From Terriglobus saanensis SP1PR4 (GTDB lineage: Bacteria > Acidobacteriota > Terriglobia > Terriglobales > Acidobacteriaceae), in the NCBI RefSeq assembly GCF_000179915.2, contig NC_014963.1:434001-498000 (forward strand): a stretch of 64,000 nt of DNA, given 5' to 3'. How positions within the stretch are numbered: the first letter of the stretch is position 1; each line of letters opens with the position of its first letter. Below the pieces are notes generated by a model, which saw nothing but the letters and a program-made list of their open reading frames with translations, made no database searches and was not told the DNA's origin. A program made the position numbers and the translations under genes. Of the stretch, positions 1 to 64,000 are shown piece by piece.

Positions 1-2
1 AG

Positions 3-2612
3 CACCAGCAGCGGCCCTTTTTGCATAAGCCCTTTGAGCAAGACCATTCGAATCCCTTCTATCGCTACGACCCCGACCAGTGCATTCTCTGCGGCCGCTG
101 TGTAGAGGCCTGCCAGGATGTGCAGGTGAACGAGACGCTGACGATTCGTTGGGAAGACGAGCACCCGCGCGTTCTCTGGGACGGTGGGGAACAGATCGCC
201 GGTTCGAGCTGCGTGAGCTGTGGCCATTGCATCACCGTCTGCCCCTGCAATGCGCTGATGGAAAAGAGCATGCTCGGCGAAGCAGGATACTTCACGAACC
301 TTCCCACGAAGGTGCTCGACGATATGATCGAGGTCGTAAAGGGCGTTGAGCCGGAGACGGGCTATCCCGCGATCATGGCGATCTCGAACATCGAATCGCA
401 CATGCGCGAAGCGCGTATCAAACGCACCAAGACCGTTTGCACCTACTGCGGTGTGGGCTGCAGCTTCGAGGTCTGGACGCGCGACCGCCATATTCTGAAG
501 ATCGAACCCAGCGAAGGTCCGGCCAACGGCATCTCCACCTGTGTGAAGGGCAAGTTCGGGTATGAGTTTGTGAATGCGAAGGACCGCCTGCACAAGCCAC
601 TCATCCGTGCTGGCGCGACCTTTCGCGAGGCGGAGTGGGACGAGGTACTCACTCTCATCGCGTCGAAGTTCAAACAATATATGAAGACTGACGGCCCGGA
701 TTCGCTGGCCTTCATTGCGTCGTCGAAGTGTACGAACGAAGAGAGCTATCTGATGCAGAAGCTCGCGCGCGCCGTGGTGGGCACGAACAACATCGACAAC
801 TGCAGCCGCTACTGCCAGACGCCTGCCACCATGGGTCTGCAGCGTACCGTCAAGTACGGCGGCGATGCGGGATCGATCGCGGACATTGAGATGGCGGGCC
901 TCGTCATCGGCATTGGTACCAATACCTCGGAGAGCCATCCTGTGCTGGCAACGCGCGTGAAGCGTTCGCATAAGTGGCGCGGGCAGAGGTTGATCGTTGC
1001 CGATCTGCGCAAGCACGAGATGGCGGAACGCGCCGACCTCTTCTTTCAACCGAAGCCGGGAACGGACATGGTCTGGCTCTCTGCTGTGACGAAGTACATC
1101 TTCGATCAGGGGTGGGAGAAGCGTGAGTTCATTGAGCGCCTGGTCAACAAGGCGGACGAGTATCGCGCCAGCCTTGCGCCCTTCACACTGGAGTTTGCGG
1201 AAGAGACCACCGGCATTCCGATGGAGACGCTGAAGACCGTCGCACGGGAGATCGTTGCAGCGGATGGCGTCTGCATCCTCTGGGCGATGGGTGTGACGCA
1301 ACACTGCGGCGGATCGGATACCTCCACCGCGATCAGCAATCTTCTTCTAGTCACCGGCAACTACGGACGCCGGGGTGCGGGTGCGTATCCGTTGCGCGGA
1401 CACAACAACGTGCAGGGCGCGAGCGACTTCGGTTCCATGCCGAATCTTTACCCTGGCTATCAGCTTGTCGATGACGATGCCGTGCGCGCGAAGTTCGAGG
1501 CAGCATGGGGTGTGAGTCTGCCGTTCACCAAGGGTCTCGACAATCACGAGATGATTCGCGCGATCCATCAGGGCAAGCTGAAGAGCCTGTATATCAAGGG
1601 CGAAGATACGGTGACCTCCGACGCGAATGCGAACGATGTGGAACGCGCGCTCTCGCAGGTGGATTTCCTCATCGTGCAGGACATCTCGTTTTCAGAGACA
1701 GCGCGCTTTGCGGATGTCGTTCTACCCGCATCGCCATCACTCGAAAAAGACGGCACCTTCGTCAGCACGGAGCGCCGCATTCAACGGCTGTACAAGGCGA
1801 TGGAGCCGCTTGGAGATTCGCGCCCCGACTGGCAGATTCTGCAGATGATTGCAAACGCGATGGGCGCGAAGTGGACCTACGAACACCCCTCCGAGATTAT
1901 GGACGAGGTCGCTTCGCTCACGCCGCTCTTCGCTGGTGTGAACTATCAACGCCTCGAAGGCTTCAAGAGCTTGCAGTGGCCGGTGGCTGCGGATGGAACG
2001 GACTCGCCGTATCTCTTCAAGGACGGCTTTCCGTTCCCAGATGGCAAGGCGAAGTTTCATCCGCTGGAATGGATTGAGCCTTCGGAAGAGAGCGATGAGG
2101 AGTTCGATCTCCACCTCAACAACGGACGCATGCTGGAGCACTTCGAGCAGGGAAGCATGACGTATCGAGTGCCGGGGATCAAGCGGATGACGCCATCGAA
2201 CTTTGTGGAAGTCTCTCCGGACCTCGCCGCCGAACGCGGCGTGGAAGATGGCAGCAAGGTCGAGCTGAAGTCGAAGTGGGGCACCATTAGCGCAAAGGTG
2301 CTCGTGACCGACCGCGTCACCGGTAAGCAGCTTTACATGGCGATGAACAACACCGAAGATCCTGTGAACCGCCTCACAGGCGCGCACGTGGATCGCGCAA
2401 CGCACACGCCGGCGTTCAAAGAAGTCTCGGTCAACATGCGCATTCTTGAACCCAAGGGCCGTTCTCCGCTGATGTGGGAAAACTTCCGCAACGGCCATCG
2501 CACACCGCAGCAAGGTGTGGAAGTGGAACGCAAGTGGGCGCGCGAAGACTATCGTCTGCCCGGCCTCTCACTCAACGATCAACTTGTACAGATCAACACG
2601 ACCAAAGTTTAG
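3..2612 (+). CDS. Formate dehydrogenase alpha subunit, 5' truncated by window
   Basis: Molybdenum (bis-MGD) enzyme that oxidises formate to CO2, or the reverse, probably cytoplasmic and NAD-linked like the Bacillus YjgC/YrhE type. Numbering from the TTG at 21, two [4Fe-4S] ferredoxin motifs start at Cys21 (CILCGRCVEAC) and Cys64 (CVSCGHCITVC). A third cluster motif, CTYCGVGC, starts at Cys140 and opens the molybdopterin domain. The catalytic position is Cys265 in CSRYCQTP, where selenoenzymes carry Sec, so this is a Cys-type enzyme. The reading frame is open to the first base, and family members carry about 100 or more residues before this point (often a 2Fe-2S domain), so the TTG is not taken as the start. 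A DUF1641 gene follows 9 bp downstream, the usual partner of this FDH type. The family is certain; the electron acceptor is inferred. Confidence 0.93.
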   Translation, partial: HQQRPFLHKPFEQDHSNPFYRYDPDQCILCGRCVEACQDVQVNETLTIRWEDEHPRVLWDGGEQIAGSSCVSCGHCITVCPCNALMEKSMLGEAGYFTNLPTKVLDDMIEVVKGVEPETGYPAIMAISNIESHMREARIKRTKTVCTYCGVGCSFEVWTRDRHILKIEPSEGPANGISTCVKGKFGYEFVNAKDRLHKPLIRAGATFREAEWDEVLTLIASKFKQYMKTDGPDSLAFIASSKCTNEESYLMQKLARAVVGTNNIDNCSRYCQTPATMGLQRTVKYGGDAGSIADIEMAGLVIGIGTNTSESHPVLATRVKRSHKWRGQRLIVADLRKHEMAERADLFFQPKPGTDMVWLSAVTKYIFDQGWEKREFIERLVNKADEYRASLAPFTLEFAEETTGIPMETLKTVAREIVAADGVCILWAMGVTQHCGGSDTSTAISNLLLVTGNYGRRGAGAYPLRGHNNVQGASDFGSMPNLYPGYQLVDDDAVRAKFEAAWGVSLPFTKGLDNHEMIRAIHQGKLKSLYIKGEDTVTSDANANDVERALSQVDFLIVQDISFSETARFADVVLPASPSLEKDGTFVSTERRIQRLYKAMEPLGDSRPDWQILQMIANAMGAKWTYEHPSEIMDEVASLTPLFAGVNYQRLEGFKSLQWPVAADGTDSPYLFKDGFPFPDGKAKFHPLEWIEPSEESDEEFDLHLNNGRMLEHFEQGSMTYRVPGIKRMTPSNFVEVSPDLAAERGVEDGSKVELKSKWGTISAKVLVTDRVTGKQLYMAMNNTEDPVNRLTGAHVDRATHTPAFKEVSVNMRILEPKGRSPLMWENFRNGHRTPQQGVEVERKWAREDYRLPGLSLNDQLVQINTTKV

Positions 2613-2621
2613 GAGAACCGC

Positions 2622-3062
2622 GTGGCCGTTCCCATTGCCTTTGAACCGAAACCGATTGACCCGACGCAGGAGCTGCAACGCCGTCTTGCCGCCGCGCCCA
2701 TTCAGCATGCCGAAGCGCTGCTCGTGATCTACGACCTGATTCAGGAGGCGCACGACAAAGGCCTGCTCGACGCTCTCCATGGGGTAGTCCACGCGCGTGA
2801 CGCAGTGTTTGAAGAGCTGGCTACAGGAGCAAAGCAGAAGCCGGTCATCGCAGCCATACGCAACGTGGTGAGTCTCAGTAAGATCCTCAGCGCCATCGAT
2901 CCGGAGACGCTCTCCTGCGCCGCTGCTGAGATGGAGAAGGAAGCGAAGAGTGCGGAGCCGCCAACCTTCTGGCAGATCTTCCGTCGCACACGCACTCCGG
3001 AAGCGCGCCGGGGCCTTGGTTTGCTTACCTCGCTTCTCGTGGGTCTAGGTCGCCGCAGCTAA
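2622..3062 (+). CDS. DUF1641 family protein, formate dehydrogenase-associated
   Basis: A 146-residue, mostly helical protein resembling the DUF1641 proteins (YjgD/YrhD) encoded next to YjgC-type formate dehydrogenases in Bacillus. Its molecular role is not established; co-occurrence suggests an accessory or small subunit of the FDH complex. The start is GTG at 2622, preceded by AGGAG with good spacing and 9 bp after the fdh stop, so the two genes are almost certainly co-transcribed. No signal peptide, cysteine cluster or clear membrane segment is seen. The C-terminal 25 residues are Arg-rich with a short Gly/Leu hydrophobic stretch. Confidence 0.8.
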   Translation: MAVPIAFEPKPIDPTQELQRRLAAAPIQHAEALLVIYDLIQEAHDKGLLDALHGVVHARDAVFEELATGAKQKPVIAAIRNVVSLSKILSAIDPETLSCAAAEMEKEAKSAEPPTFWQIFRRTRTPEARRGLGLLTSLLVGLGRRS

Positions 3063-3072
3063 AGAATCTCTT

Positions 3073-3160
3073 CTCCCTTTGTCATCCCGTAGCGCAGCGA
3101 AGGGATCTGCTGTTGAGCAAATTAGATCCTTCCGCTGCGCTACGGGATGACAAAGGGAGG
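3073..3160. repeat. Inverted pair of CATCCCGTAGCG repeats between convergent genes
   Basis: Two arms of about 35 bp face each other: 3073-3107 reads CTTTGTCATCCCGTAGCGCA onward, and 3124-3159 is nearly its exact reverse complement, around a 16-bp loop. Related copies lie at 12344-12422 and 37804-37840. The element fills the gap between the stop of the DUF1641 gene (plus) and the stop of the large minus-strand gene, so it could serve as a bidirectional terminator. The repeat is seen directly; the terminator role is inferred. Confidence 0.85.
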
Positions 3161-3202
3161 GGACGCAGCGGATGACAGCGGGATCGCTACGTCATAGACC
3201 TT

Positions 3203-6200
3203 CTACTTCGCCGTCACACTCAACGAATACGTCGCCGACCGCACCAATTGCCCATCCGTCGCCGTAACCGTATAGGTGTACGTCCCCGGCTCCGTGTAAG
3301 GCGCGTTCTGCCCCAGGCCACCGGCACAACCCGCAGCACCCAGGCAGACCGCGGCCATAAGCAGCATCGCCAGAGCGATGCGCGCAAACGCCCCAGCTCC
3401 ACGTCGTGAGATCCAAAGTCCTGCAGCACTCAGGGCCGCCAGCAACAGGGCAATCCAACTTCCACCACCCAGTCCACCGTAGCCAATCGCCGTGTACTTC
3501 GAGGTCGTGGAGATCGAGAGGGTCACGGGCGAGGCTGCATTCGGAACCAAAGAGGCGAGAGCGGAGGTGCAGACCGAGCCGATGGCATTGGAGGTGCAGG
3601 TCAGCGTGACCGCAGCGGAGAAGCCTCCCAGCGGCGTCACCGTCGCTGCTGTCGTTGTACCGAAACCGGCAATCACAGCACCAGAGGTCGGCGACAGGGC
3701 CACGGAGAAGTCCACGCCGTTGCCCGTCAGCGCCACGGTGATCACGGGGTACTTCGTATCGTTCGTCGTCAGCACAAGCGCACCCGTGCGGACACCGATC
3801 GCCGTTGGCTTGAAGACAACGCTCACCGTGCAGGTGGAAAGTCCCGCCAGCGCCACGCCGCACGTCGTGCTGTCGCTGTAATCGCCGCTTGTAGTGATGC
3901 CTGTGAGCGCGATCGCGGAGGTGGTGTAGTTCGTAATCGTCACAACCTGCGCTGCTGAGGTGAAGCCCACGTCGATGTTGCCGAAGCTAAGCGAAGAGAC
4001 GGAGGCTTCCACATCCGCTACGCCGCGCCCGCTCAAGGTTGCCGTGAGCGTGGCGTTCGCGGAGGCCGTGGAGGTCACCGTCAGTACACCCGTCCGCGCA
4101 CCCAGTACCGTTGGGGTAAAGGCCACGTTGATCAGGCAGGACGCGCCCGCCGCGACCGTCCCGCAGGTCGAAGAGGCGATGGTGAAGTCGCCGGTCACCG
4201 AGTACGCCGTGACCTTCAGCGGGATCGCAGAGGTGTTCGTCCACACAAAGCTCTGGGCTGTGGACGTACTGCCCAGGAGAATATTTCCGAAGTTGTTCGA
4301 AGCAGGCGTCAGCGTGGCTGTTGTCTGCAGGCCGGTGCCGTTCAAGGCTGAGGTGAGTGTGGGATTCCCTGAGGTGTTCGTGAGCACCGTGAGTGTTCCC
4401 GTGACGGCCCCTGCAGTGGTCGGCACAAAGGTGACGGAGATGGTGCAGGACGCGCCAGCGGCAAGAGAAGCCCCGCACGCGGTCGTATCCGCAAATTGCG
4501 CTGAGACTGCAACGCTCTTCACCGCGATTGCAACGGTGGAGGTGTTGGTCAGGGTAAAGATCTGCGCGGCAGAGACGCCACCACCGGCGTAGGTGCTCGC
4601 GAACGTAGCGGACGCAGGCGTGAGTGTCGCTGTGGTGTCCTCGCCATTGCCCGTCAGAGAGACCGTCAACGTTGGGTTGGAGGTGGAATCGGTCGTCACC
4701 GTCAGCGTGCCGGTGCGCGTCCCTACTGCGGAAGGTGCGAAGGTCACGGTGATCGTGCACGTCGCGTTCTCCGCCAGAGAAGTGCAGTTGTCGGTCTCCG
4801 TGAAGTCGCTCGCGTTCGTTCCTGAGATCGCGATCTTCGAGATGGCCACCGTGCTCGTGAAGGTCGTGGTGTTCGCGACCGTCACAGGAAGCGACGCCGT
4901 TGCGCCCAGGAAGACATCACCAAAGTTCAACGTGGTGGGCGAGATGGACGCGGTTGTTGGGACTGGCGGGATCAGGAAGGCGACGACCTGTCCATCGTGC
5001 GGCGTAAGTCCGGCGGCAGTCGTCGTGTCGTTGGTGTTGATGGCGGCGAAGTCGGTAGAGAAGTGCGGCTGCGTCACATCCGTCATGTAGCTGGCGAGCG
5101 AAGCAGAGGCAGTCGAAGAATCGGGCACGGTAGCGGAGGCGAGAATGTGCTCCAGCGATGCCGCGTTGCCGCGCTCGATGATGTTGTATCGCTGCAAGGT
5201 CGCGATGCTGGTGGTGAAGTCGTTGAGCGCGGCAGTCGTGCTGGTTGGCGTGTAGAGCGTGACGGTGGTTGCAGAAGCAGGCGAGCCGGTGACTACGCCG
5301 AGCACGTCGACATAGCCATCGCTGTATTCATACGCATTGAAGTTTCCCGCAACGATGACATTGCCGCCCGCAGTCTGATACTGCTGTACCAGCGCGCTGA
5401 GTGCAGCGGCCTGTGCTGCGCGATGCGCGCGCACATCGGGGCCAAGCGTCGTGTCTCCAATGTTGTCGCGCGGCGTGAGGTGTACGTCGATCACGTAAAA
5501 CGGATAGTTCTTGCCCACGCGGACGAACTCGCCCTTCAGGACCAACGGTGGACGCTCCCACAGCGTCCCCGATCCGCCTGCAGCGGTGGTGTACGTGTCG
5601 CTTTTACCGGCCTGCGTGCAGGAGTCTACGGTCACCGTGCTCTTCACAAGGAAGCCGAGATTCAGGCTCGCCGTATCGTTTCCCGTGATCAAGCAGGTCG
5701 AATCGTAGACCGTTCCCGCGCTGCTGATGGCAGTCTGCAGATCGGTCAGTGTAGCGGCGTCCTGCATCTCTTGCAGCGAAAGAATGTCCGGTGATCCAAA
5801 GGCGTTCACAATCGCGTTTGCGGCCTTGCTTAGCTGGCGCGCATACGCGCTCGCGGAGATCGGTGTCGATCCTATTGCGGCGAGCGTGCTGTAGAAGCGA
5901 TTCAGGTCCAGCGTGCCGACCTTGAAGTGTGTCGCATCGGCGACGGCGGAGGTCGTCGCTGCGACGGAGCCGCCTACGGTGCAGGCGGAGCTCTTGAAGA
6001 TCAACAACCGTGCATAGCCCAGCGTGTAATCGATCAGGCCGATACCCTTCGTGGCTCCGGCGGTGATGTTCGAAGGCACAGAGCACGTGATCGACTGGCC
6101 CACCGTGATGTTCACAGCGGTTCCTCCCAGAGTCGTCGTGTCGATGAGGATCCGCTGCGGATTGCCGCCCCACTTCGTCACACCGCTCGGAGCAGAGGCG

Positions 6201-6859
6201 GGCACAAACTCGTCTCCCGCAATGCCCGTAGTGCGATAGAGATGGTTGTTCGTCGTGGTGTTGGAGTTCAACGTCGCCCAGAACTGGCCATTGGAGGTCA
6301 CCGTCTCATTCGTCTCGTCCAGCGTTCCACTCGTCGGCGCAATCGCATAAAACGAGCTGTTGGACGCAGCCATGCCCGTGTATTGCAGCGCATCGCCGAA
6401 GGTCGTCAGCACGGATGAGACAGAGATCGCCTGCGTCATCGTCTGGTTCGTCGCCGTGGCCGTGCAGGTGGTTGCGGCAAGATACGTGCCGGGGGTATTC
6501 GCTGCGGTGAGGTCGGTGGTGTTCTTCACGGTGCCGATAACCGTGACCTGGTTGCCCACAGCGGCGCACGTTGCACCGGTTGGAGGAACGACCAGCATGC
6601 CCTCTGCCGTGGTGACCAGGCTGTCCCAGTTACCGCTCGGCTCACTGATGTAAAAGCTTCCATCGCTCAGCACACCCACGACGATCCCCGTCGTAATGGA
6701 GACCGCGGAACCCAGGTAGGGCGAGTTCGGCAAGTTCTTCATCACATCGTGAATCGAGACCGAGGTCTGCGCGACCATCGAAGTGGCTGTCACTGCCAGT
6801 GTGAGAGAAAAAACGGAGCGTATCGCGCGCAAGAAGAAGCGCGGGGAAGAAAACATCAT
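3203..6859 (-). CDS. Secreted endonuclease/exonuclease/phosphatase-fold protein with ASH-like repeats
   Basis: A 1218-residue exported protein. An N-terminal signal peptide (about residues 1-30, ending in VAQ) is followed by an OB-like segment and an EEP-fold domain (about 300-625) of the ExeM/NucH extracellular nuclease type. After this come about four choice-of-anchor D (ASH-like) repeats of roughly 100 residues with NPTLT...LTGNG motifs, then a C-terminal module with a transmembrane segment and an Arg-rich stretch, as often found in acidobacterial surface proteins. The EEP glutamate is present (SLQEMQD, E364), but three usual acids look changed: GDFNA is GNFNA (N506), the Asp before HI(L/F) is E570, and SDHD is TPHD (P620). 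Nuclease activity is therefore doubtful. The start at 6859 has GGAG seven bases upstream. The fold is well supported, the activity is not. Confidence 0.82.
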   Translation of the reverse strand: MMFSSPRFFLRAIRSVFSLTLAVTATSMVAQTSVSIHDVMKNLPNSPYLGSAVSITTGIVVGVLSDGSFYISEPSGNWDSLVTTAEGMLVVPPTGATCAAVGNQVTVIGTVKNTTDLTAANTPGTYLAATTCTATATNQTMTQAISVSSVLTTFGDALQYTGMAASNSSFYAIAPTSGTLDETNETVTSNGQFWATLNSNTTTNNHLYRTTGIAGDEFVPASAPSGVTKWGGNPQRILIDTTTLGGTAVNITVGQSITCSVPSNITAGATKGIGLIDYTLGYARLLIFKSSACTVGGSVAATTSAVADATHFKVGTLDLNRFYSTLAAIGSTPISASAYARQLSKAANAIVNAFGSPDILSLQEMQDAATLTDLQTAISSAGTVYDSTCLITGNDTASLNLGFLVKSTVTVDSCTQAGKSDTYTTAAGGSGTLWERPPLVLKGEFVRVGKNYPFYVIDVHLTPRDNIGDTTLGPDVRAHRAAQAAALSALVQQYQTAGGNVIVAGNFNAYEYSDGYVDVLGVVTGSPASATTVTLYTPTSTTAALNDFTTSIATLQRYNIIERGNAASLEHILASATVPDSSTASASLASYMTDVTQPHFSTDFAAINTNDTTTAAGLTPHDGQVVAFLIPPVPTTASISPTTLNFGDVFLGATASLPVTVANTTTFTSTVAISKIAISGTNASDFTETDNCTSLAENATCTITVTFAPSAVGTRTGTLTVTTDSTSNPTLTVSLTGNGEDTTATLTPASATFASTYAGGGVSAAQIFTLTNTSTVAIAVKSVAVSAQFADTTACGASLAAGASCTISVTFVPTTAGAVTGTLTVLTNTSGNPTLTSALNGTGLQTTATLTPASNNFGNILLGSTSTAQSFVWTNTSAIPLKVTAYSVTGDFTIASSTCGTVAAGASCLINVAFTPTVLGARTGVLTVTSTASANATLTATLSGRGVADVEASVSSLSFGNIDVGFTSAAQVVTITNYTTSAIALTGITTSGDYSDSTTCGVALAGLSTCTVSVVFKPTAIGVRTGALVLTTNDTKYPVITVALTGNGVDFSVALSPTSGAVIAGFGTTTAATVTPLGGFSAAVTLTCTSNAIGSVCTSALASLVPNAASPVTLSISTTSKYTAIGYGGLGGGSWIALLLAALSAAGLWISRRGAGAFARIALAMLLMAAVCLGAAGCAGGLGQNAPYTEPGTYTYTVTATDGQLVRSATYSLSVTAK

Positions 6860-6983
6860 CAGGGAGCTCCAGCGCGGACCTTCGCCGTGGAGCGCAGGCC
6901 GTCTATTTCATCAGGAAATAAATAGGGTTGCGCTTAATTCGACGGGTTTGCTGGAGCTCTGGGTTACAGGTTGAGAAGCAAGC

Positions 6984-7991
6984 CTACTGCATTGGTCGCG
7001 GAGCGAAGTATCCCTTACGCGTGTGGACGGTGTAGCGCTGATCGACGGCCTTCAGATAAATCGGTCGGAAGGCCCCGTCTTGCCTGAAGTCCGCAGGGCG
7101 ATACTGCAGCAGATACTGCGAGCGAAGCTCTTCTTCGATCGAGTGGAATCCGTTGGCGACATCTTCAATGCGGTTCGGGAAGAAGACGCGGCCGCCGGTT
7201 GCATCCGCGATGCGGCGCAACACTTCATCGGCTGCATCCTTCGTTGGACTGATGTTCGTGGAGATGGTGTACACGATGGTTTCCGCACGCTGGCACATCT
7301 TGATCGCGTCGTTCTCCTGCGCGCGTGACTGGTTGTCGTGTCCGTCGGAGACGACGATGAGAGCGCGGCGTACCGTGTTGCTCTCTTTGAGCGTCAGCAT
7401 CTGGTCGCGACAGGTCGTGTAGAGGGCGTCGAAGAAGGCTGTTCCGCCGCCCGGACGCAGTTTGTGGATGGCCTGGTTCAGGAGATCGACGCTGTTCGTA
7501 TAGTCCTGCGCGAGGTCCGTCTTCACATCGAAGCCCATCACGAAAGCCGCATCGCCGCGATGCAGAACCTGCAGAAAGAACTCCGTGGCGGCGTCCTGCT
7601 CGAACTGGAAGCGCTGACGGATGGATCCGGAGGTATCCATCAGGACACCAACGCGCAGGGGTAGATTGGTCTGCTGCGTGAACTTGATGACGCGCTCGGG
7701 CGGACGGTTGTCGTCCAGCAGACCGAAGTCCTGCTGACGCAGACCGGTGACAAAGCGGCCGTTTTTATCGGTCACGGTGAAGATCTGGCTCACTTCGCGG
7801 GCGAAGGTGGTGATCGTAGGAGCGACGGCGGCGGTTCCGTCGGGCGAAGCCGGGCGAGACTGCAACTCTGGCGCAGGTGTGGTCTGAGCAGGTGCGGTGG
7901 CCGGTGCGGGAGGCGTGGCTTGTCCCGTCTGCGCGGCGGCAGCAAGGGAGACAAGCAGAAGGGAAGCGGCAAAAATACGCGGGCGAATCAC
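6984..7991 (-). CDS. VWFA-related domain protein, acidobacterial type
   Basis: A 335-residue secreted protein with a von Willebrand factor A fold. A signal peptide (about residues 1-20) and a Pro/Ala-rich linker precede a short beta domain containing FTVTDKNGRFVTGL, the hallmark of the VWFA-related family expanded in Acidobacteria. The VWA domain carries the MIDAS motif DTSGS and a later SDGHDN segment that fits further metal ligands. Such proteins probably mediate metal-dependent adhesion or protein contacts at the cell surface; no substrate is known. The start is GTG at 7991. The gene is on the same strand as the large secreted protein, 124 bp upstream of it, and may or may not share its transcript. 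Confidence 0.88.
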   Translation of the reverse strand: MIRPRIFAASLLLVSLAAAAQTGQATPPAPATAPAQTTPAPELQSRPASPDGTAAVAPTITTFAREVSQIFTVTDKNGRFVTGLRQQDFGLLDDNRPPERVIKFTQQTNLPLRVGVLMDTSGSIRQRFQFEQDAATEFFLQVLHRGDAAFVMGFDVKTDLAQDYTNSVDLLNQAIHKLRPGGGTAFFDALYTTCRDQMLTLKESNTVRRALIVVSDGHDNQSRAQENDAIKMCQRAETIVYTISTNISPTKDAADEVLRRIADATGGRVFFPNRIEDVANGFHSIEEELRSQYLLQYRPADFRQDGAFRPIYLKAVDQRYTVHTRKGYFAPRPMQ

Positions 7992-8031
7992 GGGTGTGAT
8001 TCTACCAAGCCAGGGCCCTCACGCGTTTTCG

Positions 8032-9357
8032 CTACTCCTTTGGCTTGGGAGGGAGCGATCGCAGGCGGTTCAGAAGCTCAATCAGATCTGCGGGAATCTC
8101 GGCCTCAAGCTCCAGATCTTCACCCGTAATCGGGTGCGCCAGATGAAGCTCCTTCGCGTGCAGGAAGTTCCGAGGCAAAGTCGCACCATCGCCGTCTTCG
8201 GGGCGATGCAGCCCAACAATCCGCGCAGGCGCTCCGTAAAGCGTGTCGCCGACGACAGGATGCCCAATCGCCTGCATGTGCACGCGAATCTGATGGGTGC
8301 GACCGGTTTCGATCAGGACTTCCAGCAGCGTGAACTTGCCTGCGGAGGTGTCCAGCCGCTCCAGCACCTCGTAATGCGAAACTGCCGCGCGCGCCTCGTA
8401 GAGCTTCGGCTCCTTCATCGGCTCGCGCTCTTCGGGATGCAGCTTCGAGGGCGTACCGGGACTCTCCGTGGTCATCCAGCTCTGCCGGGAACGCGTCGTC
8501 ATGCGCGTTCTGCGGATAGGATCGCGCCCAATGGGCAGATTGATCGTGCCGTGATCGCGCTCAGCATTGCCACGTGCCTTCGCGCCGACCTCGCCATGCA
8601 CCAGCGCCAGGTAACGCTTCTCCAGCGATCGGTCGGAGAACATCTCACCCAGCGCGCGATGCGTGCGGTCGTTCTTCGCCACCATGATCAGGCCCGAGGT
8701 CTGCTTGTCCAGGCGATGCACAATGCCGGGGCGAAGCTCTCCGCCCACGCTCGACAGGTTCACGTTGAAGTGATGCAGAAGGGCATTCACCAGCGTTCCG
8801 CCGCTGCGCGCATCGTCCGTCAGACCAGAACCCGCATGCACCATCATGCCCGCAGGCTTGTCGATCACGGCCATGTGCTCGTCTTCATAGACGATCTTCA
8901 GCGGAATGTCTTCCGCCATCGCCTTCAGCGGTGCGGGACGCGGTTCGCCTTCAATCTCAATGCGCTCGCCACCCAGCAGCTTCAGCTTGTTCTTCGCGGT
9001 CTTGCCGTCCACGCGGACCTGGCCCTGCTCGATCAGCAACTGCACACGTCCACGCGAGATGTCGGGCATCGCCTTGGCCAGATAGGCGTCCAGCCGAAGC
9101 CCGGCAGCGGCGGCATCGGCACTGAAACTGCGGATGTCGCCTTCGGACTCGATATCGTCGTCTTCGAGGACCGGTACGGCGACGGGAGCTTTGACTTTGG
9201 GTTTGGCGGGAATCTGGCCTGCCAGTGTTTCTGCGGGAGACGTCTTCGCAGGCTCTTCTCCCTCGGCCACAACGGGGTCCACGCCACGTTGTGCGCGGTA
9301 GAGGTGTTTGACGGTCTGTCTTCGTTTGCCCTTGGGCAACATGTTTTTAGATGGCAC
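8032..9357 (-). CDS. RluA-family 23S rRNA pseudouridine synthase, RluD-like
   Basis: Isomerises uridine to pseudouridine in rRNA, most likely 23S helix 69 if it is a true RluD. An N-terminal, low-complexity charged region of about 75 residues precedes an S4 RNA-binding domain (about 80-140, with RGRVQLLIEQGQVRVDG). The catalytic domain has the signature HRLDKQTSG with catalytic Asp217, and a later RTHQIRVHM motif. I chose GTG at 9357 because AGGAG lies seven bases upstream; the ATG at 9342 has no such site, and the ATG at 9396 lies further inside lgt. With this start the gene overlaps the end of lgt by 11 bp, suggesting translational coupling. The protein (441 residues) is longer than typical RluD (about 325) because of the N-terminal extension and an insert after the catalytic motif. 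Confidence 0.9.
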   Translation of the reverse strand: MPSKNMLPKGKRRQTVKHLYRAQRGVDPVVAEGEEPAKTSPAETLAGQIPAKPKVKAPVAVPVLEDDDIESEGDIRSFSADAAAAGLRLDAYLAKAMPDISRGRVQLLIEQGQVRVDGKTAKNKLKLLGGERIEIEGEPRPAPLKAMAEDIPLKIVYEDEHMAVIDKPAGMMVHAGSGLTDDARSGGTLVNALLHHFNVNLSSVGGELRPGIVHRLDKQTSGLIMVAKNDRTHRALGEMFSDRSLEKRYLALVHGEVGAKARGNAERDHGTINLPIGRDPIRRTRMTTRSRQSWMTTESPGTPSKLHPEEREPMKEPKLYEARAAVSHYEVLERLDTSAGKFTLLEVLIETGRTHQIRVHMQAIGHPVVGDTLYGAPARIVGLHRPEDGDGATLPRNFLHAKELHLAHPITGEDLELEAEIPADLIELLNRLRSLPPKPKE

Positions 9358-10102
9358 GCTGATGCTCCTTCGACTGCAGCAAAAGAGCGCCGCCACTTAC
9401 TACGATACAGAGCAGCAGATACTGATCGAAGCGAAGGCCCGCAAAAACCGTCCCAACCTCGATCGGCGCGGGCCGTAGGCAGTCGATCAGAAAGCGCGCC
9501 GCAGCCGCCAGCATGACCGTTCCGCCGAGGACTTCGCCCGCATGCCGTCTGCGCGGCAGGTACCAGACGCCCAAGGCCGCAATCAGCAGGTGCGCCACGG
9601 CGCTGTAGAGGGCCACGGGATGCGATCCGATGCCATTCGCGCTGTGCATCGAGGGCACCAGGCGCCCAAAAACGCCCGTGGTTGCTGAACCGACATCGTT
9701 TCCGGCCATCAGGTCGCCAAAATGCAGAAACGAAGCCAGCAGCATGGCCGCAGGCGCAACGGCATCTCCCAGGATCCGCAAAGGGAGCCTGCGATACATC
9801 GCATAGGCTACGCCAGAGAGCACGCTCACGGCGAGCCCAAAGCGCGTCACTGTGGGCAGCGTCAAAATCAGGAGCGGATAGAGCCGAAACGCGCGAAGAT
9901 TTTCCGATACCAGCACGATGCGCGAAACCACCAGCGTGCCGACGATGGCGACCAGGCAGGCGCTCCACACGGCATCTTCTTCCAGCCCCGTCACACGCGC
10001 ATTACGTGCGGCGAGCACCATGGCCAGCACGAGACCCAGCGCCGCCACTGCGCCGTAGGTCTGCAGTGTGACGGGTCCAAGATGAAAGAGATGTGGATGC
10101 AT
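9347..10102 (-). CDS. lgt: Prolipoprotein diacylglyceryl transferase-like membrane protein
   Basis: An inner-membrane protein of about 251 residues with roughly seven hydrophobic segments. It belongs to the Lgt family, which transfers diacylglycerol from phosphatidylglycerol to the lipobox cysteine of prolipoproteins. The start at 10102 gives the usual Lgt opening MHPHLFHLGPVTLQTYG; the open frame extends upstream to 10153 without a ribosome site. Family landmarks are the N-terminal Tyr of TYG, HPVALY (usual HPSQLYE) and a conserved Arg in the AARFLID segment. The central signature is divergent: where E. coli has RLGNFINGELWG this protein has HFGDLMAGNDVG, changing the Arg and Asn regarded as essential. 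It may be a divergent functional enzyme or a paralogue. It overlaps the rluD-like gene downstream. Confidence 0.75.
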   Translation of the reverse strand: MHPHLFHLGPVTLQTYGAVAALGLVLAMVLAARNARVTGLEEDAVWSACLVAIVGTLVVSRIVLVSENLRAFRLYPLLILTLPTVTRFGLAVSVLSGVAYAMYRRLPLRILGDAVAPAAMLLASFLHFGDLMAGNDVGSATTGVFGRLVPSMHSANGIGSHPVALYSAVAHLLIAALGVWYLPRRRHAGEVLGGTVMLAAAARFLIDCLRPAPIEVGTVFAGLRFDQYLLLCIVVSGGALLLQSKEHQRAI

Positions 10103-10431
10103 GGCGTACTGACTCTGTGGGAAAGAAGCGCGCAGGATAATCCGGCGCACCAAATGAGAAGAAAACTGACCCGCTCAGCCGTGCAGCGAGGCGCTGGTGA
10201 ACCCGTCTAGGACGGCGGGACTCGGCCGTGGCTCTTTAGGCATTCCGGACTGGCGGACATTGCGCACCGAACCATGTATACGAGCTAAGCCCCTGTTCAA
10301 TGAATGTTGGTTCAACCAGCGTGATTCGCCATACCTGCCTTGCAGGCCAGTTCTCTGGATGGATGCTACGCGGGGCATTCCGGAATGGCAAGTTGACTCG
10401 CTACGCAATTTCCAAGTCAACGACCTGAAGG
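10103..10431. other. Intergenic region with a hairpin, no convincing gene
   Basis: This 329-bp gap separates lgt from the TlpA-like gene, both on the minus strand. A 7-bp inverted repeat GTTGACT/AGTCAAC spans 10392-10421, directly after the TlpA-like stop, and could end that transcript, although no T-run follows. A palindrome GCATTCCGGAATG lies near 10375. Open frames here lack ribosome sites and protein-like composition. A promoter for lgt is presumably present, but I could not pick a convincing one. Confidence 0.45.
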
Positions 10432-11490
10432 TTACTGTCCTGCAACATGGGCTGTGGGTGTGCCCGTATGCAGCTTTGCCACCAGAGGCCGCACCTGTTC
10501 ACGCAGATCGAAGTTCCCTCCCACCACGCGATGTCGCAGAATGCCGTCCCCATCGATGATGAGATACGTCGGAATCGCGCCCACATGGAACTCGTCGCTG
10601 AGCGTGTGTTTCGTATCCAGGTACTGCACCCACGTCATGCCGTTTTTCTCGATAAACTCCGCCCATTTCGTCTCGCTGGAGTCCCAGGAAGACGAGATGA
10701 GAACCATGTCCTTTGCGAGGCGGCTGTCGTTTGCGATCGACCGGATGTAGGAGATCTCGTTGCGGCAGGGACCACACCACGTCGCCCAGAAGTCCACCAG
10801 GACGACTTTGCCGCTGTAATCATCCAGAGAAATCTTCCGGCCATCTTTGGTGGTCACCGTGAAAGAAGGCGAGATCGTCTCCCGCGCCAGGCTGATGTTT
10901 TCTGCAAAGTGTCGCGCGCGCGTCGCCAGCCCTGGCGAGACCTCGGGCATCGCGGCCAGGGTCGCAAAACGCTGTTTTGCTTCGGTATCGCGACCCAGCA
11001 GGGCAAGCGCCTGCCCGTCCAGAATGTAGGCCCGCGCGTTGGCCTTATCCAGGGTAAGTGCGCGCTCAAAGGCTGCGTGCGCCTCTTCCAGGTCGCTGCG
11101 CTTCGGTTTCGGTGCTGGTCCCAGCTTCTGGTCGCTCAGATCGGTGTGCGGCATCAGCGCTTCGCCGTGCAGTGCCGCGGCGTCTGCCCTGCCCTTGGGA
11201 TCGGAGGCAAGCTGCTCCATCTGTGTCGCAGCCGCGATGGAAACCTTCGGCATCTCCGCGCGCAGGCCGACCTCATACAGGCCGCGCAGGCACTCCATGC
11301 AGTGGCCGTTTTCTGTCTTGAGGGCTTTGCGATAACTGTCGATGGCAGAGGTCAACATGCCATGGCCGTCGAACTCGCGCGCCTCCGCGAGGCTCTGCTC
11401 CGTCTTCGCAGACACGGCCGCGTTCTGCCCGTGCATCGACACAGGCAGAACAGCGGCCCAGAGAGAAAAGAGCAGCAACAGGAGGAGCAT
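10432..11490 (-). CDS. TlpA/ResA-like thioredoxin with TPR-type helical N-terminus
   Basis: A 352-residue exported thiol-disulfide oxidoreductase. A signal peptide (about residues 1-22) is followed by a helical region with TPR-like repeats (about 25-185, including ALTLDKANARAYILDGQALA). A redoxin domain of the TlpA/ResA/AhpC-TSA type then spans about 200-340, with the active site WCGPC (Cys239 and Cys242) and the cis-Pro loop AIPTYLIID. Such proteins reduce disulfides in the periplasm, for example of apocytochrome c or cupredoxins. The gene stands between lgt and zapA on the same strand, 49 bp downstream of the zapA stop, so it may be read through from the zapBA genes. The specific partner is unknown. 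Confidence 0.9.
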   Translation of the reverse strand: MLLLLLLFSLWAAVLPVSMHGQNAAVSAKTEQSLAEAREFDGHGMLTSAIDSYRKALKTENGHCMECLRGLYEVGLRAEMPKVSIAAATQMEQLASDPKGRADAAALHGEALMPHTDLSDQKLGPAPKPKRSDLEEAHAAFERALTLDKANARAYILDGQALALLGRDTEAKQRFATLAAMPEVSPGLATRARHFAENISLARETISPSFTVTTKDGRKISLDDYSGKVVLVDFWATWCGPCRNEISYIRSIANDSRLAKDMVLISSSWDSSETKWAEFIEKNGMTWVQYLDTKHTLSDEFHVGAIPTYLIIDGDGILRHRVVGGNFDLREQVRPLVAKLHTGTPTAHVAGQ

Positions 11491-11539
11491 CTGCGCAGCT
11501 TATAAAGTTCCTGCGTAGCGATGCAATAAGTTAAATCGG

Positions 11540-11878
11540 TTAACCTGCGATGCGTTCTAAAAGAACTTCGTCCAGCAGACCGTTCAACGATCCCGCACGG
11601 CTGCGTACCGAACTCTGCGTCCGGTCGAGCGATCCCAGCAGCTCCGCATGCAACCGGCGCATCTCCACCAGCTCATCCGCGATATTCAGGGCTGCGAGTA
11701 CCGCCACACGCAACGAATCCACGGTGGAGCCATGCGACGAGACCGCGCGCATCTTCGCATCCACAATCGATGCCAGTTGTTCGATATGCTCCGGGTCCAC
11801 GCCGCGCAGACGATAGACCTGGTCGTAGATGTCCACCGAGACCGAACGCGATACGGGTTGCTCGTTCATCTCATCCAT
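11540..11878 (-). CDS. zapA: Cell division protein ZapA
   Basis: A 112-residue ZapA family protein. ZapA binds FtsZ and bundles its filaments in the Z ring. The N-terminal half has the beta-alpha-beta head with VDIYDQVYRLRG (resembling the NI.G..Y.L pattern of the family) and DPEHIEQLASIVDAKM. The C-terminal half is a long coiled-coil helix with SLRVAVLAALNIADELVEM. The start at 11878 has GGAG five bases upstream. The zapB-like gene lies 14 bp upstream on the same strand, forming a clear two-gene unit. Confidence 0.92.
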   Translation of the reverse strand: MDEMNEQPVSRSVSVDIYDQVYRLRGVDPEHIEQLASIVDAKMRAVSSHGSTVDSLRVAVLAALNIADELVEMRRLHAELLGSLDRTQSSVRSRAGSLNGLLDEVLLERIAG

Positions 11879-11892
11879 AGTTTCTCCAGGGC

Positions 11893-12150
11893 CTAAAGAA
11901 GCTCGTCTAGCTGCTGCAGCATGGTATCCACGCGGGATTTTACGGACTCGCGCTCCTGCTTCAGCCCGGCAAGTTCCACAGAGAGCGAAGAGACTTCTTC
12001 GCTTGTCATCTCCAGTTCTTCGCGCAACTGCTTCACCTGGGCCTCAGCCGCGGCGCGCTTTTCGCGTTCCTGCTTGATCAGTTCCACTGTGCGCAGAACG
12101 CGCTGTTCCAGCGCCTGAAATTCGTCGACGCTTACCGTCGGTGTGGACAT
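11893..12150 (-). CDS. zapB: ZapB-like coiled-coil cell division protein
   Basis: An 85-residue protein that is almost entirely coiled coil, with heptad spacing of Leu/Val from VDEFQALEQRVLRTVELI through to LQQLDELL. Length, composition and position directly upstream of zapA fit the ZapB family, which links ZapA-bound FtsZ to MatP or stabilises the ring. Coiled coils this short give weak family signals, so the name depends mainly on context. The first gene of a probable zapB-zapA operon. Confidence 0.75.
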   Translation of the reverse strand: MSTPTVSVDEFQALEQRVLRTVELIKQEREKRAAAEAQVKQLREELEMTSEEVSSLSVELAGLKQERESVKSRVDTMLQQLDELL

Positions 12151-12453
12151 GCTTTGCTGCCTCGCAATCTCGTCTTAATGGAGCTTCTCTTGAAGTATAG
12201 AACCGGGATTTTCCACCGGCGTTCGCGAATCGCAAGAGGGGAACCTCATTCGACTCCCCCACAAACAGCTTTCATGAGGAAGTCCCAAACCGGGTGCCCC
12301 ATACATCGCTCGAAGAGCGACTTCGATCAGAGCTTCGAAAAGCAGATCCCTTTGCTTCGCTACGGGATGACAAAAACCGGCACTCTCTCCCTTTGTCATC
12401 CCGTAGCGAAGCGGAGGGATCCTCTTCTTCTTTTCTCCTTTGAGCAAGCCACC
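12151..12453. repeat. Intergenic region with REP-like head and inverted CATCCCGTAGCG pair
   Basis: This 303-bp gap between divergent zapB and the next plus-strand gene holds two repeat types. At 12292-12302 is GGGTGCCCCAT, the head of the REP family seen around the transposase near 31 kb, here followed by a short TCGCTCGAAGAGCGA hairpin. At 12344-12374 and 12391-12422 are two inverted copies of the CATCCCGTAGCG repeat, about 30 bp each, forming a long hairpin. An upstream extension of the 12454 gene would read through these repeats, which argues against an earlier start. Confidence 0.8.
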
Positions 12454-14634
12454 ATGCGACACTTTTCTATGCGTCTCACCCTCTGCGCCGCCGTCCTCCT
12501 CAGTCTCCCCCTGACCGCCCAAACCGCAAAACCCAACGACGACCTCCTCTTCCAGACCTCCCAGGGCTGGAGTCCGCGCGTCAACGTGGAATCCGGCACG
12601 GTCATGGTCTATGGGATCGACAGCACCACGGCGGAGCGCATTCAGAGCTGGCGCGACCATGGCTATCGCGTCACGGTGATGACCGGCGTCGCCTGGGGGC
12701 GCTACGCCGACTACCTCCGCGGCGACTTCGACGGCAAAGAGCACTGGAACGAGACCCAGCAGGAAAAAACCGGCAAACTCATCCTCCACAGCGGACGCGA
12801 AGTCCCCTACATCGCTCCCTCAGAGAGCTACGGCCGCTACCTCTCCGTCGGCGTCACCCGAGCCCTCGACGCCGGAGCCCAGGCGATTTATCTCGAAGAG
12901 CCTGAGTTCTGGGCTCGCGCTGGATGGTCCGACTCCTTCAAAAAAGAGTGGCAGAGCTACTACAACGAGCCCTGGCAGGCGCCGGATAGTTCACCGGACG
13001 CGCAGTATCGTGCCTCCAAGCTCAAATATTTCCTCTACCGACGCGCTCTCGCGCAGGTCTTCGACTCCGTAAAAGCCTGGTCCACCGCCCACGGGAAACA
13101 CATTCCCTGCTACGTCGCCACGCACTCGCTGATTAACTATGCGCAGTGGCAGATCGTCTCGCCCGAATCGTCGCTGATTCACGTCGGTGCGGACGGATAC
13201 ATCGCACAGGTCTGGACGGGGACATCCCGCGAACCGAACGTTTACGAAGGCGTCCGGAAAGAGCGCACCTTCGAGACCGCCTTCCTGGAATACGGCGCGA
13301 TGCAGAATCTCGTCCGCGCCTCGGGCCACCGGATGTGGTTCCTCAACGACCCGATCGAGGACAACGCGAACCACTCCTGGACGGACTACCAACGCAACTG
13401 GGAGAGCACTCTGGTCGCCTCACTTCTGCAACCGGACATCGCCAGCTACGAGGTGCTTCCGTGGCCTGACCGTATTTTTGGATCGCATGGCCTCTATCCC
13501 ACCTCGGAGCCGACGGAAGCCAATCCCCACCCCGCCAAGGCCGCCATCCCTTCGAAGTACGAGACGGAATTGCAGACTGTTTTCCACGCCCTCGGCGACA
13601 TGCGCCAGCCTGCGCACTGGCTTATCTCCGGCACGCCCGGCATCGGCGTCCTCGTCTCGGACACGCTCATGTTCCAGCGAGCGCAGCCTCTGCCTTCGGA
13701 CCACAATCTTGGGAATGTCTACGGACTGGCTCTGCCGCTGCTCATGCATGGCATTCCTGTGGAACCCGTTCAGATCGAAAATACCTATTCTTCTCAGACC
13801 TCGGGAACACCAACCCTGGACCACTACAAACTTCTTCTCCTCAGCTACGAGGGCCAGAAGCCGCCGGATCCCGCCTTCCATCCTGCTCTTGCAGCCTGGG
13901 TGCGCGCGGGCGGAGCCCTTGTTGTTCTGGATGACGACAAAGATCCCTACAACCGTGCCTCGGACTGGTGGAACACGGGCGCGCATCACGACGCCACTCC
14001 CCGAGAAGATCTGTTCCAGCAACTCGGCCTCAACTCCCACGCCGAGGGTTTGCATCGCGTAGGGAAGGGCATCGTCTTGTATGCCGCGAAATCTCCCTCC
14101 GCACTGACCTATGACAAGGCCGGAGCAGAGACCGTTCGCGATCTTACGCACCAGGCCGCGACGGCGGTGAACCTCCCCTGGAAAGAGACCACGGCCCTCG
14201 CCCTGCGCCGAGGCCCTTACCTGATCGTCGCCGGTCTCGACGGCAACGCCGCGCCGCAAGCGATCCCGGGTCGGTTTCTCAATCTCTTCGACTCGCACCT
14301 TGCGGAGACGACCAGCTTCTCGATTACCCCGGAAACCCGTGCTCTCCTTCTGGATCTTGACGCAAAACTCGCAAATCCCGCCACCGCAAAGATCCTCGCC
14401 GCTTCCGCCAGGATCACGGACATCCATACCGCTCCGAACACCCTCACCTTTGCGGCATCCAATATCGAAGGTCGCGACGACAACGATCTGACCGCCGTCG
14501 CGATTCACCTGCCTCGCCCCGCCAAACAGGTCACCGTCGACGGCAAGGCGGTCCAATCCACCTACGCGCAACAGGTGCTTCGCCTCGAATTCCCATCCCG
14601 GGCCAAGCCCCAGACCATCTCCATTACTTTCTAG
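12454..14634 (+). CDS. Secreted protein of unknown function, possibly glycoside hydrolase-like
   Basis: A 726-residue exported protein I do not recognise with confidence. A signal peptide covers about residues 1-23 (MRLTLCAAVLLSLPLTAQ), and 12469 is an alternative start. The first half looks like a TIM-barrel enzyme: a segment on motion and travel (AERIQSWRDHGYRVTVMTG), then AIYLEEPEFWARAGW with adjacent acidic residues, and later FLNDPIEDN. The middle (about 430-600) has a Rossmann or glutamine-amidotransferase-like flavour (LLLLSYEGQKPPDPAFHPAL, ALVVLDDDKDPYNR), as in beta-galactosidase trimerisation domains of GH42. The end is beta-rich. A GH42-like or related clan-A architecture is my best guess, inferred only from this layout. 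The frame is open to 12154, but that part is repeat sequence. Confidence 0.8.
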   Translation: MRHFSMRLTLCAAVLLSLPLTAQTAKPNDDLLFQTSQGWSPRVNVESGTVMVYGIDSTTAERIQSWRDHGYRVTVMTGVAWGRYADYLRGDFDGKEHWNETQQEKTGKLILHSGREVPYIAPSESYGRYLSVGVTRALDAGAQAIYLEEPEFWARAGWSDSFKKEWQSYYNEPWQAPDSSPDAQYRASKLKYFLYRRALAQVFDSVKAWSTAHGKHIPCYVATHSLINYAQWQIVSPESSLIHVGADGYIAQVWTGTSREPNVYEGVRKERTFETAFLEYGAMQNLVRASGHRMWFLNDPIEDNANHSWTDYQRNWESTLVASLLQPDIASYEVLPWPDRIFGSHGLYPTSEPTEANPHPAKAAIPSKYETELQTVFHALGDMRQPAHWLISGTPGIGVLVSDTLMFQRAQPLPSDHNLGNVYGLALPLLMHGIPVEPVQIENTYSSQTSGTPTLDHYKLLLLSYEGQKPPDPAFHPALAAWVRAGGALVVLDDDKDPYNRASDWWNTGAHHDATPREDLFQQLGLNSHAEGLHRVGKGIVLYAAKSPSALTYDKAGAETVRDLTHQAATAVNLPWKETTALALRRGPYLIVAGLDGNAAPQAIPGRFLNLFDSHLAETTSFSITPETRALLLDLDAKLANPATAKILAASARITDIHTAPNTLTFAASNIEGRDDNDLTAVAIHLPRPAKQVTVDGKAVQSTYAQQVLRLEFPSRAKPQTISITF

Positions 14635-14669
14635 GGAAAAGCCGCAAATCCACGGAGTAAAATCGCCGC

Positions 14670-15269
14670 ATGGAAAGTCTCTTCGCCGGTCTGCCCATGC
14701 CGCTCCGCATCAAGCCCGCCCGTCCCATGACGGACGAGGAGTTGATGCGTTTCTGCGAGCAGCATGACGAGCTCGCGGTGGAACGGGAGCCCAATGGAGA
14801 TCTAATTTTCATGACACCCACAGGGTTGGAAGGTTCCAACCGGAATATTGCCCTTTCGCGAGCACTGGACGAATGGGCGGAAGAAGACGGGCGTGGTTTG
14901 GCCTTCGATTCAAGCGCTGGTGTGACCTTGCCTGACCTCTCTGTGCGTTCCGCCGATGCGGCGTGGATCTCGCACCGCAAACTCAACGCGCTATCGCTCG
15001 ACGATCGCAAAAGGTTCGCGCACGTCTGCCCGGAGTTTGTGGTCGAACTTCGATCCGAGACGGACAGTCTCTCAGTTCTCCAGCAAAAGATGGAACAGTG
15101 GATCGCCAACGGCGCTGAACTGGGCTGGCTCATTGATCCCTTCGAAAAAGCGATCCACCTCTATCGCCCCGGCTATCCGCCCGAGATTCTCAAGGAAATC
15201 TCTCAGGTCTCAGGCGAAGGTCCGGTCGCCGGGTTCATCATGCCACTGGATCGGATTTTTACGCGGTAG
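14670..15269 (+). CDS. Uma2 family (DUF820) putative nuclease
   Basis: A 199-residue protein of the Uma2/DUF820 family, which has a PD-(D/E)XK nuclease-like fold. Visible landmarks are the N-terminal MTDEELMRFCEQ, the acidic ERE.NGDLIFMTPT, SSAGVTLPDLSVRSADAAW, the core PEFVVELRSETDSL (Glu-x-x-Ser context of the EVxSP motif) and WIANGAELGWLIDP near the end. These genes are abundant in cyanobacteria and other bacteria and are often mobile; biological targets are unknown. It starts 35 bp after the previous gene on the same strand. Confidence 0.88.
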   Translation: MESLFAGLPMPLRIKPARPMTDEELMRFCEQHDELAVEREPNGDLIFMTPTGLEGSNRNIALSRALDEWAEEDGRGLAFDSSAGVTLPDLSVRSADAAWISHRKLNALSLDDRKRFAHVCPEFVVELRSETDSLSVLQQKMEQWIANGAELGWLIDPFEKAIHLYRPGYPPEILKEISQVSGEGPVAGFIMPLDRIFTR

Positions 15270-15392
15270 AAAAAAGCGTCCTTGCGAATAGGCAAAAAGA
15301 GAAAGCAAGTGCCACTTTACGCACAGGACAAAAGTCCGATCCGAAAATGCTTTGATTTAGACGGAAGGAATCGAACCTTCGTTTTCTTGCAT

Positions 15393-15409
15393 TTGGCAAG
15401 GGAAGTGCT
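15393..15409 (+). promoter_or_regulatory. Sigma-54-like -24/-12 promoter for the PEP-CTERM gene
   Basis: TTGGCAAGGGAAGTGCT has GG and GC separated by exactly 10 bases, the spacing required by RpoN, and matches the consensus TGGCAC-N5-TTGC well at the -24 element and moderately at -12. It lies about 40 bp before the ATG at 15448, giving a plausible short leader with a ribosome site. PEP-CTERM genes of some proteobacteria are known to be under PrsK/PrsR and RpoN control. Upstream, 15310-15380 holds several inverted repeats (GTGC...GCAC, GGACAAAAGTCC, GGAAGG...CCTTC) that could bind an activator. Confidence 0.55.
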
Positions 15410-15447
15410 CCAGAAGAAAGGTACTCACCCATACTTTGGAGTTTTCC

Positions 15448-15948
15448 ATGAAACTAAAGCTTCTTTCGCCGCTCATTCTGGGGCTCTGCCTTGTTTTCTC
15501 TCCCCTCGCCAAAGCCGATTCCATCACGCTTGAGTCTCACGTTGGCAACACCTACACGTACGACCTCACCCTGGATAGCAACTTTAATGTGTTCATCCTG
15601 GATGGCTTCAGCCTCACCGGTCTCTCTGGCGTGACGAATGCCACCCTCAGCGGAAAACTCGATAAGCTCTTCGACATCTCCTTCAACTCCACGAGTGTGC
15701 TCGTTGCTACGATCGCTGGCATCTCTGCAAGCTTCCACGCCCCTTACAGCATTGGAACGCTCACGCTGACCTCCGCTGCGAAGACCGGCATGGTCGATTT
15801 CACCATCCTGGACAGCAACGGCCTCTCATGCGGAAAAGTGGGCGGACCGGCTCTCGCAGCCACACCGGAACCCGGCAGTCTGTTTCTCCTCGGCACCGGA
15901 GCTCTTGTCGTGATGGGTTCGATGAAGCGACGTTTTCTGACTGCTTAG
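15448..15948 (+). CDS. PEP-CTERM sorting domain protein
   Basis: A 166-residue exported protein with a signal peptide (about 1-22, ending SPLAKA), a Ser/Thr/Leu-rich beta-type middle and a C-terminal PEP-CTERM signal: TPEPGSLFLLGTGALVV followed by GSMKRRF. This tail directs cleavage and anchoring by an exosortase and is typical of proteins linked to exopolysaccharide or biofilm. No exosortase gene is in the window. ATG at 15448 was chosen because GGAG lies seven bases upstream and the signal peptide starts there. A strong terminator follows. The function of the mature domain is unknown. Confidence 0.9.
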   Translation: MKLKLLSPLILGLCLVFSPLAKADSITLESHVGNTYTYDLTLDSNFNVFILDGFSLTGLSGVTNATLSGKLDKLFDISFNSTSVLVATIAGISASFHAPYSIGTLTLTSAAKTGMVDFTILDSNGLSCGKVGGPALAATPEPGSLFLLGTGALVVMGSMKRRFLTA

Positions 15949-15969
15949 GCTGTCTGGAGTTTTCACCAA

Positions 15970-16004
15970 AACGGCCAATCCGAAGGGATTGGCCGTTGGT
16001 TTTT
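15970..16004 (+). terminator. Rho-independent terminator after PEP-CTERM gene
   Basis: A perfect 12-bp stem AACGGCCAATCC/GGATTGGCCGTT closed by a GAAG tetraloop, followed by GGTTTTT. It lies 22 bp after the PEP-CTERM stop and 24 bp before the convergent PIN gene ends, so it isolates the two units. Confidence 0.93.
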
Positions 16005-16027
16005 GTTGAGCCTGCGCTGGCTAGACT

Positions 16028-16438
16028 TCAACCGTGCCGCGCCCAAAACGCGGCCGGTGTGACGATGGGATAGGTCGCAGCAAGGGCCAACAGGTCTTTG
16101 TCCCCGGTAATGAGATAGCTTGCCTGTGCAGCCACGAAGGTGCCGAGGACCTGCTGATCGGCAGCATCCCGCAGATTCGGATCAGTCCCGGCGTCCGGCT
16201 CAACGACGTCGGCAAGAAACATAAGACTGTCCACCAGGTCTCGGATTTCTGACGCACCGAGTTGAATCCGTGAAAGATGCGGCAATACCCTGGCCGTTTC
16301 GTCCAGAATGTATCGTGAGAGAACCACATCAAGGCCACCTTGACGCCACAGTCCAACGATTCGTCCGGGAACGCTTCCTGGATAAGCCAGCCCCGATACC
16401 AGAACATTGGTATCCAGGACAACGCGAAGACCAGCCAT
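16028..16438 (-). CDS. PIN-domain toxin of a type II toxin-antitoxin system
   Basis: A 136-residue PIN-domain ribonuclease of the 'putative toxin-antitoxin system toxin component, PIN family' (COG1569) type. The PIN acidic residues are visible in LDTNVLVSGL (Asp9), in DETARV (about 45-50) and in the C-terminal DAADQQVLGTF and LITGDKDLL. Such toxins usually cut tRNA or other RNA to stop growth. The start codon overlaps the antitoxin stop (ATGA), so the pair is translationally coupled with the antitoxin first. Confidence 0.9.
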   Translation of the reverse strand: MAGLRVVLDTNVLVSGLAYPGSVPGRIVGLWRQGGLDVVLSRYILDETARVLPHLSRIQLGASEIRDLVDSLMFLADVVEPDAGTDPNLRDAADQQVLGTFVAAQASYLITGDKDLLALAATYPIVTPAAFWARHG

Positions 16439-16707
16439 CAGACCGCTCGTTCCTGGTTGACCAGGGAATCGATTTCAGCAAGACCTTCCTCGCTTGGGAC
16501 CTCCGCATAGGCCTCAGCGATCCGTTGGCTCAGCGCATTGAAGCGATCTCGCATCCTTCGAATCCTGGCAAAGAGTTCCGCATCGACCAACGCTGCGACA
16601 GGCTTGCCATCCTTGTTGATGACGATGCTGTCATTGCGGTACTGCACTTGGTTGAGCATCTCGCCGAGATTCTGACGAAAATTGACTGCGTTGACTTCAG
16701 TGACCAT
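16438..16707 (-). CDS. Phd/YefM-family antitoxin
   Basis: An 89-residue antitoxin. The N-terminal DNA-binding domain shows VNAVNFRQNLGEMLNQVQYRNDSIVINKDGKPVAALVD-type features characteristic of Phd/YefM; the C-terminal part is an acidic helix that should cover the PIN toxin active site. ATG at 16707 was chosen because GGAGG sits seven bases upstream. The open frame runs to 16743, but that extension would include the palindrome at 16724-16737, which is better read as the operator. The antitoxin, probably with toxin, likely represses its own promoter. Confidence 0.9.
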   Translation of the reverse strand: MVTEVNAVNFRQNLGEMLNQVQYRNDSIVINKDGKPVAALVDAELFARIRRMRDRFNALSQRIAEAYAEVPSEEGLAEIDSLVNQERAV

Positions 16708-16723
16708 GTCGGGACCTCCATCC

Positions 16724-16737
16724 ATATCGATCGATAT
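16724..16737. promoter_or_regulatory. Palindromic operator of the toxin-antitoxin pair
   Basis: ATATCGATCGATAT is a perfect 14-bp palindrome located 17 bp before the antitoxin start. A possible -10 box, CATAAT, lies just upstream on the minus strand (16742-16747), so a protein bound here would block transcription. Autoregulation through such palindromes is usual for Phd/YefM antitoxins; binding here is inferred. Confidence 0.65.
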
Positions 16738-16744
16738 GATCATT

Positions 16745-17092
16745 ATGGCATCTCTGTCTTGTCGATAGAATGGCTATATTCGCGAGAACGTCGATATGAA
16801 GTGCCTGCTGGCTTCAGTGTTTGACAAATGGTCAGACTTCAAGCAATCTAATAAGAGCGTCCGGGACTTCGGTTCCTGGCGCGTCACGTACCACGGCCGA
16901 ACGGCTCATCCAGCCAGCAGTTGATTAAAAGCAATTCCGGATGAGTTCAGCACTCTACATGTGCTGCGGGTGAAGGGCGGGGCCTCGCTAGCGGTTTTCG
17001 AATTGATTAGCGCGAGCATACCCGCTGGACTAGAACAAACCATCAGTCCGCTTCATCCAAAGGTTCGAGCGGTGGGAGACAGGATAGAGAAA
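16745..17092 (+). promoter_or_regulatory. rplA leader with ribosomal protein L1 binding site resembling 23S rRNA
   Basis: The 348-bp gap upstream of rplA holds no gene. Near its end CAGTCCGC (17044-17051) and GCGGTGGGAGAC (17069-17080) face each other across a 17-base loop, with CCGC/GCGG pairing. These strings resemble the L1-binding arm of 23S rRNA, where CCAGUCUGC and GGUGGGAGGC form the same structure. L1 classically represses its own mRNA through such mimicry. The site ends about 12 bases before the rplA ATG. TTGACA near 16820 followed by TCTAAT is a possible but badly spaced promoter. Confidence 0.6.
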
Positions 17093-17800
17093 ATGAAGAA
17101 GCTTTCCAAGAATGTAGCGAAGGCGCGCGCGCTCGTTGAGCCCCGCACCTATACGCTGATCGACGCCGTTCCCCTTCTCCAGAGGATCAAGTTTGCGAAG
17201 TTCGACGAAAACGTCGACATTACGCTGCGCCTGGGTGTGGACCCCCGCCATGCGGACCAGATGGTTCGCGGTACCGTCGTTCTTCCTCATGGCCTCGGCA
17301 AGACCAAAGTGGTCGCCGTCATCACCACCGGTGAAAATCTGCGCGCGGCTGAAGCTGCGGGTGCGGAGTTCGTCGGCGGCGAAGAGCTGGTCGAAAAGAT
17401 TCAGAAAGAGGGTTGGACGGACTTTGACGCCCTCGTCGCGACTCCTGACATGATGCGCTCTATCGGCCGCCTCGGTAAGGTGCTCGGACCCAAGGGCCTG
17501 ATGCCCAATCCAAAGACCGGCACTGTGACCACCGATGTGGCTGCCGCCGTCAAGGAAATCAAGGCTGGTAAGGTCGAGTTCCGCACGGATAAGACCGCTC
17601 TCGTACACGTTCCTGTGGGCAAGGCCAGCTTCGATGCGCAGAAGATCATCGACAACGCGATGACCGTTATCTCTTCCGTGATGAAGGCCAAGCCGTCGGC
17701 TTCGAAGGGCAAATACGTCAAGGGGCTGTATATCTCCTCCACGATGGGCCCTGGCATCAAGCTCGATAGCTCCGTCGCGGATCTCGCCGCCAAGCAGTAA
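17093..17800 (+). CDS. rplA: 50S ribosomal protein L1
   Basis: A 235-residue L1 protein of normal length. L1 forms the mobile L1 stalk that helps release deacylated tRNA, and represses its own mRNA. Characteristic segments are [63 protein letters not shown] and [10 protein letters not shown]. The ATG at 17093 gives the usual opening MKKLSKN and follows AGGA at a good distance; the open frame upstream to 16961 is leader sequence. First gene of rplA-rplJ-rplL-rpoB-rpoC here; rplK, usually directly upstream, is absent. Confidence 0.97.
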
Positions 17801-17802
17801 GC

Positions 17803-17846
17803 GGCCGGCAGTAGCGATAGCAGCAACATTCAGACTTCCGCCGGCC
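17803..17846 (+). promoter_or_regulatory. Hairpin in the rplA-rplJ gap, possible L10 leader
   Basis: GGCCGGC (17803-17809) can pair with GCCGGCC (17840-17846), with a further GCCGGC at 17851. The 77-bp gap before rplJ is where an L10(L12)4-binding leader is found in many bacteria. I cannot identify the conserved L10-leader core, so only the hairpin is supported. Confidence 0.4.
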
Positions 17847-17877
17847 ACGCGCCGGCAGCATAAAGGCTAGGTTCACC

Positions 17878-18609
17878 ATGGCAGTTTCAAGAGCAAAGAA
17901 GCACGAAAAGGTCGCACAGCTCGCCTCCGAGCTGAAGGATTCGACCTCGGCCATCATTGGCTCCTTCACCGGCCTTACGGCGGCGAAGGATTACGCCCTC
18001 CGTCAGACCGTTCGCCAGGCTGGCGGCTCCTACCGCGTCATCAAGAACAAGCTCGCGCCGAAGGCTGGCGAGGGAACGCAGATTGAGAGCGCTTTGATCG
18101 GCCTCAAGGGTGTTACCTCTGTCGCTTACACCTCGGGCGACCCTGTTGCCCTGGCGAAGGCGCTCTCCGGCTGGGTCAAAGAGAACACGGAGTTCTTCAC
18201 CTTCAAGCTCGGCATCGTCGAAGGCAAGGTCATCACCGTCCAGGAGATTCAGAACCTGGCGACCCTGCCCGGCAAGGAAGAGCTCTTCTCGAAGCTCCTC
18301 TTCCTTATGCAGTCGCCCGCGCAGCGTCTGGCTACGGTTATCAATGCCACGGGACGCGATCTCGCGGTCGTGATCAATCAGGCGGTTGAAAAGGGCAAGT
18401 TCGGAGCTCCTGAGGCCCCGGCTGCAGCAACTCCTGTGGAAGCAGTAGCGGCAGCCCCGGCCACCGAAGCGGCTCCGGAAGCAGAAGCTCCGGTTGTCGA
18501 AGCAGCTCCTCCGATCGAGGAAAAGTCTGAAGCGACCGCGCCTGCGGACACCGAGGGCGGATCCGATCAGACGGAAGCGGCGAGCACCGAGCCTCCTGTC
18601 GAGGGATAA
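17878..18609 (+). CDS. rplJ: 50S ribosomal protein L10 with long acidic C-terminal tail
   Basis: L10 forms the base of the ribosomal stalk and carries L7/L12 dimers. Residues 1 to about 172 match the family: SRAKKHEKVAQLASEL, a SYRVIKNKLA motif in the rRNA-binding domain, and the helix LLFLMQSPAQRLATVINATGRDLAVVI near the L12-binding end. The protein is 243 residues, against about 165-175 in most bacteria; the last 70 residues are an Ala/Pro/Glu-rich, strongly acidic tail. ATG at 17878 opens with MAVSRAKKHEK. The gene lies between rplA and rplL as expected. Confidence 0.97.
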   Translation: MAVSRAKKHEKVAQLASELKDSTSAIIGSFTGLTAAKDYALRQTVRQAGGSYRVIKNKLAPKAGEGTQIESALIGLKGVTSVAYTSGDPVALAKALSGWVKENTEFFTFKLGIVEGKVITVQEIQNLATLPGKEELFSKLLFLMQSPAQRLATVINATGRDLAVVINQAVEKGKFGAPEAPAAATPVEAVAAAPATEAAPEAEAPVVEAAPPIEEKSEATAPADTEGGSDQTEAASTEPPVEG

Positions 18610-18628
18610 ACACTTTCGCCTCACTCTT

Positions 18629-18662
18629 CCGGGTGCGCGGTCTGGGCGCATCGGAAACCCGG
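18629..18662 (+). promoter_or_regulatory. Nested hairpin in the rplJ-rplL gap
   Basis: CCGGGT (18629-18634) pairs with ACCCGG (18657-18662), and inside it TGCGC (18634-18638) pairs with GCGCA (18646-18650). It lies in the 144-bp gap between rplJ and rplL. Possible roles are transcript processing or setting the higher L12 yield; no T-run follows, so it is not a simple terminator. Confidence 0.4.
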
Positions 18663-18753
18663 CGGGGGAGAGGCAGCCACGGTGAGAACACCCCCGCGGT
18701 CGGCAACATAAAGCAGTACGCACCATCAAGTTTAGATAAAACGGAGAAATATC

Positions 18754-19128
18754 ATGGCGGACATTCAGCAGTTGGAAGATCAGATCGTGAGCCTCAGCCT
18801 CCTCGAGGCTTCTGAGCTCGTCAAGAAGCTCGAAGAGCGCCTCGGCGTTTCGGCAGCAGCAGCAGTTGCAGCAGCTCCGGCTGCCGGCGGCGGCGCGGCA
18901 GCTCCCGCAGCAGAAGAGAAGACTGAGTTCACCGTTATCCTCAAGGATGCGGGCGCGAACAAGATCAGCACCATCAAGGCAGTGCGCGAAGCAACGGCAC
19001 TTGGTCTCAAGGAAGCAAAGGACCTCGTTGACGGCGCTCCCAAGCCCATCAAGGAGAACGTTTCCAAGGATGAAGCAGCTGCGATTGCCAAGAAGTTCGA
19101 AGGGATCGCAACCGTCGAGATCAAGTAG
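18754..19128 (+). CDS. rplL: 50S ribosomal protein L7/L12
   Basis: A 124-residue L7/L12 protein, the stalk protein that recruits translation GTPases. The N-terminal dimerisation helix ([20 protein letters not shown]), the Ala-rich hinge (about 34-52) and the C-terminal factor-binding domain ([35 protein letters not shown]) are all present. Length is normal. It is followed by a strong hairpin before rpoB, as in many bacteria where rplL is made in excess over rpoB. Confidence 0.98.
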
Positions 19129-19138
19129 TTTCGGTGCG

Positions 19139-19168
19139 GTCCCCGGCCCGGTTTACCGGGCCGGGGAC
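19139..19168 (+). terminator. Hairpin after rplL, probable attenuator upstream of rpoB
   Basis: GTCCCCGGCCCGGT/ACCGGGCCGGGGAC forms a 13-14 bp GC-rich stem with a tiny TT-containing loop, followed by TTTG. It begins 11 bp after the rplL stop. The weak T-tail suggests partial termination, reducing rpoBC transcription relative to rplL, as in the E. coli rplL-rpoB attenuator. Function is inferred by analogy. Confidence 0.7.
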
Positions 19169-19781
19169 TTTGCCTGTTTGCATACAAATGGTGGAACGTG
19201 TATTCTCTTCTTTGGGAATGATCGCTTCTGCCCTAGTGTGCATCTCGGGCCAGCGAATCTGACTGACCTCTTCGAGCATCCAATTTTAGACTTCCGGCGC
19301 ATCCAGTCGGCCATCTCTCTCTTCCTGTGCGGCGGGGATTCAGAGATGCAGGCAAGATCACATAAGCGGCACATCCTTGAGGCGGGCGAGAGCCTCAAAG
19401 GGCGGACAGGCATTCTTTACCACAAGAACGAATCAGTGCATAAGTCGATGATTGCGCTCCGGGGACGTCCTGTCTCTGCGGGCGCGGCGCTGTCTTTAGA
19501 CATAAAGTTCACGGCAGCATAGCGGGTTAATTTGTACCCGCGGGCCGCAAACTCACGCGCGGCGCTGCGGTAAATGCAAGAAAACGCAGCAGATTCGCGG
19601 CAAAAGCAAGTATCAGACACAACCCGCGCGGGTCGCATTTTCGCAACGAGGGCGGAGATACGAAGTTCGAAAGCGCAAACAAACTATCGGCAGATCGGGC
19701 CTAAAGCCAGAATCTACCCCTCTGATGAGCGGAAGCGCTCCTCAGGTGGCCTCGGCAAAGAAATAACAGGAGTATCGAACG
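19169..19781 (+). other. Long untranslated gap between rplL and rpoB
   Basis: About 610 bp without a convincing gene. It holds hairpins TTGAGGC/GCCTCAA (19377-19398), GCGGGT/ACCCGC (near 19520-19540) and GAGCG/CGCTC (near 19728-19741). Such a long gap suggests a separate rpoBC promoter or a structured leader, but I could not select a clear -35/-10 pair. Short open frames here lack ribosome sites. Confidence 0.45.
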
Positions 19782-22700
19782 ATGTCCAGCGAAACGCGCG
19801 CCATCCGCAGCCGTCTCGATTTTTCGAAGATCCCAACTGCCATTCAGATCCCCAATCTCATCGAGGTACAGCGCCGTTCGTATGAGCGCTTCCTGCAGAT
19901 GGATAAGCTCCCCCAAGAGCGCGAGGACAATGGTCTGCAGTCTGTGTTCACCTCTGTTTTCCCCATTACCGACTTCCGAAACGTTTCGGAGCTCGAGTTT
20001 GTCGATTACTCCATCGGCAACTGGGAGTGCAAGTGCGGCTATCTGAAGGGTCTCAATCATCTCCGTACCGCCTGCACCTCGTGCGGACACATGGTCATCA
20101 CGGACCCGTTCCATCCCGGCGATGTGCTTTGTAACTTCTGCGGAACGTACAACAAGAACACGCCTGACTTCTGCACCAAGTGCGGAGATCCCGTCGGCCT
20201 GCAGCTGAAGTACGACCAGGGCGAGTGCGAAGAGCGTGGCATGACCTACTCTGCGCCCCTCAAGGTCACGATCCGTCTGAAGATCTACGACAAGGACCCT
20301 GAGACCGGCGTCAAGACCCTGCGCGACATGAAGGAGCAGGAAGTCTTCTTCGGCGATATCCCGCTCATGTCCCAGAACGGTACGTTCATCGTCAACGGTA
20401 CCGAGCGCGTGATCGTTTCACAGCTTCACCGTTCGCCGGGCGTCTTTTTCGAGACCGCGAACAACCGCAGCTACTTCCTCGGCAAGATCATTCCTTACCG
20501 TGGCAGCTGGGTCGAGTTCGAATACGACCAGAAGAACACCCTGTATGTCCGCATCGATCGCAAGCGCAAGTTCCTCGGAACCATCTTCCTGCGCGCGCTC
20601 GGTCTGCGTACCGATGAAGAGATCCTCAAGACCTTCTACACGGTGGACAACATCAATGTGCGCGACCAGAAGCTCTTCTGGTCCGTCAAGCCTGAGGGCG
20701 CAACCAACCTGCTTGGCGTAAAGCCCGGCGAGTCGGTCAGCGTGAACGGCGATGAAGTCGCACCGACGGCACGCAAGATCTCGGCTTCCACGCTGCATAA
20801 GCTGCGTGGCGGAAGCGTCAACGAAGTCTCGGTGGAGAACACCGAGTTCGACGGCGCGATCTTTGCCGCGGACGTTGTGGACCTCACCACCGGCGAGCTT
20901 CTGTACGAAGCCAACCAGGAAGCCACGACCGACAAGCTGCACAAGATCACCCAGTCCGGCTGCACCAACTTCGAGATCTTCTTCCCCGACCGCGACGACG
21001 TCGGCAATATCATCACGAATACCCTCAAGCGCGACTCCGTGCGTAAGCCTGAGGAAGCTCTCATCGAGATCTACCGCAAGCTGCGTCCGGGCGACCCGCC
21101 AACCCTGGATACCGCAACGGCCCTCTTTGAAGGCATGTTCTTCGACCCGCGCAAGTATGACTTCTCGCGCGTTGGCCGTCTCAAGTTCAACATCAAGCTC
21201 TACGAGAGCCAGGATGCTACGAACCTCGACAAGCGCACGCTGACCCCCGAGGACTTCTACGGCACGATCCGCTACCTGCTCAAGCTGCGTAAGAACATCG
21301 GCCTCGTCGACGATATCGATCATCTCGGCAACCGTCGCGTTCGCGCTGTCGGTGAGTTGATGGAGAACCAGTTCCGCATCGGTCTCGTCCGTATGGAGCG
21401 CGCCATCAAGGAAAAGATGAGCGTGTACCAGGAGATGTCGACGGCGATGCCGCACGATCTCATCAACGCGAAGCCGGTGATGGCGGCGATCCGCGAGTTT
21501 TTCGGATCCTCGCAGCTCTCGCAGTTCATGGATCAGACTAATCCTCTCTCGGAGATCACGCATAAGCGTCGTCTCTCCGCGCTTGGACCTGGCGGTCTGT
21601 CGCGTGAACGCGCCGGCTTCGAAGTACGTGACGTTCATCCGACGCACTACGGCCGTATCTGCCCGATTGAGACGCCTGAAGGTCCGAACATCGGTCTTAT
21701 CTCTTCGCTCTCCTGCTTCGCCCGCATCAACGAGTACGGCTTCATCGAGTCGCCGTACCGCCGCGTGAAGGGTTCGCAGGTCATCGACTACGTCGCCGTT
21801 ACCAACGCCGGTGAGTCGGGACTGCGCCAGGGCGATCCGCTCGAAGTCGCAGAGGCGATCAAGCTGAAGAAGCAGCTCAAGAAGGACGGCAAGCGCGTCC
21901 TTGAGACCGAGCCCTTCTCCTTCTACCTCTCGGCATGGGAAGAAGATCGTCACACGATCGCACAGGCCAACGTCGAACTCGACGCAGAAGCCAACATCAA
22001 GGATGACCTCGTCATCGCGCGTCGCCAGGGTAACTTCATTCTCGTCCCCAAGGGCGAAGTGGATTACGTTGACGTCTCGCCGAAGCAGCTTGTTTCCGTA
22101 GCCGCATCGCTCGTTCCGTTCCTCGAGCACGACGATGCGAACCGCGCTCTCATGGGTGCAAACATGCAGCGCCAGTCCGTTCCTCTCCTTGTCGCGGAAG
22201 CGCCGTTCGTCGGCACCGGCATGGAAGGCGTCACGGCGCGTGACTCCGGAGCCGTCATCCTCGCACGCCGTAACGGCATCGTGGATTCGGTCGATTCGGA
22301 GCGCATCATCGTTCGCGTCGAAGGCGAGCATCACCCCACGCAGCTTTCGCGTGAGGTTGGTTCGGACATCTACCAGCTCACGAAGTTCAAGCGCTCCAAC
22401 CAGAACACCTGCATCAATCAGAAGCCGATCGTTCGCAAGGGCGACCGCGTTCTGAAGGGTGAGGTGATCGCGGACGGACCCTGCACGGAGCAGGGAGAGC
22501 TTGGCCTTGGACGTAACGTCCTGGTCGCCTTCATGCCCTGGCGCGGTTACAACTTCGAAGATGCGATCCTGATCTCGGAAAAGCTGGTCCGCGAGGACTA
22601 TTACACCTCGATTCATATCGAGGAGTTCGAGATCGAAGCGCGCGACACGAAGCTTGGACCGGAAGAGATCACGCGCGATATTCCCAATGTCTCCGAGCAC

Positions 22701-24254
22701 GCTCTGCGTGATCTGGACGAGTCGGGAATCATTCGCATCGGTGCGAAGATCAGCCACAACGACATCCTCGTCGGCAAGGTAACGCCGAAGGGTGAAACGC
22801 AGCTCACGCCGGAAGAGAAGCTCCTCCGCGCGATCTTCGGCGAAAAGGCCGGCGATGTGCGCGATGCTTCCCTGACCTGCCCTCCCGGAATCGAAGGCAC
22901 GGTCGTTGACGTCCGCATCTTCTCCCGCAAGGGACAGGAGAAGGACGAGCGCGCCAAGGCGATCGAGACCGAGCAGATCGAGAAGCTGGAGCGCAACCTG
23001 GCTGACGAGATCCGTATTTTGACCGACGAGCGCCTCAAGCGTCTCGAAGGCATCCTCGGAGCCAAGGAAGTTCAGGCCGATCTCCACGACGAGCGCACCA
23101 ACAAGAAGCTGCTCTCGAAGGGCGATCTTCTCGACCGCGACACGATCGAACTCATCAGCACGCGTAACCTGAAGCGTATTCGCTACGCCGACAAGGATCC
23201 GCGCGTCAACGAGCAGATCGACGAAATCGAAGAGATGACCTCGCGTCAGATCGACGTTCTTCGCAAGATCACCAACGACAAGATCGGCAAGCTGCAGAAG
23301 GGCGATGAGCTTTCGCCCGGCGTCATCAAGATGGTGAAGGTATACATCGCGATGAAGCGCAAGCTGTCTGTCGGTGACAAGATGGCCGGACGCCACGGAA
23401 ACAAGGGCGTGATCGCGCGCATCCTGCCCGAAGAGGACATGCCGTATCTGCCCGACGGCACCCCCGTTGAGATCGTTCTCAATCCGCTCGGCGTTCCTTC
23501 TCGTATGAACGTCGGACAGATCCTGGAGACGCATCTTGGCTGGGCAGCGTTCGAACTCGGTAAAAAGGTTGCCGAACTCGCAGCGCAGAGCCAGAAGGCC
23601 AACGAGATCCGCGAGATCTTCTCGGAGGCGTTCAAGAACACCGCAGCTCTCAACCAGCTCCTCGAGCTCGACGACACGCAGACCATCCGCGTCGCCGCTG
23701 GCATGAAGCGTGGCATCTGGTTCGGTACGGCGGTCTTCGACGGCGCAAGCGAGCACGAGATCAAGGCGCTTCTTCTGGCTGCAGGTCTTCCGTCCTCGGG
23801 TAAGACAGAGTTGTTTGATGGTATGACCGGCGATGTCTTCGAACAGCCCGCCACGGTCGGATACATCTACATGCTGAAGCTGTCTCATCTGGTCGACGAC
23901 AAGATCCACGCTCGTTCCATCGGACCGTACTCCCTCATCACCCAGCAGCCGCTGGGAGGTAAGGCCCAGTTCGGCGGACAGCGCTTCGGAGAGATGGAAG
24001 TGTGGGCGCTCGAAGCATACGGCGCGGCATACATTCTCCAGGAGCTGCTCACCTCCAAGTCCGACGATGTCTTTGGTCGTACCAAGATCTACGAAGCCAT
24101 CGTCAAGGGCGAGGCGGCGATCGAACCCGGCGTGCCCGAGTCGTTCAACGTTCTCATCCGCGAACTGCAGTCGCTCTGCCTCGACGTGGAACTCGTCAAG
24201 CAGGCCGATCTGAAAAAGACGCCGGCGCTTCCTGCCGTCGCCGCGGCCGATTAG
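19782..24254 (+). CDS. rpoB: RNA polymerase beta subunit with N-terminal zinc-ribbon insertion
   Basis: A 1490-residue catalytic beta subunit (1342 in E. coli). The start at 19782 has AGGAG upstream. The core is well conserved, including the rifampicin region at residues 575-599 ([20 protein letters not shown]...), where E. coli D516, H526 and S531 correspond to D584, H594 and S599 (all wild type) while N518 is T586. An insertion at about residues 80-145 replaces a short loop of the E. coli protein and contains Cys83, 85, 98, 101 and Cys117, 120, 131, 134, arranged as two zinc-ribbon-like knuckles (CxC...CxxC and CxxC...CxxC). The C-terminal region contains [21 protein letters not shown]. Followed by rpoC. 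Confidence 0.98.
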
Positions 24255-24268
24255 CTGTTAGCTCCCAG

Positions 24269-24302
24269 CCTCTAGCTCTTAGCTTCTGCTAAGAGCTAGA
24301 GG
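24269..24302 (+). promoter_or_regulatory. Perfect 15-bp hairpin between rpoB and rpoC
   Basis: CCTCTAGCTCTTAGC (24269-24283) and GCTAAGAGCTAGAGG (24288-24302) form a perfect 15-bp stem with a TTCT loop, 15 bp after the rpoB stop. No T-run follows, so it is unlikely to terminate; processing or mRNA stability are possible. Further AGCTAAAAGCT-type repeats occur at 24385-24416, making the 178-bp gap repeat-rich. Confidence 0.75.
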
Positions 24303-24432
24303 CAAAAGCTCACAAGTTTTGTAAGACAAGTGCAATGCGGTCCGCCAAAAGTGACCGCGAACAGTAGCACCAGCCGCAGTAAAAGCTAAGAGCCAAAAGC
24401 TAGTAGCTAAAAGCTGCATTCGGAGATTGCTC

Positions 24433-28623
<4,191 letters not shown>

Positions 28624-28644
28624 GCATTGCATGCAACAAAACTA

Positions 28645-28672
28645 AAGGGCGGACTCGAAAGAGTCCGCCCTT
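28645..28672 (+). terminator. Terminator hairpin after rpoC
   Basis: AAGGGCGGACTC/GAGTCCGCCCTT is a perfect 12-bp stem with a GAAA tetraloop, 21 bp after the rpoC stop. The following bases (GTACATTAAG) are not T-rich, but the stem itself is very strong. The remaining gap to 28827 shows nothing recognisable. Confidence 0.85.
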
Positions 28673-28827
28673 GTACATTAAGCAACAGACAGGTCACTTG
28701 GGAAAGTCGAAAATTCGGTGCCCACCTCACGCAGTCCTTGGGCAATCAGGACTTGATCCTTGCATGTATTTGGGCGCGTTATATCGGTTACTCAACTTCG
28801 GACAACCTGAAGGATTCACGATGGTTG

Positions 28828-30417
28828 TTATTCGAATTTCCCTTTTTTGATTCTCGCTTCAAATGTATTCAGATCCAAGATGGCTCTTCGTATAGCGCGA
28901 TAATCATCGGTTGGCACGATCACAGCGGACGCAGTGTCCTCGTCATCACCGTAGAGTGACATCGGGGCCGCCTTGGTTGCTAAGAGGTCAACGTAGCAGC
29001 CGTAATCTAATTTATATGCGTCGTATCGCGCGCCAGCTTTCTCTTGGCCCGAAAGCCCCTTTTTAATAATGTGTAAGAGGCGGGCATCGAAAAGAGAGTC
29101 AATGATTGGATGACGCGAATTGACAGGGAGCAGAAAGGCTCTAGCCTTACGGTGAGCGATCACTTCATCGATGATCCAGTGAAGCAACGCCTGAGCGTTT
29201 TCGTCCGACTTAATGGCACCTTCTTTGTCTCGTTGATACCAAGTTCTTGCTGCGACCCGTATGGTGGGAATCGAGATCTTATCGTTCATCCCTCTTTGTG
29301 CGGCAAGAGATAGAACATTGAATGCATCTCGAGGAACTCCTTCGGCTGACTTTACAAAATCATCAAACGCATTGGTCTGGGTGAATGCAGCCTGGATTAA
29401 TTTCTTCGAAGTGTCGAATTCCGGCTTACCGTCTACCACCTCAGAGGCGTAGTGTTTAAAGACGAGTTCCTGAAAAAATTCGACAGCTCGCGCTTCATTG
29501 TTGTCAAAGACCATGTAGTCGTCTAAATCAACGTCCGCTGAAGCATCAGCTCCAACCTCAATTCCTGTGTAATCGGATCCTCCCCCAAGCTTGAAAAGGG
29601 TTCGTTGTTCGATCGCTGCTATCTTGACTGTAATTCCCTGTACTGGAAAAATAGCGCGCCGTATAAGGTCAGCAAGATACGGTTGAAGCTCAAGTGGCAA
29701 TGAACTCCACTCGTCTAGAACAATGACTAAATGTGCTGGCTTAATAATTGACACCAGATTCTTTAGAGCGCTACTGACGCTTCCAAAATGAACGCGGTAA
29801 CGAAGTGTGCCCTTCTCGGTATAGTGTGTTCTTTGCTCTTCAGATTTTTTCTCTGACTCGTTCCAGCCGATACTTGCCGCAGGCACTTTGGAAAAGGTCG
29901 CAGCTACGCTATTACCCGTCGTCGACTCCGATGCCGTCTGATTTTCTGTTTCCCGAGTGGTTTCTCCCAAAACTTCAAGTTCGGTAATTGCCGCAGCCAA
30001 TTTATCGAGGGCTGGTCCAACGCGGCTCAAATCTAAATCTAAGCTGAGCGCTATCTCAAGCAATTCCCCATGGACGGAACCCAACACATCCAACAAGAGC
30101 CTTGTAGCGCGTTGTGCAAGTGAATAATTCGCATCTCCGTAAATCCCACCAGATGACCCTATATATCGAAGATCGATATATACGGCTATGTCGCGATTTT
30201 TCTTTGCCTGCTCTGTAACGTACAGAAGCGCATGAGTTTTTCCGGTGCCCCGTCTGCCGTAGACCACTTGGTGATCTCTTGTCGAGAGCACCGCAAAGAG
30301 TGGACCAATATCCACGAACGTTTTTACTAGGGTCTCTCTATCTATTGACTCAGCGCGTCTCGAAAATCCGACAAAAGCCTTATTCATAGCAGCTACGGAT
30401 AGAGTTTCGTTGGGCAT
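28828..30417 (-). CDS. ORC/AAA-like P-loop ATPase, possible defence or mobile-island protein
   Basis: A 529-residue protein with a Walker A motif GRRGTGKT (54-61) and Walker B VIVLDEWSS (Asp235, Glu236), in a layout like the 'ORC-CDC6 family AAA ATPase' proteins of bacteria. An insert between the two motifs (about 150-205) is Ser/Thr/Glu-rich. The C-terminal half is helical with a winged-helix-like end, including a conserved RDAFNVLSLAAQRG. Proteins of this type are often found in variable islands, and some are suspected of phage defence; no function is proven. Base composition is visibly more AT-rich than in neighbours, and the gene lies in a short island with a transposase, both signs of transfer. 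30384 is an alternative start. Confidence 0.8.
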   Translation of the reverse strand: MPNETLSVAAMNKAFVGFSRRAESIDRETLVKTFVDIGPLFAVLSTRDHQVVYGRRGTGKTHALLYVTEQAKKNRDIAVYIDLRYIGSSGGIYGDANYSLAQRATRLLLDVLGSVHGELLEIALSLDLDLSRVGPALDKLAAAITELEVLGETTRETENQTASESTTGNSVAATFSKVPAASIGWNESEKKSEEQRTHYTEKGTLRYRVHFGSVSSALKNLVSIIKPAHLVIVLDEWSSLPLELQPYLADLIRRAIFPVQGITVKIAAIEQRTLFKLGGGSDYTGIEVGADASADVDLDDYMVFDNNEARAVEFFQELVFKHYASEVVDGKPEFDTSKKLIQAAFTQTNAFDDFVKSAEGVPRDAFNVLSLAAQRGMNDKISIPTIRVAARTWYQRDKEGAIKSDENAQALLHWIIDEVIAHRKARAFLLPVNSRHPIIDSLFDARLLHIIKKGLSGQEKAGARYDAYKLDYGCYVDLLATKAAPMSLYGDDEDTASAVIVPTDDYRAIRRAILDLNTFEARIKKGKFE

Positions 30418-30535
30418 GCGGGGATTCTACAGCTTCTCAGCGTTACTTGCGACGCAGTGTCAAACACCGAGTGCAGAGTGACCGTTCGCCGTGTATTTTT
30501 CGATGAGTGGGCATTCTCGCTCCGCGCGAACTTCC

Positions 30536-31033
30536 CTAATGGACAACAGGCGGTTCCGGTCGTCGAAGAATCCGCATCTCGGGCTCTTTCGTCGTGATGA
30601 CCTCGATCACATGATTGAGGCAAGCGATGGAATGATGCTGTAGCGGGCCAGGGCCGGGATGATCGTCGGCAGCATAGCTCGTCTTCTTTGTCAGCTCCAA
30701 TAGATAAGACCACGAAAAGATCCGAAAAAATTTGCCTTCGAACTTCTCTGGCTCTTTCGGATACTTACCGTACGTTTCGTTCACGACGGTGTACGAGACC
30801 GGGTAGTCGTAGATCACCTCAAAGAGTCGGCATGACTCATTCGACTCGATGGCAGTAGCGCCTGCGAAGAGCGCCTGTATTGCGGGCTCGTCCGTATGCG
30901 TTTTGCTCACCCGCCCAAAGTCGCCAGCCTCTTCAATCACAAGCCGCAGCTGTAACTCCCTCGGTTCGCCGATCCAGCGTAAGTAGAGGTACTCGCACTC
31001 GTTCATCTGCTGCGCTATCTCTTGCCAACTCAT
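30536..31033 (-). CDS. Hypothetical protein in the transposase-linked island
   Basis: A 165-residue protein I do not recognise. It is predicted soluble, with an N-terminal SWQEIAQQMNECEYLYLRWIGEP, a beta-rich centre including RLFEVIYDYPVSYTVVNETYG, and a mixed C-terminus. I chose 31033 as the start because the open frame upstream to 31102 is simply the REP hairpin at 31074-31105 read as protein. No strong ribosome site is visible. It is on the same strand as the ATPase, 118 bp upstream of it, and could be a partner, but this is only proximity. Confidence 0.6.
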   Translation of the reverse strand: MSWQEIAQQMNECEYLYLRWIGEPRELQLRLVIEEAGDFGRVSKTHTDEPAIQALFAGATAIESNESCRLFEVIYDYPVSYTVVNETYGKYPKEPEKFEGKFFRIFSWSYLLELTKKTSYAADDHPGPGPLQHHSIACLNHVIEVITTKEPEMRILRRPEPPVVH

Positions 31034-31073
31034 GCCGCTAGGATAACGGATAGTCGAGGTCAACCTCGACACT

Positions 31074-31105
31074 GGGTGCCCCATGTCCGGATTTTCGGAC
31101 ATGGG
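31074..31105 (-). repeat. REP hairpin, left flank of the RAYT transposase
   Basis: GGGTGCCCCATGTCCG followed by GATTTT and CGGACATGGG: a conserved GGGTGC head and a 10-bp stem CCCATGTCCG/CGGACATGGG. It lies 15 bp from the transposase stop and is the exact inverse of the copy at 31708-31740. A third copy at 46121-46152 keeps the stem with compensatory changes. Confidence 0.9.
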
Positions 31106-31120
31106 TTTTTACGCCGAGCG

Positions 31121-31591
31121 TCAAACCCAATCCGAAGAAATCTCTACCCGACCTCTGACGCCATTTAGGTAGTGAAGATAGCTCGAAGCGCCCCATTCTT
31201 CAGGTTCAGAGACCAACCCACGCACTACAGGATTTCGATGGAGGTATCGTAACTTCTCCCGAAACTTCGTAACCGTGAAGATATTGAAGTCGTGATATCG
31301 CGGCAGCCAGAAAGGCCTCTGCCTACTCCGCAACGTTACGGAGAGTTTGATCCCCTTGATCGCTTCATCGAGTGTCCCATTCTTCGGCTCGTCGACCAGG
31401 AGATGGACGTGCTCTGGCATCACCACGTACCCGTACACCTGAAATGCATAGCGAATACGCATTCTCTCCAGCGCATCTTCGAAAAGAGAACAAGCAGAGT
31501 CGGAGCTAAGGTAGGGCCGCCGCCCATAACAGTTAAAAGTCAGAAAATGATCGTGGCCACTTGTCTGATATCTCTTCAACCCCCGCGTCAT
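31121..31591 (-). CDS. REP-associated tyrosine transposase (RAYT)
   Basis: A 156-residue Y1/IS200-like HUH transposase of the RAYT group (TnpA_REP). Family landmarks are RGLKRYQTSGHDHFLTFNCYGRRP at the start, the HUH motif MPEHVHLLV, and YLHRNPVVRGLV with the likely nucleophilic Tyr region near the C-terminus. These enzymes cut single-stranded DNA at REP hairpins and are usually single-copy, domesticated genes that spread REP repeats. ATG at 31591 gives the usual family opening; a TTG five codons earlier is possible. Inverted REP hairpins lie on both sides, so the gene and its repeats form one unit of about 667 bp. Confidence 0.92.
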   Translation of the reverse strand: MTRGLKRYQTSGHDHFLTFNCYGRRPYLSSDSACSLFEDALERMRIRYAFQVYGYVVMPEHVHLLVDEPKNGTLDEAIKGIKLSVTLRSRQRPFWLPRYHDFNIFTVTKFREKLRYLHRNPVVRGLVSEPEEWGASSYLHYLNGVRGRVEISSDWV

Positions 31592-31707
31592 GCGCTCAGG
31601 ATACAAGATGGACGAATCAAGACCATGATGTCCTTAATTGAACTTCCGCCCCGATTTTTGGGAGATGTTCTGAGACGTATTCTCTTGAACCGCGAGCCTC
31701 CTGGAAA

Positions 31708-31740
31708 CCCATGTCCGAAAATCCGGACATGGGGCACCCC
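31708..31740 (+). repeat. REP hairpin, right flank of the RAYT transposase
   Basis: CCCATGTCCG-AAAATC-CGGACATGGG followed by GCACCCC: the reverse complement of the left copy, including the GGGTGC head. It is 117 bp upstream of the transposase start and 8 bp beyond the TonB-domain gene end. Confidence 0.9.
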
Positions 31741-31747
31741 AAAATCT

Positions 31748-32131
31748 CTAGATCTGCGATCCGTCTTTCGGTTTGTTATTTATCTGGAAGTTCACTGTAA
31801 TCGTCGTATCGATCTCAGTCGGCTGGCCGTTGAGCAGATACGGTCTGTACTTCCACTGTCGTACGGCGTCGAGGGAAGGCTGTCGCAGTTCCTCCGGTCC
31901 GGAGAGGACCGTCAGGTCTTCGACGTCCCCGGTCTTACTAATGATGGCGTGCATGACCACCGTGCCGAGGATATGGCCCCGTCTCGCTTCCTGCGGATAT
32001 ACCGGATTCACCTTCGAAACGAGTAACCCTCCCACCACACCGCCTGGGACGTGCGCGGGGTTCGTCGGAGTATCCTGCGCCTGTAACGCAGACGTCAGAA
32101 GCAGCACTGCCAGTATTCCAAACCGTCGCAT
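31748..32131 (-). CDS. Secreted TonB C-terminal domain protein
   Basis: A 127-residue exported protein with a signal peptide (about 1-18, LLLTSALQAQ) and one TonB C-terminal-like domain: VNPVYPQEARRGHILGTVVMHAIISKTG, then LDAVRQWKYRPYLLNGQP and a final beta strand. It lacks the transmembrane anchor and Pro-rich spacer of true TonB, so it is probably a periplasmic accessory domain rather than the energy transducer. ATG at 32131 has GGGAGG just upstream; the frame to 32167 is not needed. Single gene. Confidence 0.85.
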   Translation of the reverse strand: MRRFGILAVLLLTSALQAQDTPTNPAHVPGGVVGGLLVSKVNPVYPQEARRGHILGTVVMHAIISKTGDVEDLTVLSGPEELRQPSLDAVRQWKYRPYLLNGQPTEIDTTITVNFQINNKPKDGSQI

Positions 32132-32196
32132 TCGCCCTCCCAGGTCGCGCCCATCATAGCAGGGCATTGGAAGACTGTTTTAGGGAATGGGCTAAC

Positions 32197-32592
32197 TTAG
32201 CAGGCCGGTCTCATCTCTTTCAGCTTGGCCACCAGAACGCACGGGTCCACTGGTTTTCCAATCAGCTCGAAGTGCAGGCCCTGCACGCGGCTCTCGCGAA
32301 AGAGGTCGCCGGTGTCGGCCTGGCCGGAGAGCAGGAGGATCTTACAGCTGGGACGGGTCTTTTGCATGGCCAGGGCCGCCTGTACTCCCGTGATACCCGT
32401 CATGACGACGTCGCTGAGCAGCAGGTCGGGCTGGAAGCCTTCGAGCTCTTCCAGAATGGCTTCGCCGCTGTAGACGGCGAGGGTCTCATAGCCTTCTTTG
32501 AGAAAGATGAGTGCGAGCGTGTCCGCAATCAGGCGCTCGTCGTCGGCGATCAGAAGGCGTGTTCTGGATGCGGCGTTCGTTGGGACGGGCAT
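32197..32592 (-). CDS. Single-domain response regulator (CheY-like)
   Basis: A 131-residue receiver domain with no output domain. The acidic pair Asp17-Asp18, phosphoacceptor Asp61 (LLLSDVVM), and Lys113 (LIGKP) are in the expected positions. Such proteins act by binding other proteins after phosphorylation by a histidine kinase; no kinase is adjacent. The first residues (MPVPTNAAS) form a short unstructured lead. Confidence 0.88.
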   Translation of the reverse strand: MPVPTNAASRTRLLIADDERLIADTLALIFLKEGYETLAVYSGEAILEELEGFQPDLLLSDVVMTGITGVQAALAMQKTRPSCKILLLSGQADTGDLFRESRVQGLHFELIGKPVDPCVLVAKLKEMRPAC

Positions 32593-32910
32593 GGGGCTCT
32601 CCGAAAGCTAGAGCAGACTGAAGGATGCAATGCCTAAGGTGCGGCGGAGAGACGAAAAGGCAACAGGCGCTCAAGGATGAGGGAAGGAGCGCGTTGAGAG
32701 CTCAAAGTGGCTTTTTTGAAGATTGCGGTGTCAGGCTGTTCAGCCTTCCCGCTCTCTATCATGACCCGAAATGACGTGAGAAGTTGTGATGGTAATCACG
32801 GCTGTTGGCCCTGCGCATAAACTTCGTGTGCGCATGAAGTATAGATGCGATCGTCGAAATCCTTCGGAGCGCTCTATGCGAGAGATGCCATTGGGCATGC
32901 GCACTTTAAA
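32593..32910. other. Intergenic region, no gene recognised
   Basis: About 320 bp between two minus-strand genes. A short hairpin AGGCTGTTCAGCCT occurs near 32735. It should contain the promoter of the response regulator, but no confident match was found. Confidence 0.4.
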
Positions 32911-32948
32911 AAGCAAAAAAGGAGACCTGAAGGCCCCCTTTTTGCTTC
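32911..32948 (-). terminator. Rho-independent terminator after DUF4136 gene
   Basis: Read on the minus strand, GCAAAAAGGGGGCC pairs with the CTCCTTTTTTGC arm around a CCTTCAGG-containing loop, followed by a T-rich tail ending TTTTT. It begins about 10 bp after the DUF4136 stop. Confidence 0.85.
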
Positions 32949-32956
32949 TTTAGAAA

Positions 32957-33499
32957 TTATCCCTGTTTCGGGGGAAATTTCTTGAACATCTTGTCGACAG
33001 CTTTGTAGAGCTTGTCCGTGTTCTTGTCTGGATTCTTCGAAAGCTCCGACTGTGCGGTCCCACGGAAGACGAGTTGTTTGGACTGCGAATCGAAGAGATC
33101 GACGATCAGCGTGCCCACGGGGATCTGCTCCACTATAGTGGTCGACTGTCCGCCAGCGCCTCCCCAACCGCGACCGCGCCAGCCGAAGCCGCCACCAAGA
33201 CCATCGTAGAAGGTCGAATACTCCTGCTGGTTGTGGACGTTGCCGATGGCTGTGACGGTGAGATCGCAGGTTCCATCTGCAGCGGCAGGCTGCAACCCAT
33301 GCTGCGTCAGGTCGCGTGTCAACGCGTCGCGCAGGCGTCCTTCCACGAGCTGGTTCGATGCGTGCAAACGGACGATGCAGAACGTACGGTAGTGTTCGAA
33401 GTGTGCACTGTGCTCGTAGTCCGTGCGGACGTCTTGCGCAACTGCACCTGCGGAGACAGCAAATACAGCAGCGATAACCAAGGAAACGATCTTTTTCAT
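32957..33499 (-). CDS. DUF4136 domain secreted protein
   Basis: A 180-residue exported protein with a signal peptide (about 1-21, AGAVAQ). The family pattern includes VRTDYEHSAHFEHYRTFCI near the N-terminus, where many relatives have a YDTYAW-like segment, a Gly/Trp-rich loop (FGWRGRGWGGAGG), GTLIVDLFDSQSKQLVFRGTAQSEL and KLYKAVDKMFKKFPP at the end. DUF4136 proteins are usually lipoproteins or periplasmic; function unknown. GGAG lies upstream of the ATG with good spacing. Confidence 0.88.
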   Translation of the reverse strand: MKKIVSLVIAAVFAVSAGAVAQDVRTDYEHSAHFEHYRTFCIVRLHASNQLVEGRLRDALTRDLTQHGLQPAAADGTCDLTVTAIGNVHNQQEYSTFYDGLGGGFGWRGRGWGGAGGQSTTIVEQIPVGTLIVDLFDSQSKQLVFRGTAQSELSKNPDKNTDKLYKAVDKMFKKFPPKQG

Positions 33500-33635
33500 C
33501 CTGAAAACTCCTTCACTAGATGAGACGTAGCAAAGGCCTGCGCGGCGTCCGCCATATTGCGCGCTTTCGGTGCGTTACGGTGCAGTTCTTCCTTCGGCCC
33601 ATGGATCGGACCGCCAACCACTAAAGTAATGCAGC

Positions 33636-34799
33636 CTATCGTGGCCGCGCGTACCCGTTCCGAACACCACGTTTCGACAAGACGATCTGCCAGAGGTGGA
33701 GATGCCTGGATCGGAATGCGCCAGCGCTGGACAATAGATAGTACTTCCATTTCCGGTAGAAGTTATCGGGGTAGTTCTTTTTGATCTCGGACCAAGTGCT
33801 ATCGAAGTTTTCGAACCATTGCATCAGTGTCCTGTCGTAATCCGCTCCGAAGTTGTGGACGTCTTCGATGACGAACAGGCCTTCGATTCCTTTTCCGATT
33901 TGCGCCATGGAGGGAATCATCCCGTTTGGGAAGATATGCTTCATGATCCATGGTTCAACGATGTTCGATGTCGTTCCCGAACCTATTGTATGGAGTAGGA
34001 AGAGGCCATCGTCCTTGAGACACTGTGAGGCCTTCTGGAAAAAGGTACGGTAATTTTTATTGCCAACATGCTCGAACATGCCGAGGGACACGATGTGATC
34101 GTAGACCGTGTCCACGTTTCGGTAGTCCATCAGTTTCAGATTGACGGGGTATTCCCGACATAAAATGTTTCCAAGCTCAACCTGTTCCCTGGATATGGTG
34201 ACGCCGTCCACGAAAGCGCCATATCTACTGGCAGCAAATTTGGCAAAGCTACCCCATCCACAACCAATATCAAGGATATGGTCGGAGTTCTGAAGCCCTA
34301 TCTTTCTGCAGACAAGATCCAGCTTGGCCTCTTGTGCCTCATCGAGGGTCGTTGCATTTTGCCAATAAGCACACGTATAGACCAGACGCGAATCGAGCAT
34401 GCGCTTGTAGAGGTCGTTCCCCACATCGTAATGGGTTTCGCCGACCTTCCATGCTCTCTTCGCGGTCTGTAGGTTGAAGAGGCGGGCGGTGATCCCATTC
34501 AATAAGGTCGCGAAGTTTAAACTTGTTCGATCTAGAAGTCCTGCGGTGAGCACCCTACAGAAGAATTCGTCGAGTGCTTCGCATTCCCACCATCCTTCCA
34601 TGTAAGACTCACCGAGACCGAGTGAGCCCTTCAGAAGCACACGGTTATAAAACCGGTCATCGATCACCTGCGGATCCCATGGTTGATTGCCGTTGGCCGA
34701 GACTCCCGCAGATTCAAGCCATGCATCGATCTTTCTTTTTGCAAATCCGCGAGATTCCGGGCTGTGAGAAAGAGCATGAATGCCTGGAGATGATGCCAT
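33636..34799 (-). CDS. cfa: Cyclopropane-fatty-acyl-phospholipid synthase
   Basis: A 387-residue SAM-dependent enzyme that adds a methylene bridge to unsaturated acyl chains of membrane phospholipids. Family landmarks are the N-terminal FYNRVLLKGSLGLGESYMEGWWE region, THYDVGNDLYKRMLD, the SAM-binding LDIGCGWGSFAKFAA, VTISREQVELG, and SLGMFEHVG...YRTFF. ATG at 34799 was chosen because AAGGAAAA is just upstream and the start matches family length; the frame is open to 34970 without support. Single gene, probably stress or stationary-phase regulated by analogy. Confidence 0.92.
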   Translation of the reverse strand: MASSPGIHALSHSPESRGFAKRKIDAWLESAGVSANGNQPWDPQVIDDRFYNRVLLKGSLGLGESYMEGWWECEALDEFFCRVLTAGLLDRTSLNFATLLNGITARLFNLQTAKRAWKVGETHYDVGNDLYKRMLDSRLVYTCAYWQNATTLDEAQEAKLDLVCRKIGLQNSDHILDIGCGWGSFAKFAASRYGAFVDGVTISREQVELGNILCREYPVNLKLMDYRNVDTVYDHIVSLGMFEHVGNKNYRTFFQKASQCLKDDGLFLLHTIGSGTTSNIVEPWIMKHIFPNGMIPSMAQIGKGIEGLFVIEDVHNFGADYDRTLMQWFENFDSTWSEIKKNYPDNFYRKWKYYLLSSAGAFRSRHLHLWQIVLSKRGVRNGYARPR

Positions 34800-35004
34800 G
34801 AATTTTCCTTCCCAGAAGACCACTACGTACAGAGCAAAACAAACCGGGAAAGGGAAAATTCCCAATGCGCCAGACGCCCAGGCAGTCTCCCGAATGAGTT
34901 CCATCGAGGAAGGATTTATGCGGTGCAACCGGCTGTGATCAAAACCCGCAGATGGTCGGCGTTTGCCCATTCCATGGCCCGCTTCTAACCCGTAGAATCA
35001 CGAC

Positions 35005-35394
35005 ATGGCAAACAGATACGGCGAAGCCGCCCTCATCGCCGCGCACCCGGACAAACATCATCCCAAGGCGACGCCGCTCGACCGCTGGAATACGGCAACC
35101 AAGCAGCTCTATCCCACCAGCCCCACGCAGCAGAAAAAGGGCGGACCTCGCGGAGCCTTTCTTGGCCTGTGTGAAGAAGGCCTGGTCAAGGGCTTCATCC
35201 CCGGCAGCTACTCTGCGCAGCGCATTCATAAGGACTATGCCGTTCGCGCGGTCCGTCTTCTGCTCGACGGCGCACCGGCTTCAGTTACAGGTCTCTGGCG
35301 CGAGGTCGCAGACAATCCGGAGACGCCCCACACCAGCCAGATGGATGTCGTTCTCGCACTTTGGAAAAACGATCGCATCCAGAAACCGGCTTAG
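35005..35394 (+). CDS. Hypothetical conserved-looking protein
   Basis: A 129-residue soluble protein I do not recognise. It is basic at the N-terminus (KHHPKATPLDRW), has a QKKGGPRGAFLGLCEEGLVKGF stretch, and a helical C-terminal half with SQMDVVLALWKND. The pattern looks like a real coding sequence with consistent codon use, but there is no strong ribosome site before ATG 35005. Lies 205 bp from divergent cfa. Confidence 0.65.
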   Translation: MANRYGEAALIAAHPDKHHPKATPLDRWNTATKQLYPTSPTQQKKGGPRGAFLGLCEEGLVKGFIPGSYSAQRIHKDYAVRAVRLLLDGAPASVTGLWREVADNPETPHTSQMDVVLALWKNDRIQKPA

Positions 35395-35450
35395 CTGTAT
35401 ATTGGTCTTCCGGCCCCGGCTATCCAATCTGGAATCCAAAGGAAACTCGA

Positions 35451-35813
35451 ATGAAACGTCTCCTCCCACTCCTTCTTCTCTCGGCCACCGCCTTCGCTGC
35501 GGACAACTCCGGCGTCTGGACGATCAGCGGAGACATCCAGGGCTACGACCTTGCGGAGTCCTGTACCTTTACTCAGACGGCGGATAAGATCGCCGGGCCC
35601 TGCAAGATTGAAGGCACAACGCGTGACACGACGGGCACCATCGATGGGAAGAAGATTACTTTCTCCCAGCCCGGCGAATATAACGGTCAGGCGCTGACCC
35701 TCACCTTCACAGGCTTCATGGATGACAAGGGCGTATTTCACGGATCGGTCGATGTCCAGCCGTTGAACGTTACTGGCACCTTCGCCTTGAAGAAGGAAGA
35801 ACTTAAGCCTTAG
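35451..35813 (+). CDS. Small secreted beta-rich protein, unknown function
   Basis: A 120-residue exported protein with a clear signal peptide (MKRLLPLLLLSATAFA). The mature part is beta-rich with two Cys (ESCTFTQTADKIAGPCKIEG) that may form a disulfide, and repeated TGT/TFTG turns suggesting a small beta-barrel. Family unknown to me. AAGGAAA lies just before the ATG. Ends at a hairpin shared with the convergent omega-like gene. Confidence 0.75.
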   Translation: MKRLLPLLLLSATAFAADNSGVWTISGDIQGYDLAESCTFTQTADKIAGPCKIEGTTRDTTGTIDGKKITFSQPGEYNGQALTLTFTGFMDDKGVFHGSVDVQPLNVTGTFALKKEELKP

Positions 35814-35827
35814 TCTTATTTTTGGGC

Positions 35828-35869
35828 AAGGAAAAAGGTATTTCGGTTTGTCGAAATACCCTTTTCCTT
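35828..35869. terminator. Bidirectional terminator
   Basis: An 18-bp inverted repeat AAGGAAAAAGGTATTTCG/CGAAATACCCTTTTCCTT with one mismatch and a GTTTGT loop. It is flanked by T/A-rich bases on both sides and sits between the convergent ends of the 120-residue protein gene and the omega-like gene, so it should work both ways. Confidence 0.88.
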
Positions 35870-35884
35870 TTGCGGCTAAGAAGA

Positions 35885-36085
35885 CTACTTCGCCAGAATG
35901 ACATCCGGCAGCGGAAGAACATCCACATACTTGCCGGCGCTGATACCGTCGAGCGCGAGGTTGGTCGTATCTTCCGTGCGTGTGGACAGAACGTGCAGGC
36001 GGCGAGTCGCGCGCGCCGTCGTCTGGCAGAGGCTGAAGCGATTGGGGATATTAACTAGAGCGCGGTATACCTGTTCAGATCGCAT
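35885..36085 (-). CDS. rpoZ: RNA polymerase omega-like subunit
   Basis: A 66-residue protein resembling RpoZ: PNRFSLCQTTARATRRLHVLS matches the conserved NRF.L...A.RAR core of omega, followed by a helix. Omega aids assembly of beta' into RNA polymerase and responds to ppGpp in some bacteria. The protein is short and the C-terminal half is unlike E. coli. GGAG lies eight bases before the ATG. It is not next to gmk or spoT here, so the name relies on sequence alone. Confidence 0.6.
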   Translation of the reverse strand: MRSEQVYRALVNIPNRFSLCQTTARATRRLHVLSTRTEDTTNLALDGISAGKYVDVLPLPDVILAK

Positions 36086-36220
36086 CGGTAAAACTCCATA
36101 GAAATTGAAAGCCGTAAGAGTGCAGGGAAGGGCGGCTCGAGAGCGTCCAGCGAGCGAAAAGTGGTACGGAAGGTTGCAGAGAGACTCCTCTCAGTATACG
36201 TCGGCAAGTACACTCAATCC

Positions 36221-36973
36221 GTGCCTAGCCTAAAAGATAAAACCGCCCTGGTAACCGGAGCCTCACGTGGCCTCGGTGCCGCCATTGCCACCGCGCTCGC
36301 CGAACAGGGTGCGCGGGTGGCCGTAAACTACTTTGCCAGCGAAGGCCGTGCTGAGCAACTCTGCTGGGACCTGAACAGCCGTGGCCTGACCACAAAGGCG
36401 TTTAAGGCAGATGTTCGTGACGAAAGTCAGATTGCCGCCATGGTTCGAGAGGTAGAGAAGTCCTTTGGGCATATCGACATCCTCGTGCCGAACGCTACCG
36501 GTCACCAGCCGTTTCTTTCGATTGAAGAGCAGACCTGGCAGTCCCATCTGGATCAACTTGAGTTCTTCGTGAAATCGCCCCTGCTGCTGCTCCAGAGCGT
36601 TCTTGCCGGGATGAAGGAGCGCTGCTTTGGGCGTGTGATTCAGATTGGCAGCGAGGTCGTCGAGCTGGGCAATCCGCGCTTTGCAAATTATGTCGCGGCC
36701 AAAGGCGCGCAGCTTGCCGCAACGCGCTCCTGGGCGCGGGAGCTGGCTCCGTTCGGGATCACGGTAAATCTTGTCGCTCCGGGATGGATTCCTACGGACC
36801 GGTCTGTCGGCGCGACGGCGGAGGAGAAGCAAGCCTACATCGATCGTGTTCCCATGCAGCACATGGGAACACCCGAAGATGTGGGGCGTACCGTTGCTTT
36901 TCTGGCTTCTGCGGGTGCGGAATTTATTACCGGGCAGAAGATCGCGGTGAACGGTGGAAACACTCTCGAATAG
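36221..36973 (+). CDS. SDR family oxidoreductase
   Basis: A 250-residue classical short-chain dehydrogenase/reductase. The NAD(P)-binding TGASRGLG motif is near residue 12, the N-terminal GARVAVNY strand follows, and the active site includes the Ser in IGSE and YVAAK (Tyr-x-x-x-Lys). Near the end is GWIPTDRS and the family tail ITGQKIAVNGG. Most similar in style to 3-oxoacyl-ACP reductase (FabG)-like enzymes; substrate unknown. GTG at 36221 gives normal length; an in-frame GTG at 36161 would add 20 residues. The NIPSNAP gene follows 29 bp later on the same strand. Confidence 0.9.
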   Translation: MPSLKDKTALVTGASRGLGAAIATALAEQGARVAVNYFASEGRAEQLCWDLNSRGLTTKAFKADVRDESQIAAMVREVEKSFGHIDILVPNATGHQPFLSIEEQTWQSHLDQLEFFVKSPLLLLQSVLAGMKERCFGRVIQIGSEVVELGNPRFANYVAAKGAQLAATRSWARELAPFGITVNLVAPGWIPTDRSVGATAEEKQAYIDRVPMQHMGTPEDVGRTVAFLASAGAEFITGQKIAVNGGNTLE

Positions 36974-37002
36974 ACTGGCTACGTTCTTCCAGGAGACCTT
37001 TC

Positions 37003-37782
37003 ATGATGCGTCGTAAATTTCTTGCCTCTTCGCTCGCCGCAGCCTCGGCTGCTGCTCTCCCTCGGGAATCTTCCGCGCAGCCTGCTGCGGGCCGTGAATA
37101 CTACGATCTGCGCAAGTACACTTTGCAGAGTGGGCCGCAGACCAAGCTTGCTGCGGACTACTTTGAGAAGGCGCTGATCCCGGCGCTCAATCGCCTCGGC
37201 ATTAATCCCGTGGGTGCCTTCAGCGTTGACGTTGGGCCCGAGACACCTACGATCTATCTGCTGCTGCCGTGTAAGAACGTACAGACGCTCATTACGGCAG
37301 AGCTCGCTCTGGCGAAGGATGAAGTCTTTGTAAAAGCCGCCGCGCCTTTCTGGGCAGCGCCTGCCGCGGCACCCGCGTTCAAACGTGTGGAGTCATCCCT
37401 CTTTGCTGCGTTCGAAGGCTATTCTGTCCTGACGCCGCCAGCGAAGGGCAAGCGCATCTTCCAGCTACGCACTTATGAATCGCCTTCGAACGCGGCACAT
37501 ATCGCGAAGGTCAAGATGTTTCACTCGGGCGAGTTTGAGATCTTTGCGCGCGCGGGCTGCGGCCAGGTCTTCTATGGCGACGCGCTTATCGGCCCCAACA
37601 TACCCAACCTTACCTACATGCTTACCTTCCCCGATCTGGCTACATTGCAGAGCTGCTGGAAGGCGTTCAGTGCCGATCCTGAGTGGAAGAAGCTGAGCGC
37701 GGATCAGCGCTTTGCGTATGAGTCCATCGTCTCCAACATTACGAATCTGTATCTCAACCCAACGAGTTATTCGCAGATTTGA
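37003..37782 (+). CDS. Secreted NIPSNAP family protein
   Basis: A 259-residue protein with a Tat-like or Sec signal (MMRRKFLASSLAAASAAAL) and two NIPSNAP-type halves: YYDLRKYTLQSGPQ near the start and IFQLRTYESPSN in the second half (about residue 150), the usual duplicated ferredoxin-like fold. Family members occur in Acidobacteria and Planctomycetes, function unknown. AGGAG lies before the ATG. Probably in one unit with the SDR gene. Confidence 0.88.
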   Translation: MMRRKFLASSLAAASAAALPRESSAQPAAGREYYDLRKYTLQSGPQTKLAADYFEKALIPALNRLGINPVGAFSVDVGPETPTIYLLLPCKNVQTLITAELALAKDEVFVKAAAPFWAAPAAAPAFKRVESSLFAAFEGYSVLTPPAKGKRIFQLRTYESPSNAAHIAKVKMFHSGEFEIFARAGCGQVFYGDALIGPNIPNLTYMLTFPDLATLQSCWKAFSADPEWKKLSADQRFAYESIVSNITNLYLNPTSYSQI

Positions 37783-37803
37783 TGCCTTCGTTGTGCTACG
37801 GAA

Positions 37804-37938
37804 TTTGTCATCCCGTAGCAGAGCGGAGGGATCTGCTTTTTGGAGGGGCACCCGAATTTTGGTTTCCTGAGAGATCAAGTTTGTGCGCTCCGCGCGACCC
37901 CACCCTTTCGCGATGAAGCTGCGAAAGAATGGGGCACA
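37804..37938. repeat. Composite REP cluster between convergent genes
   Basis: Contains a CATCCCGTAGC repeat (37804-37840), a GGGGCACCC half-element (37844-37852) and a second hairpin: CCCCA...CTTTCGC (37898-37911) paired with GCGAAAG...TGGGG (37921-37934), then GCAC. The second half is about 85% alike to 46150-46234. Lies between the NIPSNAP gene stop and the DUF5009 gene stop. Confidence 0.85.
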
Positions 37939-37956
37939 GAGGAGATCCACGTTGCG

Positions 37957-39177
37957 TTAGAGCTGCAGGCGCAGTTTCATCCGCGTCAGTAGCTCAGACA
38001 CCAACAGCATCACCGCCGTGAAGACAAACGCCCGTACCACGCCCTGCCACCCATACACGAAGTGCGTGCCGAACCACGTGACGCCCGTCGCGGCCAAAAT
38101 GTAGAACCAGATGTCTGGGAGCAGATAGGTCAGCAGCGTGTTCGAGCCGGCGGACTTCACGAAGAACGCCCACTTGCTGTATCGCTTCACGTCGCAGACG
38201 TAATACAGCAGTGTGAAGAGAAGGATGCACGCGCCGATGGTGTACAGGCACCACGTTGGCGTCGCGCGGATCTTCGAGATACCGAGCGGATGCAGCAGGC
38301 GCGCGACGATCAGTGTGACGACAGCGAAGACCAGGGCAGGTATAGCCTTCTGTCGGAACGTCGCGAACCTCGGTTCCAGGAAGAAGATCGTGGTGAGGGT
38401 GATGCCTGCGAAGGCAATCGAGGCCATCGATCCATTGACGATGGGAAACTTGTACCAGGGCAGATCAAGGTGGATCCAATGCGCCGTGCTGGCGATGCAG
38501 AACACCGTCATCGCCACGAACCAGACCGCAGGCGCCCACAACCATCGGCGCGTTGTCAGGTAGAGCAGCGACACGGAGAAATACGTGTAACCGATCAGGC
38601 CGAGGATCTCTGGATAGCCATAAGAGAACCAGCCTACGCCGCCATCGCGCGCTGTGTGGCGATAAAGAATCGCCAGCCCGACAAGCAGAACGAATCCCGC
38701 AGTGCGCAAGCCGCGATAGAGGTTGCAGCGGAGCCTATCGGTTGTCTTTGGATAGACCAGCCAGATCAGGATCGCGGCGAAGAGGGCCAGCAGCCCCCAG
38801 ATATATCGGCCCAGTCCGTGCATAAGTGCCGGATCGCCGCGCCCGCCGTTCTCAAGAATGATTCCCAGCACAAGCAGTGCCGCCGAGCGCAGCGCAATGT
38901 ATCCCAGCAGCGTGGCCGGACTGTCTCCTTTGCGGATGCGCGCATTGAGCGCCAGCGGGATCGCCATGCCGAGGATGAAGAGAAAGCCAGGAAAGACCAT
39001 GTCGACGTAGGTCATCACGTCGACTTTGCCGGGGGCGTGGTACGTCCACCAGGGCAGGCCTTTTATTTCGGCTAGTTCGTTCACAAAGATCATCAGCGCG
39101 ATGTTCAGGCCGCGAAAGATATCCAGCGAAAGAATCCGTTGCGGCGCGAGTGGATGTGGTCCAGCAGAGGTTGCCAT
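37957..39177 (-). CDS. DUF5009/HGSNAT-like membrane acetyltransferase
   Basis: A 406-residue membrane protein with about 10-11 hydrophobic segments. It begins RILSLDIFRGLNIALMIFVNE, the hallmark of the family containing heparan-alpha-glucosaminide N-acetyltransferase, which moves acetyl groups across a membrane onto glucosamine. The motif FPGFLFILGMAIPLAL and the periplasmic PTWCLYT segment also fit. It is the last gene of a three-gene operon, starting right after the stop of the second GH18 gene (TAG directly followed by ATG). The link to chitin-derived sugars suggests acetylation of glucosamine or its oligomers, which is inferred. Confidence 0.88.
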   Translation of the reverse strand: MATSAGPHPLAPQRILSLDIFRGLNIALMIFVNELAEIKGLPWWTYHAPGKVDVMTYVDMVFPGFLFILGMAIPLALNARIRKGDSPATLLGYIALRSAALLVLGIILENGGRGDPALMHGLGRYIWGLLALFAAILIWLVYPKTTDRLRCNLYRGLRTAGFVLLVGLAILYRHTARDGGVGWFSYGYPEILGLIGYTYFSVSLLYLTTRRWLWAPAVWFVAMTVFCIASTAHWIHLDLPWYKFPIVNGSMASIAFAGITLTTIFFLEPRFATFRQKAIPALVFAVVTLIVARLLHPLGISKIRATPTWCLYTIGACILLFTLLYYVCDVKRYSKWAFFVKSAGSNTLLTYLLPDIWFYILAATGVTWFGTHFVYGWQGVVRAFVFTAVMLLVSELLTRMKLRLQL

Positions 39178-40320
39178 CTATTTCCCTTTTGGTGTTGCGT
39201 GCAGGCCCGCGTTAATCGCGTCCAGAAGAACGTTGTCAGGATCGCCATTGTAGGCCCAGAACATGATGCCACTCAGGTGCTTCTCGCGCACATAGGCGCA
39301 CTTGCGCTTCATGGACTCAGGATCGTCATAGGTAATGAAGGTCTGTGTCGCAGGGTTGTAGAGATAGGGCACGGCGGAGGCCGCGTTCCAGTAGCGCGTG
39401 AAGCCCGATCCCGGTGCAAGCTTCTCTTTGGCAATTTCTGTATAGAGCACGTCGAACATTTTGTTCTTCGGCACTGGCTGAAACAGACCGTGGTTCGCAG
39501 GCGGAACACCGGTCCAGCCGTGACCGTAGAAGGGAACGCCGAGAACGATCTTCTCGGGAGGGACGCCCGCGGCAAGATAGTCGCGCACCGACTGATCGTC
39601 GGAGAGCTTCTTCGGATCGGCGGGATCGGTGAAGAGTGGCGAGTGATTGCCGGTCGTCGGGTCACTGCGATCGTAGTAGTCGTAGCCCATCAGGGCGATG
39701 GTGTCGACATATTTTGCGACCTGCGCCAGCTCCGTGCTGTTGATGAAGAATCTGTTTCCGTTGGTCGCGGTTGAGGTGACGAGGTGCTTGTGCAGACGTC
39801 TGCCTGCAGTGTCGAATGCCATGCGCAGGTAGCGCAGAAGCAGTGTGTAATTCTGCTTGTCCGCTGCGCGGAAGCGTCCGCTTGGGCGCGGGAACGCCGG
39901 GTACTCCCAATCGATGTCGATGCCATCGAGCTTTTGAGCTTCGACCAGATGCAGGCAGCTTGCGACGAACTTAGCCCGCGAGGCTGGCGTCAGGGCGATG
40001 TCCGAGAAGTCCTCCGAGCGCGCGAAGCCTCCTGTGGACACTACGATGGTCAATGCAGGGTTGATCTTTTTCAGCGAGACCAGCGTTGCCAGATCGCTGG
40101 CCTGCATCGGTGTCGGTTCGGCCAGCGCGCCGTCCCTGGTGTCGATGAAGGCGTAGTGAATCCGGGTCAGCTTCTTTGCCGCAATGTCGTTCGCGTTAAG
40201 CGCCTGTCCGCGCGAGAAGACGTACCCGATGATCTGTGAAGAAGAAGTTCTCTGGGCCCGGACGCAGGGAACAGCGAGAAGACCAGCAAGCAACGGGAGC
40301 AGGGAGGTGCGGATTTTCAT
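39178..40320 (-). CDS. GH18 family glycosyl hydrolase (chitinase-like)
   Basis: A 380-residue secreted enzyme with a signal peptide (about 1-22, CVRAQ). The GH18 catalytic motif LDGIDIDWEYP gives Glu139 as acid; upstream VVSTGGF matches the SxGG motif, and TIALMGYDYYD and the late SGIMFWAYNGD strand complete the barrel. Hydrolyses beta-1,4 GlcNAc links in chitin or related glycans. It is a paralogue of the next gene and overlaps its stop by one base (TAATG). Exact specificity is unknown. Confidence 0.93.
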   Translation of the reverse strand: MKIRTSLLPLLAGLLAVPCVRAQRTSSSQIIGYVFSRGQALNANDIAAKKLTRIHYAFIDTRDGALAEPTPMQASDLATLVSLKKINPALTIVVSTGGFARSEDFSDIALTPASRAKFVASCLHLVEAQKLDGIDIDWEYPAFPRPSGRFRAADKQNYTLLLRYLRMAFDTAGRRLHKHLVTSTATNGNRFFINSTELAQVAKYVDTIALMGYDYYDRSDPTTGNHSPLFTDPADPKKLSDDQSVRDYLAAGVPPEKIVLGVPFYGHGWTGVPPANHGLFQPVPKNKMFDVLYTEIAKEKLAPGSGFTRYWNAASAVPYLYNPATQTFITYDDPESMKRKCAYVREKHLSGIMFWAYNGDPDNVLLDAINAGLHATPKGK

Positions 40321-41486
40321 TAGCGGGCTGTCGCCTCATTTGTGGGATGAAGTCCGATGTTGATCGCATCGAGAAGTACGTTGTTCGGATCGCCAGTGTA
40401 CTCCCAGAACATCATGCCGCCCAGGTGATGTCCGCGTACATACAGGGCTTTATGCGCCAGCGACTCGGCGTCCTCATAATCCACCCAGGTCTGCGTGGTG
40501 GCGTTGTAGAGATAGGGCGAGTCCGAGCTGTAATCCCAATAGCGGACGTAGCCAGAACCCGGTGCCAGAAGCGTCGAGGCGATGCTGCCGTAGTTCAGAT
40601 GAAGGTTGCGCGCGCTCGTTCCGGGCTGGAATAAACCATTCTTGGTTGCTTCTACCCCAGTCCACCCCTTTCCATAGAATGGAACACCCAAGACGATTTT
40701 GTTCTCCTTTACCCCCGCTGCAAGGTAGTTTTGCACCGACTTGTCCGAAGAGACGTGCTTTGGATCGTCAGGATGGGTGTAAAGGGAGGAGTGATGCCCT
40801 GTGTTCTTGTCGCCGCCATACATGTCGTAGGTCATCAGGTTGATGGAATCAACATACTTCTGGACCTTGTCCATCTCTGTGTGCTGCAGGAAGTTGAGGC
40901 TACCGCCCGTAGCAATCGAGGTATAGAGGTGTTTATGCTGCCGCCGTCCCTCGCGATCAAAGCGAATGCGTAACTCCTTCAGCAGGAGGGTGTAGTTCTC
41001 TTTATCTTCGGGACGGAACTTGTTGTGGTCACCCTCCAGGCCGGGATACTCCCAGTCGATATCGAGGCCATCGAGCTTGTACTTCGTCACGAAATCGACG
41101 GCGCTGTCGATAAAGATCGACCGTGTCTTCTTGGTAAGTGCCATATCGGAGAAGTTCTTTGACCACGTCCATCCCCCGACCGATACAAGGATCTTCAGAG
41201 AAGGATTTTGCTGCTTCAGACTCGTCAAAACACCAAAGTTTTCCGCATCATGTGCAAATCCTTCAGCCACTTTATTATCTTTCACGTCAGCAAAAGCGTA
41301 GTTGATACGGGTCATCTTGGTTGCCGCGATTTCGCTGGGCGAAAGAATGCGATCTCGTGCGAAGACGTACCCAATGATCTCCGCGTGGTTGGGCACGGTG
41401 GAGGTGACGGGAGTGGTTCGTGCCACGGCAAAGGGAGGAAGAAGTATTCCAAAAAGCAGGGCACGAACGGAAAGACGGCGTAGCAT
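40320..41486 (-). CDS. GH18 family glycosyl hydrolase (chitinase-like), paralogue
   Basis: A 388-residue secreted enzyme, clearly a tandem duplicate of the downstream GH18. It has the motif LDGLDIDWEYP (Glu146), SVGGWTWS for the SxGG site, and INLMTYDMYGG in the barrel, closer to classical GH18 chitinases than its neighbour. A signal peptide covers about 1-22. First gene of the GH18-GH18-acetyltransferase operon; its promoter should lie in the short gap to the divergent RND genes (41487-41616). Confidence 0.93.
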   Translation of the reverse strand: MLRRLSVRALLFGILLPPFAVARTTPVTSTVPNHAEIIGYVFARDRILSPSEIAATKMTRINYAFADVKDNKVAEGFAHDAENFGVLTSLKQQNPSLKILVSVGGWTWSKNFSDMALTKKTRSIFIDSAVDFVTKYKLDGLDIDWEYPGLEGDHNKFRPEDKENYTLLLKELRIRFDREGRRQHKHLYTSIATGGSLNFLQHTEMDKVQKYVDSINLMTYDMYGGDKNTGHHSSLYTHPDDPKHVSSDKSVQNYLAAGVKENKIVLGVPFYGKGWTGVEATKNGLFQPGTSARNLHLNYGSIASTLLAPGSGYVRYWDYSSDSPYLYNATTQTWVDYEDAESLAHKALYVRGHHLGGMMFWEYTGDPNNVLLDAINIGLHPTNEATAR

Positions 41487-41616
41487 GGAGACTCCTCAAG
41501 CGGGCATGTTTGAATCACTCTCGAACGAATTTATTCCCTAGTCAACGGACATTTGGTTGAATATTTTCAATCGCTTTCCCGATTCGACTCATCTTGAAGG
41601 TGACAAGGAGCCATTT

Positions 41617-42780
41617 GTGCACGTTTTTTCCCATGACTCTCGCCCCGGTGTGTCCGCGAACCCGGAGCCACATCCGATCTGCCATGCTACAAAAGTTGCC
41701 ATCGGGTTTGCACTTCTGGCTGCTCTGGTGGCTGGCTGCAGCAAACCCGCCGCCGCTCCTCCCGCCGCCCAGGCCATGCCTGTTAAGGTGATTCCGGTGG
41801 AGTTCAGCGCCGTGCCCAGCAGCGACACCTATGTCTCCACGGTCAAAAGCCGCCGCTCCGCCACCATGCAGCCGCAGATCGACGGCAACATTACACATAT
41901 CTTCGTGGTCTCCGGACAGAAGGTGAAGGCGGGACAGGTGCTGATGCAGATCGACCCGCTCAAGCAGGTCGCCGCTGTGCAGTCGCAGCAGGGGCTGGAG
42001 CAGCAGCAAAAGGCGGTGTATCAGTACAACCAGACCGAAGTGGAGCGCCAGCGCAAGCTTTTTGAGGCAGGTGTCACCTCGCGTCAGGTTTACGACCAGG
42101 CCGTGCAGTCCTTCCAGAACTCGAAGGGCGCCTTTGACTCCTCGGCCGCCAGCACGAACACCCAGCGTCAGCAGCTCGCGTACTACCAGATTCGTGCGCC
42201 GTTCGCAGGTATTGTGGGCGACGTCCCCGTACATCTAGGGGATTATGTCTCTCCCACAACGGTGCTCACCACGGTCGATGAGAACAAGGACCTCGAAGCC
42301 TATATCTACCTCCCCACGGAGCAGGGCTCGAAGGTGCGTCCGGGGCTTGCCGTGGACGTCCTTGATACGGTCGGCGCGGTCCTCACGCACTCGACGATCT
42401 CCTTTGTCTCGCCGCAGGTAGACAATGGCCTGCAGAGCATTCTTGCCAAGGCGCCGATTTCCCCTCAGGGAAATATGATCCGCAATGGCCAGATTGTGAA
42501 CGCACGGGTCACCTGGTCCACCTCGCAGGCGCCCACTGTCTCTGTTCTTTCTGTTACGCGCATCGGCGGACAGACTTTTGTCTATGTGGCCACGCCGAAG
42601 GGCAGCGGCTTCTTCGCTCACCAGGTCGCGGTCAATCTTGGAGAACCGATCGGCAATGACTACCCCGTTCTCTCTGGACTGAAACAGGGCGATCGTGTGA
42701 TCGTCTCGGGTATCCAGTTTCTTCAGGAAGGTGTTCCCGTGCAGCCCATGGGCCCGCAGCCCGCCGGTTCCAAGAGTTAG
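41617..42780 (+). CDS. RND efflux periplasmic adaptor lipoprotein (AcrA-like)
   Basis: A 387-residue membrane-fusion protein. It bridges the inner-membrane RND pump and the outer-membrane channel. A lipobox LLAALVAGC places the lipidated Cys at 41. The domains are the beta barrel and lipoyl part (MQPQIDGNITHIFVVSGQKVKAGQVL), a coiled-coil hairpin rich in Gln (QQKAVYQYNQTEVERQRKLF), and a second lipoyl half (YYQIRAPFAGIVGDV). GTG at 41617 was chosen because AAGGAG lies six bases upstream; a TTG at 41557 has no such site. Pump gene follows. Confidence 0.93.
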   Translation: MHVFSHDSRPGVSANPEPHPICHATKVAIGFALLAALVAGCSKPAAAPPAAQAMPVKVIPVEFSAVPSSDTYVSTVKSRRSATMQPQIDGNITHIFVVSGQKVKAGQVLMQIDPLKQVAAVQSQQGLEQQQKAVYQYNQTEVERQRKLFEAGVTSRQVYDQAVQSFQNSKGAFDSSAASTNTQRQQLAYYQIRAPFAGIVGDVPVHLGDYVSPTTVLTTVDENKDLEAYIYLPTEQGSKVRPGLAVDVLDTVGAVLTHSTISFVSPQVDNGLQSILAKAPISPQGNMIRNGQIVNARVTWSTSQAPTVSVLSVTRIGGQTFVYVATPKGSGFFAHQVAVNLGEPIGNDYPVLSGLKQGDRVIVSGIQFLQEGVPVQPMGPQPAGSKS

Positions 42781-42875
42781 TTTTGATCGAAACGAAATGA
42801 AGCCTGCGGGAGCGAATGCCCCGAGGCCCGCTCTCCGGTTCTTTCGGAGAGCCAACGCACGAAGGGAAGTTCACC

Positions 42876-45800
42876 TTGGTTGAGTTTTTCATCCGACGCC
42901 CCATCTTCGCCACGGTTTGCGCACTTTTGATCGTGCTGGCCGGCGCCGTCTCCTTACCTACGATTCCGATCTCGCTTTACCCGCAGCTTGCGCCGCCACA
43001 GGTCAATGTGAGCTGCAACTACGTCGGCGCCAACTCGGCTGACGTGGAATCGGCTGTAACCATCATCCTGGAGCAGGCCATCAATGGTGTGGAAGGCATG
43101 CGGTATATGTCGTCCACGAGTTCGAATGACGGCACCAGCTCCATCACCGTGACCTTCGACACCGGTTACGACCTGGACATTGCCGCCGTCGATGTGCAGA
43201 ACCGTGTGGCCACCGCGCAGGGCCGACTTCCTTCCACGGTCAACAACACCGGTATCTCCATTACCAAGTCGAACTCGAACTTCGTCTTCGCCGCTGGTTT
43301 TATCTCGCCTGACCACTCTTTGTCTCCATCGTTCATCTCGAACTACCTCGATGTTTATGTCTCGGACGCGCTCAAGCGTGTTCCCGGCGTAGGCGCGGTG
43401 GTCATCTTCGGTGAGCGCAAATATGCGATGCGCCTCTGGCTGGACCCGAACAAGCTGGCAGCACGCGGCCTGACACCCCTCGACGTCACCACTGCCCTGG
43501 CATCGCAGAACATTGAGATCGCTGCCGGTCAGCTCGGCATTCCGCCTTCGGACCCCAAGCAGGCGTACCAGATGGCCGTTCGGGTCGTCGGACGTCTCTC
43601 GGATCCGCGCCAGTTTGAAAACATCATCATTAAATCCAATGCTCCTACCAGCAGTACCACGGTGAGCACCACCACCAACGGCACGGGCCTGGTTCTGCTC
43701 AAAGACGTAGGCCGCGCGGAGATCGGCGCGGAAAACTACAACACCAACCTGAAGTACTCCGGCGGCGATGCCGTTGGTATCGGTGTGCAACAGCTTTCGA
43801 ACGCGAACGCTCTGGATGTGGATCGCAAGTGCCGCGCTGTTCTTGCAGAACTGCGGAAGTCTTTCCCGCCGGGCCTGGAAGGCATCATCGCCGTCGACAC
43901 CACCACGGTCATCTCCGATTCGATTACCGAGGTAGAACACACGCTCGCGGAAGCGATCGTCATCGTGATCGTGGTGATCTTCCTCTTCCTGCAGGATTGG
44001 CGCGCCACGATCATCCCGGCGGTGACGATTCCGGTTTCGCTGATCGGGACCTTTATTTTCATCAAGATCTTTGGTTTCTCGATCAATTCTCTGACTCTCT
44101 TCGGGATCACTCTCGCCACGGGGCTTGTGGTGGATGATGCTATCGTCGTCATCGAGAATGTGCAGCGACATATTGAGCAGGGAGTCGCCGACGCGCACGA
44201 AGCCACATCCATCGCCATGCGTGAGGTCACCAGCGCCGTCATCGCTACGTCGCTGGTGCTTATCTCCGTATTCGTTCCGGTCAGCTTCTTTCCCGGAACT
44301 ACGGGCATCCTTTATAAGCAGTTCTCGCTGACGATTGCGTTTTCCATTGCGATTTCGGCGTTCAACGCGCTGACGCTTTCGCCAGCTCTGGCCGCCATCC
44401 TGCTGCGCAGAGAACAGCATAAGACTGGCCTGCTCGGCCTCATACTCAACCCCGTCGACCGCGGCATCAAGAAGGTGATCTCCTGGTACGCCGTTGCCGT
44501 GACCTGGGTGGTCAAGGTGCGCTACGCGTTCCTGCTTCTCTTCTTCGCTGGCCTCGCTGCGACGGTTTACATGTATATCCATGTGCCGACAGCGTTCGTT
44601 CCAACGGAAGATCAGTCCTATTTCCTGATCATCGTGCAGACGCCTCCGGGAGCATCCCTTACGTACACGGCAGACTTCGCGGACAAGGTATCGAAGCTCG
44701 TGCGCGACGACAAGGATGTTTTTGGCACCTTCTCCGTGATGGGCTTTTCGCTTGCCGGTGGAAGCAGTCCGAACTCCGGCCTGATCTTCGCGCCTCTCAA
44801 GCCGATTGACGATCGCACCAAGCTTGGTAGTGGTCACTCCGCGCACGACATCGTGGCCCGCACTGCGCCCAAGCTCTTCGGAGTCCCCGGTGGAATCGCC
44901 TTTGCAGCGGAGCCGCCCGCCATCCAGGGTATCGGTACTGTCGGCGGATTCCAGTTCATGCTGCAGGACGCGGGTCGCAATACCTTCGCGGACATAGATC
45001 GCGTCGCCCACACCATGGTCGGCCAGACACGCGCCCCTGGCGCCGGTCTTACTAACCTAAATACCACCTTCACCGCGAACGATCCTCAGCTCTACGTCAC
45101 CATCGACCGCCAGAAGGCGCTCGCCGTTGGCGTTCCGCTGGACCAGATTACGGCGGCCATGAGCACCTTCATGGGGTCGAGCTATATCAACGACTTCGAC
45201 TTCAACAATCGCTCTTACCGCGTCTACGTGCAGGCCGACCAACAGTTCCGCCGCAACGCGCAGGACCTGAAACAGTACTATGTCCGGTCGAACGCGAACC
45301 AGATGATCCCGCTCGACAACCTCATCCTGGTCGACGAGAAGTCCGGACCGCAGGTCATCTATCACTACAACCTCTTCCGCTCGGCGGAGATCGATGGTTC
45401 TCCCGCCGAGGGTCTTTCTTCCGGACAGGGCCTCGCCAACATGGAGAAGCTCTTTGAGAAGAACAAGATGCCGGGTATGACTTTCTCTTGGACGGGGCTT
45501 TCGCTCGAAGAGATCGAATCCTCTGGAAAGGCGATCATCATCTTCGGCCTGGGCCTGCTGGTCGTTTACCTGACGCTCTCCGCCCAGTATGAGAGCTTCG
45601 CCCTGCCGTTCATCATCCTGCTGGCCGTGCCTACGGCCATTCTTGGAGCGCTTTCGCTTGTGGCGCTTCGGGGTCTGAGCGATGACGTCTACGTCCAGAT
45701 CGGCCTGGTGATGCTGATCGGTCTATCGGCGAAGAACTCGATTCTGATTGTTGAGTTTGCGGAGCAGCAGCTGGAAGAGGGTAAGTCGATCATCGACGCC

Positions 45801-46055
45801 GCCATTACGGCGTCGGAGCTTCGTCTCCGGCCGATTCTGATGACCAGCTTTGCCTTTATCCTCGGCGTGCTTCCGCTGTACTTTGCTTCGGGTGCCGGTG
45901 CTCTGGGGCGTCACTCGGTAGGTACGGCGGTCGTGGGTGGCATGTTGCTCTCCACGGTGCTTAATCTCTTCTTTATCCCAGTGCTGTACGTCATCCTCAA
46001 GATGGCGATGCACCGGTTCTTCCCGAAGAAGGAGAAGCCAGCGGCTACGGCGTAA
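42876..46055 (+). CDS. RND multidrug efflux permease (AcrB/HAE1 family)
   Basis: A 1059-residue inner-membrane pump with 12 transmembrane segments and two large periplasmic loops. It begins VEFFIRRPIFATVCAL and contains GLVVDDAIVVIENVQRH, where the paired Asp of TM4 handle protons, and IGLSAKNSILIVEFAEQ with the matching Lys of TM10. Expected substrates are hydrophobic drugs or lipids. TTG at 42876 gives the usual opening and follows AAGGGAAG; the open frame upstream to 42816 is not typical. No outer-membrane TolC gene follows. Confidence 0.93.
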   Translation: MVEFFIRRPIFATVCALLIVLAGAVSLPTIPISLYPQLAPPQVNVSCNYVGANSADVESAVTIILEQAINGVEGMRYMSSTSSNDGTSSITVTFDTGYDLDIAAVDVQNRVATAQGRLPSTVNNTGISITKSNSNFVFAAGFISPDHSLSPSFISNYLDVYVSDALKRVPGVGAVVIFGERKYAMRLWLDPNKLAARGLTPLDVTTALASQNIEIAAGQLGIPPSDPKQAYQMAVRVVGRLSDPRQFENIIIKSNAPTSSTTVSTTTNGTGLVLLKDVGRAEIGAENYNTNLKYSGGDAVGIGVQQLSNANALDVDRKCRAVLAELRKSFPPGLEGIIAVDTTTVISDSITEVEHTLAEAIVIVIVVIFLFLQDWRATIIPAVTIPVSLIGTFIFIKIFGFSINSLTLFGITLATGLVVDDAIVVIENVQRHIEQGVADAHEATSIAMREVTSAVIATSLVLISVFVPVSFFPGTTGILYKQFSLTIAFSIAISAFNALTLSPALAAILLRREQHKTGLLGLILNPVDRGIKKVISWYAVAVTWVVKVRYAFLLLFFAGLAATVYMYIHVPTAFVPTEDQSYFLIIVQTPPGASLTYTADFADKVSKLVRDDKDVFGTFSVMGFSLAGGSSPNSGLIFAPLKPIDDRTKLGSGHSAHDIVARTAPKLFGVPGGIAFAAEPPAIQGIGTVGGFQFMLQDAGRNTFADIDRVAHTMVGQTRAPGAGLTNLNTTFTANDPQLYVTIDRQKALAVGVPLDQITAAMSTFMGSSYINDFDFNNRSYRVYVQADQQFRRNAQDLKQYYVRSNANQMIPLDNLILVDEKSGPQVIYHYNLFRSAEIDGSPAEGLSSGQGLANMEKLFEKNKMPGMTFSWTGLSLEEIESSGKAIIIFGLGLLVVYLTLSAQYESFALPFIILLAVPTAILGALSLVALRGLSDDVYVQIGLVMLIGLSAKNSILIVEFAEQQLEEGKSIIDAAITASELRLRPILMTSFAFILGVLPLYFASGAGALGRHSVGTAVVGGMLLSTVLNLFFIPVLYVILKMAMHRFFPKKEKPAATA

Positions 46056-46065
46056 AGCTTCCTTT

Positions 46066-46234
46066 TATCGTCCCATAACGAAGTGATCGCTCTTCGAGCG
46101 AACGATGCGCTTTGCGCATGCCCATGTCCCAAATGCGGGACATGGGGCACCCGTCCGGCGGTTTCCTGGGGAATTTGGTTTGTGCGCTTCGCGCGACCCC
46201 ACCCTTCGCGATGAAGCCGCGAAGAATGGGGCAC
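46066..46234. repeat. REP cluster between convergent RND and epimerase genes
   Basis: Three elements in a row: a degenerate CGTCCCATAACGAAG repeat (46066-46084), a REP hairpin CCCATGTCCC-AAATGC-GGGACATGGG with GCACCC (46121-46152), and a longer hairpin (46195-46234) with CTTCGCG/CGCGAAG and outer CCCCA/TGGGG. The middle one differs from the RAYT-flanking REPs by paired changes that keep the stem. It fills the gap between convergent gene ends. Confidence 0.88.
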
Positions 46235-46248
46235 GAAAGCTTTCACGG

Positions 46249-47511
46249 TTAGCCGACGAAGATTGGTTTGATGTGTCGCTCGTAGAGGTTCGTGGTCACG
46301 TTGCGTGCCACGACTTCTTCGTTGGCTTCCAACGCCTTCAGGTACCGGTCGCCCATCTTTGCCGCCACCTTGAATCCGACGTGCAGAAGCTGACGGAGAT
46401 CCGGGTTGAAGGCGGCATCGTGCTTGCCGTCGTGACGCAGCGCGCGGACGAACTCGTCGCTCGTCCAGCCGTTGACCACGGAAGGATCGGGCAGACGCTC
46501 GGTTTTGATGTCGATCACGGTGGCGTAGGGCGCGCAGAGTTCGGCGGCGTGGCCGAAGGCTTCGGCATAGACTTCTTTTGCCAGCGCCAGACCATCTCCG
46601 CCTGATTCCGCCAAGCCGATCACCTCTTCCAGCCAGGACGTACCGGCAGTTTTCACGTGAACGCCAGCGTCGAAGTCCTTAATGCTCTCGCGAATCGCCT
46701 TGTAGATGGAGTACTTGTCCGAACCGGAGTGAACGCTGAGCTTCAGGTTCTTCGGCAGGCCGTAGCGCTCGACGGCAAAGGCGATCGTAGCAAGGTCGTC
46801 GCGGAACTCCTTCGTAAACTGCTCCACGTCGCCGACGTAGTCCACGCCCTTATTGAAGCGGCCGGTAAACTTCGGAGCGATGGTCTGGATAGGGATCTTC
46901 TCGTCCGCGATGGCGGCGAGGATCACCAGCAGCTCGACGGGGGTCTGTGGGGAATCGGTCTCGTCCATCGAGATTTCGGGAACGAAGGAGCCTTCACCCT
47001 TCTTGTCGACGATGGAACGATAGATTGCACCGGCCTGCTGGACGGCGGCGAGGAACTTGTTGGCGACGCCGCGGACGAAGGCTTCGTCGATTTCAAAGGG
47101 TTTTTCGATGCGTGGAATGGCAACGTTGCCAATTAACTCCGGATGACGCGCTACAAATGCGGCTACATCCTCGGCTGCTGCGGGGTGTCCGATGTCGTCC
47201 GCTACGTCCATCGTGAAGAAGTTGCAGGGTGCGAGGAAGCGGTCGACTGTCTTCAGGTTGATGTGGTCGGCATCGAGAAAGTAAGGTCCGGTCCAGCCAA
47301 GTTCCTTCACCGCAACGTCCGCGGCAGAACGCGTTCCGCTTGGCTCCGAACCGATGATGAGATGCTCGCGATTGGACTTGTTCCAAACCGGCGCGATCGT
47401 GACTCCTGCCTTTTCCGCAAGCACGCAAGCGGCAAGTTGTGCCTTCGCCTGGTGCGCGAAACGATCTCCCATGCCTATGGAGTACTTGGGAAGCTGCAAT
47501 GTTTCCGCCAT
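46249..47511 (-). CDS. uxaE: Tagaturonate epimerase
   Basis: A 420-residue enzyme of the UxaE family (characterised in Thermotoga maritima TM0440), which interconverts tagaturonate and fructuronate in galacturonate breakdown. The N-terminus LPKYSIGMGDRFAHQA fits the family; His/Asp/Glu metal-binding residues are likely in SVHSGSDKYSIY, LDADHINL and EISMDETDSPQTP. AGGAG precedes the ATG. It is divergent from a GH3 gene, suggesting a plant-polysaccharide locus. Family assignment is fairly confident. Confidence 0.82.
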   Translation of the reverse strand: MAETLQLPKYSIGMGDRFAHQAKAQLAACVLAEKAGVTIAPVWNKSNREHLIIGSEPSGTRSAADVAVKELGWTGPYFLDADHINLKTVDRFLAPCNFFTMDVADDIGHPAAAEDVAAFVARHPELIGNVAIPRIEKPFEIDEAFVRGVANKFLAAVQQAGAIYRSIVDKKGEGSFVPEISMDETDSPQTPVELLVILAAIADEKIPIQTIAPKFTGRFNKGVDYVGDVEQFTKEFRDDLATIAFAVERYGLPKNLKLSVHSGSDKYSIYKAIRESIKDFDAGVHVKTAGTSWLEEVIGLAESGGDGLALAKEVYAEAFGHAAELCAPYATVIDIKTERLPDPSVVNGWTSDEFVRALRHDGKHDAAFNPDLRQLLHVGFKVAAKMGDRYLKALEANEEVVARNVTTNLYERHIKPIFVG

Positions 47512-47626
47512 CGTTCTCTCCTTCGTCTGTTCTCAGACACTTCCATTGAATCATGACGGCCCGTTAGGGATATGCTGAATTGTCCGGAGGCAGGTCCTCC
47601 GATCATCATTGAAGGATGAAAAATCT

Positions 47627-50284
47627 ATGTGCGCACCAAAACTTGTCCTCAGCGGACTTTTGAGTTTAACGTTTGCAGCCTTTGGACAGAGTGGTCTGGC
47701 GCAGAAACCCGCCTATCTGGATCCCACGCTTTCACCCCCGGCGCGGGCGCGCGATCTGGTCCACCGGATGACGCTGGAAGAAAAGACGGCGCAGATGATC
47801 AATACAGCGCCTGCGATAGACCGCCTGGGCGTCCCGGCCTATGACTTCTGGAGCGAAGGCCTCCACGGCGTGGCCCGTTCCGGCTATGCCACGCTGTTTC
47901 CGCAGGCCATCGGCATGGCGGCCACGTGGGATGAACCGCTGATGCACGAGATCGGCACAGTCGTCTCCACCGAAGCCCGTGCCAAGTACAATGATGCCGT
48001 CCAGCATGGCGTCCATTCGATCTACTTCGGACTGACCATCTGGTCGCCGAACATCAATATCTTTCGCGATCCGCGCTGGGGCCGCGGCCAGGAGACCTAC
48101 GGCGAGGATCCATTCCTCACCGCCCGCATGGGGACGGCCTTCGTACGCGGCATTCAGGGCGACGACCCCAACTATTTTCGGACGATTGCCACGCCAAAGC
48201 ACTTTGCCGTCCACAGCGGACCGGAGAGCACACGCCACACCTTCAATGTCGACGTAAGCCAGCACGACCTCTGGGACACGTATCTTCCCGCTTTCCGCTC
48301 CACGATTATCGAAGGCAAGGCCGACTCCATCATGTGCGCCTACAACCGGATCGACGGCCAGCCAGCCTGCGCCAGTGACCTCCTTCTCAAGCAGATTTTG
48401 CGCGGCGACTGGGGGTTTCGCGGCTTTGTGACGTCGGATTGCGGCGCGATCGATGATTTTTATACGAAGATCGGCCATCACTTTTCCAAGGAAAAAGAGG
48501 ACGCCTCCGCTGCCGGCGTGAAGGCGGGTACGGATACGGCCTGCGGGAAGACGTATCTGGGTTTGACCAGTGCGGTCAAGAGCGGTTTGATCACAGAGCA
48601 CGAGATGGACATCTCGCTGGAGCGCTTGTTTGAGGCGCGCATCCGCCTCGGTCTCTTCGACGATCCAGCCAGGATGCCCTACGCGCGCCTGACGATGGCG
48701 GAGGTAAACTCTCCCGCGCATCGCGCACTGGCGCTGCGTGCGGCGCGGGAGTCCATCGTGCTGCTGAAAAACGCGAACAACCTTCTTCCTCTCCACGGCG
48801 TGAAGAACATCGCCGTGATCGGACCGAATGCCGCGTCGCTTGATGCTCTGGAAGGGAACTACAACGCCATTGCCAGAGATCCCGCGATGCCCGTGGATGG
48901 GATTGCCGCAGCATTTCCCGGCGCTAAGGTCGTCTACGCGCAGGGTGCGCCCTATGTGGAGGGGCTGATGCTTCCGATTCCGCGGACGCAGATGCATCCT
49001 GCGCAGGGTTCCTTGGTGCAGGGCTTGCACGCGGAGTACTTTGCCAATGAAAACCTGAGCGGCGCACCTGTACTGACGCGCGTGGATCCACAGATCGATT
49101 TCGATTGGAACAGCGCCAAACCTGCTCCGCAGGTTCCAGCGAATGCCTTTTCCGTGCGCTGGTCGGGAACGATTGCTGCACCGGCTGCGGGAGACTATGA
49201 CCTGACCGGAAAGTTCGCGCACTGCTATCCCTGCAACGAGTTCGTTGGTTTTTCGGTGTGGTTCGACGGCAAAGAGGTCGGCACCTTTACGAGCGAGGCG
49301 AGCAAGGAGTCCCGCGCTTCGACGACTCCTGCCGCGCATCTGCACTTCGACGACACGCGGCCACACGAGATCAAAATCGAGTACAAACATCGCTCTGCAC
49401 TCTTCGGTGGAGGCGTCACACTGTCGTGGGCACCGCCGACCGCACCTCTCCGCGAAGCTGCTGTGGAAGCTGCGAAGAAGGCGGATGTCGTGGTAGCGTT
49501 CGTTGGTCTTTCTCCTGAACTTGAGGGAGAAGAGATGCCGATCAAGGTGAAGGGCTTCGCTGGCGGAGACCGCACGGACATTGAGCTTCCGCAGACGCAG
49601 TTGGAGCTGCTTCGCGCGGTGAAGGCGACGGGCAAGCCTCTCATCGTCGTCCTCATGAACGGAAGCGCGATCGCGCTCAAGGACAGTGAGACGGACGCTC
49701 TGCTTGAAGCGTGGTATCCCGGCGAAGCTGGCGCGCAGGCTATTGCAGAGACGCTTGCGGGGAAGAACAACCCCTCTGGTCGCTTGCCTCTCACGTTCTA
49801 CAGCAACATCGATCAGCTTCCGGCGTTTGACGACTACTCCATGGCGAATCGCACGTATCGCTACTTCAAGGGGCAGCCTCTCTATGCCTTTGGAGGCGGT
49901 CTGAGTTACACCACCTTCCGGTATGGCAAGGTGAGTCTTTCCGCGACGCATCTGCACGCCGGGGAAGATCTGACCGTTGAAGCGGAGGTGACCAACACGG
50001 GCAAGGTTGCCGGAGACGAGGTCGCACAGGTGTACCTCACGCCACCGCAGACATCCATCGCCCCACGGTTTGCTCTGGTGGGATATCAGCGTGTCCACTT
50101 GCTGCCGGGGCAGTCGAAGCCGATGCGCTTCACGCTGCATCCGCGCGAGCTCTCACAGGTGGATGCGCAGGGCGTGCGCGCGGCGAGTGCAGGGCATTAT
50201 GAGATCAAGGTCGGTGGCAGTTCAAATGTAACTACTTTGTCTGCGGCGTTCGAGATCGAGGGCAGAGTGGAGCTTCCGCGTTAG
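47627..50284 (+). CDS. GH3 beta-xylosidase/beta-glucosidase with PA14 domain
   Basis: An 885-residue secreted glycosidase. A signal peptide (about 1-26) is followed by the GH3 N-domain with NINIFRDPRWGRGQETYGEDP and the nucleophile Asp271 in VTSDCGAIDDF, then the C-domain beginning LRAARESIVLLKN. A PA14 domain is inserted (about 460-600, VQGLHAEYFANENLSGAPV), and a fibronectin-like domain ends the protein. This layout is frequent in bacterial xylosidases; the exact sugar is unknown. ATG at 47627 follows AAGGATG. The type III PKS operon begins 31 bp later. Confidence 0.92.
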   Translation: MCAPKLVLSGLLSLTFAAFGQSGLAQKPAYLDPTLSPPARARDLVHRMTLEEKTAQMINTAPAIDRLGVPAYDFWSEGLHGVARSGYATLFPQAIGMAATWDEPLMHEIGTVVSTEARAKYNDAVQHGVHSIYFGLTIWSPNINIFRDPRWGRGQETYGEDPFLTARMGTAFVRGIQGDDPNYFRTIATPKHFAVHSGPESTRHTFNVDVSQHDLWDTYLPAFRSTIIEGKADSIMCAYNRIDGQPACASDLLLKQILRGDWGFRGFVTSDCGAIDDFYTKIGHHFSKEKEDASAAGVKAGTDTACGKTYLGLTSAVKSGLITEHEMDISLERLFEARIRLGLFDDPARMPYARLTMAEVNSPAHRALALRAARESIVLLKNANNLLPLHGVKNIAVIGPNAASLDALEGNYNAIARDPAMPVDGIAAAFPGAKVVYAQGAPYVEGLMLPIPRTQMHPAQGSLVQGLHAEYFANENLSGAPVLTRVDPQIDFDWNSAKPAPQVPANAFSVRWSGTIAAPAAGDYDLTGKFAHCYPCNEFVGFSVWFDGKEVGTFTSEASKESRASTTPAAHLHFDDTRPHEIKIEYKHRSALFGGGVTLSWAPPTAPLREAAVEAAKKADVVVAFVGLSPELEGEEMPIKVKGFAGGDRTDIELPQTQLELLRAVKATGKPLIVVLMNGSAIALKDSETDALLEAWYPGEAGAQAIAETLAGKNNPSGRLPLTFYSNIDQLPAFDDYSMANRTYRYFKGQPLYAFGGGLSYTTFRYGKVSLSATHLHAGEDLTVEAEVTNTGKVAGDEVAQVYLTPPQTSIAPRFALVGYQRVHLLPGQSKPMRFTLHPRELSQVDAQGVRAASAGHYEIKVGGSSNVTTLSAAFEIEGRVELPR

Positions 50285-50290
50285 TGGTAC

Positions 50291-50304
50291 GTCTAAGCTT
50301 AGAC
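50291..50304. promoter_or_regulatory. Perfect 14-bp palindrome at the start of the PKS operon
   Basis: GTCTAAGCTTAGAC lies between the GH3 stop and the ribosome site (GGAG, 50305-50308) of the type III PKS gene. It could be an operator or, as RNA, a small stem close to the start codon. The position is suggestive; function is unproven. Confidence 0.5.
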
Positions 50305-50315
50305 GGAGACTGCTT

Positions 50316-51377
50316 TTGACTTCTGCTTATATCAATCGGATTGCTACGGCCGTGCCGCCTCACAAGGTGCATGGCGCGTTTGTGGAGTTCGCTGTCCAGA
50401 TGCTTAAGGACGATCGCATGCGCACCTTGTTTCAGCGGATGTCTGCGAGGTCGGGGATCGATGATCGCTACTCCGGCCTTTCTGTCGTTCAACCCCCGCC
50501 GCAGGGCGTGGTGGACGCGTACGATTTTTATCTCGGCGACGGCTTTCCTTCCACGGCGAAGCGCATGAAGATGTTTGAGCGGTTTGCGCCTACACTGCTG
50601 CGCTCAGCGCTCGATAAGCTGGCTCTCACGGCAGAGGAGAAGGCGGGTATACGGCATGTTCTCGTGACCTGCTGCACCGGTTTGTATGCTCCTGGCCTGG
50701 ACTTTGAAGCCATCGACTATCTCGGTCTCTCTCCTTCGGTGGAGCGAACGATGATCGGCTTCATGGGCTGCTACGCGGCCATCAACGCGCTCAAGCAGGC
50801 AAGGCACATTGTGCGATCCGAGCCTGGGGATTCCGTTCTGATCATCAACCTCGAACTATGTACACTGCACTTTCAGGAGACGCAGAACCTGAACGAGGTT
50901 CTGTCATTTCTCGTCTTCGGTGACGGCTGTTCAGTCAGTTTGATCAGCGGGAAAGAGGAGGGGTTTGCTCTCGACAGCTTTCATGCGCTGCAGGTGGATG
51001 GAACACGCGATCTCATCACTTGGAACGTGCGTGACCTGGGCTTCGATATGCTGCTCTCAGGCCGCGTTCCCGGAGAGATTGGCAAGGCCCTGCGTGAACA
51101 CGGCCATATCCTCACTGGTGGCGATGCGATCGATCTGTGGGCCGTGCATCCAGGCGGGCGTTCCGTGCTCGATGCAGTAGAAGAGGGATTGGATCTCTCC
51201 TCCAGCGTGCTGGCTTCGTCCCGGAGCATTCTCAAACGATTCGGCAACATGTCTTCGGCCACGGTGATGTTTGTGCTTGAAGAGTTGATGAAATCGGCCA
51301 AGGCTGGACAGAGCGGATGCGCGATGTCCTTCGGGCCAGGACTTACCGCGGAGACGATGCGCTTCCATGTCGTCTGA
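50316..51377 (+). CDS. Type III polyketide synthase
   Basis: A 353-residue chalcone-synthase-like homodimeric enzyme that extends a CoA- or ACP-bound starter with malonyl units and cyclises it to a pyrone or resorcinol. The catalytic triad is Cys152 (FMGCYAAI), His278 (WAVHPGG) and Asn311 (FGNMSSAT). The sequence is closer to bacterial alkylpyrone/alkylresorcinol synthases than to plant enzymes. The start is TTG at 50316 with GGAG seven bases upstream. First gene of a five-gene overlapping operon with its own ACP and ketosynthase. Confidence 0.93.
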   Translation: MTSAYINRIATAVPPHKVHGAFVEFAVQMLKDDRMRTLFQRMSARSGIDDRYSGLSVVQPPPQGVVDAYDFYLGDGFPSTAKRMKMFERFAPTLLRSALDKLALTAEEKAGIRHVLVTCCTGLYAPGLDFEAIDYLGLSPSVERTMIGFMGCYAAINALKQARHIVRSEPGDSVLIINLELCTLHFQETQNLNEVLSFLVFGDGCSVSLISGKEEGFALDSFHALQVDGTRDLITWNVRDLGFDMLLSGRVPGEIGKALREHGHILTGGDAIDLWAVHPGGRSVLDAVEEGLDLSSSVLASSRSILKRFGNMSSATVMFVLEELMKSAKAGQSGCAMSFGPGLTAETMRFHVV

Positions 51378-52083
51378 CGCGATGGATTTTTCGCATCGAG
51401 CGGACCTCTCGGAGTGGATGGACGAGCCTTGTTCGTATGAAGACTTTCGCGGATGCCTTCGCGATCTCTCCCAGGTCAACTACCTCACCCTCGCCTATCG
51501 CCCTACGATGCACTGGCTTAAGCAGATCGCCCGGGTACGTCGAGGTCAAACGCTCCATATCGTCGACGTAGGATGCGGCGGGGGCGATATGCTTCGACGC
51601 ATCGAAGGCTGGGCTGTAAAAGAAGGTGTCCGGGTCAGGCTCACGGGCATCGATCTGAATCCCCATTCCGCTCGTGTTGCGCGTGAATTCACGGCAGCGA
51701 CGAGCAGGATCGAGTGGATTACCGGGGATGCCTTCTCTTATGCTCCGCAGCAGCCGATCGACTGCATCGTAAGTTCGCTCTTCACGCATCATCTTCCAGA
51801 TGCAGAGATCGTCCGTTTCCTCGCATGGATGGAACGCATGGCCGTGCGCGGCTGGTTTATCAACGATCTCAGTCGTGCGAAGGTTCCGTACTACGCCTTT
51901 AAAGTGCTTGCCACAGCAGCACACTGGCATAGGTTCGTGCGCAACGATGGGCCAATCTCAATCCGCAGGGCTTTCTCTCCGGAAGACTGGCAGCGCTATC
52001 TCTGTGCCGCAGAGATAGGCGTCAGCTCCATCTCTATCGAGTCGTGGAAACCCGCGCGTCTCTGCGTCTCGCGAGTGAAGTGA
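51367..52083 (+). CDS. SAM-dependent methyltransferase of the PKS operon
   Basis: A 238-residue class I methyltransferase with motif I IVDVGCGGGDM (about 65-75), motif II TGIDLNPHSARVA and post-motif ITGDAFSY. It overlaps the PKS gene by 11 bp. In Streptomyces srs-type clusters a methyltransferase (SrsB) acts on the phenolic lipid product of the PKS; a similar O- or C-methylation role is inferred here. Also begins MSSDAMDF, with an alternative start at the second Met. Confidence 0.9.
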   Translation: MSSDAMDFSHRADLSEWMDEPCSYEDFRGCLRDLSQVNYLTLAYRPTMHWLKQIARVRRGQTLHIVDVGCGGGDMLRRIEGWAVKEGVRVRLTGIDLNPHSARVAREFTAATSRIEWITGDAFSYAPQQPIDCIVSSLFTHHLPDAEIVRFLAWMERMAVRGWFINDLSRAKVPYYAFKVLATAAHWHRFVRNDGPISIRRAFSPEDWQRYLCAAEIGVSSISIESWKPARLCVSRVK

Positions 52084-53186
52084 TGGAGCGCGAAGCAGTC
52101 GTGATCGGAGGTGGTTTGGCCGGGGCAGCCGCAGCGACGCAGCTTGCCCGTGCAGGGCGCGACGTACTCCTGCTCGAGCGAACGCGCACAGCGCACCACA
52201 AGGTCTGCGGCGAGTTTCTCAGCCGCGAAGCGCTTCACTACCTCGCTCTTCTGGGCATGGATCCCGCAGCGCTCGGAGCCGTTCCCATCACCGGTGTAAG
52301 GCTCGCAGCGTGTGAACTTCTCGTCGAAACAGCACTTCCATTCATGGCCTTGTCGCTCACACGCCGCACGTTGGACGAAGCGATCTTGCGCAATGCGGAG
52401 GCTGCTGGCGTCGAAGTGCAGAGGAGCACAAGCGCCGCCGCTCTTTCAAGATCCAACAGCGCCTGGGACCTTAGTACAGATCAAGGCGAGTCGTTTTCGG
52501 CGCGAAATGTCTTCCTTGCGACGGGCAAGCACGATCTCCGCGGCTGGCTGCGATCGAAGGGATGGCATAACGATCTTGTGGCCCTCAAGATGTACTTCCG
52601 CCTTAGCCAGGCGCAGCATGCTGCGCTCTCTGGCTTCGTGGAACTCATTCTCTTTCCCGGAGGCTACACCGGTCTGCAGGCCGTGGAGAACGGCGAAGCG
52701 AACCTTTGTCTTCTGATCACGCGAGAACGGTTGCGTCGCCTCAACGGAAGCTGGGAGGCTGTGCTGGAACACGCATGTCTGCACTCGTCTCATCTTCGCG
52801 ACCGCCTCAGCGGCAGCCAGGCGCTTCTCGACCGCCCTCTGGCTCTCTCATCCATTCCGTATGGATATCGGGCCCCTGTGGGCAGCGATGGAGTTTGGAG
52901 ACTCGGCGACCAGACGGCGGTGATTCCATCGTTCTCCGGCGACGGTATGTCCATCGCTCTCCACAGCGCGCATCTCGCGACGAAACTCTTTCTCACAGGT
53001 AATACGTCCAACGTCTATCAGCAGCAGATGCGCCGCCAGCTTGGCCGGGGTATCTGCGTCGCCAGCGCGCTTTCGCAACTACTCGTACGTGCCCCGCTTC
53101 TGGCGCAGCTCGTTCGCGTTCGACCGCGACTTTTGCGTGACATTGCAATCCTTACGCGCATTCCCGAATCCGCGATTATTCGATAA
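52083..53186 (+). CDS. FAD-dependent oxidoreductase of the PKS operon
   Basis: A 367-residue flavoprotein of the PHBH/geranylgeranyl-reductase-like group. The dinucleotide motif GGGLAGAAAATQLARAG is at the N-terminus, with CGEFLSREALHYL and the second FAD motif WRLGDQTAVIPSFSGDGMSIAL. In srs-type clusters a flavoprotein hydroxylase (SrsC) oxidises the phenolic lipid; here oxidation or reduction is possible. ATG at 52083 overlaps the methyltransferase stop (TGATG); the longer frame from 52044 is less likely. Confidence 0.9.
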   Translation: MEREAVVIGGGLAGAAAATQLARAGRDVLLLERTRTAHHKVCGEFLSREALHYLALLGMDPAALGAVPITGVRLAACELLVETALPFMALSLTRRTLDEAILRNAEAAGVEVQRSTSAAALSRSNSAWDLSTDQGESFSARNVFLATGKHDLRGWLRSKGWHNDLVALKMYFRLSQAQHAALSGFVELILFPGGYTGLQAVENGEANLCLLITRERLRRLNGSWEAVLEHACLHSSHLRDRLSGSQALLDRPLALSSIPYGYRAPVGSDGVWRLGDQTAVIPSFSGDGMSIALHSAHLATKLFLTGNTSNVYQQQMRRQLGRGICVASALSQLLVRAPLLAQLVRVRPRLLRDIAILTRIPESAIIR

Positions 53187-53248
53187 GCGCATGTAGTATG
53201 GGCTCCGATAGAGTACAGAGCATGAGTCGTACCGCGGTAGGAGAAGAG

Positions 53249-53527
53249 ATGGATCAGATCGCTGAAGAATGTATTGCACTCATCGCAGCGGCCAAGCAGC
53301 TTCCTGCGGAGCAGGTGACGCTCGACAGCACCTTTGAAGATCTCGCTGTCGACTCGCTCGACCGGGTCAGCCTCTCCTTCGACGTGGAAGAGAAGTATGG
53401 CATTGAGATTCCGGACAGCAGGTTGCACACCATCCTCACCGTTCGCGACATGGTGGAAGGTGTGGAAGAGGCCCTGCGTGCCAAGGTCGAAAAAGCCCGT
53501 TTGAAAGAAGCCGGAGAAGGCGCGTGA
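53249..53527 (+). CDS. Acyl carrier protein of the PKS operon
   Basis: A 92-residue ACP with the phosphopantetheine site DSLDRVSL (Ser36), preceded by the acidic LDSTFEDLAV helix and followed by VEEKYGIEIPDS. It probably carries an acyl chain for the ketosynthase and PKS. ATG at 53249 has GGAG five bases upstream; 53222 and 53198 are possible earlier starts. The C-terminal tail is charged. Its stop overlaps the start of the ketosynthase (GTGA). Confidence 0.9.
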   Translation: MDQIAEECIALIAAAKQLPAEQVTLDSTFEDLAVDSLDRVSLSFDVEEKYGIEIPDSRLHTILTVRDMVEGVEEALRAKVEKARLKEAGEGA

Positions 53528-54732
53528 ACCGTGTTGTCGTCACCGGACTCGGATGCGTCACGGCCATCGGCCAGGATGTCGCCACCTTCCGCGAAAATCT
53601 TTTTGCAGGAAGAGATGGTTTCCGTGAGATCCCCGACGTTGCTGCCGGAGATCTCCGCTTCCAACGCGCGGCGCTGATCGAAGGCTTCGATGCCGCGTCG
53701 CTCCTCACTTCGGCACAGATCCTTCTCTCCGAACGCTCTTCGCAGTTCGCTCTTGTGGCTGCGCAACAGGCCATTGCGCAGGCTGAGATTCTGCAGGCAG
53801 TTGCTCCCGAGGAGATGGCCATCGTCTTCGGTTGCTCGGCGGGTGGACGAACCGCTGAAGAGCCGGCGACGGCGAAGCTCTACACCACTGGCGGACGCGT
53901 TCATCCCCTCAGCGTGCCGCGCTTCATGGGCAGCGCGGGGACCAGCCTGGTTTCCATACAGCACGGCATCACCGGCCCTGCGTACACCATCACCACGGCA
54001 TGCGCGTCTGCTACGCATGCGATCGGGCAGGCGTTTCACATGGTGCGCTCCGGCATGGTGAAAGCCGCTATGACTGGAGGACACGAAGCTCCACTGACGT
54101 ATGGGTTTTACAAGGCCTGGGACAGTCTTCGCGTTGTTTCGCAGACGCAGTGCAGGCCTTTTTCTGCGGACCGCGATGGCATGACGCTGGGGGAGGGTGC
54201 GGCGATCTTCGTCCTGGAGACGCTGGAGAGCGCTGTCGCTCGTGGCGCAACCATATACGGAGAGATCGTCGGCTTCGGCATGTCTTCCGACGCGAGCCAC
54301 ATCACGCAGGCGCAGCCCGCGGGACCGACGGCCGCGATGCGCCGCGCACTTCTGGATGCAGGCGCTGCTCCGGAAGACGTCGGATACATCAACGCGCATG
54401 GCACAGGGACCACGGTGAATGACAACGTGGAAGCCGAAGCGATCCGCACCGTCTTCGCGGAGAACGCCGCCAATCTTCCTCTCAGTTCCACCAAAGCGAT
54501 GCACGGTCACGCCATGGGCGCGTCAGGAGCCATTGAAGCCCTCGCCACGCTGCTGGCGCTGCGCGAAGGCATGCTGCCTGTCACGGCAGGCGTGGCAGAG
54601 GCTGACGTCGCCCTGGGGCTCGATGTGATCGTAGGCGAAGCGCGAAAGGCCAGCCCGAAGCTGGCTCTGTCGAACTCGTTTGCTTTTGGGGGCTTGAATG
54701 CCGTTCTGGCGTTCAAGCCCTATGAGGATTAA
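53524..54732 (+). CDS. Beta-ketoacyl-ACP synthase (KAS II/FabF-like)
   Basis: A 402-residue thiolase-fold condensing enzyme with the complete triad Cys160 (TTACASA), His292 (NAHGTGT) and His329 (MHGHAMGASG), and a C-terminal NSFAFGGLNAVL. It extends acyl-ACP with malonyl-ACP and, in this operon, probably lengthens or supplies the starter chain for the type III PKS. GTG at 53524 overlaps the ACP stop. Its end overlaps the convergent 54729 gene by 4 bp. Confidence 0.93.
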   Translation: MNRVVVTGLGCVTAIGQDVATFRENLFAGRDGFREIPDVAAGDLRFQRAALIEGFDAASLLTSAQILLSERSSQFALVAAQQAIAQAEILQAVAPEEMAIVFGCSAGGRTAEEPATAKLYTTGGRVHPLSVPRFMGSAGTSLVSIQHGITGPAYTITTACASATHAIGQAFHMVRSGMVKAAMTGGHEAPLTYGFYKAWDSLRVVSQTQCRPFSADRDGMTLGEGAAIFVLETLESAVARGATIYGEIVGFGMSSDASHITQAQPAGPTAAMRRALLDAGAAPEDVGYINAHGTGTTVNDNVEAEAIRTVFAENAANLPLSSTKAMHGHAMGASGAIEALATLLALREGMLPVTAGVAEADVALGLDVIVGEARKASPKLALSNSFAFGGLNAVLAFKPYED

Positions 54733-55199
54733 GCGACCTGGATGGATTCCAGCGTAGCGAAGACTGTCTTGTCGTGCCGTCCTGGATCGATCGTCAACTC
54801 CAAAGCGACGACCTCGTTGAGATCCACGGTATAGTCCTCCACTTCGATCGTCGATCCGCCCGGGCTGAAGCCCCACTGCTGGCGCACAATCTCTTTACGG
54901 ACTTCGGGACGTAGAATAGCCACAAGGGCGAACTCCTGAGAACGTTCCTTCGCCTCTTCTTTGAAGGCCAGCCGCACGCGCTTCACCGTCTTCGGCGTGT
55001 CAAACGTAAACCGAATTACCTGTACGCCGGGCGTAGAGGCCCTCCAGCCTCCGGCGGTTCCGGAAGTAATGGCGCGTTCCAGCGGATGCGCTTCATCCTC
55101 GGAGGTCATCGTAGCGCTGGCCAGGGCATCCAGATCCATCCACGCGGCGGAAGGAGATTCTGGGGTATTGTTCTTCGGAGATACAACAGACTTGCGCAT
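54729..55199 (-). CDS. Hypothetical protein with carbohydrate-binding-like beta fold
   Basis: A 156-residue protein without a signal peptide. The centre and end are beta-rich (VQVIRFTFDTPKTVKRVRLAFKE, STIEVEDYTVDLNEVVALELTID), a pattern like a discoidin or F5/8-type C domain. I recognise no defined family with confidence. It converges on the ketosynthase gene with a 4-bp overlap. The gap to 55376 holds nothing recognisable beyond the glgX leader. Confidence 0.7.
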   Translation of the reverse strand: MRKSVVSPKNNTPESPSAAWMDLDALASATMTSEDEAHPLERAITSGTAGGWRASTPGVQVIRFTFDTPKTVKRVRLAFKEEAKERSQEFALVAILRPEVRKEIVRQQWGFSPGGSTIEVEDYTVDLNEVVALELTIDPGRHDKTVFATLESIQVA

Positions 55200-55376
55200 G
55201 GGACAAATACCTCAAAGGCGGGATGCCATTTTCTGACTCTCCCCCTAAACAAAGAGCTTATGCCTCTCCGCGATCATTCGGTCTCGAAAATCATGGCCGT
55301 TCGCCGGAGTTATGCATCGTAAAGAGAAGAACCTGGGTGGTGGCAGAGAATCTGCCCTAACGTAAGAGGAGTAAGA

Positions 55377-57506
<2,130 letters not shown>

Positions 57507-57510
57507 ATCG

Positions 57511-59112
57511 CTACGGAAGAGCAAAGGTAAACAGATCGCTTCCCGCTGCCACGGCGAAGTATTGCTTGCCATCCACGGCGTAGCTCATAGGCGAGGCGTG
57601 GATCTGCTGGCCTACATTGAAGTGCCACAACGGTGCGCCCGTTGTGGCATTTGCGATCTCAAACTCCTGAGCATCGTCGCCGAAAGCTACTAACCCCGTG
57701 GCTGTGCTCATCACGCCTGCTGAGGAATGACCATCGCCGACCTGGGGAGAGCGCCAGGCGAACTCGTTCTTGCGGAAGTCGTATGCAAGCAGATACTTCT
57801 TCATGTTTTCAGTCGGTAGATGCTTCGCTCCGGTGGAGTAATACTCCTTACCTTCTTCGAACGGTTCCGGCTTGGCTGAGAATACTGTGCAGTCTTCCAG
57901 GGAGATGAAGTAGAACAGGTGAGTTCGTTCGCTATAGCTTGGCGAGAACCAGTTCGTCGCTCCTGCATAACTCGGGCACATTCGCGCACCTTCGATGTTA
58001 GGTACAAGAGCCGTACGGACAGGGCGGCCTTTCGCGTCGATCTCCTTCGCCCAGTTTTGAAAAAGAGAGAACTGCTTCGCGGAGAGAAACTCTCCGGTCG
58101 TTCGGTCGAGCGTGTAGATAAAGCCGTTGCGGTTTGCCTGGATCACGAGCTTGCGTGACCTGCCCTGGTAGATGGCGTCTACAAGCACCGGTGTCTCAGT
58201 GGCGTCGAAGTCATTTAGGTCGTGCGGTGTGAACTGGAAGTGCCACTTCAGTTTGCCGGTGTCAGGATCGAGCGCGATGATGCAGTCTGTGTAGAGGTTG
58301 TCGCCTTCGCGTACGCTTCCATCGAAGTCCGGCGAAGAATTGCCTGTGCCCCAGAAGATCGTATTCAACTCAGGATCGTACGTGCCCGGCATCCATGTGG
58401 TTCCACCGCCGTGGAGGTAGATGTCTCCCTTCGGCCATGTCTCGGAACCCGGTTCGCCCGGCGCGGGAATGGTCCAGAAGCGCCAGGCTTCTTTACCTGT
58501 CTGCGCATCGAAGGCAGCCACAAAGCCGCGCACGCCATCGTCTCCACCGGAGGTTCCTACAAGCACTTTTCCCTTCACGACAAGCGGCGCACTCGTAGCG
58601 CCGTAGTTGCGATTGTCCTTAGCGTACGCAACGTCCCAGAGTAGATTGCCGGAACGCGCGTCCAGGCAGAGCAGGTGCGCGTTGTCGGTTTCCATGTAAA
58701 TCTGCGAGCCCATCACTGCAACGCCGCGATTGATGTGTCCCGAAGCATCGTCAATCAGGCCATCGGACACGGGACGCGCGTGGTGCCACAGCGTCTTGCC
58801 GGTAACCGCATCCAGTGCGTACGCATCGTTCGATCCCGTCACAAACATCACGCCAGCTACGACCACGGGAGTCACTTGCAGCACACCGGCGTTGCGACTG
58901 TGAAAGACCCATTGCGCCCGCAACGCATGTGCGTTCTCAGGTGTCACCTGCGTCAGGCTGCTGTATCGCCGACCTGTGTAATCGCCGTTGTAGGTCGGCC
59001 AATCGCCGCTCGGAGCGGATTTTGCAGACGCCGTAGCCCGCGCCGGCGTCTGCGCAGAGCAGGCCGCCGTCAAAAGGGTTGCAGTCAGGAAGCATGCGCG
59101 GGCGATCTTCAT
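57511..59112 (-). CDS. PQQ-dependent alcohol/sugar dehydrogenase-type beta-propeller
   Basis: A 533-residue periplasmic quinoprotein of the methanol/ethanol dehydrogenase-like group. The signal peptide ends in a lipobox-like LLTAAC. The eight-bladed propeller shows repeated LDxxTGK..W motifs (ALDAVTGKTLWHH, ALDPDTGKLKWHF) and the blade motif NRNGFIYTLDRTTGEFL. It oxidises an alcohol or sugar using PQQ and passes electrons to the cytochrome c encoded just upstream (the coding regions overlap by 4 bp). No PQQ biosynthesis genes are here. Substrate unknown. Confidence 0.88.
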   Translation of the reverse strand: MKIARACFLTATLLTAACSAQTPARATASAKSAPSGDWPTYNGDYTGRRYSSLTQVTPENAHALRAQWVFHSRNAGVLQVTPVVVAGVMFVTGSNDAYALDAVTGKTLWHHARPVSDGLIDDASGHINRGVAVMGSQIYMETDNAHLLCLDARSGNLLWDVAYAKDNRNYGATSAPLVVKGKVLVGTSGGDDGVRGFVAAFDAQTGKEAWRFWTIPAPGEPGSETWPKGDIYLHGGGTTWMPGTYDPELNTIFWGTGNSSPDFDGSVREGDNLYTDCIIALDPDTGKLKWHFQFTPHDLNDFDATETPVLVDAIYQGRSRKLVIQANRNGFIYTLDRTTGEFLSAKQFSLFQNWAKEIDAKGRPVRTALVPNIEGARMCPSYAGATNWFSPSYSERTHLFYFISLEDCTVFSAKPEPFEEGKEYYSTGAKHLPTENMKKYLLAYDFRKNEFAWRSPQVGDGHSSAGVMSTATGLVAFGDDAQEFEIANATTGAPLWHFNVGQQIHASPMSYAVDGKQYFAVAAGSDLFTFALP

Positions 59113-59903
59113 CTCTGTCTCCTCTTCGCAGGCTTTTCAGCAGCACTGGCCTGTGCCGCCGTTGTGATCAGAAAGCTCGCAAGATCGTCGAGTTCGGTGG
59201 CGGATAAGCGCGAGGCGTAATCTTTTGGCAGAAGCGACTCCGACGTGTACTGGATATCTGCTACTTTCGTCCGGTCATAGCTGTGAAAGCGCCCGTCAGG
59301 AGAGAGGAGCGTGACGCTGAAGTTATCTTCCGCGCGCAAAGCGCCGACTATCTTGTCTCCGCTCCTGGTCGTGACCTGTACACCACGAGGGGCGGACAAA
59401 GGCGCGTGTGCCACCACGGTATGCTGGATCGCTGCGGATGCCTGTCCATCGCCATAAGTGGAAAGATCGCTCGCCATAAACCCGCCATCTCCCCGCACCA
59501 TGTGGCAGTTGGAGCATTGGGCCTTGCCAAAGAAGAGCGCCCTGCCCGCTGCAGAGTCTCCCGTCACTGGACTCGCGGTCGTCTTGCCCTGTAGGACGCG
59601 GAGATACGCCACCACGCCCTTCACCTTGTCGTCGCCGAGGTAAGCGAATGGAGGCATGCCAAGACCGGGCAGCCCCTTCTTTACGATAGATTCAAGATCG
59701 TCGTCCGATTTGGAGATGACGGAGCGAACTGTGGCCAGATTGGGAGCACGCTCCCCACCGTGTGCGTCTGAGCCGTGGCAACCGGCGCAGTTGGAAGCAA
59801 AGACCTGCTGGCCTGCGTCGGCAGGCTTTTCCTGCGCGCCGAGTTGCGCAGGCAACCATGCCATCGTAACTGCAGACCAAAGGAAGAATCGAAGGATACG
59901 CAT
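59109..59903 (-). CDS. Di-heme cytochrome c, partner of the PQQ enzyme
   Basis: A 264-residue exported protein with a signal peptide (about 1-23) and two heme sites: CAGCH (39-43) and CSNCH (130-134). The first domain is a small class I cytochrome with GMPPF for the distal Met; the second is a cytochrome with an extra C-terminal beta domain (LRAEDNFSVTLLSPDGRFHSYD) of the kind seen in acidobacterial c-type proteins. It should accept electrons from the PQQ dehydrogenase. The start codon of the next gene overlaps its end (ATGA). Confidence 0.9.
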   Translation of the reverse strand: MRILRFFLWSAVTMAWLPAQLGAQEKPADAGQQVFASNCAGCHGSDAHGGERAPNLATVRSVISKSDDDLESIVKKGLPGLGMPPFAYLGDDKVKGVVAYLRVLQGKTTASPVTGDSAAGRALFFGKAQCSNCHMVRGDGGFMASDLSTYGDGQASAAIQHTVVAHAPLSAPRGVQVTTRSGDKIVGALRAEDNFSVTLLSPDGRFHSYDRTKVADIQYTSESLLPKDYASRLSATELDDLASFLITTAAQASAAEKPAKRRQR

Positions 59904-60024
59904 AAATGCAGTGGAACGAGTCTAGACGATCCGTCCCCATTCCCACTAAGGCAAATGGAATAGCCGTCATGGCTTTTCGCAGCGCAACATTGCGCAATGC
60001 GCCTGTTCTGAAGAAGATGGTCGC

Positions 60025-62328
60025 ATGCATCTCTTGCGTTCTGTCCGCGTCCTGGTCTTCTTTGCTGCCATCACGCCCCTGCTCAACGCTCAGGCCACGC
60101 CTGTAGATTGGGTTCATCCGACGGTTGGCACCTCCAAAGAAGGCCAGACCTATCCCGCCACCGGCGTTCCCTTCGCGATGACGCATTGGACGCCGCAGAC
60201 GCGCGCGGGCGAGATCAAATGCATCGCGCCCTACTACTTCACGGACGAGAAGATCCAGGGCTTCCGCGGCTCGCACTTTCTCAGCGGAAGTTGCGTGCCT
60301 GACTATGGCAGCTTCACCCTCATGGCTGGTGTGGGAGCTATGCAGACCACGGCCACCGCACGTGCCTCTTCCTTCGACCGCGCAACGGAACATGCCTCCC
60401 CTTACTCCTACGCCGTCGATCTCAAAGACGCAGGTGTCCACGCCGAAATCACCGGAACCACGCGCTCCGGCATCATGCGCTTCACCCTGGCAAAAACCGG
60501 GGATGCCTGGGTGCTTGTGGATAGCAACGCACGCGGCGGTGACGGTTGGGTGCAGGTGGATGAAGCGCATCAACAGATCACGGGAGAAGTTCCTGTCCGC
60601 CGCGAGTACGCAGGCAGCGGCAAGCTCGCGGGTTTCAGCAGCTACTTCGTTGTCGAGTTTGACAAGCCGTTCAAGCAGTCCGGCACATGGGTAGGAAGCA
60701 AGACAACGGACGGCAGCACAAAGCAAACCGGCGACGGCCTTCCCCTGGGCGTGACCAACATCCCCAAGATGATGACTTCTGTTGGAGGCGCGTCTGCCGC
60801 AGCGCAGACGATGCCAACGGCGAGTAACAGGCCCGGCTTCGGCACCTATGTGCGCTTTCCAGCTCTCACACAAGGAGACGCCGTTGTTGCACGTATCGGT
60901 ACCTCCTTTGTCAGCGTGGAAGAGGCACGCAAAAATCTCCATGCGGAAATTCCAACCTGGAGCTTCGACACCGTCCGCGATCAGGCCAAGGCAGCATGGA
61001 ACAAGGCCCTCGGCGCGATCGAAGTGAAAGACAACATTCCCGCGCGCACCGTCTTCTACACTGCGCTGTATCACGCTCTGCTTCACCCGCGCACATACAG
61101 CGATGTCAGCGGAAGTTATCCGCGCTTCGCGAGTAACCATCAGGTCGAACACACCACTGGCTTCACTTACTACGACGACTTCTCCATGTGGGATACCTTC
61201 CGTGCCCAGCATCCGCTGCTTACCATCCTCGATCCCACGCGCAACGTGCAGATGGTGCAATCGCTCATCGCCAAAGGAGAGCAGGGCGGCTATCTTCCCA
61301 TCTTCCCCGCATGGAACAGTTACACGTCGGAGATGGTTGGTGATCACGCCTCTGTCACCATTATCGATGCCTATCAAAAAGGTCTACGCGGCTTCGATAT
61401 CGAGAAGGCCTACACCCTCATGCGGAAGAATGCGATGGAGATTCCGCAGAGCCGCGAAGAGTATCGCGACGGCAAGGGGCGCCGCGGCCTACCGTCGTAT
61501 CTGCAGTACGGCTATATTCCGCTTGAAGACCACATCGACGATGCATTTCACAAAAATGAACAGGTCTCGCGCACACTGGAATACGCCTATGATGATGCGA
61601 TCCTGGGCGACCTTGCTGCAACGCTCGGTAAATCGGAAGACGCTGCAATGTTTCACACGCGCGGCGAAAACTGGCGTAAGGTCTTCGACCCCGAAACCAG
61701 GTTTTCACGTGGCCGCAACAGCGACGGCTCCTGGGTCTCGCCTTTCGATCCCGCAGGGAAGTACACATGGATCACCGAAGGCTTGCCCTGGCAGTACACC
61801 TTCTTCGTTCCGCAAAACGTGCCGGGCCTTGCCGAGGCGATGGGAGGAAACGCAGCCTTCGTCAAAAAACTGGACGGTCTCTTTGACGGGAAGTTCTACG
61901 ATCACGGTAATGAACCAAGCCATCACATCGCCTATCTCTACGATGCTGGCGGTGCCGCATGGAAGACGCAGCGGGAGGTGCGTTCTTTGATGGAGAGCGA
62001 GTATCGCGATGGCCCCGACGGTCTTGCAGGCAACGACGACGCGGGCCAGATGAGTGCGTGGTATGTGCTGAGCGCTCTCGGCTTTTACCAAGTGGTTCCG
62101 GGGCGTCCCGAGTATTGGCTCGGCTCACCGCGCTTCGATGACGCGACCATTCATCTTCCTAGCGGTAAAACTCTTCAAATAAATGCGCCTGGTGCAGGCT
62201 CCGGTAAAGTATATGTTCATCGCGTCACGCTTAATGGAAAACCGCTCTCTGGTTACAAGCTGAAGTACGACGAAATCATAAACGGCGGAACATTGCGTTT
62301 CCAGATGAACAATACTCCTGCAAAATAA
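60025..62328 (+). CDS. GH92 family alpha-mannosidase-like glycosidase
   Basis: A 767-residue secreted enzyme with a signal peptide (about 1-22). The GH92 fold is shown by VDWVHPTVGTS near the start, GFRGSHFLSGSC.PDYG, TVFYTALYHALLHPR, DDFSMWDTFRAQHPLL and the C-terminal GNDDAGQMSAWYVLSALGFY. GH92 enzymes are Ca2+-dependent exo-alpha-mannosidases, often alpha-1,2. It stands alone, divergent from the cytochrome gene. The exact linkage specificity is inferred from family only. Confidence 0.92.
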   Translation: MHLLRSVRVLVFFAAITPLLNAQATPVDWVHPTVGTSKEGQTYPATGVPFAMTHWTPQTRAGEIKCIAPYYFTDEKIQGFRGSHFLSGSCVPDYGSFTLMAGVGAMQTTATARASSFDRATEHASPYSYAVDLKDAGVHAEITGTTRSGIMRFTLAKTGDAWVLVDSNARGGDGWVQVDEAHQQITGEVPVRREYAGSGKLAGFSSYFVVEFDKPFKQSGTWVGSKTTDGSTKQTGDGLPLGVTNIPKMMTSVGGASAAAQTMPTASNRPGFGTYVRFPALTQGDAVVARIGTSFVSVEEARKNLHAEIPTWSFDTVRDQAKAAWNKALGAIEVKDNIPARTVFYTALYHALLHPRTYSDVSGSYPRFASNHQVEHTTGFTYYDDFSMWDTFRAQHPLLTILDPTRNVQMVQSLIAKGEQGGYLPIFPAWNSYTSEMVGDHASVTIIDAYQKGLRGFDIEKAYTLMRKNAMEIPQSREEYRDGKGRRGLPSYLQYGYIPLEDHIDDAFHKNEQVSRTLEYAYDDAILGDLAATLGKSEDAAMFHTRGENWRKVFDPETRFSRGRNSDGSWVSPFDPAGKYTWITEGLPWQYTFFVPQNVPGLAEAMGGNAAFVKKLDGLFDGKFYDHGNEPSHHIAYLYDAGGAAWKTQREVRSLMESEYRDGPDGLAGNDDAGQMSAWYVLSALGFYQVVPGRPEYWLGSPRFDDATIHLPSGKTLQINAPGAGSGKVYVHRVTLNGKPLSGYKLKYDEIINGGTLRFQMNNTPAK

Positions 62329-62387
62329 TTGCGTTATTCAAAAATGGCGCATTTTTGTAAGACTGTCCGTTCGACGTATGCTGGCAT

Positions 62388-63563
62388 ATGGCCTCAGACT
62401 TCGTAACTGCCGAAATGTGCATCAAAGAAAAGATGCCTTCGGATGCCCTACATTCTGCAAAAGAAACAGTGTTATGTTTCTCGCACCTCCGTTGGAATTT
62501 TGTCTATCAGCGCCCGCAGCATCTTTTGACTCGCTATCAAAACATGGCGCGCGTTCTTTTTCTCGAAGAACCCATTCACGCGGATGAGCCTAAGCCTCGA
62601 CTGAACATTGCCGTACAGGAGGGTGGTGTAGAAGTATTGACACCATTTCTTCCGCATGGCATGCATGGCGCGGAGGCCATCGACGCGCAACGTATTTTGT
62701 TGGATGAATATCTCTCCGCGCAAACGATGGAGCGTCTCGTCGCTTGGTATTACACCCCGATGGCGCTTTTATTTTCGCGCCACCTTTCGCCGGACGTCCT
62801 CGTGTTCGACTGCATGGACGAGCTCTCCGGCTTTGATGGTGCGCCTCCTGAGCTGGTCGCTTTGGAGCAGGAGATTTTTGAGCGCGCGGACATTGTTTTC
62901 GTTGGCGGGCAGAGCCTCTTCGAATCGAAAAAGAAACAACATACCAATGCGCATCTCTTTGCCAGCAGCATCGATGCGCAACACTTTGCCAAAGCGCGCG
63001 TCGTTCAGTCTGATCCAGAAGATCAACGCGGCATCCCGCATCCGCGCATTGGTTTTTATGGAGTGCTGGATGAACGGCTCGATCGCGAATTACTTGCAGA
63101 GGCCGCCCGCCTGCGTCCTGAATGGCAATTTATTCTCATCGGACCCGTTGTGAAGATCCGTGAAGAAGACCTGCCCCGCGCAGCAAACTTACATTATCTC
63201 GGTCAAAAGAGTTATCCTGAGTTACCGGGGTATCTCGCAGGCTGGGATGCAGCTATGCTGCCTTTCGCACGCAACGCGTCGACCCGCTTCATTAGTCCGA
63301 CAAAAACACCGGAATACCTGGCCGCAGGTAAACCCACCATTTCTACACCGATCCACGATGTCGTTCAGCCCTATGGCGCGCTGGGACTTGTGCATATCGG
63401 CTCCACTGCAGAAGAATTCTGCGCAGCCATCGACGCTTCCGTCGCAGAGAGCGACGCCGCATGGCTTGCGAAGGTCGATAGCTTTCTTGCAAATATGTCC
63501 TGGGACAAGACCTTCTCAGGAATGAGAGAACAGATCCTCCGTGTGCTCCCGGAGAAACGGTAA
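62388..63563 (+). CDS. Glycosyltransferase (GT-B fold), linked to glf
   Basis: A 391-residue GT-B glycosyltransferase. The N-domain contains LCFSHLRWNFVYQRPQHLL, typical of this group, and the C-domain has RIGFYGVLDERLDRELL, NLHYLGQKSYPELPGYLAG and FISPTKTPEYLAAGKP with the nucleotide-binding Glu. Probably builds a cell-surface polysaccharide. It starts 52 bp before a UDP-galactopyranose mutase gene, so transfer of galactofuranose is plausible. M11 or M16 could be the true start. Confidence 0.88.
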   Translation: MASDFVTAEMCIKEKMPSDALHSAKETVLCFSHLRWNFVYQRPQHLLTRYQNMARVLFLEEPIHADEPKPRLNIAVQEGGVEVLTPFLPHGMHGAEAIDAQRILLDEYLSAQTMERLVAWYYTPMALLFSRHLSPDVLVFDCMDELSGFDGAPPELVALEQEIFERADIVFVGGQSLFESKKKQHTNAHLFASSIDAQHFAKARVVQSDPEDQRGIPHPRIGFYGVLDERLDRELLAEAARLRPEWQFILIGPVVKIREEDLPRAANLHYLGQKSYPELPGYLAGWDAAMLPFARNASTRFISPTKTPEYLAAGKPTISTPIHDVVQPYGALGLVHIGSTAEEFCAAIDASVAESDAAWLAKVDSFLANMSWDKTFSGMREQILRVLPEKR

Positions 63564-63614
63564 GCCCACCGGTACGAGCGGGCGAGAAGAGAAGAATAGA
63601 GGAGCAGGGTTCAT

Positions 63615-64000
63615 GTTTGATTACGTCATTATTGGTGCGGGATTTGCCGGAAGTGTTTTAGCCGAACGGCTTGCCACAGAGATGAACGCGCGAGTACTCA
63701 TCGTCGATCGTCGCAACCACATTGCAGGCAATGCCTATGACTATTACAACGAAGCCGGCATCCTCGTCCATAAATATGGCCCGCATATCTTTCATACCAA
63801 CTCTGAAAAGGTTTTTACCTATCTTTCCCGCTTCACCGGGTGGCGTCCGTATGAGCATCGCGTTCAGGCCAGCGTCGATGGACAACTCCTTCCGATGCCC
63901 ATTAATGCTGACACACTCAACAAGATGTACGGCCTCAACCTCAACTGCCTCCAGGTAGAGGAGTTTCTGCAGTCCGTCGCGGAGCCCTGCGACAACATCA
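63615..64000 (+). CDS. glf: UDP-galactopyranose mutase, 3' end outside window
   Basis: The first 128 residues of Glf, which converts UDP-galactopyranose to UDP-galactofuranose with reduced FAD. The start has GGAGCAGG upstream. FAD-binding VIIGAGFAGSVLAERLA, then RRNHIAGNAYDY, YGPHIFHTNSEKV and QASVDGQLLPMPIN are all diagnostic. The gene is cut by the window end. Product supports galactofuranose in a surface glycan made with the adjacent glycosyltransferase. Confidence 0.95.

Follow-up and report, generated by a model that had tools for sequence, protein, structure and literature searches.

A type III polyketide synthase operon of Terriglobus saanensis with its own acyl carrier protein and ketosynthase

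The use of acyl groups bound to an acyl carrier protein (ACP) has been shown for few type III polyketide synthases (T3PKSs), and it is unclear how common such use is, according to the available text of one report (PMC8086630). The operon of the soil bacterium Terriglobus saanensis SP1PR4 described here (Table 1) raises the question of why a T3PKS should be encoded together with a discrete ACP and a FabF-like beta-ketoacyl-ACP synthase (KAS), in addition to a methyltransferase (MT) and an FAD enzyme. On balance, we infer that the product of the operon is an alkylresorcinol-type lipid carrying methylation and oxidation, and that the ACP-KAS pair makes a dedicated ACP-bound starter that would be handed to the T3PKS. 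The window in which the operon was analysed is the whole stretch of 64,000 nucleotides from contig NC_014963.1.

Table 1. Genes of the operon, with positions in the window
Product	Length	Coordinates	Strand	Pfam match	Remarks
T3PKS	353 aa	50316..51377	+	Chal_sti_synt N and C (PF00195, PF02797)	C152/H278/N311
Class I SAM-dependent methyltransferase (MT)	238 aa	51367..52083	+	Methyltransf_25	
FAD enzyme	367 aa	52083..53186	+	DAO/FAD_binding_3	length from ATG 52083
Discrete acyl carrier protein (ACP)	92 aa	53249..53527	+	PP-binding	Ser36 in DSLD
FabF-like beta-ketoacyl-ACP synthase (KAS)	402 aa	53524..54732	+	ketoacyl-synt N and C	

All five genes are intact and lie on the + strand in the order T3PKS-MT-FAD-ACP-KAS. 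The first-pass annotation had given the coordinates and overlaps correctly, except for the start of the operon, which it placed at 50291, 25 bp too far upstream; the start codon of the T3PKS is TTG 50316, preceded by GGAG. The overlaps are 11 bp between T3PKS and MT, 1 bp between MT and the FAD gene (ATG 52083; a longer version of the FAD frame is possible from GTG 52044) and 4 bp between ACP and KAS. The FAD-ACP gap is 62 bp when the ACP start is taken as 53249, which puts the serine at 36 as first annotated, and an in-frame ATG at 53198 is a possible alternative start. The NCBIfam matches of the five proteins all fell under the curated cut-offs (FAD enzyme: best 25 of 50), and a scan for promoters and terminators gave no signal above chance level. 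Among 96 fetched loci homologous by T3PKS, 92 have an MT match and 86 an FAD match, and dN/dS between the window and its nearest relative is low (KAS 0.07, ACP 0.11, FAD enzyme 0.15, and MT 0.16 as computed on 76 codons); thus, the five-gene set is not a product of chance.

The Streptomyces srsABC gene set, named as a relative in the first-pass annotation, comprises a PKS, a methyltransferase and a flavoprotein; to our knowledge it includes no ACP or KAS, and SrsB would be a methyltransferase of another fold than the MT of the window. The likeness to srsABC holds at the level of the gene set, and cyanobacterial hidABC (hierridin), which has a T3PKS, a methyltransferase and an oxidoreductase (PMC8086630), looks the closer comparison, judged by gene-set descriptions. 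A T3PKS-MT-FAD core is described for 58 of 96 Planctomycetota T3PKS genes (PMC10896814), and the window likewise has a T3PKS, an MT and an FAD oxidoreductase in one operon. One reported order, hidC>hidA>hidB, is that of the window, whereas the planctomycete order is MT-FAD-T3PKS. The products of these operons are described as alkylresorcinols that are further methylated and, in hierridin, also hydroxylated; the available text of both reports mentions no ACP or KAS as part of the operons (PMC10896814, PMC8086630). The pathway was at first called undescribed, which does not hold for its core: the T3PKS-MT-FAD part is of a widespread kind, and the unusual part of the operon is the ACP-KAS pair. 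The open literature, covered mostly at abstract level, yielded no description of a T3PKS encoded in one operon with a dedicated ACP and KAS.

Several known systems share parts of this arrangement. Acyl groups can be taken from an ACP by the T3PKSs ArsB/ArsC, GCS and CylI, as far as the available text of the reports goes (PMC6274091, PMC8086630). In Azotobacter ars, also named as a relative at first, a long-chain T3PKS is fed with an ACP-bound starter (PMC6274091), but the supplier is ArsA, a fatty acid synthase that contains an ACP domain, whereas the window has a discrete ACP and KAS. A search of the genome with PF00109 gave three matches, in open frames of 422-441 aa, none of which resembles the ketosynthase of a type I FAS; membership of the ars type was rejected on this basis, and the earlier proposal that a discrete ACP and KAS replace a type I FAS as the starter supply is supported as likely. 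The genome content of one intact T3PKS, three ketosynthase matches and three PP-binding matches also supports starter supply. In cylindrocyclophane biosynthesis, the pair CylB/CylI includes a free-standing ACP on the way to an alkylresorcinol-making T3PKS (PMC8086630), with elongation by type I PKSs and the CylC halogenase, in contrast to the discrete KAS here. Rhizobial NodF and NodE, like the window's pair, are an adjacent dedicated ACP and FabF-like KAS, serving a special acyl chain whose acceptor is not a T3PKS (R. tropici nodFE was recognised by coordinates). The window KAS is 42-44% identical to the two NodE compared (L151, L153). NodFE membership was rejected: these NodE sit outside the clade of T3PKS-linked KAS, and the neighbours of the operon are GH3 and GlgX, not nod genes.

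A search for the same gene order elsewhere in Acidobacteriota, suggested in the first-pass annotation, located it in the genus of the window only, among the fetched acidobacterial loci. The ACP and KAS accompany a window-type T3PKS in 8 of the 13 other fetched same-genus loci, seven with all five genes and one (L106) without the FAD gene, and the pair is lacking in the remaining 5/13. Outside the genus, it was seen in 0/83 fetched window-type T3PKS loci, some of them cut by contig ends (examples among the 96 are L044, L092, L110, L111, L120 and L136), where genes may be hidden; the 96 derive from the T3PKS matches listed, leaving out one partial T3PKS (G138:C251, 154 aa). The pair is adjacent in 1 of the best 80 T3PKS family loci. 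Not counted as linked were L230, where the ACP and KAS lie 4.5-5.8 kb away on the opposite strand, and L202, with a weak other-strand ACP match; the ACP of L155, missed by tblastn, was read directly in the sequence. Most T3PKSs of the window family thus do without the pair, which counts against a dedicated starter supply. Seen from the KAS, 12 same-genus genomes (window included) carry one that is >60% identical, and a T3PKS lies beside it in 11. The twelfth is the nearest relative, G300 (70% complete), whose contig stops within the MT gene; its genome shows no T3PKS at all, which counts against our preferred reading. In a FastTree tree of window-type T3PKSs, the ACP-KAS loci of the genus do not form a single clade (3 changes); L126, a same-genus locus without the pair, falls among them.

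The pair also occurs with other T3PKSs. In a second genus (g4), a KAS of the window clade (100/100) is near a different T3PKS, 29% identical to that of the window, in 18/20 loci. Seven of these are T3PKS-ACP-KAS with no MT or FAD match, three are T3PKS-FAD-ACP-KAS, and in eight the KAS is about 5.6-8.7 kb from the T3PKS and the ACP follows at a short distance after the T3PKS or its FAD gene (spacings are distances between tblastn matches, and reversed loci may be off by up to one gene length). The MT query recognises the MT family of the window only, so that other kinds of MT near a g4 T3PKS would escape it. The other two loci (L297, L299) carry the ACP and KAS at one site and the T3PKS at another site of the genome, which counts against our preferred reading. 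As a control, 20 loci with g4-type T3PKSs from other genera, hand-picked from the match list rather than drawn at random, gave an ACP or KAS match in 0/20. YceI matches in the control loci numbered 10. On sphingomonad plasmids with such a KAS, all five loci found read ACP-KAS-T3PKS, with the T3PKS directly behind the KAS. A single origin of all T3PKS-linked KAS including these would appear disfavoured (log-likelihood 9.6 lower, p-AU 0.082, with long branches). The five sphingomonad T3PKSs group with other alphaproteobacterial ones, far from that of the window, in a tree made by FastTree only and of window-type T3PKSs only, and this placement favours separate gains of the pair. What was observed directly is that the five genes are present and intact and that the pair recurs with T3PKS genes; the same-genus, g4, control and sphingomonad loci together strengthen the link between ACP/KAS and T3PKS.

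The KAS has C160/H292/K324/H329, with a complete Cys-His-His triad (C160, H292, H329) and the final His of its K-x-x-[TH]-G-H motif as the catalytic one. H329 was identified directly in the sequence, the other three residues by alignment columns. Its A106 occupies the position of FabF I108, named as the acyl gate (PMC7138838, available text), and is thus a small residue instead of Ile. This position is A/T/C/S in 37/37 KAS of the T3PKS-linked groups (two of them g4 rows without a nearby T3PKS) and Ile in 13/13 housekeeping ketosynthases; a small residue (A, T or S) also in 5/14 other KAS shows that it is not unique to the T3PKS-linked ones. In the T3PKS, C152/H278/N311 are confirmed and invariant in 101/101 aligned rows; the second Cys is C120. 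Trp236 is likewise kept in 101/101 and aligns with the Trp of Pks11 and L266 of pks18, these two and not ArsB being the anchors. A Trp at the cyclisation position of ArsB is tied to resorcinol formation (PMC5916927, available text). From this alignment, Trp236 would favour a resorcinol over a pyrone, although enzymes other than resorcinol formers can carry it: the same Trp is present in Pks11, which was deposited under the name alpha-pyrone synthase. That counts against a resorcinol lipid, and the bulkier residues at two PKS18 tunnel positions (N208 to H185, A209 to F186) count against our reading as a whole. Among the methylated, oxidised alkylpyrone, resorcinol or quinone lipids proposed at first, the resorcinol is therefore favoured, with a pyrone as a possible product.

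For the MT, the top Foldseek match by E-value is an O-methyltransferase, and the highest TM-scores among the best 50 matches include the C-methyltransferase CouO. The FAD enzyme has the fold of flavin monooxygenases and flavin halogenases, and its top Foldseek ranks are the halogenases FasV, CndH, PltA and Bmp2, at 17-19% identity. The WxWxIP motif is a mark of flavin halogenases, and a DNA pattern search found no match to it in the window.

In our preferred model, the KAS would lengthen a fatty acyl chain carried by the ACP of the operon, with the malonyl transferase and reductases presumably borrowed from housekeeping synthesis, to give an ACP-bound starter of a particular length or type. 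The T3PKS would take the acyl group from the ACP, add malonyl units and, judging from its family and Trp236, close the ring by aldol condensation, and the MT and FAD enzyme would then methylate and hydroxylate the ring, as the gene set and known operons suggest. It is also conceivable, if rather unlikely, that a single KAS condensation gives a 3-oxoacyl-ACP that goes straight to the T3PKS for the last malonyl units, in a type II/type III hybrid. A KAS alone yields 3-oxoacyl-ACP, the recurring set is ACP plus KAS, the seven g4 loci have just these beside the T3PKS, and Pfam found no dehydratase and no reductase, whether ketoreductase or enoyl reductase, among the five operon genes; this lack counts against the preferred model. 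GCS, moreover, accepts acetoacetyl-CoA as well as hexanoyl-ACP (PMC6274091, available text). However, NodF/NodE, reportedly needed to make alpha,beta-unsaturated chains (PMC3557214, available text), is without private reductases in the stretch examined, so missing reductases do not imply an unreduced handover. It is tempting to extend the hybrid scheme, with similar doubt, to a portable type II ACP-KAS module that was combined with separate T3PKS branches on at least two and probably three occasions, and whose KAS would make the first carbon-carbon bond before the unreduced 3-oxoacyl-ACP passes to the T3PKS; the tailoring-free T3PKS-ACP-KAS loci would be its minimal form.

We consider it improbable that the ACP-KAS pair belongs to a different lipid pathway and sits in the operon only to be co-expressed. 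Pairs without a T3PKS match do exist in the phylum, for example in L321, where the neighbours are an epimerase and an enzyme of aminotransferase fold, as well as in the two g4 loci without a nearby T3PKS; yet in Terriglobus and g4 the T3PKS-linked KAS form their own clade, which recurs with two T3PKS subfamilies, and a further ACP-KAS-T3PKS arrangement occurs in another phylum. Slightly less probable still is that the ACP and KAS alter the fatty acid pool of the cell, from which the T3PKS draws acyl-CoA with no direct handover. According to the available text of one report, Planctomycetota T3PKSs from operons of this type were active in C. glutamicum with no partner ACP or KAS, which counts against a dedicated starter supply, and they are believed to draw on acyl-CoA pools of the foreign host (PMC10896814). 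Against this route, Pfam found neither an acyl-CoA ligase nor a thioesterase among the five genes, and in those g4 loci where the pair is split, the ACP is found close to the T3PKS and the KAS is not.

Operons of this kind bear on the starter source of type III PKSs in the cell. Loci with the pair, in the three-gene form and without the pair are matched natural pairs for ACP handover and chain-length control, and they allow direct study of how type II and type III machinery are joined. The pairing of ACP and KAS with a T3PKS, in the window and its relatives, points to a probable private supply of the lipid tail.

The operon consists of five genes on the forward strand, as the first-pass annotation had described; the coordinates given there also stand, except for the operon start, which had been placed 25 bp too early. 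Pfam clearly named the domains of the type III PKS (T3PKS), acyl carrier protein (ACP) and FabF-like β-ketoacyl-ACP synthase (KAS), and assigned the methyltransferase (MT) and FAD enzyme to broad families only; among the NCBIfam matches listed for the five proteins, none came up to its cut-off. Because the upstream GH3 protein found no match in the 12 same-genus loci tested (one of which, L106, has almost no upstream sequence there), the operon proper is taken to be the five genes. Transcription of the operon may start inside the GH3 gene or run through it. The genome, a single contig of 5.1 Mb, has one intact T3PKS and three matches each to PF00109 and PF00550.

Features of the operon and its edges (window coordinates)
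Feature	Position	Orientation	Remark
GH3 glycosidase, upstream neighbour	within 47609-50316	same strand as T3PKS	ends 31 bp before T3PKS
T3PKS	50316-51377	+	
MT	51367-52083	+	
FAD enzyme	52083-53186	+	
ACP	53249-53527	+	
KAS	53524-54732	+	
Downstream ORF	54729-55199	convergent	no Pfam match; 4 bp overlap with KAS end

The window operon is a type III PKS operon of the T3PKS-MT-FAD kind, and its core is of the same kind as a Planctomycetota operon and the cyanobacterial hierridin operon hidABC (reported in PMC8086630). Expressed in C. glutamicum, the T3PKS of the Planctomycetota operon is reported to yield pentadecyl- and heptadecylresorcinols; for the MT/FAD pair of G. maris a single methylation is reported (PMC10896814). 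A T3PKS match occurs in 212 of the 298 genomes of the order, both subfamilies pooled. Among 96 close T3PKS homologues fetched from outside the window, 92 were accompanied by an MT match and 86 by a FAD match; both tailoring genes were matched in 61 of the best 80 family loci in named genomes, weak matches counted. Consecutive T3PKS, MT and FAD or NAD-binding protein genes also occur on annotated alphaproteobacterial plasmids. Some alphaproteobacterial operons of this kind have genes for siderophore uptake or for an MFS exporter next to them (L145:1789-9880, L031:6364-11120), and in Mesorhizobium sp. INR15 the core is followed by a relative of cyclopropane-fatty-acid synthase (L032:8001-12273).

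What sets the window operon apart is its ACP-KAS pair. Both genes were present in eight of the 96 fetched loci, all eight from the window's genus (13 loci), and the pair was found in none of the 83 loci from outside it. Seven of the eight carry the complete five-gene set; the other (L106:361-3703) reads T3PKS-MT-ACP-KAS: it has no FAD gene, and its MT and ACP matches are 110 bp apart. In a search of the genus, 12 of 19 genomes, the window's counted, encode a KAS more than 60% identical, and in 11 of these the T3PKS adjoins it; in the twelfth (G300, 70% complete) the contig stops within the MT, and no T3PKS was found anywhere else in the genome. A further ACP-KAS pair in a same-genus genome adjoins an epimerase and an aminotransferase-fold enzyme (L321:7398-11268), and is possibly of sphingolipid type.

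A search of 396 genomes of the phylum revealed KAS proteins of 55-63% identity in a second acidobacterial genus (g4), from which 20 KAS loci were fetched. In 18 of these another kind of T3PKS lies within 9 kb of the KAS on the same strand; it shares 29% identity with the window's enzyme, and its best PDB match is mycobacterial Pks11. Three loci (L286, L287, L288) have the order T3PKS-FAD-ACP-KAS, and seven (L291, L296, L298, L300-L303) T3PKS-ACP-KAS with no MT or FAD match; in eight the KAS is some 5.6-8.7 kb away, while the ACP follows the T3PKS or the accompanying FAD gene at a short distance (coordinates of the genes verified in L284, L290 and L295). The remaining two (L297, L299) contain ACP-KAS alone, with a T3PKS elsewhere in both genomes. 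Among 20 control loci of this second T3PKS chosen from other genera (9-16 kb each), none had an ACP or KAS match; a FAD gene was present in 15 and a YceI-like one in 10.

The combination also occurs on sphingomonad plasmids, four from Novosphingobium and one from Sphingobium, four of which read ACP-KAS-T3PKS-FAD with a divergent upstream MT, whereas one reads ACP-KAS-T3PKS-MT-FAD (the ACP of L155 was identified by eye in the sequence). A search with the sphingomonad KAS (E 1e-60) returned six plasmid records, namely these five and one from Xanthomonas; the T3PKS is directly behind the KAS in all five sphingomonad records. In a careful KAS tree of 49 sequences, with which a quick tree of 74 agreed, Terriglobus and g4 together formed one side of a branch (100/100; g4 alone 100/99, Terriglobus alone 90/66), and the sphingomonad KAS were separate (100/100). 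Forcing all T3PKS-linked KAS into one group was 9.6 log units worse and was not rejected (p-AU 0.082). The T3PKS partners themselves differ, with 29% identity between the window's enzyme and that of g4 and with the sphingomonad enzymes clustering among other alphaproteobacterial T3PKS; for this reason, a single ACP-KAS lineage pairs with two T3PKS subfamilies, and a separate ACP-KAS pair was probably recruited in sphingomonads. That the two have been joined more than once is the chief reason to think that the ACP-KAS pair works with the T3PKS.

Other T3PKS operons carry different additional genes. Around the MT and FAD genes of a large subclade lie genes for a DUF2306 membrane protein and for a YceI lipid-binding protein, as well as a divergent Pfam-less gene (L139:6918-10300; the gene clusters occur in 36, 29 and 26 of the 101 loci). 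Upstream there is often a response regulator together with a histidine-kinase-like gene, both named by eye. The window's own genome contains a second operon of this other subtype (L139:5955-6900, C1, about 3.574 Mb), in which MT, DUF2306, FAD and YceI are all kept and the T3PKS has shrunk to 56 residues from its start and 19-20 from its end, in a single 81-codon open frame still ending at the MT start; the genome therefore possesses two tailoring sets and one intact T3PKS. DUF2147 proteins are encoded in T3PKS operons both of Terriglobus-like genomes (with a cluster in 13 of the 101 loci) and of Novosphingobium (L101:12419-12874, L323:7247-7699, L146:5129-5563); the window had no match to a Novosphingobium or acidobacterial DUF2147 query, and the sole PF09917 match of its genome is at 3.188 Mb.

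The predicted structures of the tailoring enzymes are confident (mean pLDDT 95.7 for the MT, 91.9 for the FAD enzyme). The structural matches of the MT include both O- and C-methyltransferases. The PDB matches of the FAD enzyme are headed by flavin halogenases, with aromatic hydroxylases next, and identity among the top ten is 16-19%; since a pattern search of the window DNA did not find the WxWxIP motif of flavin halogenases, hydroxylation is likelier than halogenation.

In an alignment of 101 T3PKS rows the catalytic triad is invariant. Trp236, which aligns with a Trp of Pks11 and L266 of pks18, is present in all 101 rows and in 18 of 19 of the second subfamily; the Trp at the ArsB position is reported to be essential for resorcinol products (PMC5916927). 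C182, kept in 100 of 101, aligns with C205 of pks18, a listed tunnel residue (PMC6274091), whereas H185 and F186 are bulkier than N208 and A209 of pks18. At the KAS position of FabF I108, described as a gating residue of the acyl pocket (PMC7138838), all 13 housekeeping enzymes have Ile, the 12 Terriglobus KAS have A or T, the 20 of g4 C or T and the five sphingomonad KAS S; A, T or S also occurs in 5 of 14 other acidobacterial KAS, and L or F in all five of the L321 group. The small residue may let in other chains. Purifying selection on the four genes comparable with the nearest relative, in whose contig the T3PKS is cut off, was strongest on the KAS.

Membership of the window operon in the Azotobacter ars cluster type and in the NodFE system was rejected. 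In rhizobia, NodF and NodE are an ACP and a KAS dedicated to a special chain, and the window operon would work like NodF/NodE joined to a hid-type operon. Its chemistry is predictable in outline; what is unusual, and open to direct testing, is the proposed type II starter supply of its own.
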